Assembly: GCA_003225005.1 (NCBI GenBank)
Contig: QIAN01000077.1
Location: 1 to 54,452, forward strand
Direction: 5' to 3'
DNA length: 54,452 bases
DNA from: Acidobacteriota bacterium
GTDB lineage: Bacteria > Acidobacteriota > Terriglobia > Terriglobales > Acidobacteriaceae
Shown one piece after another: positions 1-54,452 of the stretch. Positions within the stretch are counted from its first letter, which is position 1. Each line of letters opens with the position of its first letter. The position numbers and the translations under genes were made by a program. A model generated the notes under the pieces. It was not told the DNA's origin. It did not search any database and saw nothing but the letters and a program-made list of their open reading frames with translations.

Positions 1-124
1 CAGACGAATCGTTGGCGGCCATTTTGGCGCGCATCAGGTTAGGAATTGCGATAGCTGCGATGATCAGGATGATGGCCACCACGATCAGCAACTCAATTAG
101 TGAGAAACCCTTCTGTTTCCGCAT
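1..124 (-). CDS. Type IV pilin-like protein, N-terminal part (runs off the window edge)
   Basis: The first 41 residues are visible: a short basic leader (MRKQKG), then FSLIELLIVVAIILIIAAIA, the class III signal and hydrophobic alpha-1 helix of type IV pilins and type II secretion pseudopilins. The prepilin peptidase would cut after the Gly and methylate the Phe, and the Glu at mature position 5 is present. A GAGGAG ribosome site lies about 8 bases upstream of the ATG. The visible codons are identical at DNA level to those of the next pilin gene (349-867), so the two are recent tandem duplicates or are kept alike by gene conversion. The rest of the gene is outside the window, so divergence of the C-terminal domain cannot be judged. 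Confidence 0.9.
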   Translation of the reverse strand, partial: MRKQKGFSLIELLIVVAIILIIAAIAIPNLMRAKMAANDSS

Positions 125-199
125 CTCGATTTTCTCCTCAGTTAGTCTTTTCGTTAGATCGTAATCTGGTCATTTGATGATGCAGTCGAGCATCATGTT

Positions 200-216
200 C
201 GCACTTGCCGGGCCAA
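200..216 (-). promoter_or_regulatory. Putative sigma-54 promoter of the partial pilin gene
   Basis: On the minus strand the site reads TTGGCCCGGCAAGTGCG, with the GG and GC elements 10 bases apart. It matches the sigma-54 consensus YTGGCACGRNNNTTGCW at all but three positions. It lies about 75 bases upstream of the ATG. Sigma-54 control of major pilin genes through PilR-type activators is well known. The same site precedes the second copy. Confidence 0.6.
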
Positions 217-265
217 TCCTGCCAGTTACTTTTCCTGCCGTTCGGATGAGTGCAGTTGACGTAGG

Positions 266-306
266 CGGAAAAACAAAAGGGCAGCGGAGTTGCCTCCGCT
301 GCGCCC
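266..306 (-). terminator. Rho-independent terminator after the complete pilin gene
   Basis: A perfect 9-bp stem (281-289 with 294-302, arms GCAGCGGAG/CTCCGCTGC) and a 4-base loop are followed on the minus strand by CCTTTTGTTTTTCC. It lies about 47 bases past the stop of the pilin at 349-867, so the two pilin genes are probably separate transcription units. Confidence 0.8.
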
Positions 307-348
307 GGCTTGTACCCTCCCCCAGGTACTTTGCCAAATCAATTTACG

Positions 349-867
349 TTAGTTCGACAGCGGGGTCAGAACCTGGCAGGCCGCGTATGAGGCAACCAGG
401 GTGATGGTGCCCGCAGCTTGAGTGCGAACCACACCGTCATCGTTCGCGCAATACGCCTTGGTACCGCTGGTGGTCCCGAGCGGCGTAGCCGTGGTCCAGA
501 ACTGAGCCGGGGTCGTTGCCGTAGCAAGAATAGGAGTAGCAGCAAAGTTGTAGCCGCTCTTGCCAAGGCCGCCGGGGCCGTTGTTGGCCAAGTTGTTGTC
601 GAGCAGGCAGGCCGTGGTTGTGCTCGGAACGCAGGCTGCGTTGATCGCGCCACCCAAGGCTACCAAGTTGGTATAGCCAATCGTGGGATAGGACGCGAAA
701 TAACCAACCTCGGCTGTGACGATGGTGCGCTCGCCAGCGGCCGCAGACGAATCGTTGGCGGCCATTTTGGCGCGCATCAGGTTAGGAATTGCGATAGCTG
801 CGATGATCAGGATGATGGCCACCACGATCAGCAACTCAATTAGTGAGAAACCCTTCTGTTTCCGCAT
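349..867 (-). CDS. Type IV pilin-like protein (complete copy)
   Basis: A 172-residue prepilin. Residues 1-6 are a short basic leader, followed by FSLIELLIVVAIILIIAAIA, the conserved N-terminal helix with Glu at mature position 5. The globular part is rich in Ala, Thr and Gly, with Cys pairs near the middle and the C-terminus that could form the usual disulfide. It would be processed by a PilD-type peptidase and assembled into a pilus or pseudopilus. The ATG at 867 was chosen over an upstream in-frame start at 915 because GAGGAG lies 8-9 bases upstream and the leader is then of normal length. It is the second member of a tandem duplication (see 1-232), flanked by its own sigma-54-like promoter and a terminator. 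Whether it is the main pilin or a minor one cannot be told from sequence. Confidence 0.93.
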   Translation of the reverse strand: MRKQKGFSLIELLIVVAIILIIAAIAIPNLMRAKMAANDSSAAAGERTIVTAEVGYFASYPTIGYTNLVALGGAINAACVPSTTTACLLDNNLANNGPGGLGKSGYNFAATPILATATTPAQFWTTATPLGTTSGTKAYCANDDGVVRTQAAGTITLVASYAACQVLTPLSN

Positions 868-974
868 CTCGATTTTCTCCTCGTTAGTCTTTTCGTTAGA
901 TCTTAATCTGGTCATTTGATGACGCAGTCGAGCATGATGTTCGCACTTGCCGGGCCAATCCTGCCAGTTACTTT
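744..974. repeat. Direct repeat, copy B (pilin 5' end plus upstream region)
   Basis: Partner of the repeat at 1-232, offset by 743 bases (742 upstream of the one-base indel). It covers the first 41 codons of the complete pilin and 107 bases upstream, including the sigma-54-like promoter. The spacing equals one pilin gene plus its intergenic region. Confidence 0.95.
942..958 (-). promoter_or_regulatory. Putative sigma-54 promoter of the complete pilin gene
   Basis: Identical to the site at 200-216: TTGGCCCGGCAAGTGCG on the minus strand. It would place the transcript start near 931 and give a 5' leader of about 64 bases. No activator binding site was identified. Between this site and the next gene (975-1170) nothing recognisable was found. 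Confidence 0.6.
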
Positions 975-1170
975 AGGGTTGTTGCCGGTCGAGACAAGAG
1001 CTTTATTTTCAGTCCAGCGGGTGACCCTAGTACCCATTGTAGGAGATTCGGATCGTCCTTCGCGCCAAAATACGTCGCCCAGAATGACAATTCGTGTCCG
1101 GTCTGGCATCGGGACGATCCCCTTGTTGAACGCTGCTCGAAGCCTCTTTTGCGAGCTTTATTTCCAGATC

Positions 1171-2928
1171 CTAACGCTTCACCGGCCATTCCTGTACGGT
1201 ACTCTGCAAGCGCTCGACCGCCTTCCGGGCGCCGGTCTGATAGGGGTGGAGTCGCAGTTCGGTTCTATAGGCTTCGAGCGCGTCCGAAAGACGGGACACC
1301 TGTTCCAGCGCCACTCCCAACGCGTAGTGGTACCCGTCGGCATCAGGCTGAATCGCCAACGCTTGCTTGAGAAAACCGATTGCCTCGGAGGGGTGGTGTT
1401 GCTCGAGTCGGATCTGAGCGAGTCCGAACCAGGCGCTCGCCAGAGCCGGGTTCTCCTCGACCGCGACGGTAAACCAATGCTCAGCCTGAGACAGGTCCCC
1501 GGACCTTTGATACGAATACCCGGCGAAGTCCGCAGCTTGCCAACTGGCTTTCAATTTGAAGGACTCGACAAACTCCACCGCGGCTTCCCCAAATCTGTTC
1601 CGTGCGCTAAGGGCGGCACCATAGTTCAGGTGTGACCATTCATTGCGAGGAGCGATCTTCACTGCACGAGAAAACAGAAATACATCGTTGGCCCAGTACT
1701 GGGACTGAATGGCGCTGGCGAACCCCATGACCACTATCAGAACACCACTAAACAAGGGGACAAGACCGGCATCAGGCCACTTCCGCCGCAAGGCCGCGAA
1801 GGCGGATCCTGCCAGTAGAGCCACTCCCAACATACTGATGTACATATACCGGTCGTGCACAAAATCATCTTGATTCATCCAACCAAGGTTTGTGGTAGGG
1901 AGCAAAGGAAAAACCAGCCACGCATATGCAACCCAAAGTTGCCGATTCCGCCTTGCCGCGGCCATGGCAAGCCACACCAAAACTGCCAGAATGCCCAGCG
2001 TGAGAAGGAACTGCATCCCGCCTGATTCGACCGGACGGAAGTCATAGTGGGGGCTCAATCCAACGGGAAAGACTACCCTGTACAGGTCGAACAGGAGGAT
2101 CTTCGGGCCACTCAACAGCGTCTTTGTTCCCGCCGCGAGTAAACCGACGGTGGCAGTTTGACCAAGTATCACGGTGCGGAGAAGCAGCCAAAGTGCTGCC
2201 GTCAAGCCATAGCCCAACGCGACGTTTCGCCATGATGCTTTCGTGGCGGCGGTGCCATCCGACGACGTCCACAGGTCAACCAGAACGATCGCGGGCAATG
2301 TTACGCTGACTTCTTTGGTAATCAGGGCCAGGAAGAAGGAGATTGCAGATATGACCCACCAGACGCCAGCACCTGAGGTTCGTCCGACTGCTCTGGCCTT
2401 CCGGTAAGCCAGGAAACTCGAGAAGCAGAGCACCGCAGCGAGTGGATCGTTGACCGAAGAGATCCAGGATGCTGCCTCAACTTGTAAGGGGTGCACACCA
2501 AAAATTGCCGCGGCAAGAAGAGCCGGGCCCGTGTCCCGCAACACCTTGCGCGCAATCAGAAATGCCATGCCCGTGGCGGTCACGTGCACCAGGACTGTTG
2601 TGACATGAAACCAATGAGGATCGAGGCCAAACAGCGATTTGTTAATCAGGAACCAGAGGCTTAGCAGAGGCCGGTAGAAACGCGCTTCCGTTCCCGCTGT
2701 GGACGCCCAGAGATGATGGGTGAAAAGATATGTCAGCCGGTTCCATTGCAGGTACTGATCCTGGGGAATCTGGGGCGGGTCGTCGTACACCCATCCAAAG
2801 GTGAAGGTTGAGGCGAAGGTGAGAAACGTTAGGGAAAGCACTCCCGCCAGCGAAAGTCCCTCTCTACGGCTGAGCGCCGGGTCGTCGTGCTGATGCTTAC
2901 TCTCGGAGACCAGTTTCGCCTTCCTCAC
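1171..2928 (-). CDS. TMTC-like multi-pass membrane protein with C-terminal TPR repeats
   Basis: A 585-residue protein. A short soluble N-terminus is followed by about ten hydrophobic helices (residues ~27-420) and then TPR repeats (~430-580) such as ASAWFGLAQIRLEQHHPSEA. The membrane part has the layout of TMTC/GT-C type glycosyltransferases: an acidic pair after the first helix (VYDDPP) and the motif HPLQVEAASWISSVND in the second loop, matching the HPxHxEA region of that family. Such enzymes use polyprenyl-phosphate sugars at the outer face of the membrane. It starts at a GTG (2928); an ATG two bases upstream is out of frame. It lies upstream of the two pilin genes on the same strand, so a role in pilin or surface-protein glycosylation is possible, but this is inference. 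Substrate unknown. Confidence 0.75.
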   Translation of the reverse strand: MRKAKLVSESKHQHDDPALSRREGLSLAGVLSLTFLTFASTFTFGWVYDDPPQIPQDQYLQWNRLTYLFTHHLWASTAGTEARFYRPLLSLWFLINKSLFGLDPHWFHVTTVLVHVTATGMAFLIARKVLRDTGPALLAAAIFGVHPLQVEAASWISSVNDPLAAVLCFSSFLAYRKARAVGRTSGAGVWWVISAISFFLALITKEVSVTLPAIVLVDLWTSSDGTAATKASWRNVALGYGLTAALWLLLRTVILGQTATVGLLAAGTKTLLSGPKILLFDLYRVVFPVGLSPHYDFRPVESGGMQFLLTLGILAVLVWLAMAAARRNRQLWVAYAWLVFPLLPTTNLGWMNQDDFVHDRYMYISMLGVALLAGSAFAALRRKWPDAGLVPLFSGVLIVVMGFASAIQSQYWANDVFLFSRAVKIAPRNEWSHLNYGAALSARNRFGEAAVEFVESFKLKASWQAADFAGYSYQRSGDLSQAEHWFTVAVEENPALASAWFGLAQIRLEQHHPSEAIGFLKQALAIQPDADGYHYALGVALEQVSRLSDALEAYRTELRLHPYQTGARKAVERLQSTVQEWPVKR

Positions 2929-3164
2929 ATCTTGAACCCCATACGGCGCTCAATCATCAGGGCAGCTCCTCCAGTTCACCTCCGAACGGTTGAGCGCTCG
3001 CGGAATCTACAGCTTACAATGTTCAGGCTTACATCTATGGCTAACCCTCTCGATTCTGCGTCGATCCTAGTCGCGGAATGCCTTCTGTAAGTATTTGCCT
3101 TGGATCAGACTTTTTCCCGTGGTTAGAGTTCGCGGCGAGGAGTGCCCGCGTCACACGGACGTTT

Positions 3165-4349
3165 TCAGCACGCTTCCGCCTTCAGCAGCATGCAAGTCAC
3201 ATCGTCATGCTGGGGTGTGTTGCCGACGAAGAGGTCCAGTTCCGCCATCAGGCGTTCGAGCATGTCACATGGCCTTCCGGATGTTCCCGCTTCGATTGCG
3301 TGCAACAGCCGCGGTTCGTCGTACTCCTCATCGCGCGCGTTGACCGCTTCTACCAGCCCGTCTGTGAAGATCACCAGCCAATCGCCGGGCGCGAGGACGA
3401 CGCTCGCCGACTCATACCTTGCCTCTGCTTGAATGCCCAGCGGAAGGCCGCCTACATCGAGGCGCTCGATAAAGCCGCCATCGCGGCGCAGAATGGGTTG
3501 ATTGTGACCGGCGTTGATGTAAGTGAAGATGCGGCGAGCCGGGTCGTACTCCGCCAGAAACGCGGTGGTGAAGCGCAGGCCGCCCTGGCTGTTCGAACAT
3601 GCGTACTGATTCATGCCGGCGGCTAGCTGTGGAAGGGAAGCGGGAGTCGTGGAGAGTGTCTTGAGGCTTGCCTGAAAGGTTGCCATCAGCATGGCGGCAG
3701 GAATGCTCTTGCCCGCGACATCGGCGACGGCGAAAATCAAGCGATTCTCTTCGGGTGTTTTTCCCGGACGCTGGAAGACGTCGTAGTAATCGCCGGCGAC
3801 GGTGTTCGCCGGGCGCGTGGAGTAGGCAATCGCGAGACCTGGGATTTGCGGCGGTGCGCCGGGCAGCAGCCAGGTTTGGATCTCACGCGCAATTTGCAAA
3901 TCGCGCTTCATGACTACGCGGTCGGCAATTTCAAGCATCAGAAGAAGAAACAGAAGCAACCCAGCCCAGAATTGGGAGTTAAATTGGATGCCATGAAGAC
4001 CGCCAGAGGAGTCTTGGTAGCGGAGGTCATCCCAGGGACCCATCAGCATGATCAGCGCCAGCAGCAGCAATACGCGGCGCGCGGGCGAAAGTTTTTCGAG
4101 GACGGCCCAAAAGAATTCCTTGAGGACATGGAGGCGGCGGCCGCGAGTGGTTAAGCCTTCCGGAGTCTTGGCCTGGACATCGCGAGAGTAGAGACGATAG
4201 CTGGATCTCGTTTCAGTTTCAAATTGCGACCAAAGCTGGCTGACCGCGAGTCCTTCTGTAACTCTTTGCCAAAATTGCTGCAGCCGAGCTAGGAGAGAAG
4301 GGCGCTGGGCAGAGGAGTGTCCGGCCGATCTGGGGGTGGTGGTGGCCAC
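3165..4349 (-). CDS. Membrane-anchored SpoIIE/RsbU-type PP2C serine phosphatase
   Basis: 394 residues. Two hydrophobic helices near residues 90-155 anchor the protein, followed by a SpoIIE-type phosphatase domain (~165-390). Metal-binding motifs are present: AGDYYDVF, FAVADVAGKSIPAAMLMA, NAGHNQP, FTDGLVEAVN and the final DDVTCMLLK. These enzymes usually dephosphorylate anti-sigma-factor antagonists in partner-switching pathways. No such antagonist or anti-sigma kinase is encoded nearby. There is no periplasmic sensor domain, only a short loop between the two helices, and the ~85-residue N-terminal region has no family I recognise. The reading frame opens at GTG 4349 without a clear ribosome site, so the exact start is uncertain. 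Confidence 0.88.
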   Translation of the reverse strand: MATTTPRSAGHSSAQRPSLLARLQQFWQRVTEGLAVSQLWSQFETETRSSYRLYSRDVQAKTPEGLTTRGRRLHVLKEFFWAVLEKLSPARRVLLLLALIMLMGPWDDLRYQDSSGGLHGIQFNSQFWAGLLLFLLLMLEIADRVVMKRDLQIAREIQTWLLPGAPPQIPGLAIAYSTRPANTVAGDYYDVFQRPGKTPEENRLIFAVADVAGKSIPAAMLMATFQASLKTLSTTPASLPQLAAGMNQYACSNSQGGLRFTTAFLAEYDPARRIFTYINAGHNQPILRRDGGFIERLDVGGLPLGIQAEARYESASVVLAPGDWLVIFTDGLVEAVNARDEEYDEPRLLHAIEAGTSGRPCDMLERLMAELDLFVGNTPQHDDVTCMLLKAEAC

Positions 4350-4517
4350 AGAGTTGAGCAGCGATTATAGAGGAAGGCGGAGAAAAGAGATTTTCAATTT
4401 CCGATCGCCAACTTCCAATTGTCATCGCTACCGCCATCGGCTGACTGGAAGCTTCCTTTCTGTGCAGCGAAGTGGGCAGTGGGGCCAAGGTGCGCGAGAA
4501 ATTGAAAATTGAAAATC

Positions 4518-5531
4518 CTAGAAGAGAGTTAACTGCTCGTCGAAAGCCCTCACCGCCCATTTAGTTGCGTGGCGCGGCTGAGGGCGGCGATCCTCGTAAA
4601 CTTTGTACTTTTGGCGTAAGAGTGCGATAAGTTGAGCCAGGCGCTTTTCATACGCGGGCGGCAGAAAGGCGCGTCCTTCATAGCGTTGACGATAGTTGTC
4701 TATCAAGTGCGGAAAGTGCTGCTCGACGAAGGGCAGGAACACCGCGGCAGAGCAGGGCTTCAAGAATAGAGCGTTGGCGAATATGTAGGTGGCTCCGGCG
4801 TCGGCAGCGGCTCGTACCAGAGCCTCGAGATCTTTGGGGGAATCCGTAACCGCGGGAATCACGGGGGAGCAGCTTATTCCGACTCTGATGCCGGCGTCAC
4901 GCAATTGCCGCACGGCGTCCAGACGGAGATCGGGACAAGGGGCTCGAGGTTCGAGAAGCCGTGCCAGTTCGACATCGAGAGTGGTGATTGTCATGTTTAT
5001 CGAAAGCTGATTGTGCCGCGCGATCTGTCGTAAGACGGGGACATCGCGGACGATCAGATTCGACTTGGTGACGATGCCAAGTTCGAAGCCCTGGTGGCGG
5101 GCGAACTCCTCGAGGATGACGCGCGTGACTTCGTACCGACGCTCGGCGGGTTGATAGGGATCAGTGGCGGTGCCTAGTGCTATGGCTTCTCCGGGCTTCA
5201 CTCGCCGCAACTCCTGGCGAAGGAACTCGGCTGCGTGTTGCTTAACGTAAATCTTCTGTTCGAAGTCGATACCGTTTCGCATCTCCATGAATTCGTGCGT
5301 GTAGCGTGCGTAACAGTACTTGCAGGCGAATTCACAGCCCCGGTAGGGATTGATCGTCCAGGTGAACGGCATTTCTCTGTTGCTCACCGAACGATTTAGC
5401 AGGGAACGGTTGGGGAGAGTGAAGTATTCAACGTTGTGTCCCTCGCGCAGGGATTCGCCTTCGGAGGCAAGGCGGGCGATTCCGACTAAAGGGGGTTTAT
5501 CCGGAGGCGGAAACATGGGCAAGGACTTCAT
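4518..5531 (-). CDS. Radical SAM protein, SplB-like / Rv2578c family
   Basis: 337 residues. The radical SAM cluster motif CEFACKYCYAR (about residue 69) follows TINPYRGC, as in the family often annotated Rv2578c or PA0069 and related to spore photoproduct lyase. The three Cys would hold the 4Fe-4S cluster that cleaves S-adenosylmethionine. Further conserved segments are ALGTATDPYQPAERRYEVTR and GIVTKSN. The substrate of this family is not established to my knowledge. Start at ATG 5531; an ATG five codons later is also possible and neither has a clear ribosome site. It stands alone between unrelated genes. Confidence 0.85.
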   Translation of the reverse strand: MKSLPMFPPPDKPPLVGIARLASEGESLREGHNVEYFTLPNRSLLNRSVSNREMPFTWTINPYRGCEFACKYCYARYTHEFMEMRNGIDFEQKIYVKQHAAEFLRQELRRVKPGEAIALGTATDPYQPAERRYEVTRVILEEFARHQGFELGIVTKSNLIVRDVPVLRQIARHNQLSINMTITTLDVELARLLEPRAPCPDLRLDAVRQLRDAGIRVGISCSPVIPAVTDSPKDLEALVRAAADAGATYIFANALFLKPCSAAVFLPFVEQHFPHLIDNYRQRYEGRAFLPPAYEKRLAQLIALLRQKYKVYEDRRPQPRHATKWAVRAFDEQLTLF

Positions 5532-5646
5532 GAGGGAGGCGTCGTTATTCGTTTTTTATTCGCCTATCATAGGCTGCCGGGAGTGGGCAGTCAAGCCTCA
5601 GTTTTCTTGGTTTCACGTTCTTCCCGCGATGTGCAGGCTCTCGCCG

Positions 5647-6513
5647 CTATAAATAACCCAGTCGGGTCAGCAAGATGTAGAGACAGCTGAGCGTTAGGAT
5701 TGGGCCACCCCAAATGCCGATTGCGGAATAAAAGGCCAGACCGCGAAGCATACACCGCCGACTGCTCCAGGAGATCAGAAAAAGATCTTCTGATCGGCCC
5801 TTCATGAGGAGCACGGGAGGGTTCACGTTCAACTCGTTCTGTTTTTGGATCGAAAATCTGGCCGAAGCGGGCAATTTCTCTAGACCTGGGAAAGCTAACT
5901 CGCGCTGAAGATCGGCGGCTTCTGGGCTGAGATATCGAAGACCTCCAGCTTGGGAACATCTCCCTGAGTTTTCGTTCATCTGATCGATTGCCGGATTGTC
6001 CTGAAGCGTGCCTGTCACGAACAAACGGTCGTTTGCACGGATGCAATATTCTTCGACTTGGCCCGACGTAACGCCGTGGCGAGAAAGAAAGTGCCGTATA
6101 TAGTCAGGGGCGGAATCCCACTCAACATCCTCTGAGAAACTCGGTTCGAAGTCGGTCTCCGCGCCGCGGGGATCGATCAGTAGCTTGCCCGTGCCATCGT
6201 CGAGAAAGAAGGGAACACAAAGCGTTTCCTGGCAATCACCATGGCGCGGCAGGATGGCACGGTAGAAGTAGCACTCGGTCTTGGAGAGCGGGGAAATTAC
6301 GCTGTAGGGCCCGGTCGCTGTACCTGATACTTCCACCAGTCCGAGTGCGGCGCTGCGAACGGTTGACGAGGGGACGCTCTGGATAAGGAGCTTGCGCCGG
6401 AGAAGTCCGAAGCCGCGGAAGAACATGTAAAGACCAACAACGATTCCAGCCGCAGCCCATAGTGCTGGCTCGGTTGCCAGAGATACGGGGTCGAATCTCA
6501 CGTGCGACGGCAT
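5647..6513 (-). CDS. GIDE-domain membrane protein (MULAN-like, no RING finger)
   Basis: 288 residues. One transmembrane helix at ~14-32, a central soluble domain, and one or two helices at ~253-285. The central part contains ALGLVEVSGTATGP, then LSKTECYFYRAILPR and DDGTGKLLIDPRGAETDFE, the pattern of the GIDE domain found between the two membrane helices of the eukaryotic ubiquitin ligase MUL1/MULAN. Bacterial members lack the RING finger, as this one does, and their role is unknown. The middle region DRLFVTGTLQDN also fits the family. It sits 133 bases from the frameshifted tail of the M16 gene and may be unrelated to it. Family assignment is good; function is not known. Confidence 0.7.
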   Translation of the reverse strand: MPSHVRFDPVSLATEPALWAAAGIVVGLYMFFRGFGLLRRKLLIQSVPSSTVRSAALGLVEVSGTATGPYSVISPLSKTECYFYRAILPRHGDCQETLCVPFFLDDGTGKLLIDPRGAETDFEPSFSEDVEWDSAPDYIRHFLSRHGVTSGQVEEYCIRANDRLFVTGTLQDNPAIDQMNENSGRCSQAGGLRYLSPEAADLQRELAFPGLEKLPASARFSIQKQNELNVNPPVLLMKGRSEDLFLISWSSRRCMLRGLAFYSAIGIWGGPILTLSCLYILLTRLGYL

Positions 6514-6531
6514 CCGGGTTAGAGAATGGCG

Positions 6532-6720
6532 CTATTGCGCGGGGCTAGTCTTGTCAGCGGGCCTCTCGAAGATTTTCTCGTCCACAGAGGGATTGAATTC
6601 GATCGCGCTGTATGCGGCGCTGCTTGAATCCTGGGCATTCTGTTTATTGCGGCGCAGCATGGGGATCGTTATTCCCTCAACGGTCTTCCAGTTTTCCATT
6701 TGAGTCTCGCCTTCGACCGG
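6532..6720 (-). pseudogene. Out-of-frame C-terminal tail of the M16 peptidase gene
   Basis: The main reading frame of the upstream M16 gene stops at 6677 with a run of polar residues that does not look like a conserved end. One base near 6720 shifts it away from a second frame that continues for about 62 codons to a TAG at 6532: PVEGETQMENWKTVEGITI, later AIEFNPSVDEK. This matches the end expected for the LolA-like C-terminal domain of the protein. Removing one base near 6719-6722 joins the two. A short ATG-initiated ORF (6698-6532) lies inside it but is probably only this tail. Confidence 0.7.
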
Positions 6721-8689
6721 ACTGCTGGCTGAGGGTCTTGTAGGTCTCGCGCAATATCTGGCCGGTCTGCGGATCGACGTACCTTCGAATCGCAGCGCCC
6801 GCCGCGTTCACGTCAACGACGCGGGCTTCCACATCGCCGACCTTCTCCGTTCCATTCGCCTGGAAGACAAAACCGGGATCATTCCAATGTGATGCGATAA
6901 AGATGGGATCACGCTTGATTTGCTCCAGCGCTTCCGCCTTTCGCTCAGCAGGCATGGCTTGAGTGCCCATGCCGGAACTGGCGAATGCAGAGTCGGGGGC
7001 GACCACGATCGTCACTGTTCCTTGAGCGGCTTGTATTTCTGCATGCAAGTGGTCGGGATAGACAATGATGGATTCCATTGGCATGGGGAAATCGCCTTGC
7101 GGTGTTTTCTGAATGACGGTGAGTTTGGCTTTGAGCGACTTGATGGCCGCAAGCTTTGCGTCGCCTCCCATCGCGGTCACGACTTTGGCGACTAGGGCGT
7201 TGCCTTCGGCGTTCGAGGCCGTTGGCTTGGGGGCTTCTTCTTGCTGCGCTCCCGGCGGTGGCGGAATGGTGATGTCGATTTCCTTCACCGGCCCGAGGGA
7301 TGACAGGGGCTTGTCAAACTCTCTGTCTTTGCCGACGACGAGCGTGGCCAGTTGATCTTTGTGCAGATATTTCGCGGCCACGCGGTTTGCGTCCGCGGGT
7401 GTGACTTTTTGGATCTCGGCGGGGTATTTGTCGAGCCAGTCGGCTGGGTACCCGTAGAACTCATAGGTCATGCGTTCGCCGAGAATCTTGTCGGGCGAGT
7501 CGAGACGGAAGATGAACGCGTTAAGAATCGCGTCTTTGGCGCGCTTGAGTTCATCGTCGGTAAACGGATGCTTTTCGAGGTCGTCGATGTCTTCTTGCAG
7601 TGCCTGGACCGATTCGATCGTGGTCTGACTTTTCGTACCCATCACGATTTGCAAAATGCCGGGATGACCGAAGTTTGCTCCGATGCCGCCGCCCACGTGA
7701 TAGGCAAGGCCACGCTTGGTGCGAATGTCGTTGAACAGGCGCGATGAAAAACCTCCGGCGAAAGCTTCATTGAAGACATTGACGGCATAGTAGTCGGGAT
7801 TGTCGCGGCGGATGCCGAGTCCCACCATGTGGATGCTGCTCTGGTTCACATCCTCTTTACGGATGAGGTAGTAGGCGGGTTTGGCGGGATGGTATTGAAC
7901 TTGGTCCTTCGGTAGCGTGGGACCCTTGGGCCACTGGGCAAATGCGGCGCGCAGCTTGGCTTCCACCGCCGCCGAATCGAAGTCGCCACTGACGCCGAGA
8001 ATAATATTGTTGGGATGCATGTAGGTCTTGTGCCAATCGATCAAGTCTTGCTGCGTTATAGCAGCGATGGTGGCATACTCGGGGTCGCGAGCGTAGGGAT
8101 TATCCGGGCCGTACGCAAGTTTAGTGGCTTCCCGCTGCGCGATCTCGCCGATCTGGTCGTTTCGGCGGGAGACGGCGTCGAAGGCTCCCTTCTTGGCGAT
8201 GTCGAGTTTGTCTTCGCGAAATTCAGGATTGCGTAACAGGTCGACGAAAATCTTGAATACATCGTCGAAATCACCTTTAAGACATGACCAGTTGATGGAT
8301 GTCGAGTCCGGCCCGCCGGAGGTTTCAACCTTTGCCGCACGGACTTCCAGGAAGTCATCGAACTCGTCGCCAGTTCTTGTTTTGGTGCCGCCCGTGCGCC
8401 AGACTTCACCATAAATGTCGACCAGGCCGACTTTCTTTGCGGGCTCGTTGTGGGAACCGCCACGAATGCGGGCCGTTCCGTCAATGAGAGGCAGTTCATG
8501 ATCTTCCTGGAGGAAAATCACCATGCCATTGGGTAACAAGATGCGCTTAGGCGGCTGAGGTTTGAACGCTGGCAGGGGTGGAATCGGAATTTGCTTCCAA
8601 TCGCTGGCTTGAGCAGCAGACTGGGGAGGGTACGCAGCGAGAATCGCGGCCAAAATTAGAATCGTGCCAAGGATCGCTCTCTTCTTCAT
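6677..8689 (-). CDS. M16 family peptidase-like protein, non-catalytic partner, with C-terminal lipoprotein-sorting-like domain
   Basis: 670 residues with a signal peptide (MKKRAILGTILILAAILAAY...). Two M16 half-domains cover residues ~45-470. The zinc motif HxxEH is absent: the aligned segment reads GLVDIYGEVWRTGG. The Arg/Tyr substrate-binding pair of non-catalytic subunits is present (TKRGLAYHVGGG). Residues ~495-650 look like a LolA-type beta domain. It would pair with the HxxEH-bearing protein encoded just upstream, like the two subunits of bacterial and mitochondrial processing peptidases. The upstream stop and this start share the bases ATGA (8686-8689), so translation is coupled. The 3' end is probably frameshifted near 6720 (see 6532-6720); sequencing error cannot be excluded. 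Confidence 0.85.
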   Translation of the reverse strand: MKKRAILGTILILAAILAAYPPQSAAQASDWKQIPIPPLPAFKPQPPKRILLPNGMVIFLQEDHELPLIDGTARIRGGSHNEPAKKVGLVDIYGEVWRTGGTKTRTGDEFDDFLEVRAAKVETSGGPDSTSINWSCLKGDFDDVFKIFVDLLRNPEFREDKLDIAKKGAFDAVSRRNDQIGEIAQREATKLAYGPDNPYARDPEYATIAAITQQDLIDWHKTYMHPNNIILGVSGDFDSAAVEAKLRAAFAQWPKGPTLPKDQVQYHPAKPAYYLIRKEDVNQSSIHMVGLGIRRDNPDYYAVNVFNEAFAGGFSSRLFNDIRTKRGLAYHVGGGIGANFGHPGILQIVMGTKSQTTIESVQALQEDIDDLEKHPFTDDELKRAKDAILNAFIFRLDSPDKILGERMTYEFYGYPADWLDKYPAEIQKVTPADANRVAAKYLHKDQLATLVVGKDREFDKPLSSLGPVKEIDITIPPPPGAQQEEAPKPTASNAEGNALVAKVVTAMGGDAKLAAIKSLKAKLTVIQKTPQGDFPMPMESIIVYPDHLHAEIQAAQGTVTIVVAPDSAFASSGMGTQAMPAERKAEALEQIKRDPIFIASHWNDPGFVFQANGTEKVGDVEARVVDVNAAGAAIRRYVDPQTGQILRETYKTLSQQSGRRRDSNGKLEDR

Positions 8690-10239
8690 TGCGCACCCCC
8701 CTCGTCCGAAGTGCTCTGGCCACCACTGGATTGGTCTCGGGCGGCTGCCGGTTTTGCGGTTTCGATCACGCCCACGGTGCGATTCGTATCAACAAATATT
8801 TGATTGGCAATGCGACGTATGTCGGACTTTGTCACTTTGTCGATTCGGTCGACAGTGCGGAAAAGCTCACGCCAGTCGCCGTAACGCCTCTGATAAGTAG
8901 CCAATTGGATTGCCAGTCCCTGATTCTCTGCTAGTCCGCGAATAAGGTTGGCCTTGCTGCGAGTCTTGATCATCTTCAGCTCGTCGTCACTGATATCTTC
9001 TTTCTTGAGGCGCTCGATCTCGACGTGAATGGCTTCGCCGACTTCCTGCGTAGTGTGACCGGGAAGGGGAAATGCATAAAACGCGAAAAGATGCGGATAC
9101 TTTATTCCAGGCAGCCCCGTGAACCCCGCAGAAAAAGACGCGATCTTCTTATCCCGCACCAGCGCACGATAAAGCCGTGAGGTTCGGCCCTCTGACATTA
9201 GGTCGCTAATGGCGTCATACACGGCGTCGTCTTTATCTTCATAGTCGGGGCGGTGGTATCCCTCCAAGTAGAGCGGTTGCGTACTTTCCTTCAAGACAAC
9301 GTTGCGCTCGGAATTTTGCGGAGGCTCGGTTGTGGTGGCTTCATCCGGCTGGGGACGTGCGGGCAACCGACTGAAATACTTTTCGAGAATCGGCATCGCG
9401 TTTGAGGCCTTCACGTCGCCGGCAACTGCGACCGTAATGTTCGAGGCCCCGTAGTATGTATCGAAGAATTTCTGTGCGTCGGTGGCGGAGAACGTATTGA
9501 GGTCGAACATCCAGCCAATAGTAGGCCGGTGATAGGGATGTGCCTCAAACGCCCCCGCGGTGAATTGCTCCAGTAAACGACCAATCGGATTGCTGTCGGT
9601 ACGCAGGCGACGCTCTTCGATTACCACGTTGCGTTCTTTGTAGAATTCGCGCATTACGGGGTGCAGAAAACGCTCAGACTCAAGGTAAGCCCACAACTCC
9701 AGCCGATTCTCGGGGAACGAATAGTGGTAAGCCGTTTCGTCGTAATTGGTGAAGGCATTCATGTCCTCGCCGCCATTTTGTTCGATGAGCTTGCCGAATT
9801 CGTTGGGGATGACGTACTGATCGGCCTCGGCAATGGCGTCTTTCCACGCCTTTTCCAATTGCTGGAGTCTGGCTTCATCACGGCCCACGCGCTTGTCGCG
9901 CTCGGCGATGTAGGCGGCATAAGCGGCCTCCACTTTTTCCAGGGCCACTTTCTCCGCCGGGTAGTTCTTGGTGCCGATTTTATCGGTACCCTTGAAAGCC
10001 ATGTGCTCGAACATGTGGGCCAGCCCGGTTTCTCTCAGGGGGTCCTGCGCCGATCCCGCGTCCACCATGGTAAAGAAAGAGAATACAGGAGCCTCGGGCC
10101 GTTCACAGATGAGAATGATCAGGCCGTTGTCGAGCTGCTTGACCGTAATGCGCTTCTCGAAGGATGCGACGTCCTGAGCTGCGGAGAGGATCGTAAGAAG
10201 TAAAATCAGGATCGACAGCTTCAATATGCGGGATTTCAT
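8686..10239 (-). CDS. M16 family zinc metallopeptidase, catalytic partner
   Basis: About 517 residues with a signal peptide (MKSRILKLSILILLLTILSA). The inverted zinc motif is intact: HMFEH in GLAHMFEHMAFKGT at about residue 85, with the downstream Glu in the NEFGKLIEQNGGEDMNAFT region. The second M16 domain follows at ~220-480. Secreted M16 peptidases of this size act as dimers with a non-catalytic paralogue, here the overlapping downstream gene. I chose ATG 10239, with GGAGGT four bases upstream, over ATG 10266, which would add nine polar residues before the signal peptide and has no ribosome site. The C-terminus is Ser/Gly-rich and probably disordered. Substrate unknown, presumably periplasmic peptides. 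Confidence 0.9.
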   Translation of the reverse strand: MKSRILKLSILILLLTILSAAQDVASFEKRITVKQLDNGLIILICERPEAPVFSFFTMVDAGSAQDPLRETGLAHMFEHMAFKGTDKIGTKNYPAEKVALEKVEAAYAAYIAERDKRVGRDEARLQQLEKAWKDAIAEADQYVIPNEFGKLIEQNGGEDMNAFTNYDETAYHYSFPENRLELWAYLESERFLHPVMREFYKERNVVIEERRLRTDSNPIGRLLEQFTAGAFEAHPYHRPTIGWMFDLNTFSATDAQKFFDTYYGASNITVAVAGDVKASNAMPILEKYFSRLPARPQPDEATTTEPPQNSERNVVLKESTQPLYLEGYHRPDYEDKDDAVYDAISDLMSEGRTSRLYRALVRDKKIASFSAGFTGLPGIKYPHLFAFYAFPLPGHTTQEVGEAIHVEIERLKKEDISDDELKMIKTRSKANLIRGLAENQGLAIQLATYQRRYGDWRELFRTVDRIDKVTKSDIRRIANQIFVDTNRTVGVIETAKPAAARDQSSGGQSTSDEGGAQ

Positions 10240-10364
10240 CGGACCTCCAACGGGTTGGACGGACATGAAGGGCAGAAGGTTTGAACTTACGTGGCGGATG
10301 GGGCGGCTGTCAAACGGTAACCCGCCATTTTCGTGGTGCTTTTAATTCCTGATAAGGACTGCAC

Positions 10365-11495
10365 ATGGCTGACTCGGTAATCGAAATCCAGGAAAAGACT
10401 CTCAAGCTCACGAACCTGGACAAGGTGCTGTACCCCGCAACTGGTTTCACCAAGCGCCAGGTCATCGATTATTACGCGCGTATCGCGCCCCTGCTGCTGC
10501 CTCACCTAAAAGGCCGGGCGCTGACCTTGAAGCGCTATCCCAACGGCGTGGACAGCAAGTTTTTCTACGAAAAGAACGCCCCCCAGCACCGCCCCGATTG
10601 GGTAAAGACCGTGCCCGTCTGGAGCGGAGGCAACAATCGCACTATGTATTACGTTGAGGCAGCCGATCTGCCCACGCTGATATGGCTGGCTAACCTGGCG
10701 GCGATTGAGTTGCACCCATCGCTGGCGTTGGCCAAAGATGTTAGTTGCCCGACCATGATGGTTTTCGACCTCGACCCGGGACCGCCGGCAAATATCGTGC
10801 AATGCTGCCAAGTAGCATTCTGGTTGCGAGAAATCTTTGAGCACTTCAATCTACAGAGCTTTCCAAAAACGTCGGGTTCGAAAGGATTGCAGATTTATGT
10901 TCCTCTGAACACGCGGACAAGTTACGACGTCACCAAGCCCTTTGCCCGGGCACTGGCGCAGTTGCTGGAACAACAACATCCGGATGCAGTGGTTTCGGAT
11001 ATGAAGAAGAGCATTCGCACTGGGAAAGTCTTTGTGGACTGGAGCCAGAATGACGAGCACAAAACCACAGTTGCGGTGTACTCGTTGCGTGCCCGTGAGA
11101 GACCGACGGTTTCCACACCGGTGAAATGGGAGGAGGTTGAACGCACCTTCAAAAAGAAGCACGCCGGGCTTCTACTGTTTGAGGCTCCGCAAGCAGTCGC
11201 ACGGGCTGAGAAGATGGGCGACTTGTTCGAGCCCGTACTCAAGCTGAAACAGAAGCTGCCGGATGTGCGGGGAGCGGGGGTGGGCGAGGGCGCTGCGAAA
11301 GCGAGCGAGCCTGAGCGAATCCAGTTAGCGGCGCAGGCGGAAGCGAGGCCCAACCCAGCCGCCAGGGTCCAGCCTAAAAAAGCGGCCACAAAGAAGACTG
11401 GCAATAAAGCCGCGAACAAATTTAAACGGAAGCCCGTGGCCAAGGATGGCAAGAAGCCGAGCCTAACGGCTGCAAAAAGCAGGCGCAGGGTATAA
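10365..11495 (+). CDS. Stand-alone LigD-type polymerase/primase (PolDom) with basic C-terminal tail
   Basis: 376 residues. Residues ~15-290 form the archaeo-eukaryotic primase fold of the LigD polymerase domain: catalytic acidic motif MVFDLDPG, nucleotide-binding motif TSGSKGLQIYVPL and the third motif VFVDWSQN. Such domains extend or fill ends, preferring ribonucleotides, during Ku-dependent end joining. The last ~75 residues are Lys/Ala/Pro-rich (VQPKKAATKKTGNKAANK), resembling histone H1-like DNA-binding tails. The ligase and phosphoesterase domains of full LigD are absent, and no Ku gene is in the window. ATG 10365 has AAGGA seven bases upstream. A DUF72 gene follows after 34 bases and is probably co-transcribed. 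Confidence 0.9.
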   Translation: MADSVIEIQEKTLKLTNLDKVLYPATGFTKRQVIDYYARIAPLLLPHLKGRALTLKRYPNGVDSKFFYEKNAPQHRPDWVKTVPVWSGGNNRTMYYVEAADLPTLIWLANLAAIELHPSLALAKDVSCPTMMVFDLDPGPPANIVQCCQVAFWLREIFEHFNLQSFPKTSGSKGLQIYVPLNTRTSYDVTKPFARALAQLLEQQHPDAVVSDMKKSIRTGKVFVDWSQNDEHKTTVAVYSLRARERPTVSTPVKWEEVERTFKKKHAGLLLFEAPQAVARAEKMGDLFEPVLKLKQKLPDVRGAGVGEGAAKASEPERIQLAAQAEARPNPAARVQPKKAATKKTGNKAANKFKRKPVAKDGKKPSLTAAKSRRRV

Positions 11496-11529
11496 TCCCG
11501 TGCTCTCCAAGTTTTCGTAGAGAGTCGCT

Positions 11530-12246
11530 ATGTCCCAACTTTTTGCCGGCACTTCCGGATGGGCGTATCCGAGCTGGAAGCCCGATTTCTATCCTGCCAA
11601 GCTGGCGCAAAAAAAATTCCTCGGCCACTACGCCACGCAGCTCAATACGGTAGAAGTGAATTTTAGCTTTCGGCAACTGGTGAAAGAAACAACCATCCAG
11701 AACTGGATCCAGGATACGCCGGCGCATTTCCGCTTTGGCATAAAGGCCCACCAAGTCATCACTCACATTAAGCGGCTGAAGGGTACGGAGGACTTCGTGC
11801 CGCGCTTTCTCGCGACCATCGAGCCGTTAGCCGCCGCGCACAAGCTTGGGCCGGTGCTGTTTCAACTACCGCCCAACCTAAAAGCCGACGCCGCGCTGCT
11901 CAAAGACTTTCTGGCGATTCTGCCGCGCACGGTGCCGGGCGCCTTTGAATTCCGACACGAGTCGTGGTTCGCGGACGCGACTTGGGAAGTGCTGCGATCT
12001 CACAAGGCAGCACTCTGCGTCGCCGAGACCGAACAGCGCACCACGCCTGACGTGGTCACGGGCGACTTTGTTTACTACCGTTTCCGCAAGCCAAGCTATA
12101 CCGATGAAGAACACCGCAGCATGACCGATCGCATCCGCGGGCACCTGACCGCGGGCCGGGACGTGTTTGCTTACTTCAAGCATGAGGAAACGCCGGAAGG
12201 CGCTCTTTCGGCGGTGGAGCTACTGCGGGTCGTGAAGGAGGCGTAA
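11530..12246 (+). CDS. DUF72 domain protein
   Basis: 238 residues, a TIM-barrel-like DUF72 protein of usual length. The family start GTSGWAYPSWKPDFYP, then NTVEVNFSFRQL, FRFGIKAHQVITH, LGPVLFQLPPNLK, FEFRHESWF and the end YFKHEETPEGALSAVELL are all recognisable. No enzymatic activity is firmly assigned to this family as far as I know. It lies 34 bases after the LigD-polymerase gene on the same strand, which suggests, without proof, a link to DNA repair. Confidence 0.9.
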   Translation: MSQLFAGTSGWAYPSWKPDFYPAKLAQKKFLGHYATQLNTVEVNFSFRQLVKETTIQNWIQDTPAHFRFGIKAHQVITHIKRLKGTEDFVPRFLATIEPLAAAHKLGPVLFQLPPNLKADAALLKDFLAILPRTVPGAFEFRHESWFADATWEVLRSHKAALCVAETEQRTTPDVVTGDFVYYRFRKPSYTDEEHRSMTDRIRGHLTAGRDVFAYFKHEETPEGALSAVELLRVVKEA

Positions 12247-12396
12247 CCAGCTGCGTCTCTACGAAATGGTCCCGCCTCTACGGTCTTGGTCTTACCCATT
12301 GACCGTAGAGACTGTTGCTTGCAACGTCTTTGCCGGGGACCTTTCTCATTACTTTGCCCAGTGTCCGATAACGCGCATACTCAAACTCTTCTCTCC

Positions 12397-13374
12397 ATGG
12401 CCTCCGGCACCAACGCGCGCGTGCTTTCGGGCTTTCTCGATTACCTCAGAATCGAGAAGGGGCTTGCGCCGCTTTCCATCAGCGCCTACACCACCGACAT
12501 TCTGCAGTTCGCGGAGTTTCTGGAGAAACGCAAGCGCTTGCTGCTTAGCGTGCGCCGCAACGAGGTTCGCGAATTCATGCAGCAGCTTTTTTCCCATCAG
12601 GTGGATGGCCGAAGCGTTGGCCGGAAGCTTTCCGCATTGCGGCATCTCTACCGGTACCTGCTGCTTGACAAGAAAATTGACCACGATCCCACGCTGAACA
12701 TCGAGTCGCCCCGCCAGTGGAAGGTTCTGCCGAAGTCGCTGGCACGCGATGAAATGGAAGTGACCTTGGCGGCCCCGCTCACACGGGGAAATGCCCCGCG
12801 GCAAGGGCAAGAGCTGCCCGCGTTGGCCGCGCGCGATCGCGCTATGCTCGAAGTGTTGTACGCAGGAGCGCTGCGCGTCTCTGAAATCATCAATGCCAAG
12901 CTCGAAGACTTGAAACTTGACGCCGGATACATGCTGGTGCGGGGCAAGGGCGACAAAGAGCGCGTCGTCCCGCTGGGCAGATCAGCGCAAACGGCGCTGA
13001 CGGAATATCTGACACACTCGCGACCGTTGCTGGCGGCAGGGAAGCGCGGTGCAGTCGCGGCGGCAGCAGGTGCGAGGGCACTAGTCACGAATTCGCCAGT
13101 GCTTTTCATTGCCCGTAGCGGCCGCAGACTAACCCGTCAGAGGGTCTGGCAGATGGTGCGAACCGCGTCGCTGGCCTCGGGCCGCCACGCGTCGCCGCAC
13201 ATGCTCCGACATTCTTGCGCCACGCATATGGTGGAGAATGGCGCCGATCTACGAACCGTGCAGACCATCCTTGGCCATGCCGACATTTCGACGACTCAGG
13301 CGTATACGCATCTGGCGCTAGACCGGTTGCGGACGGTTTATCAGAAGCATCATCCGCGGGCGAAGCAGCGATGA
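12397..13374 (+). CDS. Tyrosine recombinase, XerC/XerD type (first of a tandem pair)
   Basis: About 325 residues from ATG 12397; a GTG at 12361 is an alternative. An N-terminal SAM-like core-binding domain (~8-95) is followed by the catalytic domain (~110-320). The catalytic residues are all visible: Arg in GALRVSEI, Lys in [12 protein letters not shown], His-x-x-Arg in [13 protein letters not shown], His in [14 protein letters not shown] and the nucleophile Tyr in the same segment. The end [10 protein letters not shown] is typical of chromosomal XerC/XerD rather than phage integrases. An Ala-rich insertion ([15 protein letters not shown]) lies between the Lys and His motifs. Its stop overlaps the start of a second recombinase. 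Likely role: chromosome dimer resolution at dif, though no dif-like site was found here. Confidence 0.9.
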
Positions 13375-14306
13375 GCAAATTGTTGATTCGACAATCAACC
13401 ATGCCCAAGGCAAACACTATCGTCGGCAAGGCTGTCACGGATTTCCTTCGTCACCTGTGCGAGCGGAATTCTTCGCCGCACACGGTTAAGGCCTACAGCG
13501 GAGATCTTGCGATCTTTTCTGCTTATGCCGGTTCGCGCGGTTGGAAGGATATTGATCACGTTGCGGTGCGAGGGTTCCTGTCGCAACTCTACGAAAAAGG
13601 ATTGAGCAAGACTTCCGTGGCGCGGGCATTGGCGGCGGTGCGTTCGCTGTATCGCTGGCTGGCTCGGGAGGGCGTGGTGGAGCAGAATCCGGCCAAGCTC
13701 GTATCCACGCCCAAGTTGCCGAAGAAACTGCCGCGGGTGCCTACGATTGAAGAGATGAACTCTGTGCTCGATGGCCGGATGCCGGAAGCATCGGCCTTTC
13801 CCGAGCGCGATCAGCTGATGCTGGAATTGCTGTACGGATGCGGCATCCGCAATTCCGAACTGACCGGCATCAACATCGACGACATTCGCCTAAGTGCGGA
13901 AGCGATCCTCATTCGTGGCAAAGGAAAGAAAGAGCGCTATGTGCCCTTCGGAGGCTCCGCGAAGAGTGCACTGATTGCTTATCTGCCCGAGCGGCAGAAG
14001 GCTCTCGCCGAACTGCACAAGAACACGCCCGCTTTGCTAATCAACCGGCGCGGCGGACGACTCACCACACGCAGCGTCGGCCGCATCGTGAAAAAAATCG
14101 CCATTACGAAGGGGTTGTCGCCGGACGTTCACCCACACACTTTGCGTCACGCCTTTGGCACCCACATGCTGGAAGAAGGCGCCGACCTGCGCGCCATTCA
14201 GGAACTGCTCGGCCACGAGCGCCTGGCTACTACGCAGCGCTACACCCAGCTCTCGATGAAACATGTGTTGCAGGTGTACGACCAGACCCATCCGAGAGCG
14301 AAGTAG
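13371..14306 (+). CDS. Tyrosine recombinase, XerC/XerD type (second of a tandem pair)
   Basis: About 311 residues from ATG 13371, which overlaps the previous stop as ATGA; ATG 13401 is also possible. Core-binding domain at ~18-100 ([19 protein letters not shown]), catalytic domain at ~120-305. Catalytic residues are complete: Arg in [12 protein letters not shown], Lys in [38 protein letters not shown] with Tyr. It ends in [10 protein letters not shown]. The two proteins share architecture but differ throughout, so this is an old pair rather than a fresh duplication, and they may form the XerC-XerD heterotetramer. XerC and XerD genes are usually far apart in Proteobacteria, so translational coupling is notable. 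Confidence 0.9.
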
Positions 14307-14360
14307 CGCCAGAAATTCCCGACGGGTATGGAGACGGGATGGAGAGGTTCTAAATCGGAA

Positions 14361-17105
14361 TCATGCGGGGCGGAGCTTTTCCCAATTCGCTATCACCCGC
14401 GCCTTCAACTCCGCAGTCAGCTTCTCATACGCCGCTTCTGACGCCTCTGATTCGGGCGGCGGATAAATCGGATTGCCGAACTCGATCTTCAGCGGCTTGA
14501 AACCTTGAAACGACCTGTTCCTCGGCCACACGTCGTGGAAGCCCTCGATCGCCACCGGCACGACGGGAACCTGCAGGTGGGTAGCGAGAATCGCCGCCCC
14601 CTTCTTGAAGACTTTTGGTGTGCCGTCAATTGAGCGTTCGCCTTCGGGATAAAGCATGAGCACCCGTCTGTGTCGCAGCCCGAAGGCCCCCGAGCGCATA
14701 GCAGGAATGAGGTGTGCGTCCGGGTCCACTACGACCACCCTGATCCAGCGCGCCAGCCGCCGCATGATTCCACCGCCAAAGATGTCACTCGTCCCAACGG
14801 CGAAGAGGTGGTAGAAGACTTCTTTCGGCAAAATACTGGCCATCACCAGAGGATCGAGGTAGCTCTGGTGATTCGAACAGAGAATGTAAGGACCGTTTCC
14901 GGGCAACTTCTCGATCCCCTGCACGTGCAAATCAAAACAGTCCAGAGCAATCATTTGCAGCAGGCGTGACGACAAGTACAAAGCCCTGTCGGTGACCGGC
15001 TGTGGCTTCGACAGCGCCAGGATTTCAGGATCATCCGGGTCCTCCGCCAGAATCGCCCTCCAACCGGCGAACGTGGACGTCTTTCTTTCTGGCCCGCTTT
15101 CGATTCCGGCACCTTCGAGCACCGCGTCCACCAGATCGCGCACGGTGTAGATCTCTGCCAGTCGCGACTCTTCGATGTCGCTGCCTAATGCACCTTCGAG
15201 GTGGCTCAGCAATTCGACCCGTTGCATGGAATCAAGCCCGAGATCGAGCTCAAGGTTATGGCTGGGTCGAATGGCCGACGTCGCCGTCCGGGCCGATTCG
15301 CGCACAATCTCGAGTGCGCACTTAACCTCTGGTCGCTCGAGCCACTGGTTTTCGTCACCCGTGAGAGGTTGTTCCAGGGGTACGTCAGAATCAGCGCTGG
15401 TACCCCGTGCCCGCGTTGTACGAACACGCTTCTCAATTTCAAAACGCTTCAGCTTGCGGGTTGTAGTGCGGGGCAGATCGTCCTGCCATATCTCGTAACC
15501 GCCGATGCGCTTGGTAGAGGCAATCTGCGAAGAAAGTCCTTCGATGTCGAAGCGGATGACTTCCTTTGCGTTGACGATCTTTCGCTGCCTGAGCGTGTCG
15601 AAATTGGGAACGACAACAGCGTGCAACCGATCCCCGGTACCGTCACCTGGACGACCTTCGAGACCGATGACCGCGATTTCCTTGATGAATGGCGACTTCA
15701 AATAGTGCGCCTCGATCTCTTCGGGGTAGATGTTCTTGCCATTGCTGAGTACGATGACTTCTTTCTTGCGTCCCGTGAGGAACAAATTGCCGTGCGCATC
15801 GAAGTAACCGAGATCGCCAGTCAGAAACCAGCCATCGCGCATGACGGCAGCGGTCGCGTCCGGCCGGCTCCAGTAGCTTTTCATCACAATTGCGCCGCGT
15901 AGCGCGACTTCGCCGACGCTCGGCCCGCCGTCTTCTTGAGCCGCGTCGACAATCTTCGCCTCCACTCCCTTCAGCGCCTGTCCGACAGAGCCGATCACGT
16001 TGTCGTGAGGCGAGTTGGCGAAGGCGGCACCGCTGGTTTCGGTGAGGCCATAGGCTTGAAGAACGTCGATGCCCAGGGCATAAAAGTCATACGCAATGGC
16101 AGGATCGAAACGCGATCCACCCGTGGCCAGGTAGCGCATCTTCTTGCCCAGAGTTTCTTGCACTTTCGAGAAAAACATCGGACCGGCATTGATTCCAACT
16201 TGGCGCAGTGAACGGTTGAAGGTCAGCAAGGCCTTGAAAGCCTTCCGTGCAAAGGGGCCCCGCTTGGCGACCTCCTGAAAAATTCGCTCGTGAATCAGGT
16301 AGTAAAACTGGGGCACAACTGCAAAAGCGGTAATGTTGCGCTCGCGCAGTGCTCGCATCAACTCGGTGGTGTTTAGAGTTTCCAGATAGACCACCCGCGA
16401 TCCCTTCACTAATGGCAAAAGCAAGTTAGCCATCTGCGCCAGCACGTGAAACAGCGGCAGCACGCCAAGCAGGGCATCGCTGGCTCCAATGTCCACCCAA
16501 TTGAAGACAGCTTCGACCTCGGCCAGCACATTGGCGTGCGTGAGCATTACGCCTTTGGGGTCGGATGTTGTACCTGACGTATAGAGGAGGGAAGCGAGAT
16601 CGTCAGGTTTTGAGTTTACGGGAGTGAATTTCCCCGGGCCCGCACTGAAGATGGCCGACAGATTTCCCATCGAGCGTTCGGGAACAGAAGTCTGTTTGAG
16701 GCGTTCCGGATCCATCAGCACCACAGGTGCCGCCAGACCCTCGACTGCCTGCCGTGCAACCGTCGCATGCTTCGCGTCGCAGAAAAGCGCTGAGCTGCCG
16801 CTATCTTTCAGCAGCTTGGCGACTTGGTCGGCATGCAATGCGGTGTCGAGCGGAACGGCAGCGCAACCTGCGGCGATGATCCCTAAATACACAGCTACCC
16901 AACGAGGATGGTTATCGGCCAAAATTGCCAGCCGCGTGCCGCGTGCGAAGCCATTCTCGGTCACCCATCGCCCCACGGACTCGGCCATCTGACGGACTTC
17001 CGCGTAGGTGTAACCTTCAAGGTGGTCGTGCCCCTGAAGTTCAACAGCGGGGTTGTTTGGCCACCGCTCCGCGCACTCAACGAAGCGGTCGTAGAAAGTT
17101 GGCAT
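14361..17105 (-). CDS. Trifunctional acyl-CoA/acyl-ACP synthetase - acyl carrier domain - PlsC acyltransferase fusion
   Basis: 914 residues with three domains in order. An AMP-binding acyl activation domain (~10-560) has the nucleotide motif LLYTSGTTSDPKGVMLTH, AYGLTETSG and YFDAHGNLFLTGRKKEVIVLSNGKN (split here from longer motifs). A carrier domain (~590-670) has the phosphopantetheine site LELDLGLDSMQRVELL. A PlsC-type 1-acylglycerol-3-phosphate acyltransferase domain (~705-910) has NHQSYLDP (Hx4D) and LYPEGERSIDG. The layout suggests that a fatty acid is activated, held on the built-in carrier and passed to a glycerophospholipid acceptor, as in Aas-type lysophospholipid recycling but with its own carrier. 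It is convergent with the recombinase genes and probably monocistronic. Confidence 0.9.
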   Translation of the reverse strand: MPTFYDRFVECAERWPNNPAVELQGHDHLEGYTYAEVRQMAESVGRWVTENGFARGTRLAILADNHPRWVAVYLGIIAAGCAAVPLDTALHADQVAKLLKDSGSSALFCDAKHATVARQAVEGLAAPVVLMDPERLKQTSVPERSMGNLSAIFSAGPGKFTPVNSKPDDLASLLYTSGTTSDPKGVMLTHANVLAEVEAVFNWVDIGASDALLGVLPLFHVLAQMANLLLPLVKGSRVVYLETLNTTELMRALRERNITAFAVVPQFYYLIHERIFQEVAKRGPFARKAFKALLTFNRSLRQVGINAGPMFFSKVQETLGKKMRYLATGGSRFDPAIAYDFYALGIDVLQAYGLTETSGAAFANSPHDNVIGSVGQALKGVEAKIVDAAQEDGGPSVGEVALRGAIVMKSYWSRPDATAAVMRDGWFLTGDLGYFDAHGNLFLTGRKKEVIVLSNGKNIYPEEIEAHYLKSPFIKEIAVIGLEGRPGDGTGDRLHAVVVPNFDTLRQRKIVNAKEVIRFDIEGLSSQIASTKRIGGYEIWQDDLPRTTTRKLKRFEIEKRVRTTRARGTSADSDVPLEQPLTGDENQWLERPEVKCALEIVRESARTATSAIRPSHNLELDLGLDSMQRVELLSHLEGALGSDIEESRLAEIYTVRDLVDAVLEGAGIESGPERKTSTFAGWRAILAEDPDDPEILALSKPQPVTDRALYLSSRLLQMIALDCFDLHVQGIEKLPGNGPYILCSNHQSYLDPLVMASILPKEVFYHLFAVGTSDIFGGGIMRRLARWIRVVVVDPDAHLIPAMRSGAFGLRHRRVLMLYPEGERSIDGTPKVFKKGAAILATHLQVPVVPVAIEGFHDVWPRNRSFQGFKPLKIEFGNPIYPPPESEASEAAYEKLTAELKARVIANWEKLRPA

Positions 17106-17380
17106 CGGGTGGTCGGGAAAATATACATGAAATCCGCTGCATCCGTGGTTTGCCAGCGGTCAATTTCTGGAATCTTAGAGCGCTGGAGGTCGCTGAGGTC
17201 TCGCAGAACAACGTGGAGGATGGCTTCTCACTACTCCCTCGGACCAGACCTGAGAGTGCGCCAGGCTTTAGGATGTACTACACCGCTCCTTCCGCGCGTT
17301 CATGGCATCCAAATATGCTAGGCTTTTAACAGCCAGTGCTGATGCGGCGGTTGTTCCCGCCCTCAGAAGGATTGTCAAGG

Positions 17381-20300
17381 TTGATTAACTCTCTGATAGC
17401 CAAGATTTTCGGGACCAAGAACGAGCGGGTCATCAAGGCGCTGATGCCTCAAGTTGAGGCCATCAATGCGCTCGAGCCCAAGATGCAGAAGCTCGCCGAC
17501 CCTGAACTGCGCACCAAGACAGACGAGTTTCGCCAGCGCATCCAGGAGCGGCTGAGTCGGTTCGACGTCGAAGGTAGCGATCCCACAGCGGAGGTGGAAG
17601 TCGACGCCGAGGCCGACGGAGAGCCCGATCCTGATCGACGGAAGCGGCTTGAAAAAGAGCGATACGACACTCTACAGGAAGTCCTCAACGAAATTCTTCC
17701 CGAAGCTTTCGCCGTGGTGCGCGAAGCCGGACGCCGCGTGCTCAACATGCGTCACTTCGATGTGCAGCTGATCGGTGGCATGGTGCTGCACCAAGGTACT
17801 ATCTCCGAAATGAAGACCGGCGAAGGCAAAACCCTGGTTGCCACACTGCCTGTCTATCTCAATGCCCTTAGCGGCCGCGGTGTGCACGTGGTTACGGTCA
17901 ACGACTATCTGGCCAAACGCGACTCGGAATGGATGGGCAAGCTCTATCGTTTTCTCGGCCTGACCGTCGGTGTGATCGTGCATGATCTCGATGATGAAGA
18001 ACGCCGCGCCGTATACGCCGCCGACGTCACATACGGCACCAACAATGAGTTCGGCTTCGATTATCTGCGCGACAACATGAAGTTCGACCTTAAAGACTGC
18101 GTGCAGCGCGGACATCACTACGCCATCGTCGATGAAGTCGATTCGATCCTTATCGATGAGGCCCGTACGCCACTGATCATCTCGGGCGCCAGCGAGGAAT
18201 CGACTGACAAGTATTACAAAGTAAACCGCATCATCCCCAAGTTGGAAAAGGGCCAGGAGATCGAAGGACCTCCGGGCGAGCCTGCGCAACTCACCGGCGA
18301 TTTCGTGGTCGACGAGAAGCACCGCAACATCACCGTCACCGAAGAAGGTTGGGAAAAGGTCGAGCAACTGCTGGGCATCGGCAACATTGCCGACCCGGAG
18401 AATTGGCCGCTCAAGCATCACGTCGAAACCGCCATCAAAGCGCATGCCCTATACCGCCGCGACGTGGAGTACGTCATCAAGGACGGTGAAGTCATCATTG
18501 TGGATGAATTCACCGGCCGCATGATGCCGGGACGGCGGTGGTCTGACGGCCTGCATCAGGCAATTGAGGCCAAGGAAGGCGTGAAGATCGAGCGCGAGAA
18601 TCAGACGCTCGCCACCATCACTTTCCAGAATTATTTCCGCATGTTCAAAAAGTTGGCTGGCATGACCGGTACGGCGGAGACCGAAGCCACGGAATTCGAC
18701 AAGATATACAAGCTGGAAGTCGTGGTGATTCCCACCAACAAGCAAATGCTGCGGCTGGAGAATCCTGACGTCGTCTACCGCACCGAAAAGGAAAAATACT
18801 TCGCGGCCGCGGATGAAATTCAAAAGCTCAACGAAAGCGGACAACCCGTGCTCGTGGGCACAACATCGATCGAAAAGTCTGAGCGTCTTTCCGAGTTGCT
18901 GAAGAAAAAAGGCATCAAGCACGTAGTCTTGAACGCCAAGTTCCATGAACGCGAAGCCGAAATCGTGGCGCAAGCTGGACGTCACGGTATGGTCACGATC
19001 GCGACCAACATGGCGGGGCGCGGTACCGACATTCTGCTTGGCGGCAATCCTGAATTCATGGCCAAGCAGGAGTTGGTGAAGAAGGGAATCGCGCAGGCTG
19101 TTCGCGTTGCGCAGGGCAAGATTGAAGGTCCACAGGAAGACGGCCAGACCTCGCTGTTTTACTACAACGGGAACGAATACATTGTTCCGACCGACAAGTG
19201 GAGCGAGGCCCTCTACCGCTACAAAGAGCAGACCGACAGAGAACACGACGAAGTCACCGCCGTCGGCGGCCTGCACATTCTCGGTACCGAACGGCACGAG
19301 TCGCGCCGCATTGACAACCAGCTTCGCGGGCGCGCCGGCCGCCAAGGTGATCCCGGCTCTTCACGCTTCTACCTCGCCCTTGAAGATGATCTGATGCGCA
19401 TCTTCGCCAAGGAGTGGGTCTCGAAGTTACTTGAGCGCCTGGGCATGGAAGAGGGTATTCCGATTGAGTCGAAGCTCATCACGCGCCGCATCGAGACGGC
19501 GCAGAAGGCAGTCGAGGCACAACATTTCGAATCCCGCAAACATCTCCTCGAATACGACGACGTAATGAATAAGCAGCGCGAGGCGGTTTACGGTCTGCGC
19601 CGCCGGCTGCTCGAGGGCATGGATCAGAGGGAGCTCATTCTCGAAGATTACGTCTCTGCCATTCTTGGTGATCTGATCAATGAAGATTGCCCGCCCAAAG
19701 CTCACGCTGATGATTGGAATATTAAGGGCCTGAAGGATGCAGTCTTCACTCGATTCGGCGTAGATTTCCTCGCCGAAGGAGTAAAGGCTGACGCGCTGAA
19801 TCGGGAGGAACTCGGCGACGCTGTCTTCGCCAAGCTTAAAGAACGCTACGACGCAAAAGAAAAGTTAATCGGTCCCGAGGCCATGCGGCATCACGAGCGC
19901 ATGATCATGCTCAGCGTGCTTGACTCGCAGTGGAAAGATCATCTGCTGAGCATGGATCACCTCAAGGAAGGTATTGGTCTTCGTGGCTATGGCCAGCATG
20001 ATCCGCTGGTCGAGTACAAACGTGAGTCGTTCGAGATGTTCGAGGCCATGCTGCAACGCTTCCAGGAAGACACCGTGCGCTATCTGTACCTCATGCAGAT
20101 TCTGGAGCGTCCTCCGGATGCGGCTGCTGCTGGCCCACAATCTGGTGGAGCGGCGGGACAAGGTCCGGAGGCAGGCGTGCCCGCGCAACGCGGCGGAGAT
20201 GGGAACGGGCGGCGTCCACCGCGCATGGTCGCTACGTCCGCTGATGACCTGGAAGAAGCTTTCATGCGGCGCAAACGCCGAGAGCTCGAACAGGCTCGCA

Positions 20301-20422
20301 TGGCTGGAGGCGGCGATCAGCAGACTGTGCAGCAGGTTGTGCGCTCACAAGAAAAAGTGGGACGGAATGATCCCTGCCCCTGCGGCTCTGGCAAAAAGTA
20401 TAAGAAGTGCCACGGGGTCTGA
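17381..20422 (+). CDS. secA: Preprotein translocase ATPase SecA
   Basis: About 1013 residues. The motor of the Sec export pathway: it binds SecYEG, uses ATP and pushes unfolded preproteins across the inner membrane. Walker A is visible in [16 protein letters not shown], the DEAD-like box in [16 protein letters not shown], the helicase motifs in [16 protein letters not shown] and [17 protein letters not shown]. The zinc-binding tail [17 protein letters not shown] ends the protein. An acidic insertion ([19 protein letters not shown]) sits at ~70-95. I chose TTG 17381: [11 protein letters not shown] aligns end to end with E. coli MLIKLLTKVFG, and AGAAGG lies ten bases upstream. ATG 17342 or GTG 17336 in the same frame would add 13-15 residues. 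Confidence 0.97.
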
Positions 20423-20471
20423 GTTACCAAGAATGGCGTGTGATAGTTCCTTTGCCGTCGCTGCGAAGCGG

Positions 20472-21038
20472 CTAGTTGTGGCCTTTCTTAACCACTTGGA
20501 ACGTCATCTCCTGCGCGCGACTCCTTGTTCCCCTCTTCCACTCGGCAAATAACGTCGCATAATTCTTAGTTATGTAATCGGCATGATTCACGCCAAGCTT
20601 CTTTGCGGTCGCGTCAATCCATCGCGACGATCCCTCGATCTCGCAAAAATTACCGATCGGCGTTTCATCCACCACGACTTCCCCCTCACTGTCCGTCCAT
20701 TCCTGACGAAATTTTTCATAGCGGAATGACGGTGAGTATCCCAGGGCCCGCAGGATCGCATCCATCAATTTCCCGTCGCTGACGCCAGTCTCCAACTCGT
20801 CCCGGGTGCTGTGCCGCCCAATTTCCCCTTTGCTTTTAAAGGTCAGTTTCCACTCCAAGCCGTATTGCCGCAGCCGCAACAGCTCCCGGTGTTTGCGGAG
20901 AACGCCGCCGGGCAAGTCATAGAGCGTATTCATTTCATGGGTACGCCGCGTTTTGAGGCGAAAGCCTGCTGCGCGGAGTTTTCGCCTTAACGTCCGCAGA
21001 TCGCCAACACGAAACTTGACTTCTGTTTCACTACTCAT
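20472..21038 (-). CDS. CYTH domain protein (CyaB / thiamine-triphosphatase-like)
   Basis: 188 residues. The start MSSETEVKFRV carries the ExExK-type metal/phosphate motif of the CYTH superfamily. The tunnel-type beta structure is supported by ELLRLRQYGLEWKLTFKSK, then GEVVVDETPIGNFCEIEG. Members hydrolyse inorganic or organic triphosphates or, in CyaB, make cAMP; the substrate cannot be read from sequence. ATG 21038 is preferred over 21092 because it puts the ExExK strand at the N-terminus as in the family, although no clear ribosome site precedes it. It converges with secA, with only 49 bases between the stops. Confidence 0.88.
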   Translation of the reverse strand: MSSETEVKFRVGDLRTLRRKLRAAGFRLKTRRTHEMNTLYDLPGGVLRKHRELLRLRQYGLEWKLTFKSKGEIGRHSTRDELETGVSDGKLMDAILRALGYSPSFRYEKFRQEWTDSEGEVVVDETPIGNFCEIEGSSRWIDATAKKLGVNHADYITKNYATLFAEWKRGTRSRAQEMTFQVVKKGHN

Positions 21039-21051
21039 TGAGAAGAGTGTA

Positions 21052-22235
21052 TTACGGAATTTGAGCAGACGGTTCCTGAAGACGGCGCGCAATTCCAGAG
21101 ATGGATGGCTTCATTTTTCTCTTCCACACTACCGGCTCAACCGGACCGACGACGAGTCCCCATTGAAGCGCGCCCACCCAGGTGATCGCCGACGTGATCA
21201 GGAAGGGCCAATAAAACCTGCGTGATTGCATTGAGGTGTGAATTGATAAGCCCGAACAATGCCCCCGCAAGCAGCAGCAGCGCCACCAAGAGTCCGTCAG
21301 GCGCGAGCGCGCAGCCAGCAAGGAACAGCCCGTTGCAGATCATTCCCAGGACCATAAAAGTTTTGCGGACACACGTGGCGTCGCGCCAGCGCAAATCCAG
21401 CGATCGGAGAGCCGGCCGCAGAGGAGAGCGGACAAGGCCGCCATCAGAAAGGTCGATCCCCCGACCTTGGCCATGCCATCCACGGGAAAACGGCGCTCAC
21501 TCACCAGGTAAAACGGCAGCCAGGGTAAGCAGAAAATACAGAAAGTAATTGGAGCAGAAATGGCCAATCCAAGATCCCCACGCTGATCGCTTTCTGACAA
21601 TTTCCGAAAGCGCCGGGCCCTGCTTCATGTGCACACGCCGCAAGTGGGAGTGCGCGGCATGCACTGAAGCCACGGAGACAGCCATAACAGACTGACCAGA
21701 GCTAGAACAATAAAGAACGGTCTCCAGCCAAAACGCGCTACCAGCGTCCCGCCGAACAGAATGCCGAAGGCCGGTCCCAGCCTCTGACCGGCTCCAACGA
21801 CGGAGTTGGCGACGCCGCGCTGCCGCTCTACGAAATGGCTGGCGAATATTTTCGCATAGGCGGGGTAGGCGACCGACTCTCCGACGCCCAGAACAACCCG
21901 TATGGCCAGCAAAGCCACAAAGGTGTGTACCACGCCTGTGAAGGCCGTCGCCGCTGACCAGATAAGAAAGCCGATGGCAAAAACCCACTTCACCTCGAAG
22001 CGGTCTACCAGCCACCCGACGGGGATTTGCATGAAGGAGTATGTCCAGAAGAAAGCGGAGAGCAGGATGCCGAGCTGCGAGGCAGAGAGACCAGTTCGCT
22101 CTTCAGCAGCGGCGCCGCAACAGATAAGTTGGTGCGGTCGATGTAGTTAATAAAAACGGACAGGCCGAGCAATACCAGCACGCGAATCAGGGTTGGCGAG
22201 ATTTTCTTGGTGCTCGAGATGGGGACGGCGGCCAT
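21052..22235 (-). pseudogene. Decayed MFS transporter gene (several frameshifts)
   Basis: Pieces of one major facilitator protein appear in order in different frames of the minus strand. The N-terminus has VFINYIDRTNLSVAAPLLKSEL (given here in shortened form; ~22130-22235), typical of the anion:cation symporter group. Next come MQIPVGWLVDRFEVKWVF to FGWRPFFIVLALVSLLWLSP (~21640-22032), GHFCSNYFLYFLLTL (~21500), LMAALSALLCGRLSDR (~21400), and FMVLGMICNGLFLAGCAL (~21330), ending with GALQWGLVVGP (~21150). At least four frame changes are needed to connect them, so no functional protein is expected. The likely original substrate class is sugar acids or organic anions. Confidence 0.88.
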
Positions 22236-22313
22236 AACCACAAGCCGCACAATACTAAACCCGGTATAGGAATCCTGCCGGGTCGAACCAAAGGGCCAGC
22301 ACCGGTGGCGCCC

Positions 22314-23285
22314 TCACGAAAACGTCGGCAGCTTCACCAGATCATCCTTCGGTACCGACTCCAGCGGCTCCCCTGCTTTGCGCCACGCGGTCAGGCCGCC
22401 GACAATCACAAACGTGTTGAATCCTTTTTCCCGCAGCAGGTGCGCCACCCGGGCGCTGGTCGCTTCACGTGCTCAAGTGCAGTAGAGATAAATATCCTTT
22501 TCCCTGGAAAGATTTTTGATCTCCTCCTCCAGGTTGTTGGGCTCGATGCGAATAGAGCCCTTGATCCGTTCTGTGCCGGAATCGTAGTACCCGTGGCTGC
22601 GAACATCGATGATCAGAAGATTGTTCTTTCCCTCGGAAGCCAGCCGCTGCGCCAGTTCCTGTACCTGCACGCGCGGCACGATGCGATACACGCTGTGCCT
22701 GCGATATTGAACGACACGGTAGATGGCGTAACTTATCAGCGCCGCTACGATCACCGCTTCCATGGCCCGTCCCGCGGCGTGAAAGCCGCGCAGGATCACC
22801 GCCAGAAAATCGCGAGCAATGTAGCCTAGCGCCAAGTAAGAGAGGGCGTAAATGGCGGAACCCAGGAAGTCCAGTTGCAGAAATTGCGTGAAACGCATCT
22901 TCATGCTTCCGGCCAGTGGCGCAGCCATCGTATTCACCCCGGGAATGAACTTGGCAATCACGAGCGTAGTTTTGCCACGCTTGTAGAAAGACTCTGCCGA
23001 GCGCAATATACAAGTTTCCGGATTTACCGAAACGCGGCACAAGAACCCGAGCAGCGCCCATCCCATGTTGCGGCCAAGCACGAACTGCAGGGAATCTCCC
23101 AGCAGCAACGCAGCCAGTGCCACAACAAGCACTGACGGCGCCTGCAGAGCGTGTGAGGCTACCGCCGCCCCAGCTGCGACCAGTGCAATCGCCGCGGGGA
23201 AAGGAAGTCCTATCGCCTCCGCGAACAAAAGTCCGAAAGTTAGGGTGTAACCATGACGAGCCATCAGCCCAGTCAGTTCATTCAT
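22314..23285 (-). CDS. DedA/VTT membrane protein fused to rhodanese, with in-frame TGA (candidate selenocysteine)
   Basis: 323 residues if TGA 22473-22475 is read through, 270 if not. Residues ~1-195 are a DedA (VTT) membrane domain: FAEAIGLPFPAA, GDSLQFVLGRNMGW, FIPGVNTMAAPLAGSM. Residues ~205-323 are a rhodanese domain: NLLIIDVRSHGYYDSG (acidic substrate-loop strand), IYLYC with the presumed catalytic Cys269, then Thr270, TGA at 271, and 52 uninterrupted codons: AREATSARVAHLLREKGF, then FVIVGGLTAWRKAGEPLE. From memory, related DedA-rhodanese fusions carry CxC here, so the TGA would replace the second Cys. A 5-bp GC stem with loop CGGGU starts 16 bases after the TGA. The formate dehydrogenase gene nearby uses TGA for Sec, so readthrough is plausible; a nonsense mutation is the alternative. 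ATG 23285 is preferred over 23375. Confidence 0.72.
22442..22456 (-). promoter_or_regulatory. Candidate bacterial SECIS hairpin
   Basis: On the minus strand GCGCC (22456-22452) pairs with GGCGC (22446-22442) around loop CGGGU. The loop begins 22 bases after the in-frame TGA at 22475-22473 and has G in its second position. These values fit the published general model for bacterial SECIS elements (short stem, loop within roughly 16-37 bases of the UGA, G near the loop start). The stem is short and GC-rich coding sequence often forms such hairpins, so this is supportive only. Confidence 0.45.
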
Positions 23286-23389
23286 AGTCAGTCTTGGATA
23301 GCAAGAATCAGGAAAGGTTTCAGTATATAGGCTAGGTGTTTTACATGTACGTCGCTTCAGGTTGGGAAGTGCCAATGGAGCAGAAACCA

Positions 23390-23408
23390 GGGGCGGCTCG
23401 GCCGCCCC
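23390..23408 (-). terminator. Hairpin, possible terminator of the 23432-23770 gene
   Basis: A perfect 8-bp stem GGGGCGGC/GCCGCCCC with loop TCG lies 24 bases past the stop of the small secreted protein gene. The following minus-strand sequence TGGTTTCTGC has only a weak T tract; on the plus strand TTT follows. Confidence 0.5.
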
Positions 23409-23431
23409 TTTGAGCTCTGTTCTGAGGCCCG

Positions 23432-23770
23432 TTACTTGCTCATGGTTTCGCTCTTCTCACCCTTGAGCATCTTGACGTTCATTACGTGGATCGCATTCTT
23501 ATCCGCGTACACGTGGGCGCTGAGTTGTACATGATGACCATCGTGAGCTTTGAGTTCTTCGGGATTCATAACGTCCCAGCTCTTCTGGTCCTTGTCGCTC
23601 ACGAATGTAACTTTGTCGCCTTCCACTTTGACTGTGCCCTTCAGCGTCTTCAGGGGAGCCGCAGCTGCAGTCTTGTCTGAGGTAGACTGCGACATGGTGT
23701 CCTGCTGTGCAAAGGCAGTGATGCTCATAACAAACGTCAAAGCCAACAAACAAACCATTACCTTTTTCAT
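23432..23770 (-). CDS. Small exported protein, OB-fold-like (DUF5818-type)
   Basis: 112 residues with a clear signal peptide (MKKVMVCLLALTFVMSITAFAQ). The mature part begins with a Ser/Thr/Ala-rich stretch and continues with a small beta domain: LKGTVKVEGDKVTFVSDKD, SWDVMNPEELKAHDGHHVQL, HVMNVKML. This resembles short secreted proteins common in Acidobacteria in which a TVxxxG strand and HxGxxVxL follow each other. AAGGAG lies eight bases before ATG 23770. Function unknown. Confidence 0.82.
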   Translation of the reverse strand: MKKVMVCLLALTFVMSITAFAQQDTMSQSTSDKTAAAAPLKTLKGTVKVEGDKVTFVSDKDQKSWDVMNPEELKAHDGHHVQLSAHVYADKNAIHVMNVKMLKGEKSETMSK

Positions 23771-24063
23771 CGAAAGTCTCCTTTGAGGTTCTTGGAATCC
23801 AGGCCAGATTTCTGTATGGCTGCTTTCATTACGCACTTGGACCCCAAAACGGATCGTTTTCAGTTTTCGGGTACGCTATTCAATGTTTGTGGCCGGCAAG
23901 TGCTGAAGAGTTGCCACGAATCAATTGGAATAAAAGGTTGAGAGCTAGATCTCTTAAACTGTTACTTTCATGGCCGCTGTCTATCTTTATATTTTTTAAT
24001 CAATAGCGATGTTATCAGTCATCGGTGTCAATATGCGCTAGAATGCAGTCTCCGGGGGCAGCC

Positions 24064-24285
24064 ATGAAAAGTCTGCTGGTGGTGGGAGCGGTCGTTCTGA
24101 TCTTGGGCCTTCTGTCTTTTTTTGTTCCGATTCCACACTATGAACACCACGGGGTCAACGCGGGCGACGTGCACATCGGTGTGACCACTGAGCACAACAG
24201 TTTGGTGCCCCCCGTGGTTAGCGTGGTCTTGGTCATCGCGGGAGCAGGTTTGATGATTGCCGGTCGACCGGGGCGACAAAGCTAG
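24064..24285 (+). CDS. Small membrane protein, two helices (DUF3185-like)
   Basis: 73 residues. Two hydrophobic segments (LLVVGAVVLILGLLSFFVPI and VVSVVLVIAGAGLMIAG) flank a short His-containing loop (PHYEHHGVNAGDVHIGVTTE). The arrangement resembles the small DUF3185-type membrane proteins. The frame opens upstream at GTG 24025, but ATG 24064 places the first helix at the N-terminus. The upstream 227 bases are AT-rich and probably hold its promoter. Function unknown. Confidence 0.65.
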   Translation: MKSLLVVGAVVLILGLLSFFVPIPHYEHHGVNAGDVHIGVTTEHNSLVPPVVSVVLVIAGAGLMIAGRPGRQS

Positions 24286-24374
24286 TCCCGTCGGATCTGT
24301 GGCCTTCGAACCATGCCAGTCGGCCCGCCGCCTCCAAATATTCCTGCTCACTGGTGCGATGCCATGAATGGCCC

Positions 24375-25154
24375 CTACTTGCTTCTGAGCTTAGACTCAG
24401 AAGGGTTCTGTGTCACCGCCCGTTCTGTTTCCTCCCGCGCCTTCTCGTAAGATTCGCGGGGATCACGTCCGGTCACTTCCCGATACCAAGCTGGATGAAA
24501 GGTCCAGGCCCAAGGCTCGCTGACGGCTCCGCGAGTCATCGCCTGGAAAGTGCCAGGCTCTCCGATCGTGCTCAGATAGATGTGGACGAAAATCCCGCCC
24601 AGCATGACGATTGCCGACACGTCGTGCAGGACATAGCTGATCGCCACGAGGGTGCTGCCGAAGGTGCGAGCGCCGGCCCACAAGATGATGCCTGTAATGA
24701 GGAACACGACACAGCCGATAACGATTTCCCAGAATTGCAGCTTCTGCCCGGCATTGAAAAATCCGGTGTCGGGCGGCTCAAGTTTTTCTTTGCCGCTGAC
24801 GATCCCGCGCAGGTTGCGCATCCAGTTTGTGTCGGCCGGCGTCCACATCATCGGTTTCAGCCAGTTCAGCATTTGCAGGCCAAAGAAGAATACACAGAAG
24901 ATGCCAAACCACGGGTGCAAAGCTCGGGCCAGCGGGCCTCCACCAAAGATTGGGGTGAACCAGCGGAACAGCCAGGGCAGGTAAATTCCGAAGCCGGAGA
25001 AGAGTGCAAGGAAAAAGAAGAGAGCGACCATCCAATGCAGGAAGCGGGTGTAGACCGGATGCCGCCGCAGTTCGCCGACATACACGACGGTGCGGCCGAG
25101 GGACTCGAACCTGCGGCGTGCTCTTTCGTCAAAGCGTTCAATCGCCGTTGCCAT
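24375..25154 (-). CDS. fdnI: Formate dehydrogenase N, cytochrome b gamma subunit
   Basis: 259 residues, a four-helix di-haem cytochrome b556. It takes electrons from the FeS beta subunit across the membrane to reduce quinone. Histidines in or near helices fit haem ligation: LRRHPVYTRFLHWMVALFFF, ARALHPWFGIFCVFFFG, ISYVLHDVSAIVMLGGIFVHIYL (segments shortened by domain reading). The tail FHPAWYREVTGRDP is also characteristic. Last gene of the operon; its start overlaps the 3' end of the beta gene by 17 bases and has a strong ribosome site (AAGGAGGGG). An inverted repeat (CTTCTGAG...CTCAGAAG, 24382-24403) covers its last codons. Confidence 0.93.
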   Translation of the reverse strand: MATAIERFDERARRRFESLGRTVVYVGELRRHPVYTRFLHWMVALFFFLALFSGFGIYLPWLFRWFTPIFGGGPLARALHPWFGIFCVFFFGLQMLNWLKPMMWTPADTNWMRNLRGIVSGKEKLEPPDTGFFNAGQKLQFWEIVIGCVVFLITGIILWAGARTFGSTLVAISYVLHDVSAIVMLGGIFVHIYLSTIGEPGTFQAMTRGAVSEPWAWTFHPAWYREVTGRDPRESYEKAREETERAVTQNPSESKLRSK

Positions 25155-26043
25155 TCGTCCCCTCCTTGTTTGGCGGCTCGGGCTGCGGCCGACGCGGGCC
25201 CACCGTCACGTAGTGCAACAGCACTCCCAGCCCTCCAAACAGCGCGAACGCGCCCAGCACCGGCTTGAACAGCCACTTCCACACGGTGTAGCTCCACGGA
25301 ATAGTTGGATTCTTCGGCAGCCCGCCGTAGCGTTCCGGATCGGTCGCGTCATGCAGCACGTAGATCACGTGCGTGCCGCCGATCGATTCGGGATCGTAGA
25401 CGCCAGCTTTTTCCATACCAAAGTTGTCGCGCAATTGTTTGGCTCGCTCCTCCGCGATGAACTTCATGTCGTCCTTGGTGCCAAACTTCAGGCAGCCCGT
25501 TGGGCACGCCTTAATGCACGCCGGTTCCAAGCCTTCGCCAACGCGATCGGAACAGAGCGTGCACTTGTAGACTTTCTTCGTCCCGGGGTTGAGTTTCGGG
25601 ATATTAAATGGACAGCCGGAGACGCAGTACTCGCAACCGATGCAGTTCTCCTGATTGAAGTCGACGATGCCGTTCGTGTATTGCACGATGGCGCCATCGG
25701 CCGGGCAAGCCGCAAGGCAGCCGGGATCAGCGCAGTGCATGCATTGGTCTTTGCGCATTAACCACTGGACCGTTCCATCTTCGCGGGGATGTTCGTTGAA
25801 CTTGATCAGGTTCCAGAAGTTCCAGCGCGTCTCCGGCATCGTCTGGTAGGTATTGTCGAAGGTGGTCGCGCCGAAGGGCATATCGTTCCACTCCACGCAC
25901 GCCACCTCACAGGCTTTGCACCCGATACAAGTCGTGGTGTCCACTAACTTGCAGACTTGAACATCGCGCTGCACACCGGTGCCGGGGATGGGCCCGGGGT
26001 GGGCTGACATCCTCTGGATCTGTAGTGTCTTGCGGTCGCTCAT
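25138..26043 (-). CDS. fdnH: Formate dehydrogenase N, iron-sulfur beta subunit
   Basis: 301 residues with four Cys clusters for 4Fe-4S centres: CIGCKACEVAC, CMHCADPGCLAACP, CIGCEYCVSGCPF and CTLCSDRVGEGLEPACIKAC. These pass electrons from the molybdo/tungsto-pterin subunit to the membrane subunit. One C-terminal helix (LGAFALFGGLGVLLHYVTVG) anchors it to the membrane with the periplasm-facing orientation of FDH-N. It starts nine bases after the alpha subunit stop and overlaps the gamma start, so the three genes form one operon. Confidence 0.95.
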   Translation of the reverse strand: MSDRKTLQIQRMSAHPGPIPGTGVQRDVQVCKLVDTTTCIGCKACEVACVEWNDMPFGATTFDNTYQTMPETRWNFWNLIKFNEHPREDGTVQWLMRKDQCMHCADPGCLAACPADGAIVQYTNGIVDFNQENCIGCEYCVSGCPFNIPKLNPGTKKVYKCTLCSDRVGEGLEPACIKACPTGCLKFGTKDDMKFIAEERAKQLRDNFGMEKAGVYDPESIGGTHVIYVLHDATDPERYGGLPKNPTIPWSYTVWKWLFKPVLGAFALFGGLGVLLHYVTVGPRRPQPEPPNKEGTNGNGD

Positions 26044-26052
26044 CGCGATCTT

Positions 26053-29000
26053 CTATGCTTTCTCAATCTTCACCAAGAAGCCCTTGAATTCCGGAGTGAA
26101 TGCGTTCGGATCGATCACCGTTGGAGTCAGTTGATTGGCCAGAGTCTTCGCAGTCTTTCCTTCATCCTCCGCGATGCCGCGGAATCCCCAGTGAATCGGC
26201 AAACCAATCTGAAACATTTCCTTACCGTCGATTTTCATCGGACGGATGCGCCGGGTCACCATAGCCTTCGCGATGTAATGGCTGCGCGCGCTGGTCACCT
26301 TGACTCTCTCGCCCCCGTGAACGCCCATCCGATCGGCCAGTTCCGCCGGCACCTCGACAAACGGTTCAGGAACGAGCTGGACGTTCATCGGATTATTTTT
26401 CGTCCAGTAATGGTAGTGTTCGGTGAGCCTGTAGGTCGTGCAGATGACATTGAAGCCCTGATCCGCTGTGCCGTACTTGTCGAACTCGGTCTTATACTTT
26501 TTCACCACCGGATTGTTCGACTGATTGGGATGAAGTGGATTCGCAATCGGGCTTTCGATCGGTTCGTAGTGTTCGGGGAATGGCCCATCCGCCATCCCGC
26601 CGAGGGGCACAAACAATCGGCCTATGCCTTCCGGATTCATGATGAATGGACCCATGTGATCCTTGGGGGCGGAGTCGGGTTTGAAATCGGGAATATCGTT
26701 TCCCACCCACAACTGCTTGCCCTCATCCCACCATACTTGCCGTCGCGATGAATCCCACGGCTTGCCATTGAGGTCACACGACGCTCGGTTGTAAAGCACG
26801 CGGCGGTTGGCGGGCCACGACCACGCCCAATTCGGATAAATCCCGAGTCCCGATGGATCTTCCGTTCCGCGACGCTGAATCATCGCGCCGGCTTCCGTCC
26901 AGGAACCAGAGTAGATCCAGTTGCCGCAGGCAGTCGTGCCATCGTCCTTGAGCCAGGCAAAACCCGGAACCTGCTGTCCCGACTTGATCGTCTGATTCGT
27001 TTTGGGATCGGTGATATCGGCAAGCGCCTTGCCACTGACCTCCTTCGCGACCTCCGCCAGTGAGGGGGCGTACGGGTTGGTGTACGCGAACGTCGCATTC
27101 AGAACCGGATCGGCGAACTTGCCGCCCTCTTTCTGATAGAGCTCGCGCACTTTCAGGTAGATCATTGCCAGGATGTCCTGATCGAGACGTGCCTCGCCCG
27201 GAGGCGGCAGCGCAATCTGCTTCCACTGCAGCCAGCGCGCCGAGTTGGTGAACGAGCCATCTTTTTCGGCGAATCCCGCGCCCGGCAGCCGGTACACGGT
27301 GGTGTTGATCTTTTTCTGATCGTCGGCGGAGATGCCCGGCGCACGCCAGAACTCGCTGGTTTCGTCGGGATAAATCTCGCAGACCACGAGCCAGTCCGCC
27401 TTCTTCAGCGCCTCAATGTTCTTAGTGGAATCGGGACCGATCATTACGCCGTTCATGCCAAAGGCAAACAGACCTTTTATTTTGCCTTCATACATGTCGT
27501 TCCAGATGTTTACCCACGAATAGTTGCGATCGATCTTGGGCAGGTAATGGAATGCCCAGTCGTTGTCCTTTGTAGCAGCCGGGCCGTACAGGGCCTTCAA
27601 CAGAGACACCGTAAACTTCGGCGTGTTCGACCAATAATTGAATGAGTTCCAGGGATCGGGCTTGGAGGATATTGGCGTGATCCGCTTGAGGTAAGTAGCG
27701 AGATCTACGTCGTTCGGGTTGGGCATCTTCAAATATCCGGGCAGAGTGTCAAACACGCCTGCCATGTCGGTTGCGCCCTGGATATTTGAGTGCCCACGCA
27801 GCGCATTTACGCCGCCTCCTGCGCGTCCTACGTTTCCCATCAGCATCTGCAACATCGCAGCGGTACGGATAATCTGCGTACCAAAGCTATGCTGGGTCCA
27901 GCCCACCGCATAGATGATGGTCGACACCTTCTTCATGTCCCCATCTTTGCGGATCGAGGTGTAAAGGTCGGCTGCTTTGAGGAACTGATCTTGCGGAATT
28001 CCAGTAATGCGCTCGACCATCTCCGGGGTGTAACGCTCATATTGCTTCTTGAGAAGTTGGAAGACGCACCGCGGATGTTGCAGGGAAAGATCGAAGGCGA
28101 CCTTCGACGGCAACAAGGGCACAGGCGAGGCGCCAGCTTTTGCTCCCGCTGGACTCGCACCCTGATGGCCCTGGCCCGTGTCGCTACCCTGCACGTGCGT
28201 TGCTCGCGCATTCTGTCCCGAAGGCGTCGGCAAAACCGCCTTTCCCGACAGGTCCCCACCTTCTTCGTAGTTCCACGAAGATTTGTCATACATCTTCGTC
28301 TCAGGATCAAAGCCTGAGTACAATCCGTCATCAGGAAGCTTGAATCCCTCCTTAATGATGAACCCAGCATTGGTGTAATTGACAAGGTAGTCGCGGGCGA
28401 TGCGGTTGTTGTCGAGCGCGTAGTTGATCACCCCGCCGAGAAAGGCGATGTCGGCGCCGGCACGAATCTGAAGGTACAGGTCTGCGGTCGCGGCCGTCCG
28501 CGTGAGGCGAGGATCGACTACGATCGTCTTCGCATTGCGCTGAATCTTGGCTTCGATGGCCCACTTGAAGCCGCAAGGATGGTTCTCGGCTGGATTCCCG
28601 CCCATGATCAACATCATGTCAGTGTTCTTGATGTCGATCCAGCCATTGGTCATCGCCCCGCGTCCGAATGTTGGCCCCAAACTGGAGACCGTGGGGCCGT
28701 GTCAAACCCGAGCCTGGTTTTCCAGGTAGCAGACCCCCAGGCTGCGCATGCTCTTGACGACCAAATAATTGAATTCGTTCGTGTCGGTGCAACCGCCCGT
28801 CCAGGCAATGCCTTCGCAGCGGTTCACGGTTCTTCCCTGGCTGTCCTTTTCAAGGAACGTATCGTCGCGTGTCTTCTTGACCCTCTGCGCGATCTCGGCA
28901 TTAGCCTGATCCCAGGAAATATCTTCCCAGTCGGTGGCTCCCGGACGACGCACCTGCGGCTTCAGCAAACGCCGATCATTCAGGATGTCTTGTTCAAGCG

Positions 29001-29283
29001 ACGACCCCTTGGGACACAACGTTCCGCGATTGATAGGGTGGTCGGGATCGCCCTCCACGTGCACGACCTGCGGGATCGCATTCTTTGCCTTGTCGCCCAG
29101 CGTATAGATAATCACACCGCAACTCACCGAACAGTATGGACAGGTGCTGCGCGTCTCGGTTGCTCGCGAGATCTTTAAGCCTTGAGTCTGGGCGTAAACA
29201 GGGGTGAGATCAAAACCTAGAGCGGAAAAACCTACTCCTCCGACGAGCGTGCCCTTGAGGAAGGTTCTGCGGGAGAGTTCCAT
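26053..29283 (-). CDS. fdnG: Formate dehydrogenase N, catalytic alpha subunit, selenocysteine-containing
   Basis: 1076 residues with Sec at TGA 28702-28704. Formate is oxidised to CO2 at a bis-pterin Mo/W centre on the periplasmic side. Residues 4-11 (SRRTFLKG) are a Tat signal; CPYCSVSC (48-55) and CPKG hold a 4Fe-4S cluster. The Sec context is NQARV-Sec-HGPTV at residue 194, equal to Sec196 of E. coli FdnG. Downstream families motifs include GPTFGRGAMTNGWIDI and MGGNPAENHP. ATG 29283 has GGAGG six bases upstream; the ATG two codons earlier overlaps that site. A low-complexity insertion of about 50 residues interrupts the protein (28095-28246). Without the Sec codon this region would appear as two unrelated ORFs. 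fdhE is divergent upstream. Confidence 0.96.
28095..28246 (-). other. Low-complexity in-frame insertion within fdnG
   Basis: Between MYDKSSWNYEEGGDL and LQHPRCVFQLLKK the protein has about 50 extra residues rich in Gly, Ala, Gln and Pro (VQGSDTGQGHQGASPAGAKA). The E. coli protein passes directly from the equivalent of the first segment to KHPRCV with a short link. The insertion keeps the frame and looks like a translated repeat or linker rather than a domain. Confidence 0.6.
28673..28698 (-). promoter_or_regulatory. SECIS hairpin of formate dehydrogenase alpha gene
   Basis: GGCCCC (28698-28693) pairs with GGGGCC (28678-28673), starting three bases after the TGA. The inner part ACGG-TCT-CCAGT can form a smaller helix whose top contains GGTCT, as in the well-studied E. 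coli formate dehydrogenase element. It would bind SelB and direct Sec insertion. Confidence 0.75.
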
Positions 29284-29508
29284 GCACATCCTCCGACTAC
29301 TTTGCTTTCAGGCCGAAGGTATCAACTCAGTCAGCGATGAAGCTGTGTACTTTCCGGGTTGAGGTTCAATTCGTGGTCGTGATTGCCCCGGCTCACCTAA
29401 CCATACTTTTCCGCGAACTATATTCCCATTGCTGGCGATGGTCAATACTGGGTGAGATGTATGCCCTGGCGGTTGCGCAGCGTCCCGGCTGGCACTGATA
29501 ATCGGGTG

Positions 29509-30294
29509 ATGGCTGGAACTTCATGGCGCAAACGCATAGGCCGGGCGGAAGCGCTGACGGTGCAGTATCCCTTTGCAGCCGAGCTTCTCGGCTTTTATGT
29601 GCGCCTGGCGGGGTGTCAGGAAAGCCTCTCTCTGGGCCTGGATCGCGCCCCGGCGGGCGGATTTTCGGATCCGTTGGAGGCGGATCTGCTCCTGGATGGC
29701 TCCGAACCGTTTCTTTTGATGGCGGAAAAGTACGGCCCCTCCCGCCTGGCCGATGTTGCCCGTCGGTTGCTGTCAACTGAGATGCAAAGTGGGTGGTCTG
29801 ATTTGTTGGATGCCACTTGGTCGGCGACGGAACACATGCCGTCCGAGCCGCAGGACTTCCTGGCACGGGCGTTCTTGCAGCCCCTTGCTGAAAGGGTCCG
29901 TTTACAACAGCCCGCGCCTCGAGGTGGCACAGATAACCGGCTTTGTCCCTTTTGTCAGCGAAAGCCCGGCGCCGGTGTTCTGCGTCCACTGGGAGACGGA
30001 GCACTCCGGTCGCTGTTGTGCTCTTTCTGTTTTGCCGAATGGGACTTCCGCCGCATCGCATGTCCAAACTGCGGCGAAGAAAATAACAAGAAGCTCCCGG
30101 TATACACCGCGAGCGAGTTTCCTCATGTTCGGGTGGAGTGCTGCGATTCCTGCAAGACGTACATCAAGAGCGTAGATCTTAGCAAGAGCGGCCACGCAGA
30201 CCCAGTGGTCGACGAAATCGCTTCCGCTCCTCTTGATCTTTGGGCTCATGAGCGCGCTTACGCCAAGCTACATCTCAACCTGTTGGGTCTATGA
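29509..30294 (+). CDS. fdhE: Formate dehydrogenase accessory protein FdhE
   Basis: About 261 residues from ATG 29509 (GTG 29452 is an in-frame alternative). The zinc/iron-binding Cys pairs typical of FdhE are present: CPFCQRKPGAGVL, CSFCFAEW, CPNCGEENN and CCDSCKTYIKSVDLSK, followed by DLWAHERAYAKLHLNLLG. FdhE is a cytoplasmic protein needed for activity of Tat-exported formate dehydrogenases. It is divergent from the fdn operon, with 225 bases between the two starts that must hold both promoters; no clear promoter or FNR-type site was recognised there. Confidence 0.93.
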   Translation: MAGTSWRKRIGRAEALTVQYPFAAELLGFYVRLAGCQESLSLGLDRAPAGGFSDPLEADLLLDGSEPFLLMAEKYGPSRLADVARRLLSTEMQSGWSDLLDATWSATEHMPSEPQDFLARAFLQPLAERVRLQQPAPRGGTDNRLCPFCQRKPGAGVLRPLGDGALRSLLCSFCFAEWDFRRIACPNCGEENNKKLPVYTASEFPHVRVECCDSCKTYIKSVDLSKSGHADPVVDEIASAPLDLWAHERAYAKLHLNLLGL

Positions 30295-30373
30295 AAGACG
30301 GCAGGATTCTTGGCCACATAGCGGAACTCCGAAACATGTGCAAGGGAAGTTCCTGAAAGATAAAGTAGGGAAG

Positions 30374-30670
30374 CTACCGAAATCTTGTTGCGGGGGGTGG
30401 GTTTGAAGAACTCCGGCCTATTGATAACACGCATCTTATTGATCTACATATCGCTACAACAGCGAGAAACAGAGCACTCGCCAGCACGTCTACACCATCC
30501 ATATCGGGCAGGAGCATGTCGAGAAGGATTAAGGTCGGGTTACAACTCTCAGCAGCAAAAAGCCCAGTTTTACCGTCGCAGGCTCGATAACTCAAGCCCA
30601 GCAGTACTCGGGAATATGCTTGCGCAATAAACTTACCGTCATCAACAATCAGAATCACATCGCTGCTCAT
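30374..30670 (-). pseudogene. Truncated response-regulator receiver domain
   Basis: From ATG 30670 the frame reads MSSDVILIVDDGKFIAQAYS with the acidic pair of a CheY-like receiver, then LILLDMLLPDMDGVDVLA with the phospho-acceptor Asp and the following DMDG. After about 75 residues the homology ends and a short unrelated tail follows, so helices 4-5 and the conserved Lys are missing. No output domain. It is most likely a deletion remnant. Confidence 0.7.
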
Positions 30671-30931
30671 AAAGGAAACCCGGTGGCTCGAAGCCCAAAC
30701 ATCCATCCGGTTCTGGAATGTCGAGGACTTCATAGCCCTCTGGGAATCCCAGAAGCAGCGGAGGGGGAAAGAGCGCGCAAAAAATGAAGAACTATATGGG
30801 CATAGGAAGGGATATTGGCGTCGGCGGGGGGGAACTGCGCTCGGAGTGGCGCTACATAACATTCCTGTCATTCTCGATAGGTGTACGTTAAAGGTATCGC
30901 ATGAGACCCCGCGAGCGGCTTCCTTCTGACG

Positions 30932-31001
30932 GTTTTATCGAAAGCGCGCCAGAGCATCCTGCCCACGCGCACTCGTTCTCAAAGCGTGCTTCCGATAAAA
31001 C
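30932..31001. repeat. Imperfect inverted repeat upstream of ggt
   Basis: Arms 30932-30949 (GTTTTATCGAAAGCGCGC) and 30984-31001 are complementary at 16 of 18 positions, with 34 bases between. The repeat ends 68 bases before the ggt start. It could form a leader hairpin, be an operator pair, or be the ends of a tiny element. Confidence 0.7.
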
Positions 31002-31069
31002 ACTAGCGTTACTCAGGATCTCGCGATCATCATCAAAGGCTGATATATTTCCACAGAAACGCCAAACAT

Positions 31070-32818
31070 ATGAAGAAGACGCTAGTTATCCTAATCACGA
31101 CCTTTGCGGTTCTTTCCGTTGCTGTCGAAGCCCAGAGCACATCTGCTCCGCACGGCGGCAATCCGCCTCTGGTCTCCGGACGTTCCGTTATCACCACGAA
31201 GTACGGGATCGTCGCGGCGACGCAGCCAATGGCGGCGATGTCGGGCATACAAATTCTAGAGCGCGGCGGAAACGCAATCGATGCCGCCATCGCCACCAAC
31301 GCGGTGCTCGGTCTCATGGAACCGGCCAATAACGGGATTGGTGGTGACCTGTTCGCGATCGTCTATGAAGCAAAAACGGGAAAGCTCTACGGTCTGAACG
31401 CTAGCGGGTGGGCGCCTAAGGCGGAAACGCTGGAACTGCTAGCCGCGAAGGGCATCACGAAAATGCCGCCGAGCAGCGTATGGACCGCAACCGTGCCTGG
31501 TGCGGTAGCTGGCTGGGTGGCGATGAAAGAGCGGTTCGGCACAAAGTCATTTTCGGAGTTGCTGGCGCCGGCCATTTACTACGCAGAAAACGGCGTCCCC
31601 ATTAATGAGGTCACGGCCGAAGATTGGCGTAAGTTTGAAAAAGCCTTGGCCGAACATCCTTATCCCAAAGCAACATTTCTGGTCAATGGCGAGCGAGCCC
31701 CGGGGTTCGGAGAAATCTGGAAGAACCCAGATCTAGCCAAGAGTTTGCGCCGAATCGCAGAGAACGGACATGACGGGTTTTACAAGGGCGCGACGGCGCT
31801 CGCGATCGTGGAGACGGTTAAGGAATTTGGCGGGGTGATGGCGCTTGACGATTTGGCCGATTTTCGGCCTGAATGGGTCGAGCCGATTTCGACCACCTAT
31901 CGCGGCTGGGTGGTGTATGAGATTCCGCCGAACACGCAAGGAATCGCCGCTCTCATGATGCTGAATCTCATGGAGCAGTTCCCGATGCATGAGTATGGTT
32001 TTCACTCGTCCAAGTCACTGCATACCATGATCGAAGCAAAGAAGCTTGCCTATGCGGATGTGTTGAAGTACGTTGGCGATCCGAACTTCTCGAAAATTCC
32101 AGTCCAGCAGTTACTCAGCAAGGAGCGAGCGGCAAAGCGCGCAAAGCTGATCGGACCACGTGCGAATTGCAGCGTGCAGGCCGACGCAGTGGCGGGTCTC
32201 AGTGACGCAGGCGGAAGTGACACGATATATATGACAACGATCGACAAAGAAGGGAATATTGTTTCTCTGATTCAGTCGAATTATTCAGCGTTTGGTTCTC
32301 GGATCGTGCCGAAGGGGACCGGCTTTGTGCTCCAGAACCGTGGTGCGTTGTTTACCTTGGAGCCGAACCAGCCAAATAGTCTCGCCGGGCATAAGCGTCC
32401 GTTGCACACCATCATTCCGGCATTCATGAAGAAAGGTGACGCTAAGATCGGTTTTGGCATTATGGGAGGATGGAATCAGGCTCAGGCGCATGCGCAATTC
32501 GTCGCTGATGTCGTTGACTACGGTATGACCATTCAGCAGGCGCTTGAGGCAGGTCGAATCACGAAACTAAATTTTACCGGGTGTGATGTTTTCGTAGAAG
32601 AGTCCGTGCCGGAGTCAGTGCGCAATGAGCTTTTGTCTTTGGGACACCAACTCAGCGTCTATCCCCGGCGAGGAATGGGCCCATTTGGTCTTGGGCAGGC
32701 GGTAATGGACAGTAACACCGGCGCGCATTACGGCGCGAGTGATCCTCGCGCAGATGGCGAAGCGATTCCACAACCGGGCCCCGTTTTCGACCAGATGAGC
32801 ATTCCCGCCGAAAAATAG
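31070..32818 (+). CDS. ggt: Gamma-glutamyltransferase (exported)
   Basis: 582 residues with a signal peptide (MKKTLVILITTFAVLSVAVEAQ). It cleaves or transfers the gamma-glutamyl group of glutathione and related compounds in the periplasm. The proenzyme self-cleaves before a Thr that becomes the nucleophile; here this is Thr in GGSDTIYMTTIDKEGN (about residue 388). Other family segments: ERGGNAIDAAIATNAVLGL, NNGIGGDLFAIVY, VYEIPPNTQGIAALMMLN, and the substrate-loop region NYSAFGSRIVPKGTGFVLQN. Near the end, GGWNQAQAHAQFVADVVDYG and MDSNTGAHYGASDPRADG. Length is normal. It appears monocistronic. Confidence 0.94.
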   Translation: MKKTLVILITTFAVLSVAVEAQSTSAPHGGNPPLVSGRSVITTKYGIVAATQPMAAMSGIQILERGGNAIDAAIATNAVLGLMEPANNGIGGDLFAIVYEAKTGKLYGLNASGWAPKAETLELLAAKGITKMPPSSVWTATVPGAVAGWVAMKERFGTKSFSELLAPAIYYAENGVPINEVTAEDWRKFEKALAEHPYPKATFLVNGERAPGFGEIWKNPDLAKSLRRIAENGHDGFYKGATALAIVETVKEFGGVMALDDLADFRPEWVEPISTTYRGWVVYEIPPNTQGIAALMMLNLMEQFPMHEYGFHSSKSLHTMIEAKKLAYADVLKYVGDPNFSKIPVQQLLSKERAAKRAKLIGPRANCSVQADAVAGLSDAGGSDTIYMTTIDKEGNIVSLIQSNYSAFGSRIVPKGTGFVLQNRGALFTLEPNQPNSLAGHKRPLHTIIPAFMKKGDAKIGFGIMGGWNQAQAHAQFVADVVDYGMTIQQALEAGRITKLNFTGCDVFVEESVPESVRNELLSLGHQLSVYPRRGMGPFGLGQAVMDSNTGAHYGASDPRADGEAIPQPGPVFDQMSIPAEK

Positions 32819-33296
32819 GCCCATCCTCATCGGCATTGATGTCGAACAAACCACCATCGTCACCCGAAGCCACAGTCAGAGGTTAGTTCGTGTATTGTCG
32901 GCAACCCTTACCTTGGATTATTTCAGGCCTGTCCGTGACACGCCCAGAATCGTCAGCAAGCCTGTTCCAGGTCGGGCAAACGTGGGCGGATTTGTTGCCG
33001 CTGCGCTTGTTTCGCGAACTTGGCTTCTGCTCCACGACCGGTGGCCTCCGTGGCACCGATCAATGAACACCGTAGCGCCGCGACCGTAAGGTCAGAGTTC
33101 TCCCGTCAATTAGCCGTCAGCGCCTGGGTAAGCGCATATCCTCACTTTTATGTAGAATGCCGCTCGATGCCATTGCCCGGACGAGAGTGCCGCCCAGGAT
33201 GGCGAGGGCGGAGATCTTTTGAGGAGATGGTTGGTATCTGAGAGGTTCGGGCCGCTGGTTTGTTCGGACTCTGCGGTCCGCGGAGCTGATACTGTT
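32819..33296. other. Intergenic, nothing recognised except a hairpin before the next gene
   Basis: About 480 bases without a convincing gene on either strand. Just before the next start, CTCTGCG (33269-33275) and CGCGGAG (33279-33285) can form a 7-bp stem with a 3-base loop (one G-T pair) that includes the GGAG ribosome site. This could influence translation, but there is no comparative support. Confidence 0.5.
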
Positions 33297-34895
33297 ATGA
33301 GTGTTGCCGCGCCGATCTCCCTTCCCGATGAATTCAATGCCGCCTCGTATTTCGTAGATCGTCACATCACAGAGGGTCGCGATAACAAGGTTGCCATTGA
33401 GTACGGAGACGCTCAGGTCACCTACCGACAACTCTTTGAGTGCGTGAACCAAGTCGGCAACGGCCTAAGGAAACTGGGCGTTCGGATCGAGGAGCGCGTT
33501 CTTTTGCTGCTACTTGATACGCCCGAGTTTGCGGCCAGTTTTTTCGGTGCAATCAAGATCGGAGCGGTCCCGGTTCCAGTGAACACTTTGCTGAAACCCA
33601 CGGACTATGAATACCTGCTCAATAACTCCAGGGCTCGCGTGGCCATCGTCGACGATTTACTGTTCTCTTCAATCCAGGCAATTCCGCTGAATCGCTTGCG
33701 TTACCTCGAGACGATCGTTTTGGTTGGAGGTCATTCTCGGTCAAGCGGCCTTTCTTTCACGGATCTCACCCAAAACAGTTCTTCGGCATTAGAGCCGCAG
33801 CTGACCAGCAAGGACGATGCCGCTTTCTGGCTTTACTCGTCCGGCAGCACGGGACAGCCCAAGGCTTGCGTTCACCTGCAGCATGACATGGTGGTGAGTT
33901 CCGAAAGATATGCCAAGGCGATACTGAAAATCACCGACAAGGACCGTTGCTTCAGTGTGGCCAAGCTTTTTTTCGCCTATGGATTGGGAAACGGCCTCTA
34001 TTTTCCCCTGGCCGTGGGCGCGACCAGCATCCTGTTGCCCGGGGCACCAAAGCCCCACAGCGTGTTCGAAATCCTCGAACACCATCGTCCGACTCTGTTC
34101 TTCTCGGTTCCCTCGAACTATGTCAAGCTGCTCGCGTACCCTACCCCGGACGGACGGGAATACGACCTTTCGTCCGTGCGACATGCGATTTCTGCGGGAG
34201 AAGCGTTACCAGCCGCTGTTTTCCATCGCTTCAAAGAGCGCTTCGGAGTAGAAATCCTGGATGCAATCGGGTCCACCGAGGCACTGCACATGATGATTTC
34301 CAATATTCCACGAGCGGTGAGGCCCGGCTCCAGTGGGAAGATCATTCCCGGGTTCGAGGCCCGGATCGTGGACGACAACAACCAACGCGTTGCCCAAGGA
34401 GAGATTGGCAATCTGCTCGTGAAGGCCGACTCCACTTGTGCCTGCTATTGGAACCAGCACGAAAAGACTAAGGACACAATCGAGGGTCATTGGATCCGAA
34501 CCGGGGACAAGTACTACCAGGATGAAGGCGGCTATTTCTGGTACGCCGGACGCACTGATGACATGCTTAAAGTCAGTGGCGTGTGGGTCAGTCCGATGGA
34601 GATCGAGCGCGTATTGAGTGAGCATCCTGCTGTGCAGGAAGCCGCTGTCGTCTTCCACAAGGATGCGGATGAACTCATCAAGCCGGTGGCCTGTATCGTG
34701 CCGCGCGATGGCACCACTGGCTCGCCCGAACTCGCCAGCGAACTGCAGAGTTTTGTGTTGAGCCGCTTGCCCGTGTTCAAGCGGCCACATGGGATCGAGT
34801 TTTTCACAGAGCTTCCAAAGACAGCTACGGGGAAGGTGCAGCGCTTCAAGCTCCGCGCGTGGATGAACGAATGTTTTCCGAAACCTTCAGTCTGA
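33297..34895 (+). CDS. Benzoate-CoA ligase family enzyme (aryl-CoA synthetase)
   Basis: 532 residues. An AMP-forming ligase with nucleotide motif YSSGSTGQPKACVHLQHDM, the family-typical KLFFAYGLGNGLYFPL, DAIGSTEALHMMISN, then RTGDKYYQDEGGYFWYAGR and the catalytic Lys in PKTATGKVQRFKL. FAYGLGN followed by PLAVGATSIL is characteristic of benzoate and 4-hydroxybenzoate CoA ligases, so an aromatic acid is the likely substrate. No genes for benzoyl-CoA degradation are in the window. ATG 33297 was chosen because the protein then begins as in the family (PDEFNAASYFVDRH); the frame opens 78 bases earlier. Confidence 0.85.
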   Translation: MSVAAPISLPDEFNAASYFVDRHITEGRDNKVAIEYGDAQVTYRQLFECVNQVGNGLRKLGVRIEERVLLLLLDTPEFAASFFGAIKIGAVPVPVNTLLKPTDYEYLLNNSRARVAIVDDLLFSSIQAIPLNRLRYLETIVLVGGHSRSSGLSFTDLTQNSSSALEPQLTSKDDAAFWLYSSGSTGQPKACVHLQHDMVVSSERYAKAILKITDKDRCFSVAKLFFAYGLGNGLYFPLAVGATSILLPGAPKPHSVFEILEHHRPTLFFSVPSNYVKLLAYPTPDGREYDLSSVRHAISAGEALPAAVFHRFKERFGVEILDAIGSTEALHMMISNIPRAVRPGSSGKIIPGFEARIVDDNNQRVAQGEIGNLLVKADSTCACYWNQHEKTKDTIEGHWIRTGDKYYQDEGGYFWYAGRTDDMLKVSGVWVSPMEIERVLSEHPAVQEAAVVFHKDADELIKPVACIVPRDGTTGSPELASELQSFVLSRLPVFKRPHGIEFFTELPKTATGKVQRFKLRAWMNECFPKPSV

Positions 34896-35217
34896 GCATG
34901 GAGCGATTGATGTTCGCTCGAAAAAGACGAAACAAGTCGACTCTACATCCTCGCCCGCGGTGACGATGCCAGCGGAAACGCCTAATTCTGGTTCCAATTG
35001 GTCCCAAATCGGGGGATGCAACGCACGCGATAACTCCCGGGTGGCAAAACCTTACCTTACCGGATTACGGAAGGTTGGCCGTTAATCAGGACTTAGCCGG
35101 CGCCCTTTGCGGGCCGAAGGACCTGTGGCCGCCGCCACTACCGCTGCGCTTCTTGCTTCTTGCCCGCGCGTATAGGCAAAATAGATCGCTTTATCGATTC
35201 GTCCCAAGAGGCTTCTC
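34896..35217. other. Intergenic, no gene seen
   Basis: 322 bases between the aryl-CoA ligase and the prolyl oligopeptidase. No convincing coding region, hairpin terminator or repeat was found. Confidence 0.6.
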
Positions 35218-37356
35218 ATGCATCTAGCTCGCCCCGCAACAACTCTGTTCTCGCTCCTACTCCCAATGCTGTCCCTGCTTTCCGCCGCCCAGACGTCGCC
35301 GCTCGTCTGCCCCCACCCCAAGCGTGGCGACCAGGTCGACGACTACCACGGCGTCAAAGTTGCTGACCCCTACCGCTGGCTCGAAGACACCGACTCCGCC
35401 GAAACCCACGACTGGGTCGAGGCCGAGAATAAACTAACCTTCGGCTACCTGGAGCAGATCCCGTACCGGCAATCAATTCGCGACCGCCTCACCAAACTCT
35501 GGAACTTCGAACGCTATACCGTTCCTGAGAAGGAGGGTGGCCGGTACTTCTTCCAGCACAATAACGGCCTGCAGAACCAGAACGTGCTCCTCGTGACCGA
35601 ATCCCTCAATGCGGAACCGCGCGTGTTGCTCGACCCCAACCTGCTCTCTTCCGATGGCACGGTCGCGCTTGCCGGCACCGCCATATCGGACAATGGCAAG
35701 CTCCTCGCCTACGGCATCGCGATCTCAGGCTCCGACTGGACCGAGTGGCATGTGCGCAACATCGACTCTGGAAAAGATCTCCCCGACGATCTCAAGTGGG
35801 TGAAATTCTCCGGAGCTTCCTGGACCAAAGACAACAAGGGGTTCTACTACAGCCGTTACGACGAGCCCAAAGGCGCCACCATGCGCGACGCTAACTATTT
35901 CCACAAGCTCTACTATCACAGCCTGGGCACGGCGCAATCCGAAGACAAGCTGGTCTACGAACGCCCCGATAATAAAGAGTTGGGATTCGCGGGAAGTGTC
36001 ACTGATGACGGCCACTACCTGATCATCCAGGTCTGGCAAGGCACGTCGCCCAAGAATCGCCTCTATTACAAAGACCTCACTCAGCCGGATTCGCAAGTCA
36101 TAAAGCTGCTCGACGAGTTCGACGCGCAATACCAGTTCATCGATAACGACGGTCCCGTCTTCTGGATTCAGTCCGATCTCGATGCTCCGCGCGGACGCGT
36201 GCTAGCGATCGATACCCGTCATCCCGAAGGTGCGAACTGGAAGACTCTCGTCCCCCAGGGCACAGACAAACTCGAGTTCGCGAATGTTGTGAGCGGTTCA
36301 TTTCTCCTGGGATACCTGAAAGACGCGCGCACCGAAGTCCGCGTTCACGACCTCAACGGCACGCTCCTGCGCAACGTCGATTTACCCGGCATCGGCACGG
36401 CCGAAGGTTTCGGCGGGAAACGCAAGGACAAGGAGACTTTCTACGGGTTCACGAGCTTCATCTTCCCAAACACTGTCTATCGCTACGATCCCGTAGCAGG
36501 AAAGAGCGCGATATTCCGGCAGCCGAAGGTGGATTTCGACGCCACCCGTTACGAAACCAAACAGGTTTTCTACAACAGCAAAGACGGCACCCGCGTTCCG
36601 ATGTTTCTGACCTATAAGAAGGGAATCAAGCTCGACGGACAAAACCCGGTGCTGCTCTATGCTTACGGCGGGTTTGATATTTCTCTAACCCCATTCTTTT
36701 CCGTTCCCGATGCTGTCTGGCTTGAGATGGGAGGGGTCTACGCCCAGCCGAACCTGCGCGGTGGCGGTGAATACGGCGAGGAGTGGCACCAAGCGGGAAT
36801 GAAACTGAAAAAGCAGAATGTGTTCGATGACTTCATCGCCGCCGCCGAGTGGCTCATTGACAACAAGTACACGTCAACTCCCAAGCTGGCGATTCGCGGC
36901 CGCAGCAATGGCGGCCTGCTTATCGGCGCCTGCCTCACTCAGCGTCCCGCGCTCTTCGGTGCAGCGTTGCCCGAAGTCGGCGTTATGGACATGCTGCGCT
37001 TCCACAAATTCACCATCGGCTGGGCCTGGACCTCGGACTACGGCTCCTCCGACGATCCCGCCGAATTTAAAGCCCTCTACGCCTACTCGCCGCTCCACAA
37101 CCTGAGACCAGGAACCAAGTATCCACCAACGCTGATCGCAACCTCCGACCACGACGACCGCGTAGTCCCCGGCCACAGCTTCAAATTCGCCGCCACCATG
37201 CAAGCCGATCAAGCCGGACCATCCCCAGTCTTGATTCGCATCGAGGTGAAAGCCGGCCACGGTGCCGGCAAATCCATCACCAAGCTAATCGACGAAACCG
37301 CCGACACCTGGTCGTTCGTAGCCCACAACCTGGACATGAAGGTGGCGTTGCAATAG
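35218..37356 (+). CDS. Prolyl oligopeptidase, family S9A (exported)
   Basis: 712 residues with a signal peptide (MHLARPATTLFSLLLPMLSLLSAAQ). It cleaves short peptides after Pro in the periplasm or outside the cell. Residues ~30-430 form the beta-propeller that screens substrates (KVADPYRWLEDTDSAETHDWV at its start). The hydrolase domain has the nucleophile Ser563 in GRSNGGLLIGA, Asp in DHDDRVVPGHSFK and His in AGHGAGKS. The segment YGGFDISLTPFFS and the GGGEYGEEWHQAG strand also match. Length is typical. No operon partner. Confidence 0.95.
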   Translation: MHLARPATTLFSLLLPMLSLLSAAQTSPLVCPHPKRGDQVDDYHGVKVADPYRWLEDTDSAETHDWVEAENKLTFGYLEQIPYRQSIRDRLTKLWNFERYTVPEKEGGRYFFQHNNGLQNQNVLLVTESLNAEPRVLLDPNLLSSDGTVALAGTAISDNGKLLAYGIAISGSDWTEWHVRNIDSGKDLPDDLKWVKFSGASWTKDNKGFYYSRYDEPKGATMRDANYFHKLYYHSLGTAQSEDKLVYERPDNKELGFAGSVTDDGHYLIIQVWQGTSPKNRLYYKDLTQPDSQVIKLLDEFDAQYQFIDNDGPVFWIQSDLDAPRGRVLAIDTRHPEGANWKTLVPQGTDKLEFANVVSGSFLLGYLKDARTEVRVHDLNGTLLRNVDLPGIGTAEGFGGKRKDKETFYGFTSFIFPNTVYRYDPVAGKSAIFRQPKVDFDATRYETKQVFYNSKDGTRVPMFLTYKKGIKLDGQNPVLLYAYGGFDISLTPFFSVPDAVWLEMGGVYAQPNLRGGGEYGEEWHQAGMKLKKQNVFDDFIAAAEWLIDNKYTSTPKLAIRGRSNGGLLIGACLTQRPALFGAALPEVGVMDMLRFHKFTIGWAWTSDYGSSDDPAEFKALYAYSPLHNLRPGTKYPPTLIATSDHDDRVVPGHSFKFAATMQADQAGPSPVLIRIEVKAGHGAGKSITKLIDETADTWSFVAHNLDMKVALQ

Positions 37357-37989
37357 GGACGGCAATCCCAGAATCTATCTCGCACTCATCAAGACCTTGA
37401 ATATCGCCGTCTGGCTGCAAGCAAGTTGGATTGAATTTCGATATTGGACCCAATGGTTCCGGAAAGACGACCTATTCTCAGGCTCTTAACGCCGGACGAG
37501 AAAGGTTGCGGCGAGACCGACCTTAGCCAGCGCGTGATGCTTAACGCCGCTGGGCGCCGGCGCGGCGAATGACGAGACTGCGACGCGAGAATTACGCTTA
37601 CAATGGCAATCCTCTTTTTCACAGCAGAATATCTCCTTGGGATGTCACACCAGGGCAATCTAAAGGGAGTGCCGTCAATCATGAGCCTCTGCAGATAGCT
37701 CTCGAAAACGGGGCGATTCGCGCCATGGTGCCAATTTCAAACGAGGTGCAATTTGCTGCTCTTCCCGAAGAGACCGTCGAGAAGCGGATGTTATCTTCTA
37801 CGGGGACTTGGATCGCGCAGTTCTCAAGGCTATCGAACTCTGATGCGTGCTGCTCGGCGACGATCCGCATCGCGCAATCTGTTCGTAGTCAACAGACGTC
37901 TCAGCAGTCGCTACCCACGCCGGACTGGGCCGGAGCTTCTCAATTGTTCGCCGCTCAGTTTCGTAAACCGTTAGAGCGGCTCGGTTCGA
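37357..37989. other. Gene-poor stretch with a P-loop remnant
   Basis: 633 bases between convergent genes. Only the P-loop fragment at 37422-37526 could be recognised. Other open frames here are short, overlap one another and show no family resemblance. Confidence 0.6.
37422..37526 (+). pseudogene. P-loop NTPase fragment
   Basis: In one frame the sequence reads QVGLNFDIGPNGSGKTTYSQ and then ALNAGRERL before a stop at 37524. GPNGSGKTT (37446-37472) is a perfect Walker A as in ABC-type or zeta-toxin-like ATPases, at the end of a beta strand as expected. Nothing else of such a protein is found around it. It is probably the relic of a deleted gene; chance cannot be fully excluded. Confidence 0.35.
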
Positions 37990-39858
37990 TTATGAAAGGC
38001 CAACGCCAAGAGCGCTTGGCTTTGGATCTTGTTTTGCGGGGATGGACGAGGGCTCTTGCCCGTCCTTCTTGCTGATTAAATTCATAGCGGCCTGATATAG
38101 CCTGGAACGCATTTGATAACGCTCGTTGGCGCGCGTGATGTAGCGCACTGCGATTTCGACGCCGCCGCTTACCGGCTTTACATTGACGGCGGGGGCTGCT
38201 GACAGCGCACTCATGTCTCGGGAATGCGCTGCATGCTGCCATTCTTTTTCCGCTTGACCAGCGCCCTCTGCAGTCGCTTCCAGCACGGTCTTTTGAATGG
38301 CCTCCACTATCGGATACGGATTCTGGGTGGAGGCTAATACTAGTGTCAGTTCATCCCAAAGCCACTGACCCGAAGTCGAAAAATTGAAGTAGTGCCCCTC
38401 GATAGCGAAACTATTAGTGAACGTAACTCGTCGCCCGGTCGGATGCCCAGAGTCAGTCCAGTTGCCGGTTTCCAGCAATACGGTATGAAACATTCCGAGC
38501 TCGACTACTTCCCCGGTTACCCCGTTAATTTCCACCCAGTCACCCAGGCGGATCCCGTTTCTTCCCATCAGAACAAACCAGCCAACAAAGCTCACAATGA
38601 AATCTTTCAGCGCCACGGTAAGACCTGCACCGGCCAGCCCCAGGAAGGTCCCCAACTGGTTCGGCGGCCCGAAAATCACCAGCAGGATTAGACCCAGCGC
38701 CACGATTTGCAATCCGGTGCGTATCACCGCGTGGAGAGTGTCGGCCTGACGGCGGTCCAATCTGACCCTGTTGAGAATGTGCTTTAGCCAGCTATCGAAG
38801 AAAATCCCGATCAGCGAGATAGCTACAATGAAAGCAACGCCTGACAACCCGCTGTGAACTACGGCTCGCTCCCTTACGGCGACCACTTCTCTCCACTTTC
38901 CATACGCTTCAGCCAGTCGCTTCTGGTCTTCGATGCGCTCATTAGAATTTGTAAGAGATTTCATCACCGCTGAGCGGCGCTTCGTAGCGCTGACGAATTC
39001 AGCTGAAGTCTCCGGGGTACCGGCGGTAGGATTTGCATCAACCGGAGGAGTACGGCCCCGCACGAGTGTTCCCCCAACTTCTTGTGTCTTGGTTTTGATG
39101 TTCGATTCAAGTGCATCGCGCTGTGTGGTGAACGCGACCGCCGCCGATTTTGCATCTTGCTCGGCCTGCCGCAATAGCAATGTTTTATCGTGCAGATCCG
39201 ACCACCGCTGATAATGGTGAATCAGTCCATGTGGGTCGGGTGGAATGGCAGTGTTAACGGTGCTGGAATCTGCGACACGCGAAGCGGCTTCGTGCTCCTT
39301 TATTAACTGCTCGATCCGGCCTTGAGTATCACCACCGGCAAGGATTAGTTCCTGCTTCGCGTTATCCGCCTCATCCTGATCGAGCTCCACCTGGACTTTC
39401 GCCTGCTCCAGTTGACCCTCCAGGCTGTCCTCTTTAGTACTGGTCGACTTTCCCACCGCGGCGGTAAGTCGTGTCACCCGTGCCTTATCTTCGTCGAGAA
39501 GGCTCTCCGCGCTTTGTAGCCTGGCTTGGCTCAGTTTCGCTTCGGCGCTCACCGGGGCCGGATGCACTTGGGCTTCCCCCACCCCTGCCGCAAAGGCCAG
39601 GTCCATCTCGCGATCACCGAGGCGCACTGCCTCCTGTGCCAACGCGACCTCGGCCGGACTAGTGGGCATTTGGGCCAATAGCTGCGCGGTAAAGAGAGGA
39701 GTTTGATCGATCGCGGACCCATGCGCCGCCTGGGAAGGCTCGCCTCCTGAGATTATTTGCGTTTCTGTCATCGAAATGCTAGTTCGAAACAATCCGTAAG
39801 CGATGACTGCCAGCAAGATGATCAGCGTGATTGTTGCAATTTGTTTTGTTGTCTTCAT
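37990..39858 (-). CDS. MscS-type mechanosensitive channel with long periplasmic coiled-coil region
   Basis: 622 residues. A first membrane helix (ATITLIILLAVIAYGLF) is followed by about 290 mostly helical, charged residues (~40-325) with coiled-coil character (LEGQLEQAKVQVELDQDEAD). Then come three or four helices (~340-460) and the MscS pore and beta domain: LAGAGLTVALKDFIVSFVGW, MGRNGIRLGDWVEINGVTGEV, and HTVLLETGN with VTFTNSFAIEGHYFNFS. Such channels open under membrane tension and release solutes. The large periplasmic helical region is reminiscent of the MscK/MscM subfamily, though shorter. ATG 39858 has GAGG upstream. An inverted repeat lies 29 bases upstream. Confidence 0.9.
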   Translation of the reverse strand: MKTTKQIATITLIILLAVIAYGLFRTSISMTETQIISGGEPSQAAHGSAIDQTPLFTAQLLAQMPTSPAEVALAQEAVRLGDREMDLAFAAGVGEAQVHPAPVSAEAKLSQARLQSAESLLDEDKARVTRLTAAVGKSTSTKEDSLEGQLEQAKVQVELDQDEADNAKQELILAGGDTQGRIEQLIKEHEAASRVADSSTVNTAIPPDPHGLIHHYQRWSDLHDKTLLLRQAEQDAKSAAVAFTTQRDALESNIKTKTQEVGGTLVRGRTPPVDANPTAGTPETSAEFVSATKRRSAVMKSLTNSNERIEDQKRLAEAYGKWREVVAVRERAVVHSGLSGVAFIVAISLIGIFFDSWLKHILNRVRLDRRQADTLHAVIRTGLQIVALGLILLVIFGPPNQLGTFLGLAGAGLTVALKDFIVSFVGWFVLMGRNGIRLGDWVEINGVTGEVVELGMFHTVLLETGNWTDSGHPTGRRVTFTNSFAIEGHYFNFSTSGQWLWDELTLVLASTQNPYPIVEAIQKTVLEATAEGAGQAEKEWQHAAHSRDMSALSAAPAVNVKPVSGGVEIAVRYITRANERYQMRSRLYQAAMNLISKKDGQEPSSIPAKQDPKPSALGVGLS

Positions 39859-39886
39859 TGGCCTCGGCAGGGCAGCGATCAGTGAA

Positions 39887-39929
39887 AATGCTAGCGGCTA
39901 AAATCAACTCCCTACTGCACGCTAGCATT
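39887..39929. repeat. Perfect 10-bp inverted repeat upstream of the MscS-type gene
   Basis: AATGCTAGCG (39887-39896) and CGCTAGCATT (39920-39929) are exact complements separated by 23 bases. They lie 29-71 bases upstream of the channel gene start, where a repressor or activator might bind. Each arm contains the palindrome GCTAGC. Confidence 0.75.
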
Positions 39930-40049
39930 ACAGCCTATTATCAAGAGGAACCCAAGTGACAGAGGTAATCTCGACGATGCTGTAGCGTGAATTGGTTTGG
40001 CCTCTGGTTTGTATCAGATCTTAGGTTGGGGAGCGGAGTGGCGTGGTCT

Positions 40050-40260
40050 TCGGGTGCGTCCCCTCGAAAAACAGCACAGGGGCTACCGGTGCGAGCCGAA
40101 TTCAATGAGCCAAGCAGCGATGGGAGGAGCCGATGAATGAGGCAAAGCCGTTTTGTATTTCCAAGAAGAAGGTTTGGGAAGCGTACAAGGAGGGAAAGCA
40201 AATAAAGGGGCAGCAGGGGTCAATGAACGGTCGATCGAAGGTTTTGAAAGCCCAAGCCGT
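40050..40260 (+). mobile_element. Group II intron remnant (start of the reverse transcriptase ORF)
   Basis: The frame opening at 40133 begins MNEAKPFCISKKKVWEAYKE, a close match to the N-terminus of bacterial group II intron reverse transcriptases, then loses similarity after about 35 codons. Upstream, GTGCGAGCCGAATTCAATGA and GCGATGGGAGGAGCC (40089-40130) resemble the intron RNA just before the ORF. No catalytic domains, domain V or 3' end were seen. It is a short dead fragment. Confidence 0.65.
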
Positions 40261-40321
40261 TCAAGGGTTGTTCGCCGGAGGATTGGCTCAGGTGCGTAGC
40301 CGATATATCATTCCGACGACC

Positions 40322-40753
40322 ATGGACATTGTCGATCCGACCGCGGAATGGCGGCGCCTCTCCGAGCATTATCGCCGGATGAGTGACGACGAACTGCTGG
40401 TCCTCGCCCGACAAAACTCCGAATTGACCGAAGCCGCCCAACAAGCTCTTGCTGATGAGGTGTGCCAGCGCGGACTGAAACTGCAGCCCGAGATGCTCTC
40501 CGCTCCTCCGAACCCCGAGCCGCAGCCTGATTCACCTTACGCCGAGGACCCTTGGCCACTTATGGAAATGACGCTATCATCGACCTCCCCGCTTTCAGTT
40601 CTCAGCGTTCGCCAGAGAGAAAATGGGCAACCCGACGGCGAAGTCCGTAGAGGCTACCTGGAACGCACCGCCGGGACCGCCCAGTTCGGATCTTGCCACC
40701 TTGGGTACGACGCGGAGCTAACTATTCGAGGGACCTCGCAATCACGAGTGTGA
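40322..40753 (+). CDS. Hypothetical protein with a conserved N-terminal helical motif
   Basis: 143 residues. The first 55 or so (AEWRRLSEHYRRMSDDELLV and LARQNSELTEAAQQALADEV) form the helical N-terminus seen on many small acidobacterial proteins of unknown role. The part after residue ~75 (Pro-rich, then polar) does not continue as those proteins usually do, so the gene may be truncated or shifted. It follows the intron remnant in the same frame without an intervening stop, and its end overlaps the convergent phosphatase gene by 32 bases. Start at ATG 40322 is tentative. Confidence 0.45.
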   Translation: MDIVDPTAEWRRLSEHYRRMSDDELLVLARQNSELTEAAQQALADEVCQRGLKLQPEMLSAPPNPEPQPDSPYAEDPWPLMEMTLSSTSPLSVLSVRQRENGQPDGEVRRGYLERTAGTAQFGSCHLGYDAELTIRGTSQSRV

Positions 40754-43496
40754 TGTCATCCTGCTGTTCGCTACCGCTGCTGAATTGCTGGACGGCCCCG
40801 ACAACGGCTTGGAGAAGGGGTCCCACCGGAAGATGAGAATTGCTCCCGAGGGTATCCAGCAGATGAGACTCGCCAAACTCTTCCCCATCCGCGTTCGCGG
40901 CTTCGGTGATTCCATCCGTGTAGAGTACCAGCGTGTCACCTGGAGCAAGTTGCACTTCCGCAATCTCGCAATGCCAGGCTTCAAATAATCCCATCACGAT
41001 GCATGTGGGGTGCAGCCATTCCACCTTCGGAGCCTCTGAAATCTGATCCTGCGAGTTTCCGCGGGCGCGCAGCAGAAGTGGGGGAAGATGTCCGCAATTC
41101 GCGTAGCGGAGCTTGCGGCTTGAGTCGTCGTAGTCCGCGAAGAATAGGGTAGCGTAACTGGCATCGTCGCTATTCTCGTAGAACAATCGGTTGACCGAGG
41201 CGAGCAGTCGCGGCAGGTCGTCGACCGCAATTGCGTATTGACTGCGCAAGTTGGCTTGCAGATTGGCCATCAGCAGGGCGCCCGACACTCCTTTGCCCGC
41301 AATGTCCGCCAGCACCAGTGCCAAGCGGCCGGGGCGAAGCTCCAGAAAATCGTAGTAGTCTCCGCCCACCTTCCTAGCTTGGATGCAGCCGCCCGTGTAT
41401 GCTAGCGTCTTCATCGCTGGCAGCTTCTGGGGAAAGAGCCTGGCCTGCACCTGCCGTGCAATTTCCATCTCCTGGGAGGTGCGTCGATCTGCCTCCATTC
41501 GTTCAGCCATCTTCTCCGCGAGACGTATGTTCTCCAAAGCGATTCCGGCATGGGCCGCGACGGAATCGAGCAACTGCTTGTCCTCGCCGGAATAAGGTTC
41601 CTCGGAAAGCCGCTGCCCAAGAACCAACACGCCAATGAGGTTGTTCTCACGGCCCAGGATCGGCACCAGGCATTCCGGCACAAGGGGTCCCAGATCGCCG
41701 GCCGGTTCGGGACCCTGTGGGACGTCCCACGCTTTTCCGCGCTGTGCGATTTCCGTGAGGAGCGGCAGCGTGGCTGGAATTGTGTCCAAGTCTCTGGGAA
41801 CGAAGATTGCGCCAAAACGGAATGGGAACTTCGGTCGAGGAAGTGGGGCTGAAATTGTGTCGCTCTCCCGGGCCACTGGTCCGCATTCCGCGACGAGGTT
41901 TCCATCTCCGGCGTCCAGATAACAGGCAAGCGATTTCGGATGCAGCGCTCCTTCTATCTGAATCTCCAGTAACATCGCAAGCTCGTGACGGTCCGTCACC
42001 GTACGTGTTTTTTCCACCAGGCCCTGCAGAGTCAGGTGCGCGTCGTACGCGCTGCGAAAGAACGCCCGGTCGATGCGCACAGTACCCCGCTTGACCACCG
42101 GCGCGGAGGCCCATACCAGCACAATTCCGAAAACTCCGCTCAACGTCATGCCGAGATTGGAATCAGCCTTGAAGAAGTGCGAGAAGAGGTGCGTGAACAG
42201 CCTGATGGTCACCGCTGCCAGGATGAACAGCAGTACGATGAACCCGCGCTGCACCAGCACATAGCGCGCGCTGCGCTTGAACAGTACCGGTATCTCCAAC
42301 ACCCGGTGCTTGACCACTGCGTAGGCAAACGCGATGGGCACCAGGCAAAGCGAAAGTGCCGTCGGAACCCAGATCCAGAAGGGAAAGGCCCAGTATTCGA
42401 TGCGTGTGTAAACGCTGACCGCCGACATGGTCAGAAACGGCCCGAGCCCACACAACATTCCCCAGAGGATGACTCGAATCTTGCGCCGCGCTTCTGCACT
42501 GGGCGTACTCAAGCTGTTGGCAACCAGCGAAAACAGCGCTAGGCCGGTAACGCCGAAGAAGTAGCAGACCACCGCCACACCAGTCCAGGTTGGACCCACT
42601 TTCTCCTCGATCAAGGCGAGAGGACGCGAGTCGCCGTCGAGCCATGCCCACAGCGAGAGCGGGATTATGATCACGGCCGAAGCTACCAGAATCACCTTCT
42701 TCAACCATGGCACGCGGCGCTCGATCGGAGAGGAGACCGGGAAGGTCGCGAAGAAGTAGTAGAGCAGCGCAGGCAACATGCCGCGGGCAGCCACCATGTA
42801 AGCGAGGGCGAACCCGCGCAGCGCGGGGTGAATGAGTGGCTCCACCATAAGCAGCGGGGATCCAGCGATGAAACCGCCGAACACCAGCGCCAGCAGCCAT
42901 GCTTCGCGGCTGTCGAGGCGCAGGAAGAGCACTGCGAGTCCCACCGCGACGAACGGAACTTGATAAGAGAACAAAGGCTGTGACGCAAATTGCTGCGCCG
43001 GTGGGCGTGTTGGGGCCGGCGGTATGGGATCGAGGGTTGCTATCAGGGTGATGGGCGAAGGCACGCCGGGCCGCCTCACCGCAAATGCCACCCGGTCCCC
43101 GGGCTGGCCCCGCCAAACCGCATCGTCGAACGCGTTCACGGTAACCAGCGGGCGATGGTTGACTTCCAGGATGTTGTCCGCAACCTGGAACCCGGCTTTG
43201 TGGGCCGGGCCGCCGGGAACTACCTCCGTGACCAGCGTCTGTTTCCGACTCTCATTTCGTTCGAAGTTGAGACCTACCTGTGCCAGTCGTTGCGCGCGGA
43301 TGTAGAACGCCCAGCTACTGCTGTAGACCACGGTTGCCGCCGCATACAGGATGGCTAGCCCGAGCAGCAGAGATCGCGGGATGGAGGAGGAAGGTCGCAC
43401 CTTGGGCACGATCCCCAGCAATATCCGAGCCGATTGTACGCCCCCGTATCCCTGGCGACACGCCGCGCCCGCCCCGGGCCCTAGGTCCTTGCACAT
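40722..43496 (-). CDS. Multidomain membrane sensor phosphatase: PDZ - 7 TM - GAF - SpoIIE/PP2C
   Basis: 924 residues. One helix at ~45-65, a PDZ domain (~75-155: VVPGGPAHKAGFQVADNILE), then about eight helices (~175-440), a GAF domain (~490-650) with a linker helix, and a SpoIIE phosphatase domain (~680-920). The phosphatase motifs are intact: VGGDYYDFLEL, LADIAGKGVSGALLMANLQ, YANCGHLPPLLL, LYTDGITEAANADGEEF and DDITLVIAR. The periplasmic PDZ suggests that it senses peptides or unfolded protein ends and controls a partner-switching pathway in the cytoplasm. ATG 43496 was used; GTG 43409 is a later alternative without the Gly/Ala-rich leader. Confidence 0.88.
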   Translation of the reverse strand: MCKDLGPGAGAACRQGYGGVQSARILLGIVPKVRPSSSIPRSLLLGLAILYAAATVVYSSSWAFYIRAQRLAQVGLNFERNESRKQTLVTEVVPGGPAHKAGFQVADNILEVNHRPLVTVNAFDDAVWRGQPGDRVAFAVRRPGVPSPITLIATLDPIPPAPTRPPAQQFASQPLFSYQVPFVAVGLAVLFLRLDSREAWLLALVFGGFIAGSPLLMVEPLIHPALRGFALAYMVAARGMLPALLYYFFATFPVSSPIERRVPWLKKVILVASAVIIIPLSLWAWLDGDSRPLALIEEKVGPTWTGVAVVCYFFGVTGLALFSLVANSLSTPSAEARRKIRVILWGMLCGLGPFLTMSAVSVYTRIEYWAFPFWIWVPTALSLCLVPIAFAYAVVKHRVLEIPVLFKRSARYVLVQRGFIVLLFILAAVTIRLFTHLFSHFFKADSNLGMTLSGVFGIVLVWASAPVVKRGTVRIDRAFFRSAYDAHLTLQGLVEKTRTVTDRHELAMLLEIQIEGALHPKSLACYLDAGDGNLVAECGPVARESDTISAPLPRPKFPFRFGAIFVPRDLDTIPATLPLLTEIAQRGKAWDVPQGPEPAGDLGPLVPECLVPILGRENNLIGVLVLGQRLSEEPYSGEDKQLLDSVAAHAGIALENIRLAEKMAERMEADRRTSQEMEIARQVQARLFPQKLPAMKTLAYTGGCIQARKVGGDYYDFLELRPGRLALVLADIAGKGVSGALLMANLQANLRSQYAIAVDDLPRLLASVNRLFYENSDDASYATLFFADYDDSSRKLRYANCGHLPPLLLRARGNSQDQISEAPKVEWLHPTCIVMGLFEAWHCEIAEVQLAPGDTLVLYTDGITEAANADGEEFGESHLLDTLGSNSHLPVGPLLQAVVGAVQQFSSGSEQQDDITLVIARSLE

Positions 43497-43768
43497 AGAC
43501 GTACGTCAATCTCTAATCCCTGGCTGATTAGTAGACATTTAAGCCCGGGGTATCCGGATTTTCCCACCCTGTATAGCTATCCCCCTTTGTCGTTTGACGG
43601 GATATGTGTGGGTGCGGGCAAACGTGTCGTCACCCTCCAGTTCTCCGTTTCACTTTAGCCTGTGTTTATGCCGGTCCCGACGCTATGACATCGCGCAAGC
43701 CCAAGGTGTTCCATGCTCAAACGCACATTTGCCTCTCGATAAGTGATATCGCGATATTACGTCAGTCA

Positions 43769-44146
43769 TCAATTAGCGGCCATATGCATGGCGACAATTG
43801 CGAGAACGACTCCGGCCGTCAACGTCATCATAGCAATGCATAGCATCGGCCGATCAGCATATATGGCGGCGAGCCCTTGCTGCGCCCGGTACGGCAGTTC
43901 GGGGACATTGCTCCAACTCCGCAACAGCGTGACGCAGCCGGTAACCAGCACGACAAGCGGTAGGGTGATGAGCAGGGCCCAGAGTGTCCACATTCTCCCC
44001 GCGTACCACACTACGATCCGGTGAGCGGTATGCGCCGGTTCGTGTTGCAGTGGCGACAACTGCCGCACGACGAGCGCGCCCATGAAGAGGATGGCCGGGA
44101 ACATGAGCAGCAGTTGCGCGGCAGCGAGAGCTCGCTTGGCGTTCAT
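43769..44146 (-). CDS. Small membrane protein of unknown function (three helices)
   Basis: 125 residues with three hydrophobic helices: ALAAAQLLLMFPAILFMGAL, MWTLWALLITLPLVVLVTGC and MLCIAMMTLTAGVVLAIVAM. The loops are short and contain HEPAHTAHRIVVWYAGR. No family recognised. ATG 44146 has GGAG about nine bases upstream; the open frame begins 69 bases earlier, inside the neighbouring gene. It starts four bases after the stop of the next membrane protein gene, so both form one operon. Confidence 0.72.
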   Translation of the reverse strand: MNAKRALAAAQLLLMFPAILFMGALVVRQLSPLQHEPAHTAHRIVVWYAGRMWTLWALLITLPLVVLVTGCVTLLRSWSNVPELPYRAQQGLAAIYADRPMLCIAMMTLTAGVVLAIVAMHMAAN

Positions 44147-44150
44147 AAGC

Positions 44151-44483
44151 CTATCTCCGCGTGAAATTTTCGACGAATGCGTATCCAATGAGAAGGGCTC
44201 CGAGCAGACCTGCAACGGCGAGGACGATGATGCTGAGCGGGTTTGCTGCGATGTCGATGCGCAAGGTCGGCGGCTTACCTTTTAGGACTTCCGCATGAAC
44301 CAAGGACCACAGGTTACCGAGCGCCGCCACACCAAGTGAACCGAGCAGCACGACCGGATTCTGAAGGAAGCCCCAAGTAGGCGTGTGCCCGGTGAGGGCA
44401 CCGACGACGAAAGCGATGGGAATCATCAAAAGGAGGGCACCCCAAAGCGGCCACCCAAAGGCTGAACCGTGCCCGTATGACAT
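44151..44483 (-). CDS. Small membrane protein of unknown function (three helices)
   Basis: 110 residues, three hydrophobic helices: WGALLLMIPIAFVVGALTG, NPVVLLGSLGVAALGNLWSL and PLSIIVLAVAGLLGALLIGY, the last followed by a short basic end. It resembles no family I can name. GGGAGG lies five bases before ATG 44483. First gene of a two-gene operon with 43769-44146. Confidence 0.72.
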   Translation of the reverse strand: MSYGHGSAFGWPLWGALLLMIPIAFVVGALTGHTPTWGFLQNPVVLLGSLGVAALGNLWSLVHAEVLKGKPPTLRIDIAANPLSIIVLAVAGLLGALLIGYAFVENFTRR

Positions 44484-44557
44484 GTTCACCTCCCGCGGAT
44501 CGTCCCGACTTTACGTCACAAAGTAGTTTCTGTCAATCTCGATTCGTTTGACCATTC

Positions 44558-44815
44558 TCAGCAAGTAAGGATAAGAAGTTGCGGTTCACGGCGCTCCTGC
44601 ACCACATCTACAACCGGGAAACGCAGCTGCACGCGATCACCGAGTACGGCGGGAACATCGGCCGCCAGCTCAATCTGCGCGGCAACGCCGCCCCTGAAAA
44701 GCTCGTTGCGGGTCAGAGCCAACACTTCTCGGATGACTTCATTAATACCCAGCCGCTCCATTTGAGGTGGCGTCTTTTTCAACAGCGCGCGAATACGAGA
44801 AATGATGACACTCAC
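44558..44815 (-). pseudogene. Sensor histidine kinase fragment
   Basis: 85 codons. SRIRALLKKTPPQMERLGIN and EVIREVLALTRNEL match the segment between the dimerisation helix and the ATPase domain of HisKA-type kinases; VPAVLGDRVQLR is the start of the ATPase domain before the N box. The N box (normally QVILNLVMNAIEAM) is missing and VVQERREPQLLI, typical of the strand after it, follows at once. The phospho-accepting His and the rest of the kinase are absent. A deletion remnant. Confidence 0.7.
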
Positions 44816-45236
44816 TTTTCATTCGCCATTGTGAATCACAGTGGGGGGATTGCCGGACAAGAGCATCCCGTCTGTTCTCGCCGAGAACGCGTGCAAACGA
44901 CCGCAGACCGGATCCCCGGTGAGGGCGTTCGCTTCCTCGTTGTATCCTTCGACAAGAAGTACGGCGAACACCCGATTGATTACGTTGAAAGTACGCCTAC
45001 CCAGGCTGTCGGCATCGCAAGAACCAATGAGTGCGAGCGGATACCAGTTGTGGCCAACGCACCACATCGCGACCGCGCCCGCGACCTTAGCCGCAAGCCC
45101 CAGGGAACCCGAGTCCTGGACTAAGAGTCGTGTTTTTAACACGCCGGAAAGGCAAGTTGATTTATAATGCCCGCCCGGCTCACTTATAAACAGATCTGCA
45201 ACACTGTTTGCAAGCCCAGCCATCGGAGGAGTCCCC
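44816..45236. other. No recognisable gene
   Basis: 421 bases between the kinase fragment and the SGNH hydrolase gene. A 147-codon frame spans it on the minus strand and two frames on the plus strand, but none shows a family pattern or ribosome site. The minus frame may contain decayed coding sequence. Confidence 0.5.
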
Positions 45237-46079
45237 ATGCGGCGATTACGTTTTGCTTCCATTCTGTTAATCCTTTCAAGTTCTGTATCTCTGTTTGCAG
45301 CGGACGGCGCCGCTGGGCGTCCTTATCTCGCTCTTGGTGATAGCGTCAGCTTCGGCTTCATCACGAACGCGGGATTTGAATATGTGAATCCCGAGAATTT
45401 CATAGGTTTCTCGGACTACGTCGGGCACGCCCTCAAGCTCCATACCAGCAACGCAGCATGCCCCGGCGAAACCTCCGGCAGTTTTTTGTCCTCGACTGCT
45501 CCCGATGACGGCTGCCGTTTTTACCGCTCTCAGGTACCGCTACATGTTAGCCACACATCGACGCAACTGGATTTTGCGGTCTCCTTCCTCAAGTCGCACC
45601 CGGATACGAGGTTGGTCTCTATCGGCCTCGGGGCTAACGACGTGCTCCTGCTTCGGATGCAATGCGCAGATGACCCAGCGTGTATCGCCCGAGAGCTGCC
45701 TCAGGTCCTTGCCGCAGTGGAAACTAACCTGGCAACCATCCTCGGCGACCTGCGTGCCGCTGGTTTCAAGGGGATCGGCGTCGTCGTGAATTACTATTCT
45801 GTGGACTACTCGGATGTCCATGGGACTGCGATCACCGCAGCGCTGAACCAGGCCCTCGCGGCTGCTTCCGCGCAGGCGGGTGCTGTTATTGCCGACGTTT
45901 TCACTGCCTTTCAAGGTATCGCTGGACCCGCTGGCGGGCACACATGCAATGTGGGACTGCTGAATGTATCGCCGCAGGACCAGTTCGCGTGCGACATCCA
46001 TCCCAGCCAGTCCGGCCAGAAACTGATCGCGCGAACAGTCGAACAGACCTACGTTGCGGCTAGGGAGAATGCCCAATAG
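45237..46079 (+). CDS. SGNH/GDSL-family esterase or lipase (exported)
   Basis: 280 residues with a signal peptide (MRRLRFASILLILSSSVSLFA). The four SGNH blocks are visible: nucleophile Ser in LALGDSVSFG, Gly in CPGETSGSF, Asn in SIGLGANDVLLL, and Asp/His in CDIHPSQSGQKLI. Cys residues pair up as in exported members (CPGE with DDGC, MQCADDPAC). It would hydrolyse ester bonds of lipids or acylated sugars outside the cytoplasm. GGAGGAG lies about seven bases before ATG 45237. Confidence 0.92.
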   Translation: MRRLRFASILLILSSSVSLFAADGAAGRPYLALGDSVSFGFITNAGFEYVNPENFIGFSDYVGHALKLHTSNAACPGETSGSFLSSTAPDDGCRFYRSQVPLHVSHTSTQLDFAVSFLKSHPDTRLVSIGLGANDVLLLRMQCADDPACIARELPQVLAAVETNLATILGDLRAAGFKGIGVVVNYYSVDYSDVHGTAITAALNQALAAASAQAGAVIADVFTAFQGIAGPAGGHTCNVGLLNVSPQDQFACDIHPSQSGQKLIARTVEQTYVAARENAQ

Positions 46080-46302
46080 CAGGCCGCTTCAGTCCGAAAG
46101 GAACTCCTGTCAGGTCTACCGGCAAAGGCACCGTTACCAGGGCGGGCTGGCAAGACCGAACAATGTTGACGAAGAGAATTTGGTTGAGAAGGGTCCCGGG
46201 GCCCCTCTCGACGAGACCACCTCGTTTATCGCCGAGAAAAAGGCGGCGCTCGAAGTGGTTAAGCGCCGCTTAGGAACCAGAGGCGCATCGCATACCTCGT
46301 GA
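46069..46302 (+). CDS. Possible small ORF, unknown
   Basis: 77 codons, beginning with ATG 46069, which overlaps the end of the hydrolase gene. The second half (VDEENLVEKGPGAPLDETTS, then FIAEKKAALEVVKRRLG) has the composition of a real protein, but the first half does not and no ribosome site is seen. It may be the 3' piece of a broken gene. The rest of 46080-46397 contains nothing else recognised. Confidence 0.3.
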   Translation: MPNSRPLQSERNSCQVYRQRHRYQGGLARPNNVDEENLVEKGPGAPLDETTSFIAEKKAALEVVKRRLGTRGASHTS

Positions 46303-46397
46303 GATCCGCCATGGAGAATTTGGCAGGAAGGCTGCAAGTTTGGGCGTTTCGTCCCCGCCTTCGGTGTAAAGTAGTTGTCGCCTCCGAAGGGGTGAAG

Positions 46398-48038
46398 ATG
46401 ATTAGAGGAAGAGTCGTTGTCTGCCTTCTAGCTTGCGCGTGTATTCTGTTTTCGTTCCCGGGATTGGCATTTAGTGATGACATGCACGAGCACCATCAAG
46501 ATGCCAACGAAAAGCTCGGCAACGTATCATTCCCAATCTCCTGCGCGTCCGACTCACAAAAGCCGTTCGAGCGCGGTGTTGCGCTCATGCATTCCTTCGG
46601 CTACGAAGAGGCCGAGGCACAGTTCATCGAGATCACGCAGAAGGATCCCGGCTGCGCCATGGCTCACTGGGGAGTTGCCCTGAGTTTGTTCCATCAGATC
46701 TGGGAGCGCCCCGGCGAGCCGTCCTTGAAGCGCGGCTGGAGCGAGAGGGAAAAAGCCCAGAAACTTGGCGCCAAGACTGAGCGCGAGCGGGGTTACATTG
46801 CTGCCCTCTCCGCCTTCTACAGCGACTACGGCGCACGCGATCACATGCAGCGCGCCGCCGCGTATTCGGAGGCCATGAGGAAGCTTTTCCAGCAGTATCC
46901 TGACGACCTTGAGGCGGGCGCGTTTTATGGCCTGTCGTTATTGGCTGCCGAGCCTCCAGCCGAGAAGTCTCTCGCGGCGAGAAAGAAAGCCGTCGAGGTG
47001 CTCAACCCGCTCTTCCTCCGCCAACCGGATCATCCTGGACTCGCGCATTACATCATCCATGCCTGCGACACTCCGCAATTGGCTTCGATGGGTCTGGAGG
47101 CCGCGCGAGGATATGCGGCCATCGCGCCTTCTTCCGCGCATGCCGTTCACATGCCCAGTCACATCTTTGCCCGGCTTGGCCTCTGGCAGGAGGACATTGA
47201 CGCCAACCTGAAGTCTGTGGCGCTAGCCCATCCCATCGGCCAAATATACATGCACGGACACGAACTGCATGCCATGCATTTCCTAATCTACGCCTATCTG
47301 CAAACGGGACAAGACGACGCGGCCAAGCGTGTGGTCGAAGAGTCCAAGGAGATCGTTGCCCGCGCCCCGAAGACCGACGACGGCATGGGCATGATGGAAT
47401 ACTACGGCTACGCCGCGGCGCATTTTCCTGCGCTTTATGCCTTGGAGATGCACCACTGGTCCGACGCAGCAGCGCTCGAGCCCGCAGCTAGCGTGCCCGC
47501 CCATGATCGGACGATCACCTATTGGGCGCGGACCATCGGCGCCGCCCGCGCAGGCAACGTGGGAGCCGCCCGCAACAACTCTCAGAAGTTCGATGCCACG
47601 GAGGAAGAGATTCGCAAGACGAAGTATGCCTACACGCTCGAAGGGCCCGACTTCCCGCGTGGAGAGGTGCATGCATGGCTTGCCTTCGCAGAGAAGAAGA
47701 GCGACGACGCGCTGCGACAGATGCGCGAGATAGCGAATCTACAGGACAAAGTCGGAAAGCGCGAAGTGGAGATTCCCGCCCGCGAGATGCTGGCCGACAT
47801 GCTGCTCGAACTCAACCGCCCTCAGGAGGCGCTGGTTGAATATGAGAGCGCCCTAAAGGTCGATCCCAATCGCTTTAACGGACTCGCCGGCGCCGCCCGG
47901 GCCGCCGAAATGGCGCACCAAATCGCTACGGCGAATTCTTACTACGCCCAGTTACTCAAGAACTGCAACGACGGAAACAAATCCGATCGTCCCGAGCTTG
48001 CCCACGCCAGAACCATGGTGTCAAAGAACGGGATGTAG
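46398..48038 (+). CDS. Exported TPR-repeat protein
   Basis: 546 residues with a signal peptide (MIRGRVVVCLLACACILFSF...). TPR-like helical pairs run through the protein: FERGVALMHSFGYEEAEAQF, DPGCAMAHWGVALSLFHQIW, HPGLAHYIIHACD, and PQEALVEYESALKVDPNRFN near the end. The His-rich segments (DMHEHHQD, HAVHMPSHIFARLGLW, YMHGHELHAMHFLIYAYLQ) could bind metal. Proteins of this type are common in Acidobacteria and Proteobacteria without known role. ATG 46398 follows AAGGGG at seven bases and gives a proper signal peptide; the frame opens 99 bases earlier. Confidence 0.85.
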   Translation: MIRGRVVVCLLACACILFSFPGLAFSDDMHEHHQDANEKLGNVSFPISCASDSQKPFERGVALMHSFGYEEAEAQFIEITQKDPGCAMAHWGVALSLFHQIWERPGEPSLKRGWSEREKAQKLGAKTERERGYIAALSAFYSDYGARDHMQRAAAYSEAMRKLFQQYPDDLEAGAFYGLSLLAAEPPAEKSLAARKKAVEVLNPLFLRQPDHPGLAHYIIHACDTPQLASMGLEAARGYAAIAPSSAHAVHMPSHIFARLGLWQEDIDANLKSVALAHPIGQIYMHGHELHAMHFLIYAYLQTGQDDAAKRVVEESKEIVARAPKTDDGMGMMEYYGYAAAHFPALYALEMHHWSDAAALEPAASVPAHDRTITYWARTIGAARAGNVGAARNNSQKFDATEEEIRKTKYAYTLEGPDFPRGEVHAWLAFAEKKSDDALRQMREIANLQDKVGKREVEIPAREMLADMLLELNRPQEALVEYESALKVDPNRFNGLAGAARAAEMAHQIATANSYYAQLLKNCNDGNKSDRPELAHARTMVSKNGM

Positions 48039-48526
48039 CCGCGCCGATCGAGGAAACGAGTGCCCACTCATCGCGCTTTCTGATGAGCGGGAATCGCTCT
48101 ACGCTGCAAACGATTCTGGTGAACTTGGACAGGTTAATCGCTTCCAGGGAGATGTACGGGCAAAGCGGAAGTAATTCCAAGGTATGTCCGGAAGGAGCTG
48201 GGCTCCTGGGATCCGGAAGGACGTCATAAACGAAATCCCTTAATGCCCTCGAAACATCAGACACACCTGTATTAAGCTGTCTACCGGTCGGTCAGTGTAG
48301 TAGTAAGAATCCTGAGACGCACCATTTGGGCCGGCTCGGAACGTTGATGGCCTCTTCGTAGTGCCCAAGATTCCATGCCAATATCTGCTGTCGCCTCAGG
48401 ATAAAGGCCGAAGTCAGATCGCCTGTTCGGACAATCAGCCAATTAAGTCCGCGATTACTTACGTCGCCGCGCCTTCCGCGTTCAAGCACGCAATTCCAGC
48501 TCGCAGCGGTGTGAGCATAAACTCGT
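48039..48526. other. Intergenic, nothing recognised
   Basis: 488 bases between convergent genes. Short frames on both strands (for example 48292-48489 minus) show no family similarity or ribosome sites. Confidence 0.6.
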
Positions 48527-48883
48527 CTAATTTGGGGAGTGCGAAAGCCGCTTAGAAATCGTAGCCGCGTGAAAGTCTTTCTTGTCGTCGTAGGAGCCCA
48601 GGCAAATTACCTGATCACCGTCCTTGACCTCATTGGGGTCAATGGTGTTCACCTTCTTGTCGGCGTGATACTGACTGACCCACTTGGTGGAAGCGTCGTA
48701 ATGTACGGTTCTCTCGGACTCCGTCTCCCGCACACGGACGGTGAGCGTCGATTTTTCCGGGTTGCTACGCACGACCTGGCCCTCCACGCGATCCTGTTTC
48801 GAAGAGTCCTTCGCGAAGCCGGGTACCGACACCGCGAAGACAAGCACGATCATGAACAACACAGCTGCCATTTTCTTCAACAT
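48527..48883 (-). CDS. Small exported beta-domain protein, unknown
   Basis: 118 residues with a signal peptide (MLKKMAAVLFMIVLVFAVSVPGFA). The mature part is a small beta domain: DRVEGQVVRSNPEKSTLTVR, TVHYDASTKWV, VKDGDQVICLGSYDD and FHAATISKRL. It resembles DUF5666-type repeats, in which a VxGxV strand, TxxVR and a DGxxVxV turn follow each other. GGAGAAGG precedes ATG 48883. Function unknown. Confidence 0.78.
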   Translation of the reverse strand: MLKKMAAVLFMIVLVFAVSVPGFAKDSSKQDRVEGQVVRSNPEKSTLTVRVRETESERTVHYDASTKWVSQYHADKKVNTIDPNEVKDGDQVICLGSYDDKKDFHAATISKRLSHSPN

Positions 48884-49017
48884 GTGACCTTCTCCTCTCG
48901 AAGTTAAACAGCACAATGCTAGGCGAGCAAGAATAGACTGTGCAAGCGAAAACAGCAAACCCAATTAGACCTCTACTCCTGAAAGCACCAAGCGGCCCAT
49001 GCGAGCTCACGGCGGGG

Positions 49018-49842
49018 TCAATACAGCACGGCCGCCTCACCTTTCTCACTGATCAGTTGCTCGAAGCGGGCCACGATCTTGTCCCGTCGCGCCATCACCG
49101 CTTTGACTGCATCTTTGGTCAGGTAACGTTTGGTCTTTTCTGCCAACTGGTTGCCATCCAAGGTTCTCAGCTTCTCCAGCAGATGGCGGTCACAGCGTAC
49201 TAGATCGTTGGAATCCTTCAGCTCCTTGTTGAGTCGGAAGCCACGGCTGAAATCAATCCTCCAGATCTTCCAGTCCTCGCCGATGACAACATTGGTGAGG
49301 TTGGCATCGGTGTCGTAGACCAACTCGTCAAAGACCCGGACCCGGTACATCTGGTTATTCCAGGCGTCGGAATCGGGCACGGCCACCTTCTGCTTGACCC
49401 GATCTGCTTCGTCCATTTTGACGGGCAGCCACCAGCTCAAGGATCCTGGAGTACCTTCATATTTGCGTTCCACATAGACCGGCAACATATCCTCTATACC
49501 AAGCATTTCAGCTAACGTATAGGCGGCAATGTTGTACTTGTAGGAGTCGACGAAGTTTAGCTCAGTGCGGCCGTTGGCCATTTGCTTGCTAGTCTTGTTT
49601 TCGTCGATAGACTGGTACGAGGCGTCATGTGTCAACTTGCCATCGCTCAGGGTTAGCCGCTTAGTGCCAGTGATGCCTTTGCTCGCCTGCTTGACACCAA
49701 CGATTTTGGCGGTGAGGAGGAATTCCTTGATCTGCTCTTTGGTGAGGGTGGGGTCGTCCGCAGCCGTGGCGTGGAGCAGACAAAGCAGGCACACCGCCAC
49801 GGTAGCGGTAAGCCGTTTCCGGAACAAGGGACGTATACCCAT
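49018..49842 (-). CDS. Exported protein with kinase-like fold (candidate)
   Basis: 274 residues with a signal peptide (LTATVAVCLLCLLHATA). An N-lobe-like part has KRLTLSDGKLTHDASYQSID and ELNFVDSYKYNIAAYTLAEM, the latter like the Glu-bearing helix of HipA, FAM20 and PI-kinase-type folds. The C-lobe part has VFDELVYDTDANLTNVVIG, where D..N resembles a catalytic Asp and metal-binding Asn, and WKIWRIDFSRGFR with a DFS in the place of DFG. The end is helical (AVMARRDKIVARFEQLI). These patterns suggest an atypical kinase acting outside the cytoplasm. Fold and activity are inference. GGAGGT lies seven bases before ATG 49842. Same strand as the transporter-like gene downstream of its own stop region and upstream genes at 49999-54071. 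Confidence 0.6.
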   Translation of the reverse strand: MGIRPLFRKRLTATVAVCLLCLLHATAADDPTLTKEQIKEFLLTAKIVGVKQASKGITGTKRLTLSDGKLTHDASYQSIDENKTSKQMANGRTELNFVDSYKYNIAAYTLAEMLGIEDMLPVYVERKYEGTPGSLSWWLPVKMDEADRVKQKVAVPDSDAWNNQMYRVRVFDELVYDTDANLTNVVIGEDWKIWRIDFSRGFRLNKELKDSNDLVRCDRHLLEKLRTLDGNQLAEKTKRYLTKDAVKAVMARRDKIVARFEQLISEKGEAAVLY

Positions 49843-49998
49843 AACAATACCTCCAAAAGTCTGGCGACAAGTCTTCGCTCACTGAAGGGGGGATGCAGCA
49901 AGCTTAAAATGCCCCGGCGGCGACTGAAGATCCGCCGATATAACAAATCCGTGGACACTGAATGATGATCAGTCGTTGTCAGCTGCGCAGGCACGGTT

Positions 49999-52764
49999 TC
50001 AGGCCTTAGCAAATTGTTCCAGGCGCTGTTTAGCGGCGCGGGCCGTTTCTCGCAGCAGCGGATCTGGATCATTCAGACAACGATCTAATTCCCCTTCCAA
50101 AGAATTCATTCCCAGATTGCCAATGGCATAAGCGCCACAGGAACGCAGCCAGGGATCATCGCTGGTTACCAAAACTTCGACCGCCTGTTCCTGGTTTTCG
50201 ATCTTAGCGTGCACGAAACGGTCGGCAATGGCGGCGCGCTGCGCCACCGAGATCCGGCCGTCGAGTAACGGCACCAACATGGCTCGTAACTGGGACTTTA
50301 AAACGCTATCGAGAAATTCCAGAGCATTGTCATACACCGTCACGCTCTTAGCTTGCAAGCCTAAATAAGCACTGTGCACGTCCAGGTGCGGATACAAAAG
50401 GCCGAGCAGTCGAAAGATGCGCTCCAACTCCTGATGCATGGACTCGCTCAATGCGCGAGTCATGGGATCTTGACTGTCAGAACCCGGATTAAGCTTGGCC
50501 AGAATCTGATAGGAGCGGTAATGTCCGATGATCTCCGCTGCCAGTGCCGTCTCCAACATTTGCGTGTCCACTTCGAATTCGGGATGAAGACGATGCAGTT
50601 TGTTGAGCGCACAAACGATGCCGAAACGAAGCGTAGCGTCCCTCTCCAAAAGATTCTCCTGCAGTACGTGCGCCGCCGATGCCGTCCCCGTACTCGCAAG
50701 TATCGCTGGTATTTCTCTCCGGGCTGCGGTCGGGACAGAGGAGTCGGCTAGATGGTCTCGCAACGAACCTACGATCGTATCCTCGAATCGCCCTAAGGCT
50801 TTCGCGGCCTCCGGAGCCAGTTCGTGATTAGCAAGAAGATCTAGCAGATCCGGAACCATCCGGCGTTTGCGGAGTTTCCCGACTGATTGAATGGCTTCAC
50901 GTGCTGCTGACAAGGCTGAATCGCGGACCAGGATAGAAAGCAAGGGATCGAAGCAGTCCGGTAGTTCACCGAGCAACTTCGCGGCCTCAATTCGGGTGCG
51001 CTCGCCTTCGAGTCCTGACTCCTGAACCATGCCCTCCAGAATCTGCCGCGCCGTTTCCAGATTCTGAGCTTCCCCCGGGTGAGCCAGATAGGCTACTACG
51101 GCCGAGCGTACCGAGAAATCGGCGAAATCGCCCAGTTCCTCAATTAGGGTCACCGGGTCCACATGGGCATGATGAGCCAGGTAAAGCATGGCCTCAGTGC
51201 GGATGTTGAGGTCCGGATCTTTGAGCAATTGCTGCACCTCGGGCAGCACGGTCTTGTCGGCCGAGGCATCCAGGATGGCAAGTGCTTTCTGCCGGACGTC
51301 TCTGTCAGGGTGGCTCAGCAGGCTGCGCACCACGGGATGCTCGACGCGCTTGCGCTCCACCTCAAGCAAGCTCAGTGCGTAAAGTATCTCAGCAGGATCG
51401 GATGCCGAGATCTTAGCCGCCAGTAAATCGGAGGTAGAGCGATCCAGCACCAGCGTGGAAGCCTGCTCGACATCGATCCTGTGCCGGCTGATGTTCTCCT
51501 CGAGAGTGACCACGTATTGTCGTCGCGCCACCGATACCGCAACGAGCCAACCGCCAACCAGGAGCATGGCCACCCAGCTGATTTGGCGTGCGGGTAAATG
51601 CAGAAACGTGGCAAAGACAAGAACAGTGATTCCCGCCAGGCCGTCGCCCATGCGCCAGACCACGGTGTCAATAAACCACTTCGCGTGCAATTTGACGGCG
51701 CCGGGTACGGGAAGATAGAGCAACTCTACAGTGGATTTATCGATGGAGTAGCGGAGCACCTGGTCGGTGCCCTTCAAGAACACAACAGCCCCGAGCGTCC
51801 CTAGTACAAGCAGGACGGCTGAGCCCGCGAAAACGGTGAGCGGGAGCACGAACAACAGAGCGCCGATTCCAAACCTACGCAGAAAGCGGGTGGTTAGCAG
51901 CAACTGCACGAGCAAAGACACAAGGGCGGCATAGAAATTGAAGTTTCCGAAAAAGATAGCCAATGCATCCTTGTTGACCAGAAAATGTTTAGCGATGGCT
52001 TTGAACTGCCAACCGGTGAGGGTGGTAACAAATGAGGAAATGCAGATCACGGCGGCGATGGCCCGCAAATAGCGCGAGGAGGCGATTAGCCGCATACTGT
52101 GGCGGAGGTCTCCTAATCCGCTGTCTGCAGCTTGAGTTCCTCCTTCTTCCGCATCCCCGGCTCGCACTTGCCCGGTCTCCCACATCAAAAACATCAGCGC
52201 GGAGCAAATCAAAAGCAGAAATGCCATCCCCAACAGCAAGCTTTCGGTGCCGAACGCCTTGGTGACCGTCTTGGAAAAGAAACCGGCAAAAATCCAACCG
52301 GCGATGGCTCCGCCACCCACCATACCGAAAATGCGTTTTGCCTCGCGGGTGGTAAGGGCGTAGTTTGCCAGGGTCCAGACCTGCGTAGGTGCCAGCACTC
52401 CAAAGATGCCTACCCAAACGTAAAAAATCGGGAACAGCCAGATCAGGTGGTAGTAGTGACCGAGCGCCCAGAAAAGCGCGCAATTGGAAGCGAAGAACAA
52501 CTGGCTACCCACCAGCAAAGTGCGCAAGGAGACGTGTCGGCCCAGGTAAACATAACCCGCCACGACGAAGCCCACGAGCACAGCAATGGCAATGTCGGCA
52601 TAGGGCAGCTGGACCGCCTGGAATCGCGCCAGGAACAAGGCGTCGCGCGCCACCCGCCCCGTGACATAACTGCTGATGATGAGAAAGAGACACGAACACA
52701 GCAGAGTGCCACGTCCCAGGTCCCCGGGGTGAAGGTTAAGCGCGCGCTCGATCGATCGTTTCAT
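49999..52764 (-). CDS. Npt1/Npt2-like nucleotide transporter-type membrane protein with HEAT repeats
   Basis: 921 residues. About 12 helices (~20-420) resemble the ATP/ADP translocase (TLC) family: SYVTGRVARDALFLARF, VWVGIFGVLAPTQVWTLANY, REAKRIFGMVGGGAIAGWI and DKSTVELLYLPVPGAVKLHA. The second half (~430-920) consists of HEAT-like repeats: HPDRDVRQKALAILDASADK, DLNIRTEAMLYLAHHA, SVRSAVVAYLAHPGEA and the final DPLLRETARAAKQRL. Known members of the family exchange nucleotides, but free-living bacteria have many with unknown substrate. The HEAT part may dock a partner. ATG 52764 is preferred to TTG 52770. The neighbouring genes encode an exported kinase-like protein and an exported phosphatase. 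Confidence 0.8.
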   Translation of the reverse strand: MKRSIERALNLHPGDLGRGTLLCSCLFLIISSYVTGRVARDALFLARFQAVQLPYADIAIAVLVGFVVAGYVYLGRHVSLRTLLVGSQLFFASNCALFWALGHYYHLIWLFPIFYVWVGIFGVLAPTQVWTLANYALTTREAKRIFGMVGGGAIAGWIFAGFFSKTVTKAFGTESLLLGMAFLLLICSALMFLMWETGQVRAGDAEEGGTQAADSGLGDLRHSMRLIASSRYLRAIAAVICISSFVTTLTGWQFKAIAKHFLVNKDALAIFFGNFNFYAALVSLLVQLLLTTRFLRRFGIGALLFVLPLTVFAGSAVLLVLGTLGAVVFLKGTDQVLRYSIDKSTVELLYLPVPGAVKLHAKWFIDTVVWRMGDGLAGITVLVFATFLHLPARQISWVAMLLVGGWLVAVSVARRQYVVTLEENISRHRIDVEQASTLVLDRSTSDLLAAKISASDPAEILYALSLLEVERKRVEHPVVRSLLSHPDRDVRQKALAILDASADKTVLPEVQQLLKDPDLNIRTEAMLYLAHHAHVDPVTLIEELGDFADFSVRSAVVAYLAHPGEAQNLETARQILEGMVQESGLEGERTRIEAAKLLGELPDCFDPLLSILVRDSALSAAREAIQSVGKLRKRRMVPDLLDLLANHELAPEAAKALGRFEDTIVGSLRDHLADSSVPTAARREIPAILASTGTASAAHVLQENLLERDATLRFGIVCALNKLHRLHPEFEVDTQMLETALAAEIIGHYRSYQILAKLNPGSDSQDPMTRALSESMHQELERIFRLLGLLYPHLDVHSAYLGLQAKSVTVYDNALEFLDSVLKSQLRAMLVPLLDGRISVAQRAAIADRFVHAKIENQEQAVEVLVTSDDPWLRSCGAYAIGNLGMNSLEGELDRCLNDPDPLLRETARAAKQRLEQFAKA

Positions 52765-52892
52765 CAGCAAGAAACCCGATTTTTTCTATCTCGTTACCCT
52801 GCCCGCGCAAGGCGGTGCTGCGGGCAAAGAAAAATACCTTTGAAAATCCATTCAGCGCTCCCCGTTCGCTCAAGATCATCCGAACTTCCCCG

Positions 52893-54071
52893 TTACTGTG
52901 AAACCTTGGCAGCTTCCAGCAGCACTGCCTGTTGGTCCATATATTTCGCCGTGAATGTGCCATGATTCTGGATTTCGAACGCCGACGCCCTGCCTCCCGA
53001 GTAATAGCTGCTCAACATACCAGTATCGATCAGGAAGATCTTGCCACCGAAGCGACTCCGTATGGTTCCGCCTTTCTGAACCGTGTGGCCCGTAACAAAA
53101 TGATCCGCCTTGAAGGATTGCAGGATCTTGTCTATTTGCGAGCTGCCCTCTGCCTCGCTCCATCGGTCGTAACCGCGGAACCAGAGCGGACCCTCGGTGC
53201 TCACGCTCAGCCAATCTGGGAACTGCAGGAATTGGGAAAGCTTAGCTCGGAGCTCGGGGACTGACGCAATCTTGGACTTTTGCTCAGCAGAGATCTCCGC
53301 TTGCACCACCGCAGTCATTTCCTGAAGGTTGAAGAACGGCAGGATCAATCGTTCGTCCAACATGTATTGTTTGCAAGAATCAAAAGCGCTGATCTCGTCG
53401 CGAATACGGGAATTGATCGTATTCAGTTTCATGGACGCCAGGCCCGGAGAGATTCCCCCATGCAGGAAGATGACCCCGTTGATTTCGGCGAGCGCAACAT
53501 GTCCTCGTAGCCACTTGCCATAGCTGCCTTTCGGACTAAAGGCCTCGCGCTGCTCAATAAACCCGGCCGGATGCCGCGCCATCCACTCGGCCTCGGTCAA
53601 TTCCATTGGCTGAGCAAGCTCGGCCAGCAGCGCTGGGTGACTCTCCCGCCATTTGCCGTATTCCTTGTACCCGGACCTACGACGCTCCTCGGAATTAGCG
53701 TCGGCAAAGCTGGCATAGTTCTCTGGGGTAACGTAGCGCAGGTCCCCCATGATGTTCATCATCTCGTGATTGCCGAGCAGGGACTCCACTCGCCCGCCGT
53801 CTTTCGATGCCTCCTTCTCCAACGCCATGAGCAGATCCATGACATCGCGCGGCTTGGGGCCGCGGTCCAGAAGATCACCCACCTGCACTAGGGTGGTTTT
53901 GCCGCCCGTCCAGTGGTGTTGCTTGTCGATCAGGCCGGTGTGCTGAAGAATGGCAACAAAGTCGTCAAAGTCACCGTGAATGTCACCGATAGCAATCACG
54001 GACTTCGATGACTCGTCGGGTGCGGGTGCGGCCCCCGCCCACCCGGCCAAGAGGAACAACAACACCGCCAA
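52893..54071 (-). CDS. Exported PPP-type metallophosphatase (Shewanella-like phosphatase relative)
   Basis: 392 residues from TTG 54071. The hydrophobic start (AVLLFLLAGWAGAAP) is a signal peptide whose basic part (CKPAR) lies just upstream of the TTG, so the true start may be a CTG or other codon 5'; the frame is open for another 51 codons. The metallophosphatase motifs are complete: AIGDIHGDFDDF, VQVGDLLDRGPKP, LLGNHEMMNI, FLHGGISP and FVTGHTVQKGG, the order of PPP-family Ser/Thr or Tyr phosphatases. The insertion between GNHE and HGG is typical of Shewanella-like phosphatases. It probably acts in the periplasm. Confidence 0.88.
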   Translation of the reverse strand: MAVLLFLLAGWAGAAPAPDESSKSVIAIGDIHGDFDDFVAILQHTGLIDKQHHWTGGKTTLVQVGDLLDRGPKPRDVMDLLMALEKEASKDGGRVESLLGNHEMMNIMGDLRYVTPENYASFADANSEERRRSGYKEYGKWRESHPALLAELAQPMELTEAEWMARHPAGFIEQREAFSPKGSYGKWLRGHVALAEINGVIFLHGGISPGLASMKLNTINSRIRDEISAFDSCKQYMLDERLILPFFNLQEMTAVVQAEISAEQKSKIASVPELRAKLSQFLQFPDWLSVSTEGPLWFRGYDRWSEAEGSSQIDKILQSFKADHFVTGHTVQKGGTIRSRFGGKIFLIDTGMLSSYYSGGRASAFEIQNHGTFTAKYMDQQAVLLEAAKVSQ

Positions 54072-54274
54072 AATGCGCGCCGGCTTGCACAGGTTGGCAC
54101 GACTTATGGCGCATTTGGGCGGAGCCGTTGACGCTGCCGCTCCAGCTGAGGAAGACGTTGCTGCACACTGTACTCTCGTAGAGTTCGCCCCACGCCGCGG
54201 TGAAAGACCCTATGGAGTGTGCATCTTAGGCTTCCTGTCCTGCCATGTCAATGTCATGTCATCGCGGTGTCGTT

Positions 54275-54316
54275 AGCACATGATATGTCCGGTTGAGATA
54301 GCACGTGATATGTCCG
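54275..54316. repeat. Two 17-bp direct repeats at the left end of an insertion sequence
   Basis: AGCACATGATATGTCCG (54275-54291) and AGCACGTGATATGTCCG (54300-54316) differ at one base and start 25 bases apart. They lie just before the transposase start, where ends of such elements carry transposase-binding repeats. Confidence 0.75.
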
Positions 54317-54343
54317 CTTTTCGGGCGGTGAGGATAAGAGACC

Positions 54344-54452
54344 ATGCGAAGCATGGTTTCTTACTCGAAGGCCGGGATGGAGCGTGCAATGAAAGTACAG
54401 GAAGTAATCTTGCGGGCGATGGCGAAACGGATCACGTGGTGGCAGGCAGCGG
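54344..54452 (+). CDS. Transposase, N-terminal part (ISNCY/integrase-core type)
   Basis: 36 codons are visible, including MERAMKVQEVILRAMAK and KRITWWQAA. This start is familiar from transposases with an N-terminal helix-turn-helix followed by an integrase-core domain that are common in Acidobacteria and soil metagenomes. Translation may begin at 54344 or at the ATG 54377 in the same frame. The catalytic domain is outside the window. Confidence 0.65.
   Translation, partial: MRSMVSYSKAGMERAMKVQEVILRAMAKRITWWQAA

Follow-up and report, generated by a model that had tools for sequence, protein, structure and literature searches.

A DedA-fused CxU rhodanese of Acidobacteriota as a probable membrane-embedded selenoprotein

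A gene on the minus strand of the window (the whole 54,452-nucleotide stretch of acidobacterial DNA analysed here) very probably encodes a recoded, membrane-bound CxU rhodanese selenoprotein with a DedA domain, and comparison with its relatives makes selenocysteine (Sec) insertion at codon 271 close to certain. The frame runs from an ATG at 23285-23283 to a terminal TGA at 22316-22314 (Table 1). Its single interruption is a TGA that stands directly 3′ of the ACT codon of Thr270 (22478-22476) and is followed by 52 sense codons before the true stop. The read-through product exceeds the Pfam gathering thresholds for both the VTT_dom family (PF09335, 46.8 bits against 33.9) and the Rhodanese family (PF00581, 47.5 bits against 22.2). 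A preliminary description of this DNA had claimed that a single TGA two codons past a Cys splits an otherwise intact frame, and that the 52 codons after it complete a rhodanese domain; the coordinates of the former proved exact, and the latter agrees with a Pfam domain that extends to residue 303. No inverted repeats of at least 12 nucleotides were found in the gene region and a promoter scan found none; terminator-like sites numbered 3, with 1.2 expected.

Table 1. Positions in the window of the DedA-rhodanese gene, its main features and a neighbouring selenoprotein candidate.
Feature	Position	Strand	Remark
DedA(VTT)-rhodanese gene	22314..23285	minus	323 codons + stop, TGA predicted to be read as Sec at codon 271
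In-frame TGA, putative Sec271 of CxU motif (YLYC-T-U-AREATSARVA)	22473..22475	minus	TGA at homologous site in 117/178 distinct homologues
Cys269 (TGC), first CxU residue	22479..22481	minus	Cys in 117/117 Sec and 60/60 Cys forms
VTT (DedA/SNARE-associated) membrane domain, residues 29-155	22821..23201	minus	Pfam PF09335
Rhodanese domain, residues 209-303	22377..22661	minus	Pfam PF00581
Cys83, charged loop of DedA part	23037..23039	minus	kept in 177/177 Sec and Cys forms
Cys92, same charged DedA loop as Cys83	23010..23012	minus	kept in 176/177 Sec and Cys forms
Bacterial SECIS-type hairpin GCGCC-CGGGU-GGCGC	22442..22456	minus	codon invariance and pairing specific to Sec forms
Context: formate dehydrogenase catalytic subunit	26053..29289	minus	in-frame TGA 28702-28704, U197 in RVUHGP

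The TGA recurs widely among homologues. Read at the DNA level in 178 distinct homologues from the same phylum, the site holds TGA in 117, Cys in 60 and Ser in one, so that Cys is found in 60 of the 61 non-TGA homologues, as the preliminary description had stated of relatives. Matches occur in 135 genomes of a 150-genome sample of the same family, and 74 of these, across 46 genera, carry the TGA form; site DNA was read for 62 of the 74 (42 genera) and for 44 of the 61 genomes whose copies are all non-TGA, every one of the 44 holding a Cys copy. One of these, G040, also holds a Ser copy, the divergent paralogue L163 (G040:C13), in which CSS replaces CTU/CTC and the C-terminus is longer. The genome G051, with one TGA copy and one Cys copy, is counted among the TGA forms; G081 (listed with one TGA, which lies elsewhere) and G002 (listed with one TAA) are classed as non-TGA, both having TGC at the site. 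Locus L079, with no residue at the site, and locus L080, which aligned in another frame although it has TGA at the site, were left out of later counts, and no residue was obtained at the site in L216.

A second deep clade, only 30-38% identical to the search query, has TGA at the same site. In a phylum-wide sample of 297 genomes, 56 match at 1e-45, and TGA forms occur in families f1, f18, f22, f25, f28, f32, f34, f39, f56, f60, f66 and f78 of that set. In protein databases the same pattern appears as early ends: a search with the read-through product scored 8000 sequences, 5229 of them at E 0.001 or better, and of the best 120 of these 5229 relatives 69 end exactly at ...YCT, 49 have Cys, one has Arg and one has Ser. 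For clade 2, among the best 120 matches listed, 27 end at the Sec site and 93 have Cys, and for one clade-2 member the nearest 24 database proteins have lengths of 268-269 residues. Near relatives that carry names are metagenome-assembled genomes of Candidatus Sulfotelmatobacter, Acidobacteriaceae and Terriglobia, some of them named for peat, bog or palsa. The preliminary description had expected a real recoding site to show TGA in several independent genomes, which is borne out in 74 of 150 family genomes, in 46 genera, and in further families. It had set against recoding a decayed downstream part, which is not what we find (median dN/dS downstream of the hairpin 0.12, 114 pairs), and sense codons other than Cys in close relatives. 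These relatives have mostly Cys, with exceptions in the Arg of P0002, a close metagenomic relative (82% identical), and the Ser of the metagenomic relative P0033.

The hairpin 3′ of the TGA lies exactly where the preliminary description had placed a 5-bp stem with loop CGGGU at SECIS distance (22456-22442), with its loop at 22447-22451 and 21 nt between TGA and loop. Far from lacking conservation, which would have spoken against the proposal, it has a complete five-pair stem in 106 of the 115 distinct Sec segments (four pairs form in seven, three in two), against 3 of 60 Cys segments, and G occupies loop position 2 in 115/115 Sec segments against 12/60. Written as GCGCC-CGKGU-GGCGC, the hairpin conforms by comparison to the rule for bacterial SECIS elements, a small apical loop that includes a G (PMC1088965, in excerpt), here just downstream of the UGA. 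At the codon level, the third positions that lie 20, 23, 29 and 32 nt 3′ of the T of TGA show 99-100% conservation in each of the two Sec clades (74 and 22 distinct sequences), against 45-66% in 47 Cys forms. Of 121 conserved positions in the 72 sequences of Sec clade 1, the five most codon-invariant are V280, A278, A281, S277 and T270 (invariance 0.99-1.00, median 0.59), the first four of which lie within the hairpin; among four- and sixfold codons of the remaining 45 Sec forms the highest values are those of A278 (1.00) and A281 (0.91) (median 0.53), and in Cys forms A281, the sole scorable hairpin position, has an invariance of 0.48. From these sequences, conservation of the hairpin in Sec forms is far above chance. 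It seems that the SECIS also limits the choice of residues, since most Cys forms (41/60) have Lys at loop residue 279, where 115/117 Sec forms have Arg. Among clade-1 Sec forms 99% use ACT for T270 beside the TGA, despite the four Thr codons available, possibly a 5′ context effect on UGA recoding.

Both-sided changes do occur. C-G is replaced by U-A in L081 and L200 and one C-G by G-C in L202, and an outer pair, unpaired in 41/74, shows C-G/G-C swaps. The covariation score of 43 diverse sequences lies above all 500 shuffles, but the signal is limited to 4 both-sided cells at one pair, a number of such pairs reached in 152/500 shuffles; with partners slid by +1 there are more both-sided cells (8) and a lower score (0.060 against 0.077). 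Folding of the window's own sequence (46 nt) gave z = +0.64 with a different structure as the minimum-energy fold, and of two shorter pieces one has the hairpin as its minimum-energy fold (z +0.21) and the other has z -0.68. The hairpin is not unusually stable alone, and therefore a single sequence would not have proved a SECIS; single-sequence folding was dropped as proof, the window RNA alone not preferring this hairpin.

A SECIS model built on 46 clade-1 sequences and scored on other loci gave at least 40 bits for 26 of 41 Sec loci and for none of 48 non-Sec loci; its separation is imperfect, with 15 of the 41 Sec loci at 9.4-33.2 bits, under the best non-Sec locus at 36.8. In the organism's own 7.9-Mb genome the gene scored 66.1 bits and the next candidate 18.4 (150 candidates scored of 7353). 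The bacterial SECIS search that the preliminary description had proposed as a check thus recovers the gene with our own clade-1 model and not with Rfam, which at gathering score found only the formate dehydrogenase SECIS_3 in the window. The 36.8-bit score belongs to L125 (G052:C118), a Cys form in a 70% complete genome with no detected Sec machinery, whose hairpin is possibly a leftover SECIS after a Sec-to-Cys change.

The host appears well equipped to insert Sec. Its genome (99.73% complete) has matches to selB (359 bits), tRNA-Sec (66.9 bits), selA (532.7 bits joined) and selD (370 bits), so all four of selA, selB, selC and selD are present. The selD match, L227 (G000:C118:7897-8817), contains an in-frame TGA, and the selenophosphate synthetase of this genome may on that account be a selenoprotein too; a motif search returned nothing for L227. 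In the window, Rfam SECIS_3 matches the formate dehydrogenase gene at gathering level (28649-28707, 70.6 bits). Its catalytic subunit, with an in-frame TGA at the expected Sec place, is probably a selenoprotein as well, and this TGA with its SECIS_3 indicates that the host inserts Sec, as had been argued in the preliminary description. The FeS subunit (25138-26043) and the cytochrome b subunit (24375-25154) follow the catalytic gene.

Across the family sample, the TGA form and the Sec machinery go together. With the tRNA-Sec line set at 62 bits, because weaker matches turn up in every genome and control, selB is found in 65 of the 74 TGA-form genomes, tRNA-Sec in 64 and at least one of the two in 72; where all copies are non-TGA, the corresponding figure is 10 of 61 genomes (Fisher p 1.8e-24, a value that overstates independence because the genomes are related). 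G032, for example, combines a TGA form (L102) with selB and tRNA-Sec. The two TGA-form genomes with neither match, G024 and G057, are 75% and 85% complete, and of 15 family genomes with no DedA-rhodanese match 11 have Sec machinery. Outside the family selB is present in 19 of 20 TGA-form genomes, G200 (99% complete, TGA form) giving no selB match at 1e-70, and G189 and G212 have selB and a copy with no TGA.

These observations bear on two readings in which no Sec is inserted. That the TGA is a genuine stop, through a nonsense mutation or an error of sequencing or assembly, with the protein ending at residue 270, would fit the short forms listed in databases, such as P0124, a 268-aa ‘VTT domain-containing protein’ (NCBI). 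We give this practically no credence: 46 genera of one family, and members of other families, share this codon at this position, the 52 codons beyond it are under purifying selection, the stop would fall within the rhodanese active loop, and the hairpin is a trait of the TGA forms. Recurrence, dN/dS and hairpin together rule out a pseudogene or sequencing error. An open frame past a TGA does not by itself name the amino acid, and the UGA might be read through as, or reassigned to, an ordinary residue such as Trp or Cys. This too is very improbable, and reassignment was ruled out because UGA also ends the same gene and Cys, with rare exceptions, alone replaces TGA. The co-occurrence of Sec machinery with TGA forms and a hairpin that obeys the rule of a small G-containing apical loop (PMC1088965, in excerpt) likewise argue for Sec. 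Comparison across homologues shows recoding as Sec with a SECIS footprint, and equivalence of Sec and Cys at the site.

Sec and Cys forms are not scattered at random over the family. On a tree of 178 proteins 7 changes account for the Sec/Cys/Ser labels, where shuffled labels average 51, and starred branches make at least 4 changes for Sec unavoidable; on a tree of 93 proteins rooted on three proteobacterial Cys forms 6 changes are needed, at least 3 of them forced by starred branches. On the rooted tree the acidobacterial Cys forms share their groups with Sec forms. Our reading of these trees is that Sec was probably the ancestral state of the family in Acidobacteriota and was followed by several apparent Sec-to-Cys reversions, whose number is rough because the branch supports are moderate.

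The DedA part has a conserved Cys pair and lacks the flippase arginines. COG0586 DedAs are putative undecaprenyl-phosphate (UndP) flippases, for which a pair of Arg in the second re-entrant helix is described as essential, and rhodanese fusions exist within COG0586 (PMC10127716, in excerpt). Of seven other VTT matches in the organism's own genome three could be aligned (L218, L219 and L223), and the Arg positions were mapped by alignment with these. All three paralogues have Arg at both places and are without C83/C92; in the DedA-rhodaneses, Sec and Cys forms alike, residue 112 is Lys in 176/177 and residue 118 is never Arg. By hydropathy and charge count, the loop that holds C83 and C92 has 8 K+R and 2 D+E and lies on the positive side together with the C-terminal domain, and the pair and the rhodanese domain are probably cytoplasmic. 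Either Cys269, which the preliminary description presumed to be catalytic, or residue 271 may correspond to the catalytic Cys of ordinary rhodaneses: solved rhodanese sequences align both ways, one domain of 6mxv_A with residue 271 and the other with Cys269. The conserved Cys set that emerges from comparison, with the lost flippase arginines, suggests a membrane thiol/selenol relay; exchange between C83/C92 and C269/Sec271 is proposed because the Cys set is conserved, the Arg pair is missing and the two pairs likely share the cytoplasmic side.

How such a protein might be made and work can be outlined. SelB on the hairpin just 3′ of UGA-271 would deliver Sec-tRNA-Sec, the ribosome would then complete the rhodanese domain with its active loop Cys269-Thr-Sec271, and the 323-residue product would be kept at the membrane by its N-terminal DedA/VTT domain. 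Sec271 would attack a sulfur substrate, a Cys269-Sec271 selenenyl-sulfide would form next, and C83/C92 or a cytosolic reductant would restore Cys269/Sec271. We infer the topology, the catalytic residue, the reaction and its substrate, and lean towards membrane-tethered thiol/selenol exchange or sulfane-sulfur transfer as the reaction. More tentatively, and with real doubt, one may picture a membrane chalcogen relay, in which C83/C92 swap electrons or sulfane sulfur/selenium with Cys269/Sec271 in a DedA branch that gave up moving lipids and took on redox or sulfur transfer of a Dsb- or DsbD-like kind at the membrane, ancestrally a selenoprotein in Acidobacteriota and maybe among the most widespread in soil.

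Two other views of function accept the recoding. The protein could be an ordinary DedA UndP flippase whose Sec rhodanese plays a regulatory or accessory part, a view compatible with Sec at residue 271; the VTT domain scores over its Pfam cut-off, and both the presumed activity of COG0586 DedAs and the occurrence of rhodanese fusions among them (PMC10127716, in excerpt) point that way. It is nevertheless unlikely given the absence of the essential Arg pair and the contrast with the three aligned paralogues of the same genome, which keep both Arg and are without C83/C92. A role mainly in selenium handling or delivery, for instance of perselenide to SelD, in place of a sulfur or redox function, is a good deal less probable. 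A CxU rhodanese could in principle carry selane selenium, and the Sec forms co-occur with Sec machinery, but of the 61 genomes whose copies are all non-TGA, 51 have no detected Sec machinery and keep the gene, with the same Cys layout where it was read, and three proteobacterial examples share that layout. Since genomes with no detected Sec machinery keep the non-TGA form, the function seems not to require selenium metabolism.

Sec-containing rhodaneses are themselves known. A May 2026 review counts 119 prokaryotic selenoprotein families/subfamilies, and its Table 1 gives rhodanese forms 1-5, of which Rhodanese-like form 3 has the motif CxU (NF041203 rhodanese_LYCAU, TKB26178.1); the table names no DedA or VTT protein (PMC13188914). 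The CxU motif of form 3 is present in DedA-rhodanese as YLYC-T-U, and NF041203, the ‘rhodanese-related (seleno)protein’ model, is the best NCBIfam match to its rhodanese part (85.2 bits, residues 199-309). The profile of 126 positions is however too short to include the membrane domain, and the DedA-rhodaneses fall under its curated cut-off of 115 (P0001 85.2, P0003 77.7, two clade-2 members 78.6 and 88.4 bits). The organism's own genome also encodes a standalone rhodanese, L232 (G000:C548:177-494, minus), with an in-frame TGA in YCTU, a similar hairpin GCGCC-AGTTT-GGCGC and 107.7 bits against NF041203; it is without a DedA domain, and its match to our SECIS model is weak (17.8 bits). As L232 sits just under the cut-off, the curated NF041203 family may be wider than its model.

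Among fusions, the selenoprotein TsoB (NF045694), described as rhodanese/DsbD fusion-like, likewise joins a rhodanese to another domain, by name of a membrane redox type, but differs from DedA-rhodanese in having two Sec (UxxxxU) and a DsbD-like partner (PMC13188914, Table 1), and NF045694 gave no match to P0001 or P0003 at E 0.01. Cys-form DedA-rhodanese fusions, annotated ‘DedA family protein/thiosulfate sulfurtransferase GlpE’, have the same two domains, and PA1209 is named as such a fusion (PMC12893004, in excerpt). The three proteobacterial DedA-rhodaneses, 30-34% identical, share C83, C92 and the CxC layout and are without the flippase Arg pair, but have Cys instead of Sec at the site. 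Our literature search for a Sec-containing DedA-rhodanese, with most subscription papers and bioRxiv preprints outside its scope, found no report, and the one Acidobacteriota genome tested in an earlier study gave 3 known and 0 new selenoproteins (PMC12013277, in excerpt). The preliminary description had taken a DedA-fused Sec rhodanese to be new. This stands for the fusion within that search, but CxU rhodanese selenoproteins were already known through NF041203, so the novelty lies in the DedA-fused membrane form and its spread and not in the Sec rhodanese itself. Our verdict, drawn from sequence comparison, is that the proteins make up a widespread family or subfamily of membrane-embedded CxU rhodaneses that is new among selenoproteins.

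Acidobacteriota are common in soil. If the assignment holds, a membrane-integrated family is added to the prokaryotic selenoproteome, and truncated database entries can be corrected, 69/120 and 27/120 of the nearest proteins listed for the two clades ending at the Sec codon. The family shows Sec persisting over much of a phylum and apparently reverting to Cys several times, which is useful for asking when Sec is lost. The conserved set of four chalcogen residues gives a concrete prediction. The family also bears on the connection between rhodanese domains and undecaprenyl phosphate in DedA fusions, called unclear in PMC10127716 (in excerpt).

The gene neighbourhood was compared in 40 sequences, comprising 39 clade-1 loci and the window, and the neighbouring genes in these 40 gave no hint of function. 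Upstream families shared by 35-37 of the 40, which from their sequences we take to be YajQ-, TatD- and others, are all absent from the window. A downstream family present in 33 of the 40, window included, is taken to be the window's CYTH gene (Pfam run in the window only). Upstream of the gene in the window is a small open frame (23432-23836, minus strand) with no Pfam match; a family at this place in 14 of the 40 sequences, window included, is probably the same gene, and one of its members, L044_19, has a signal-peptide-like start.
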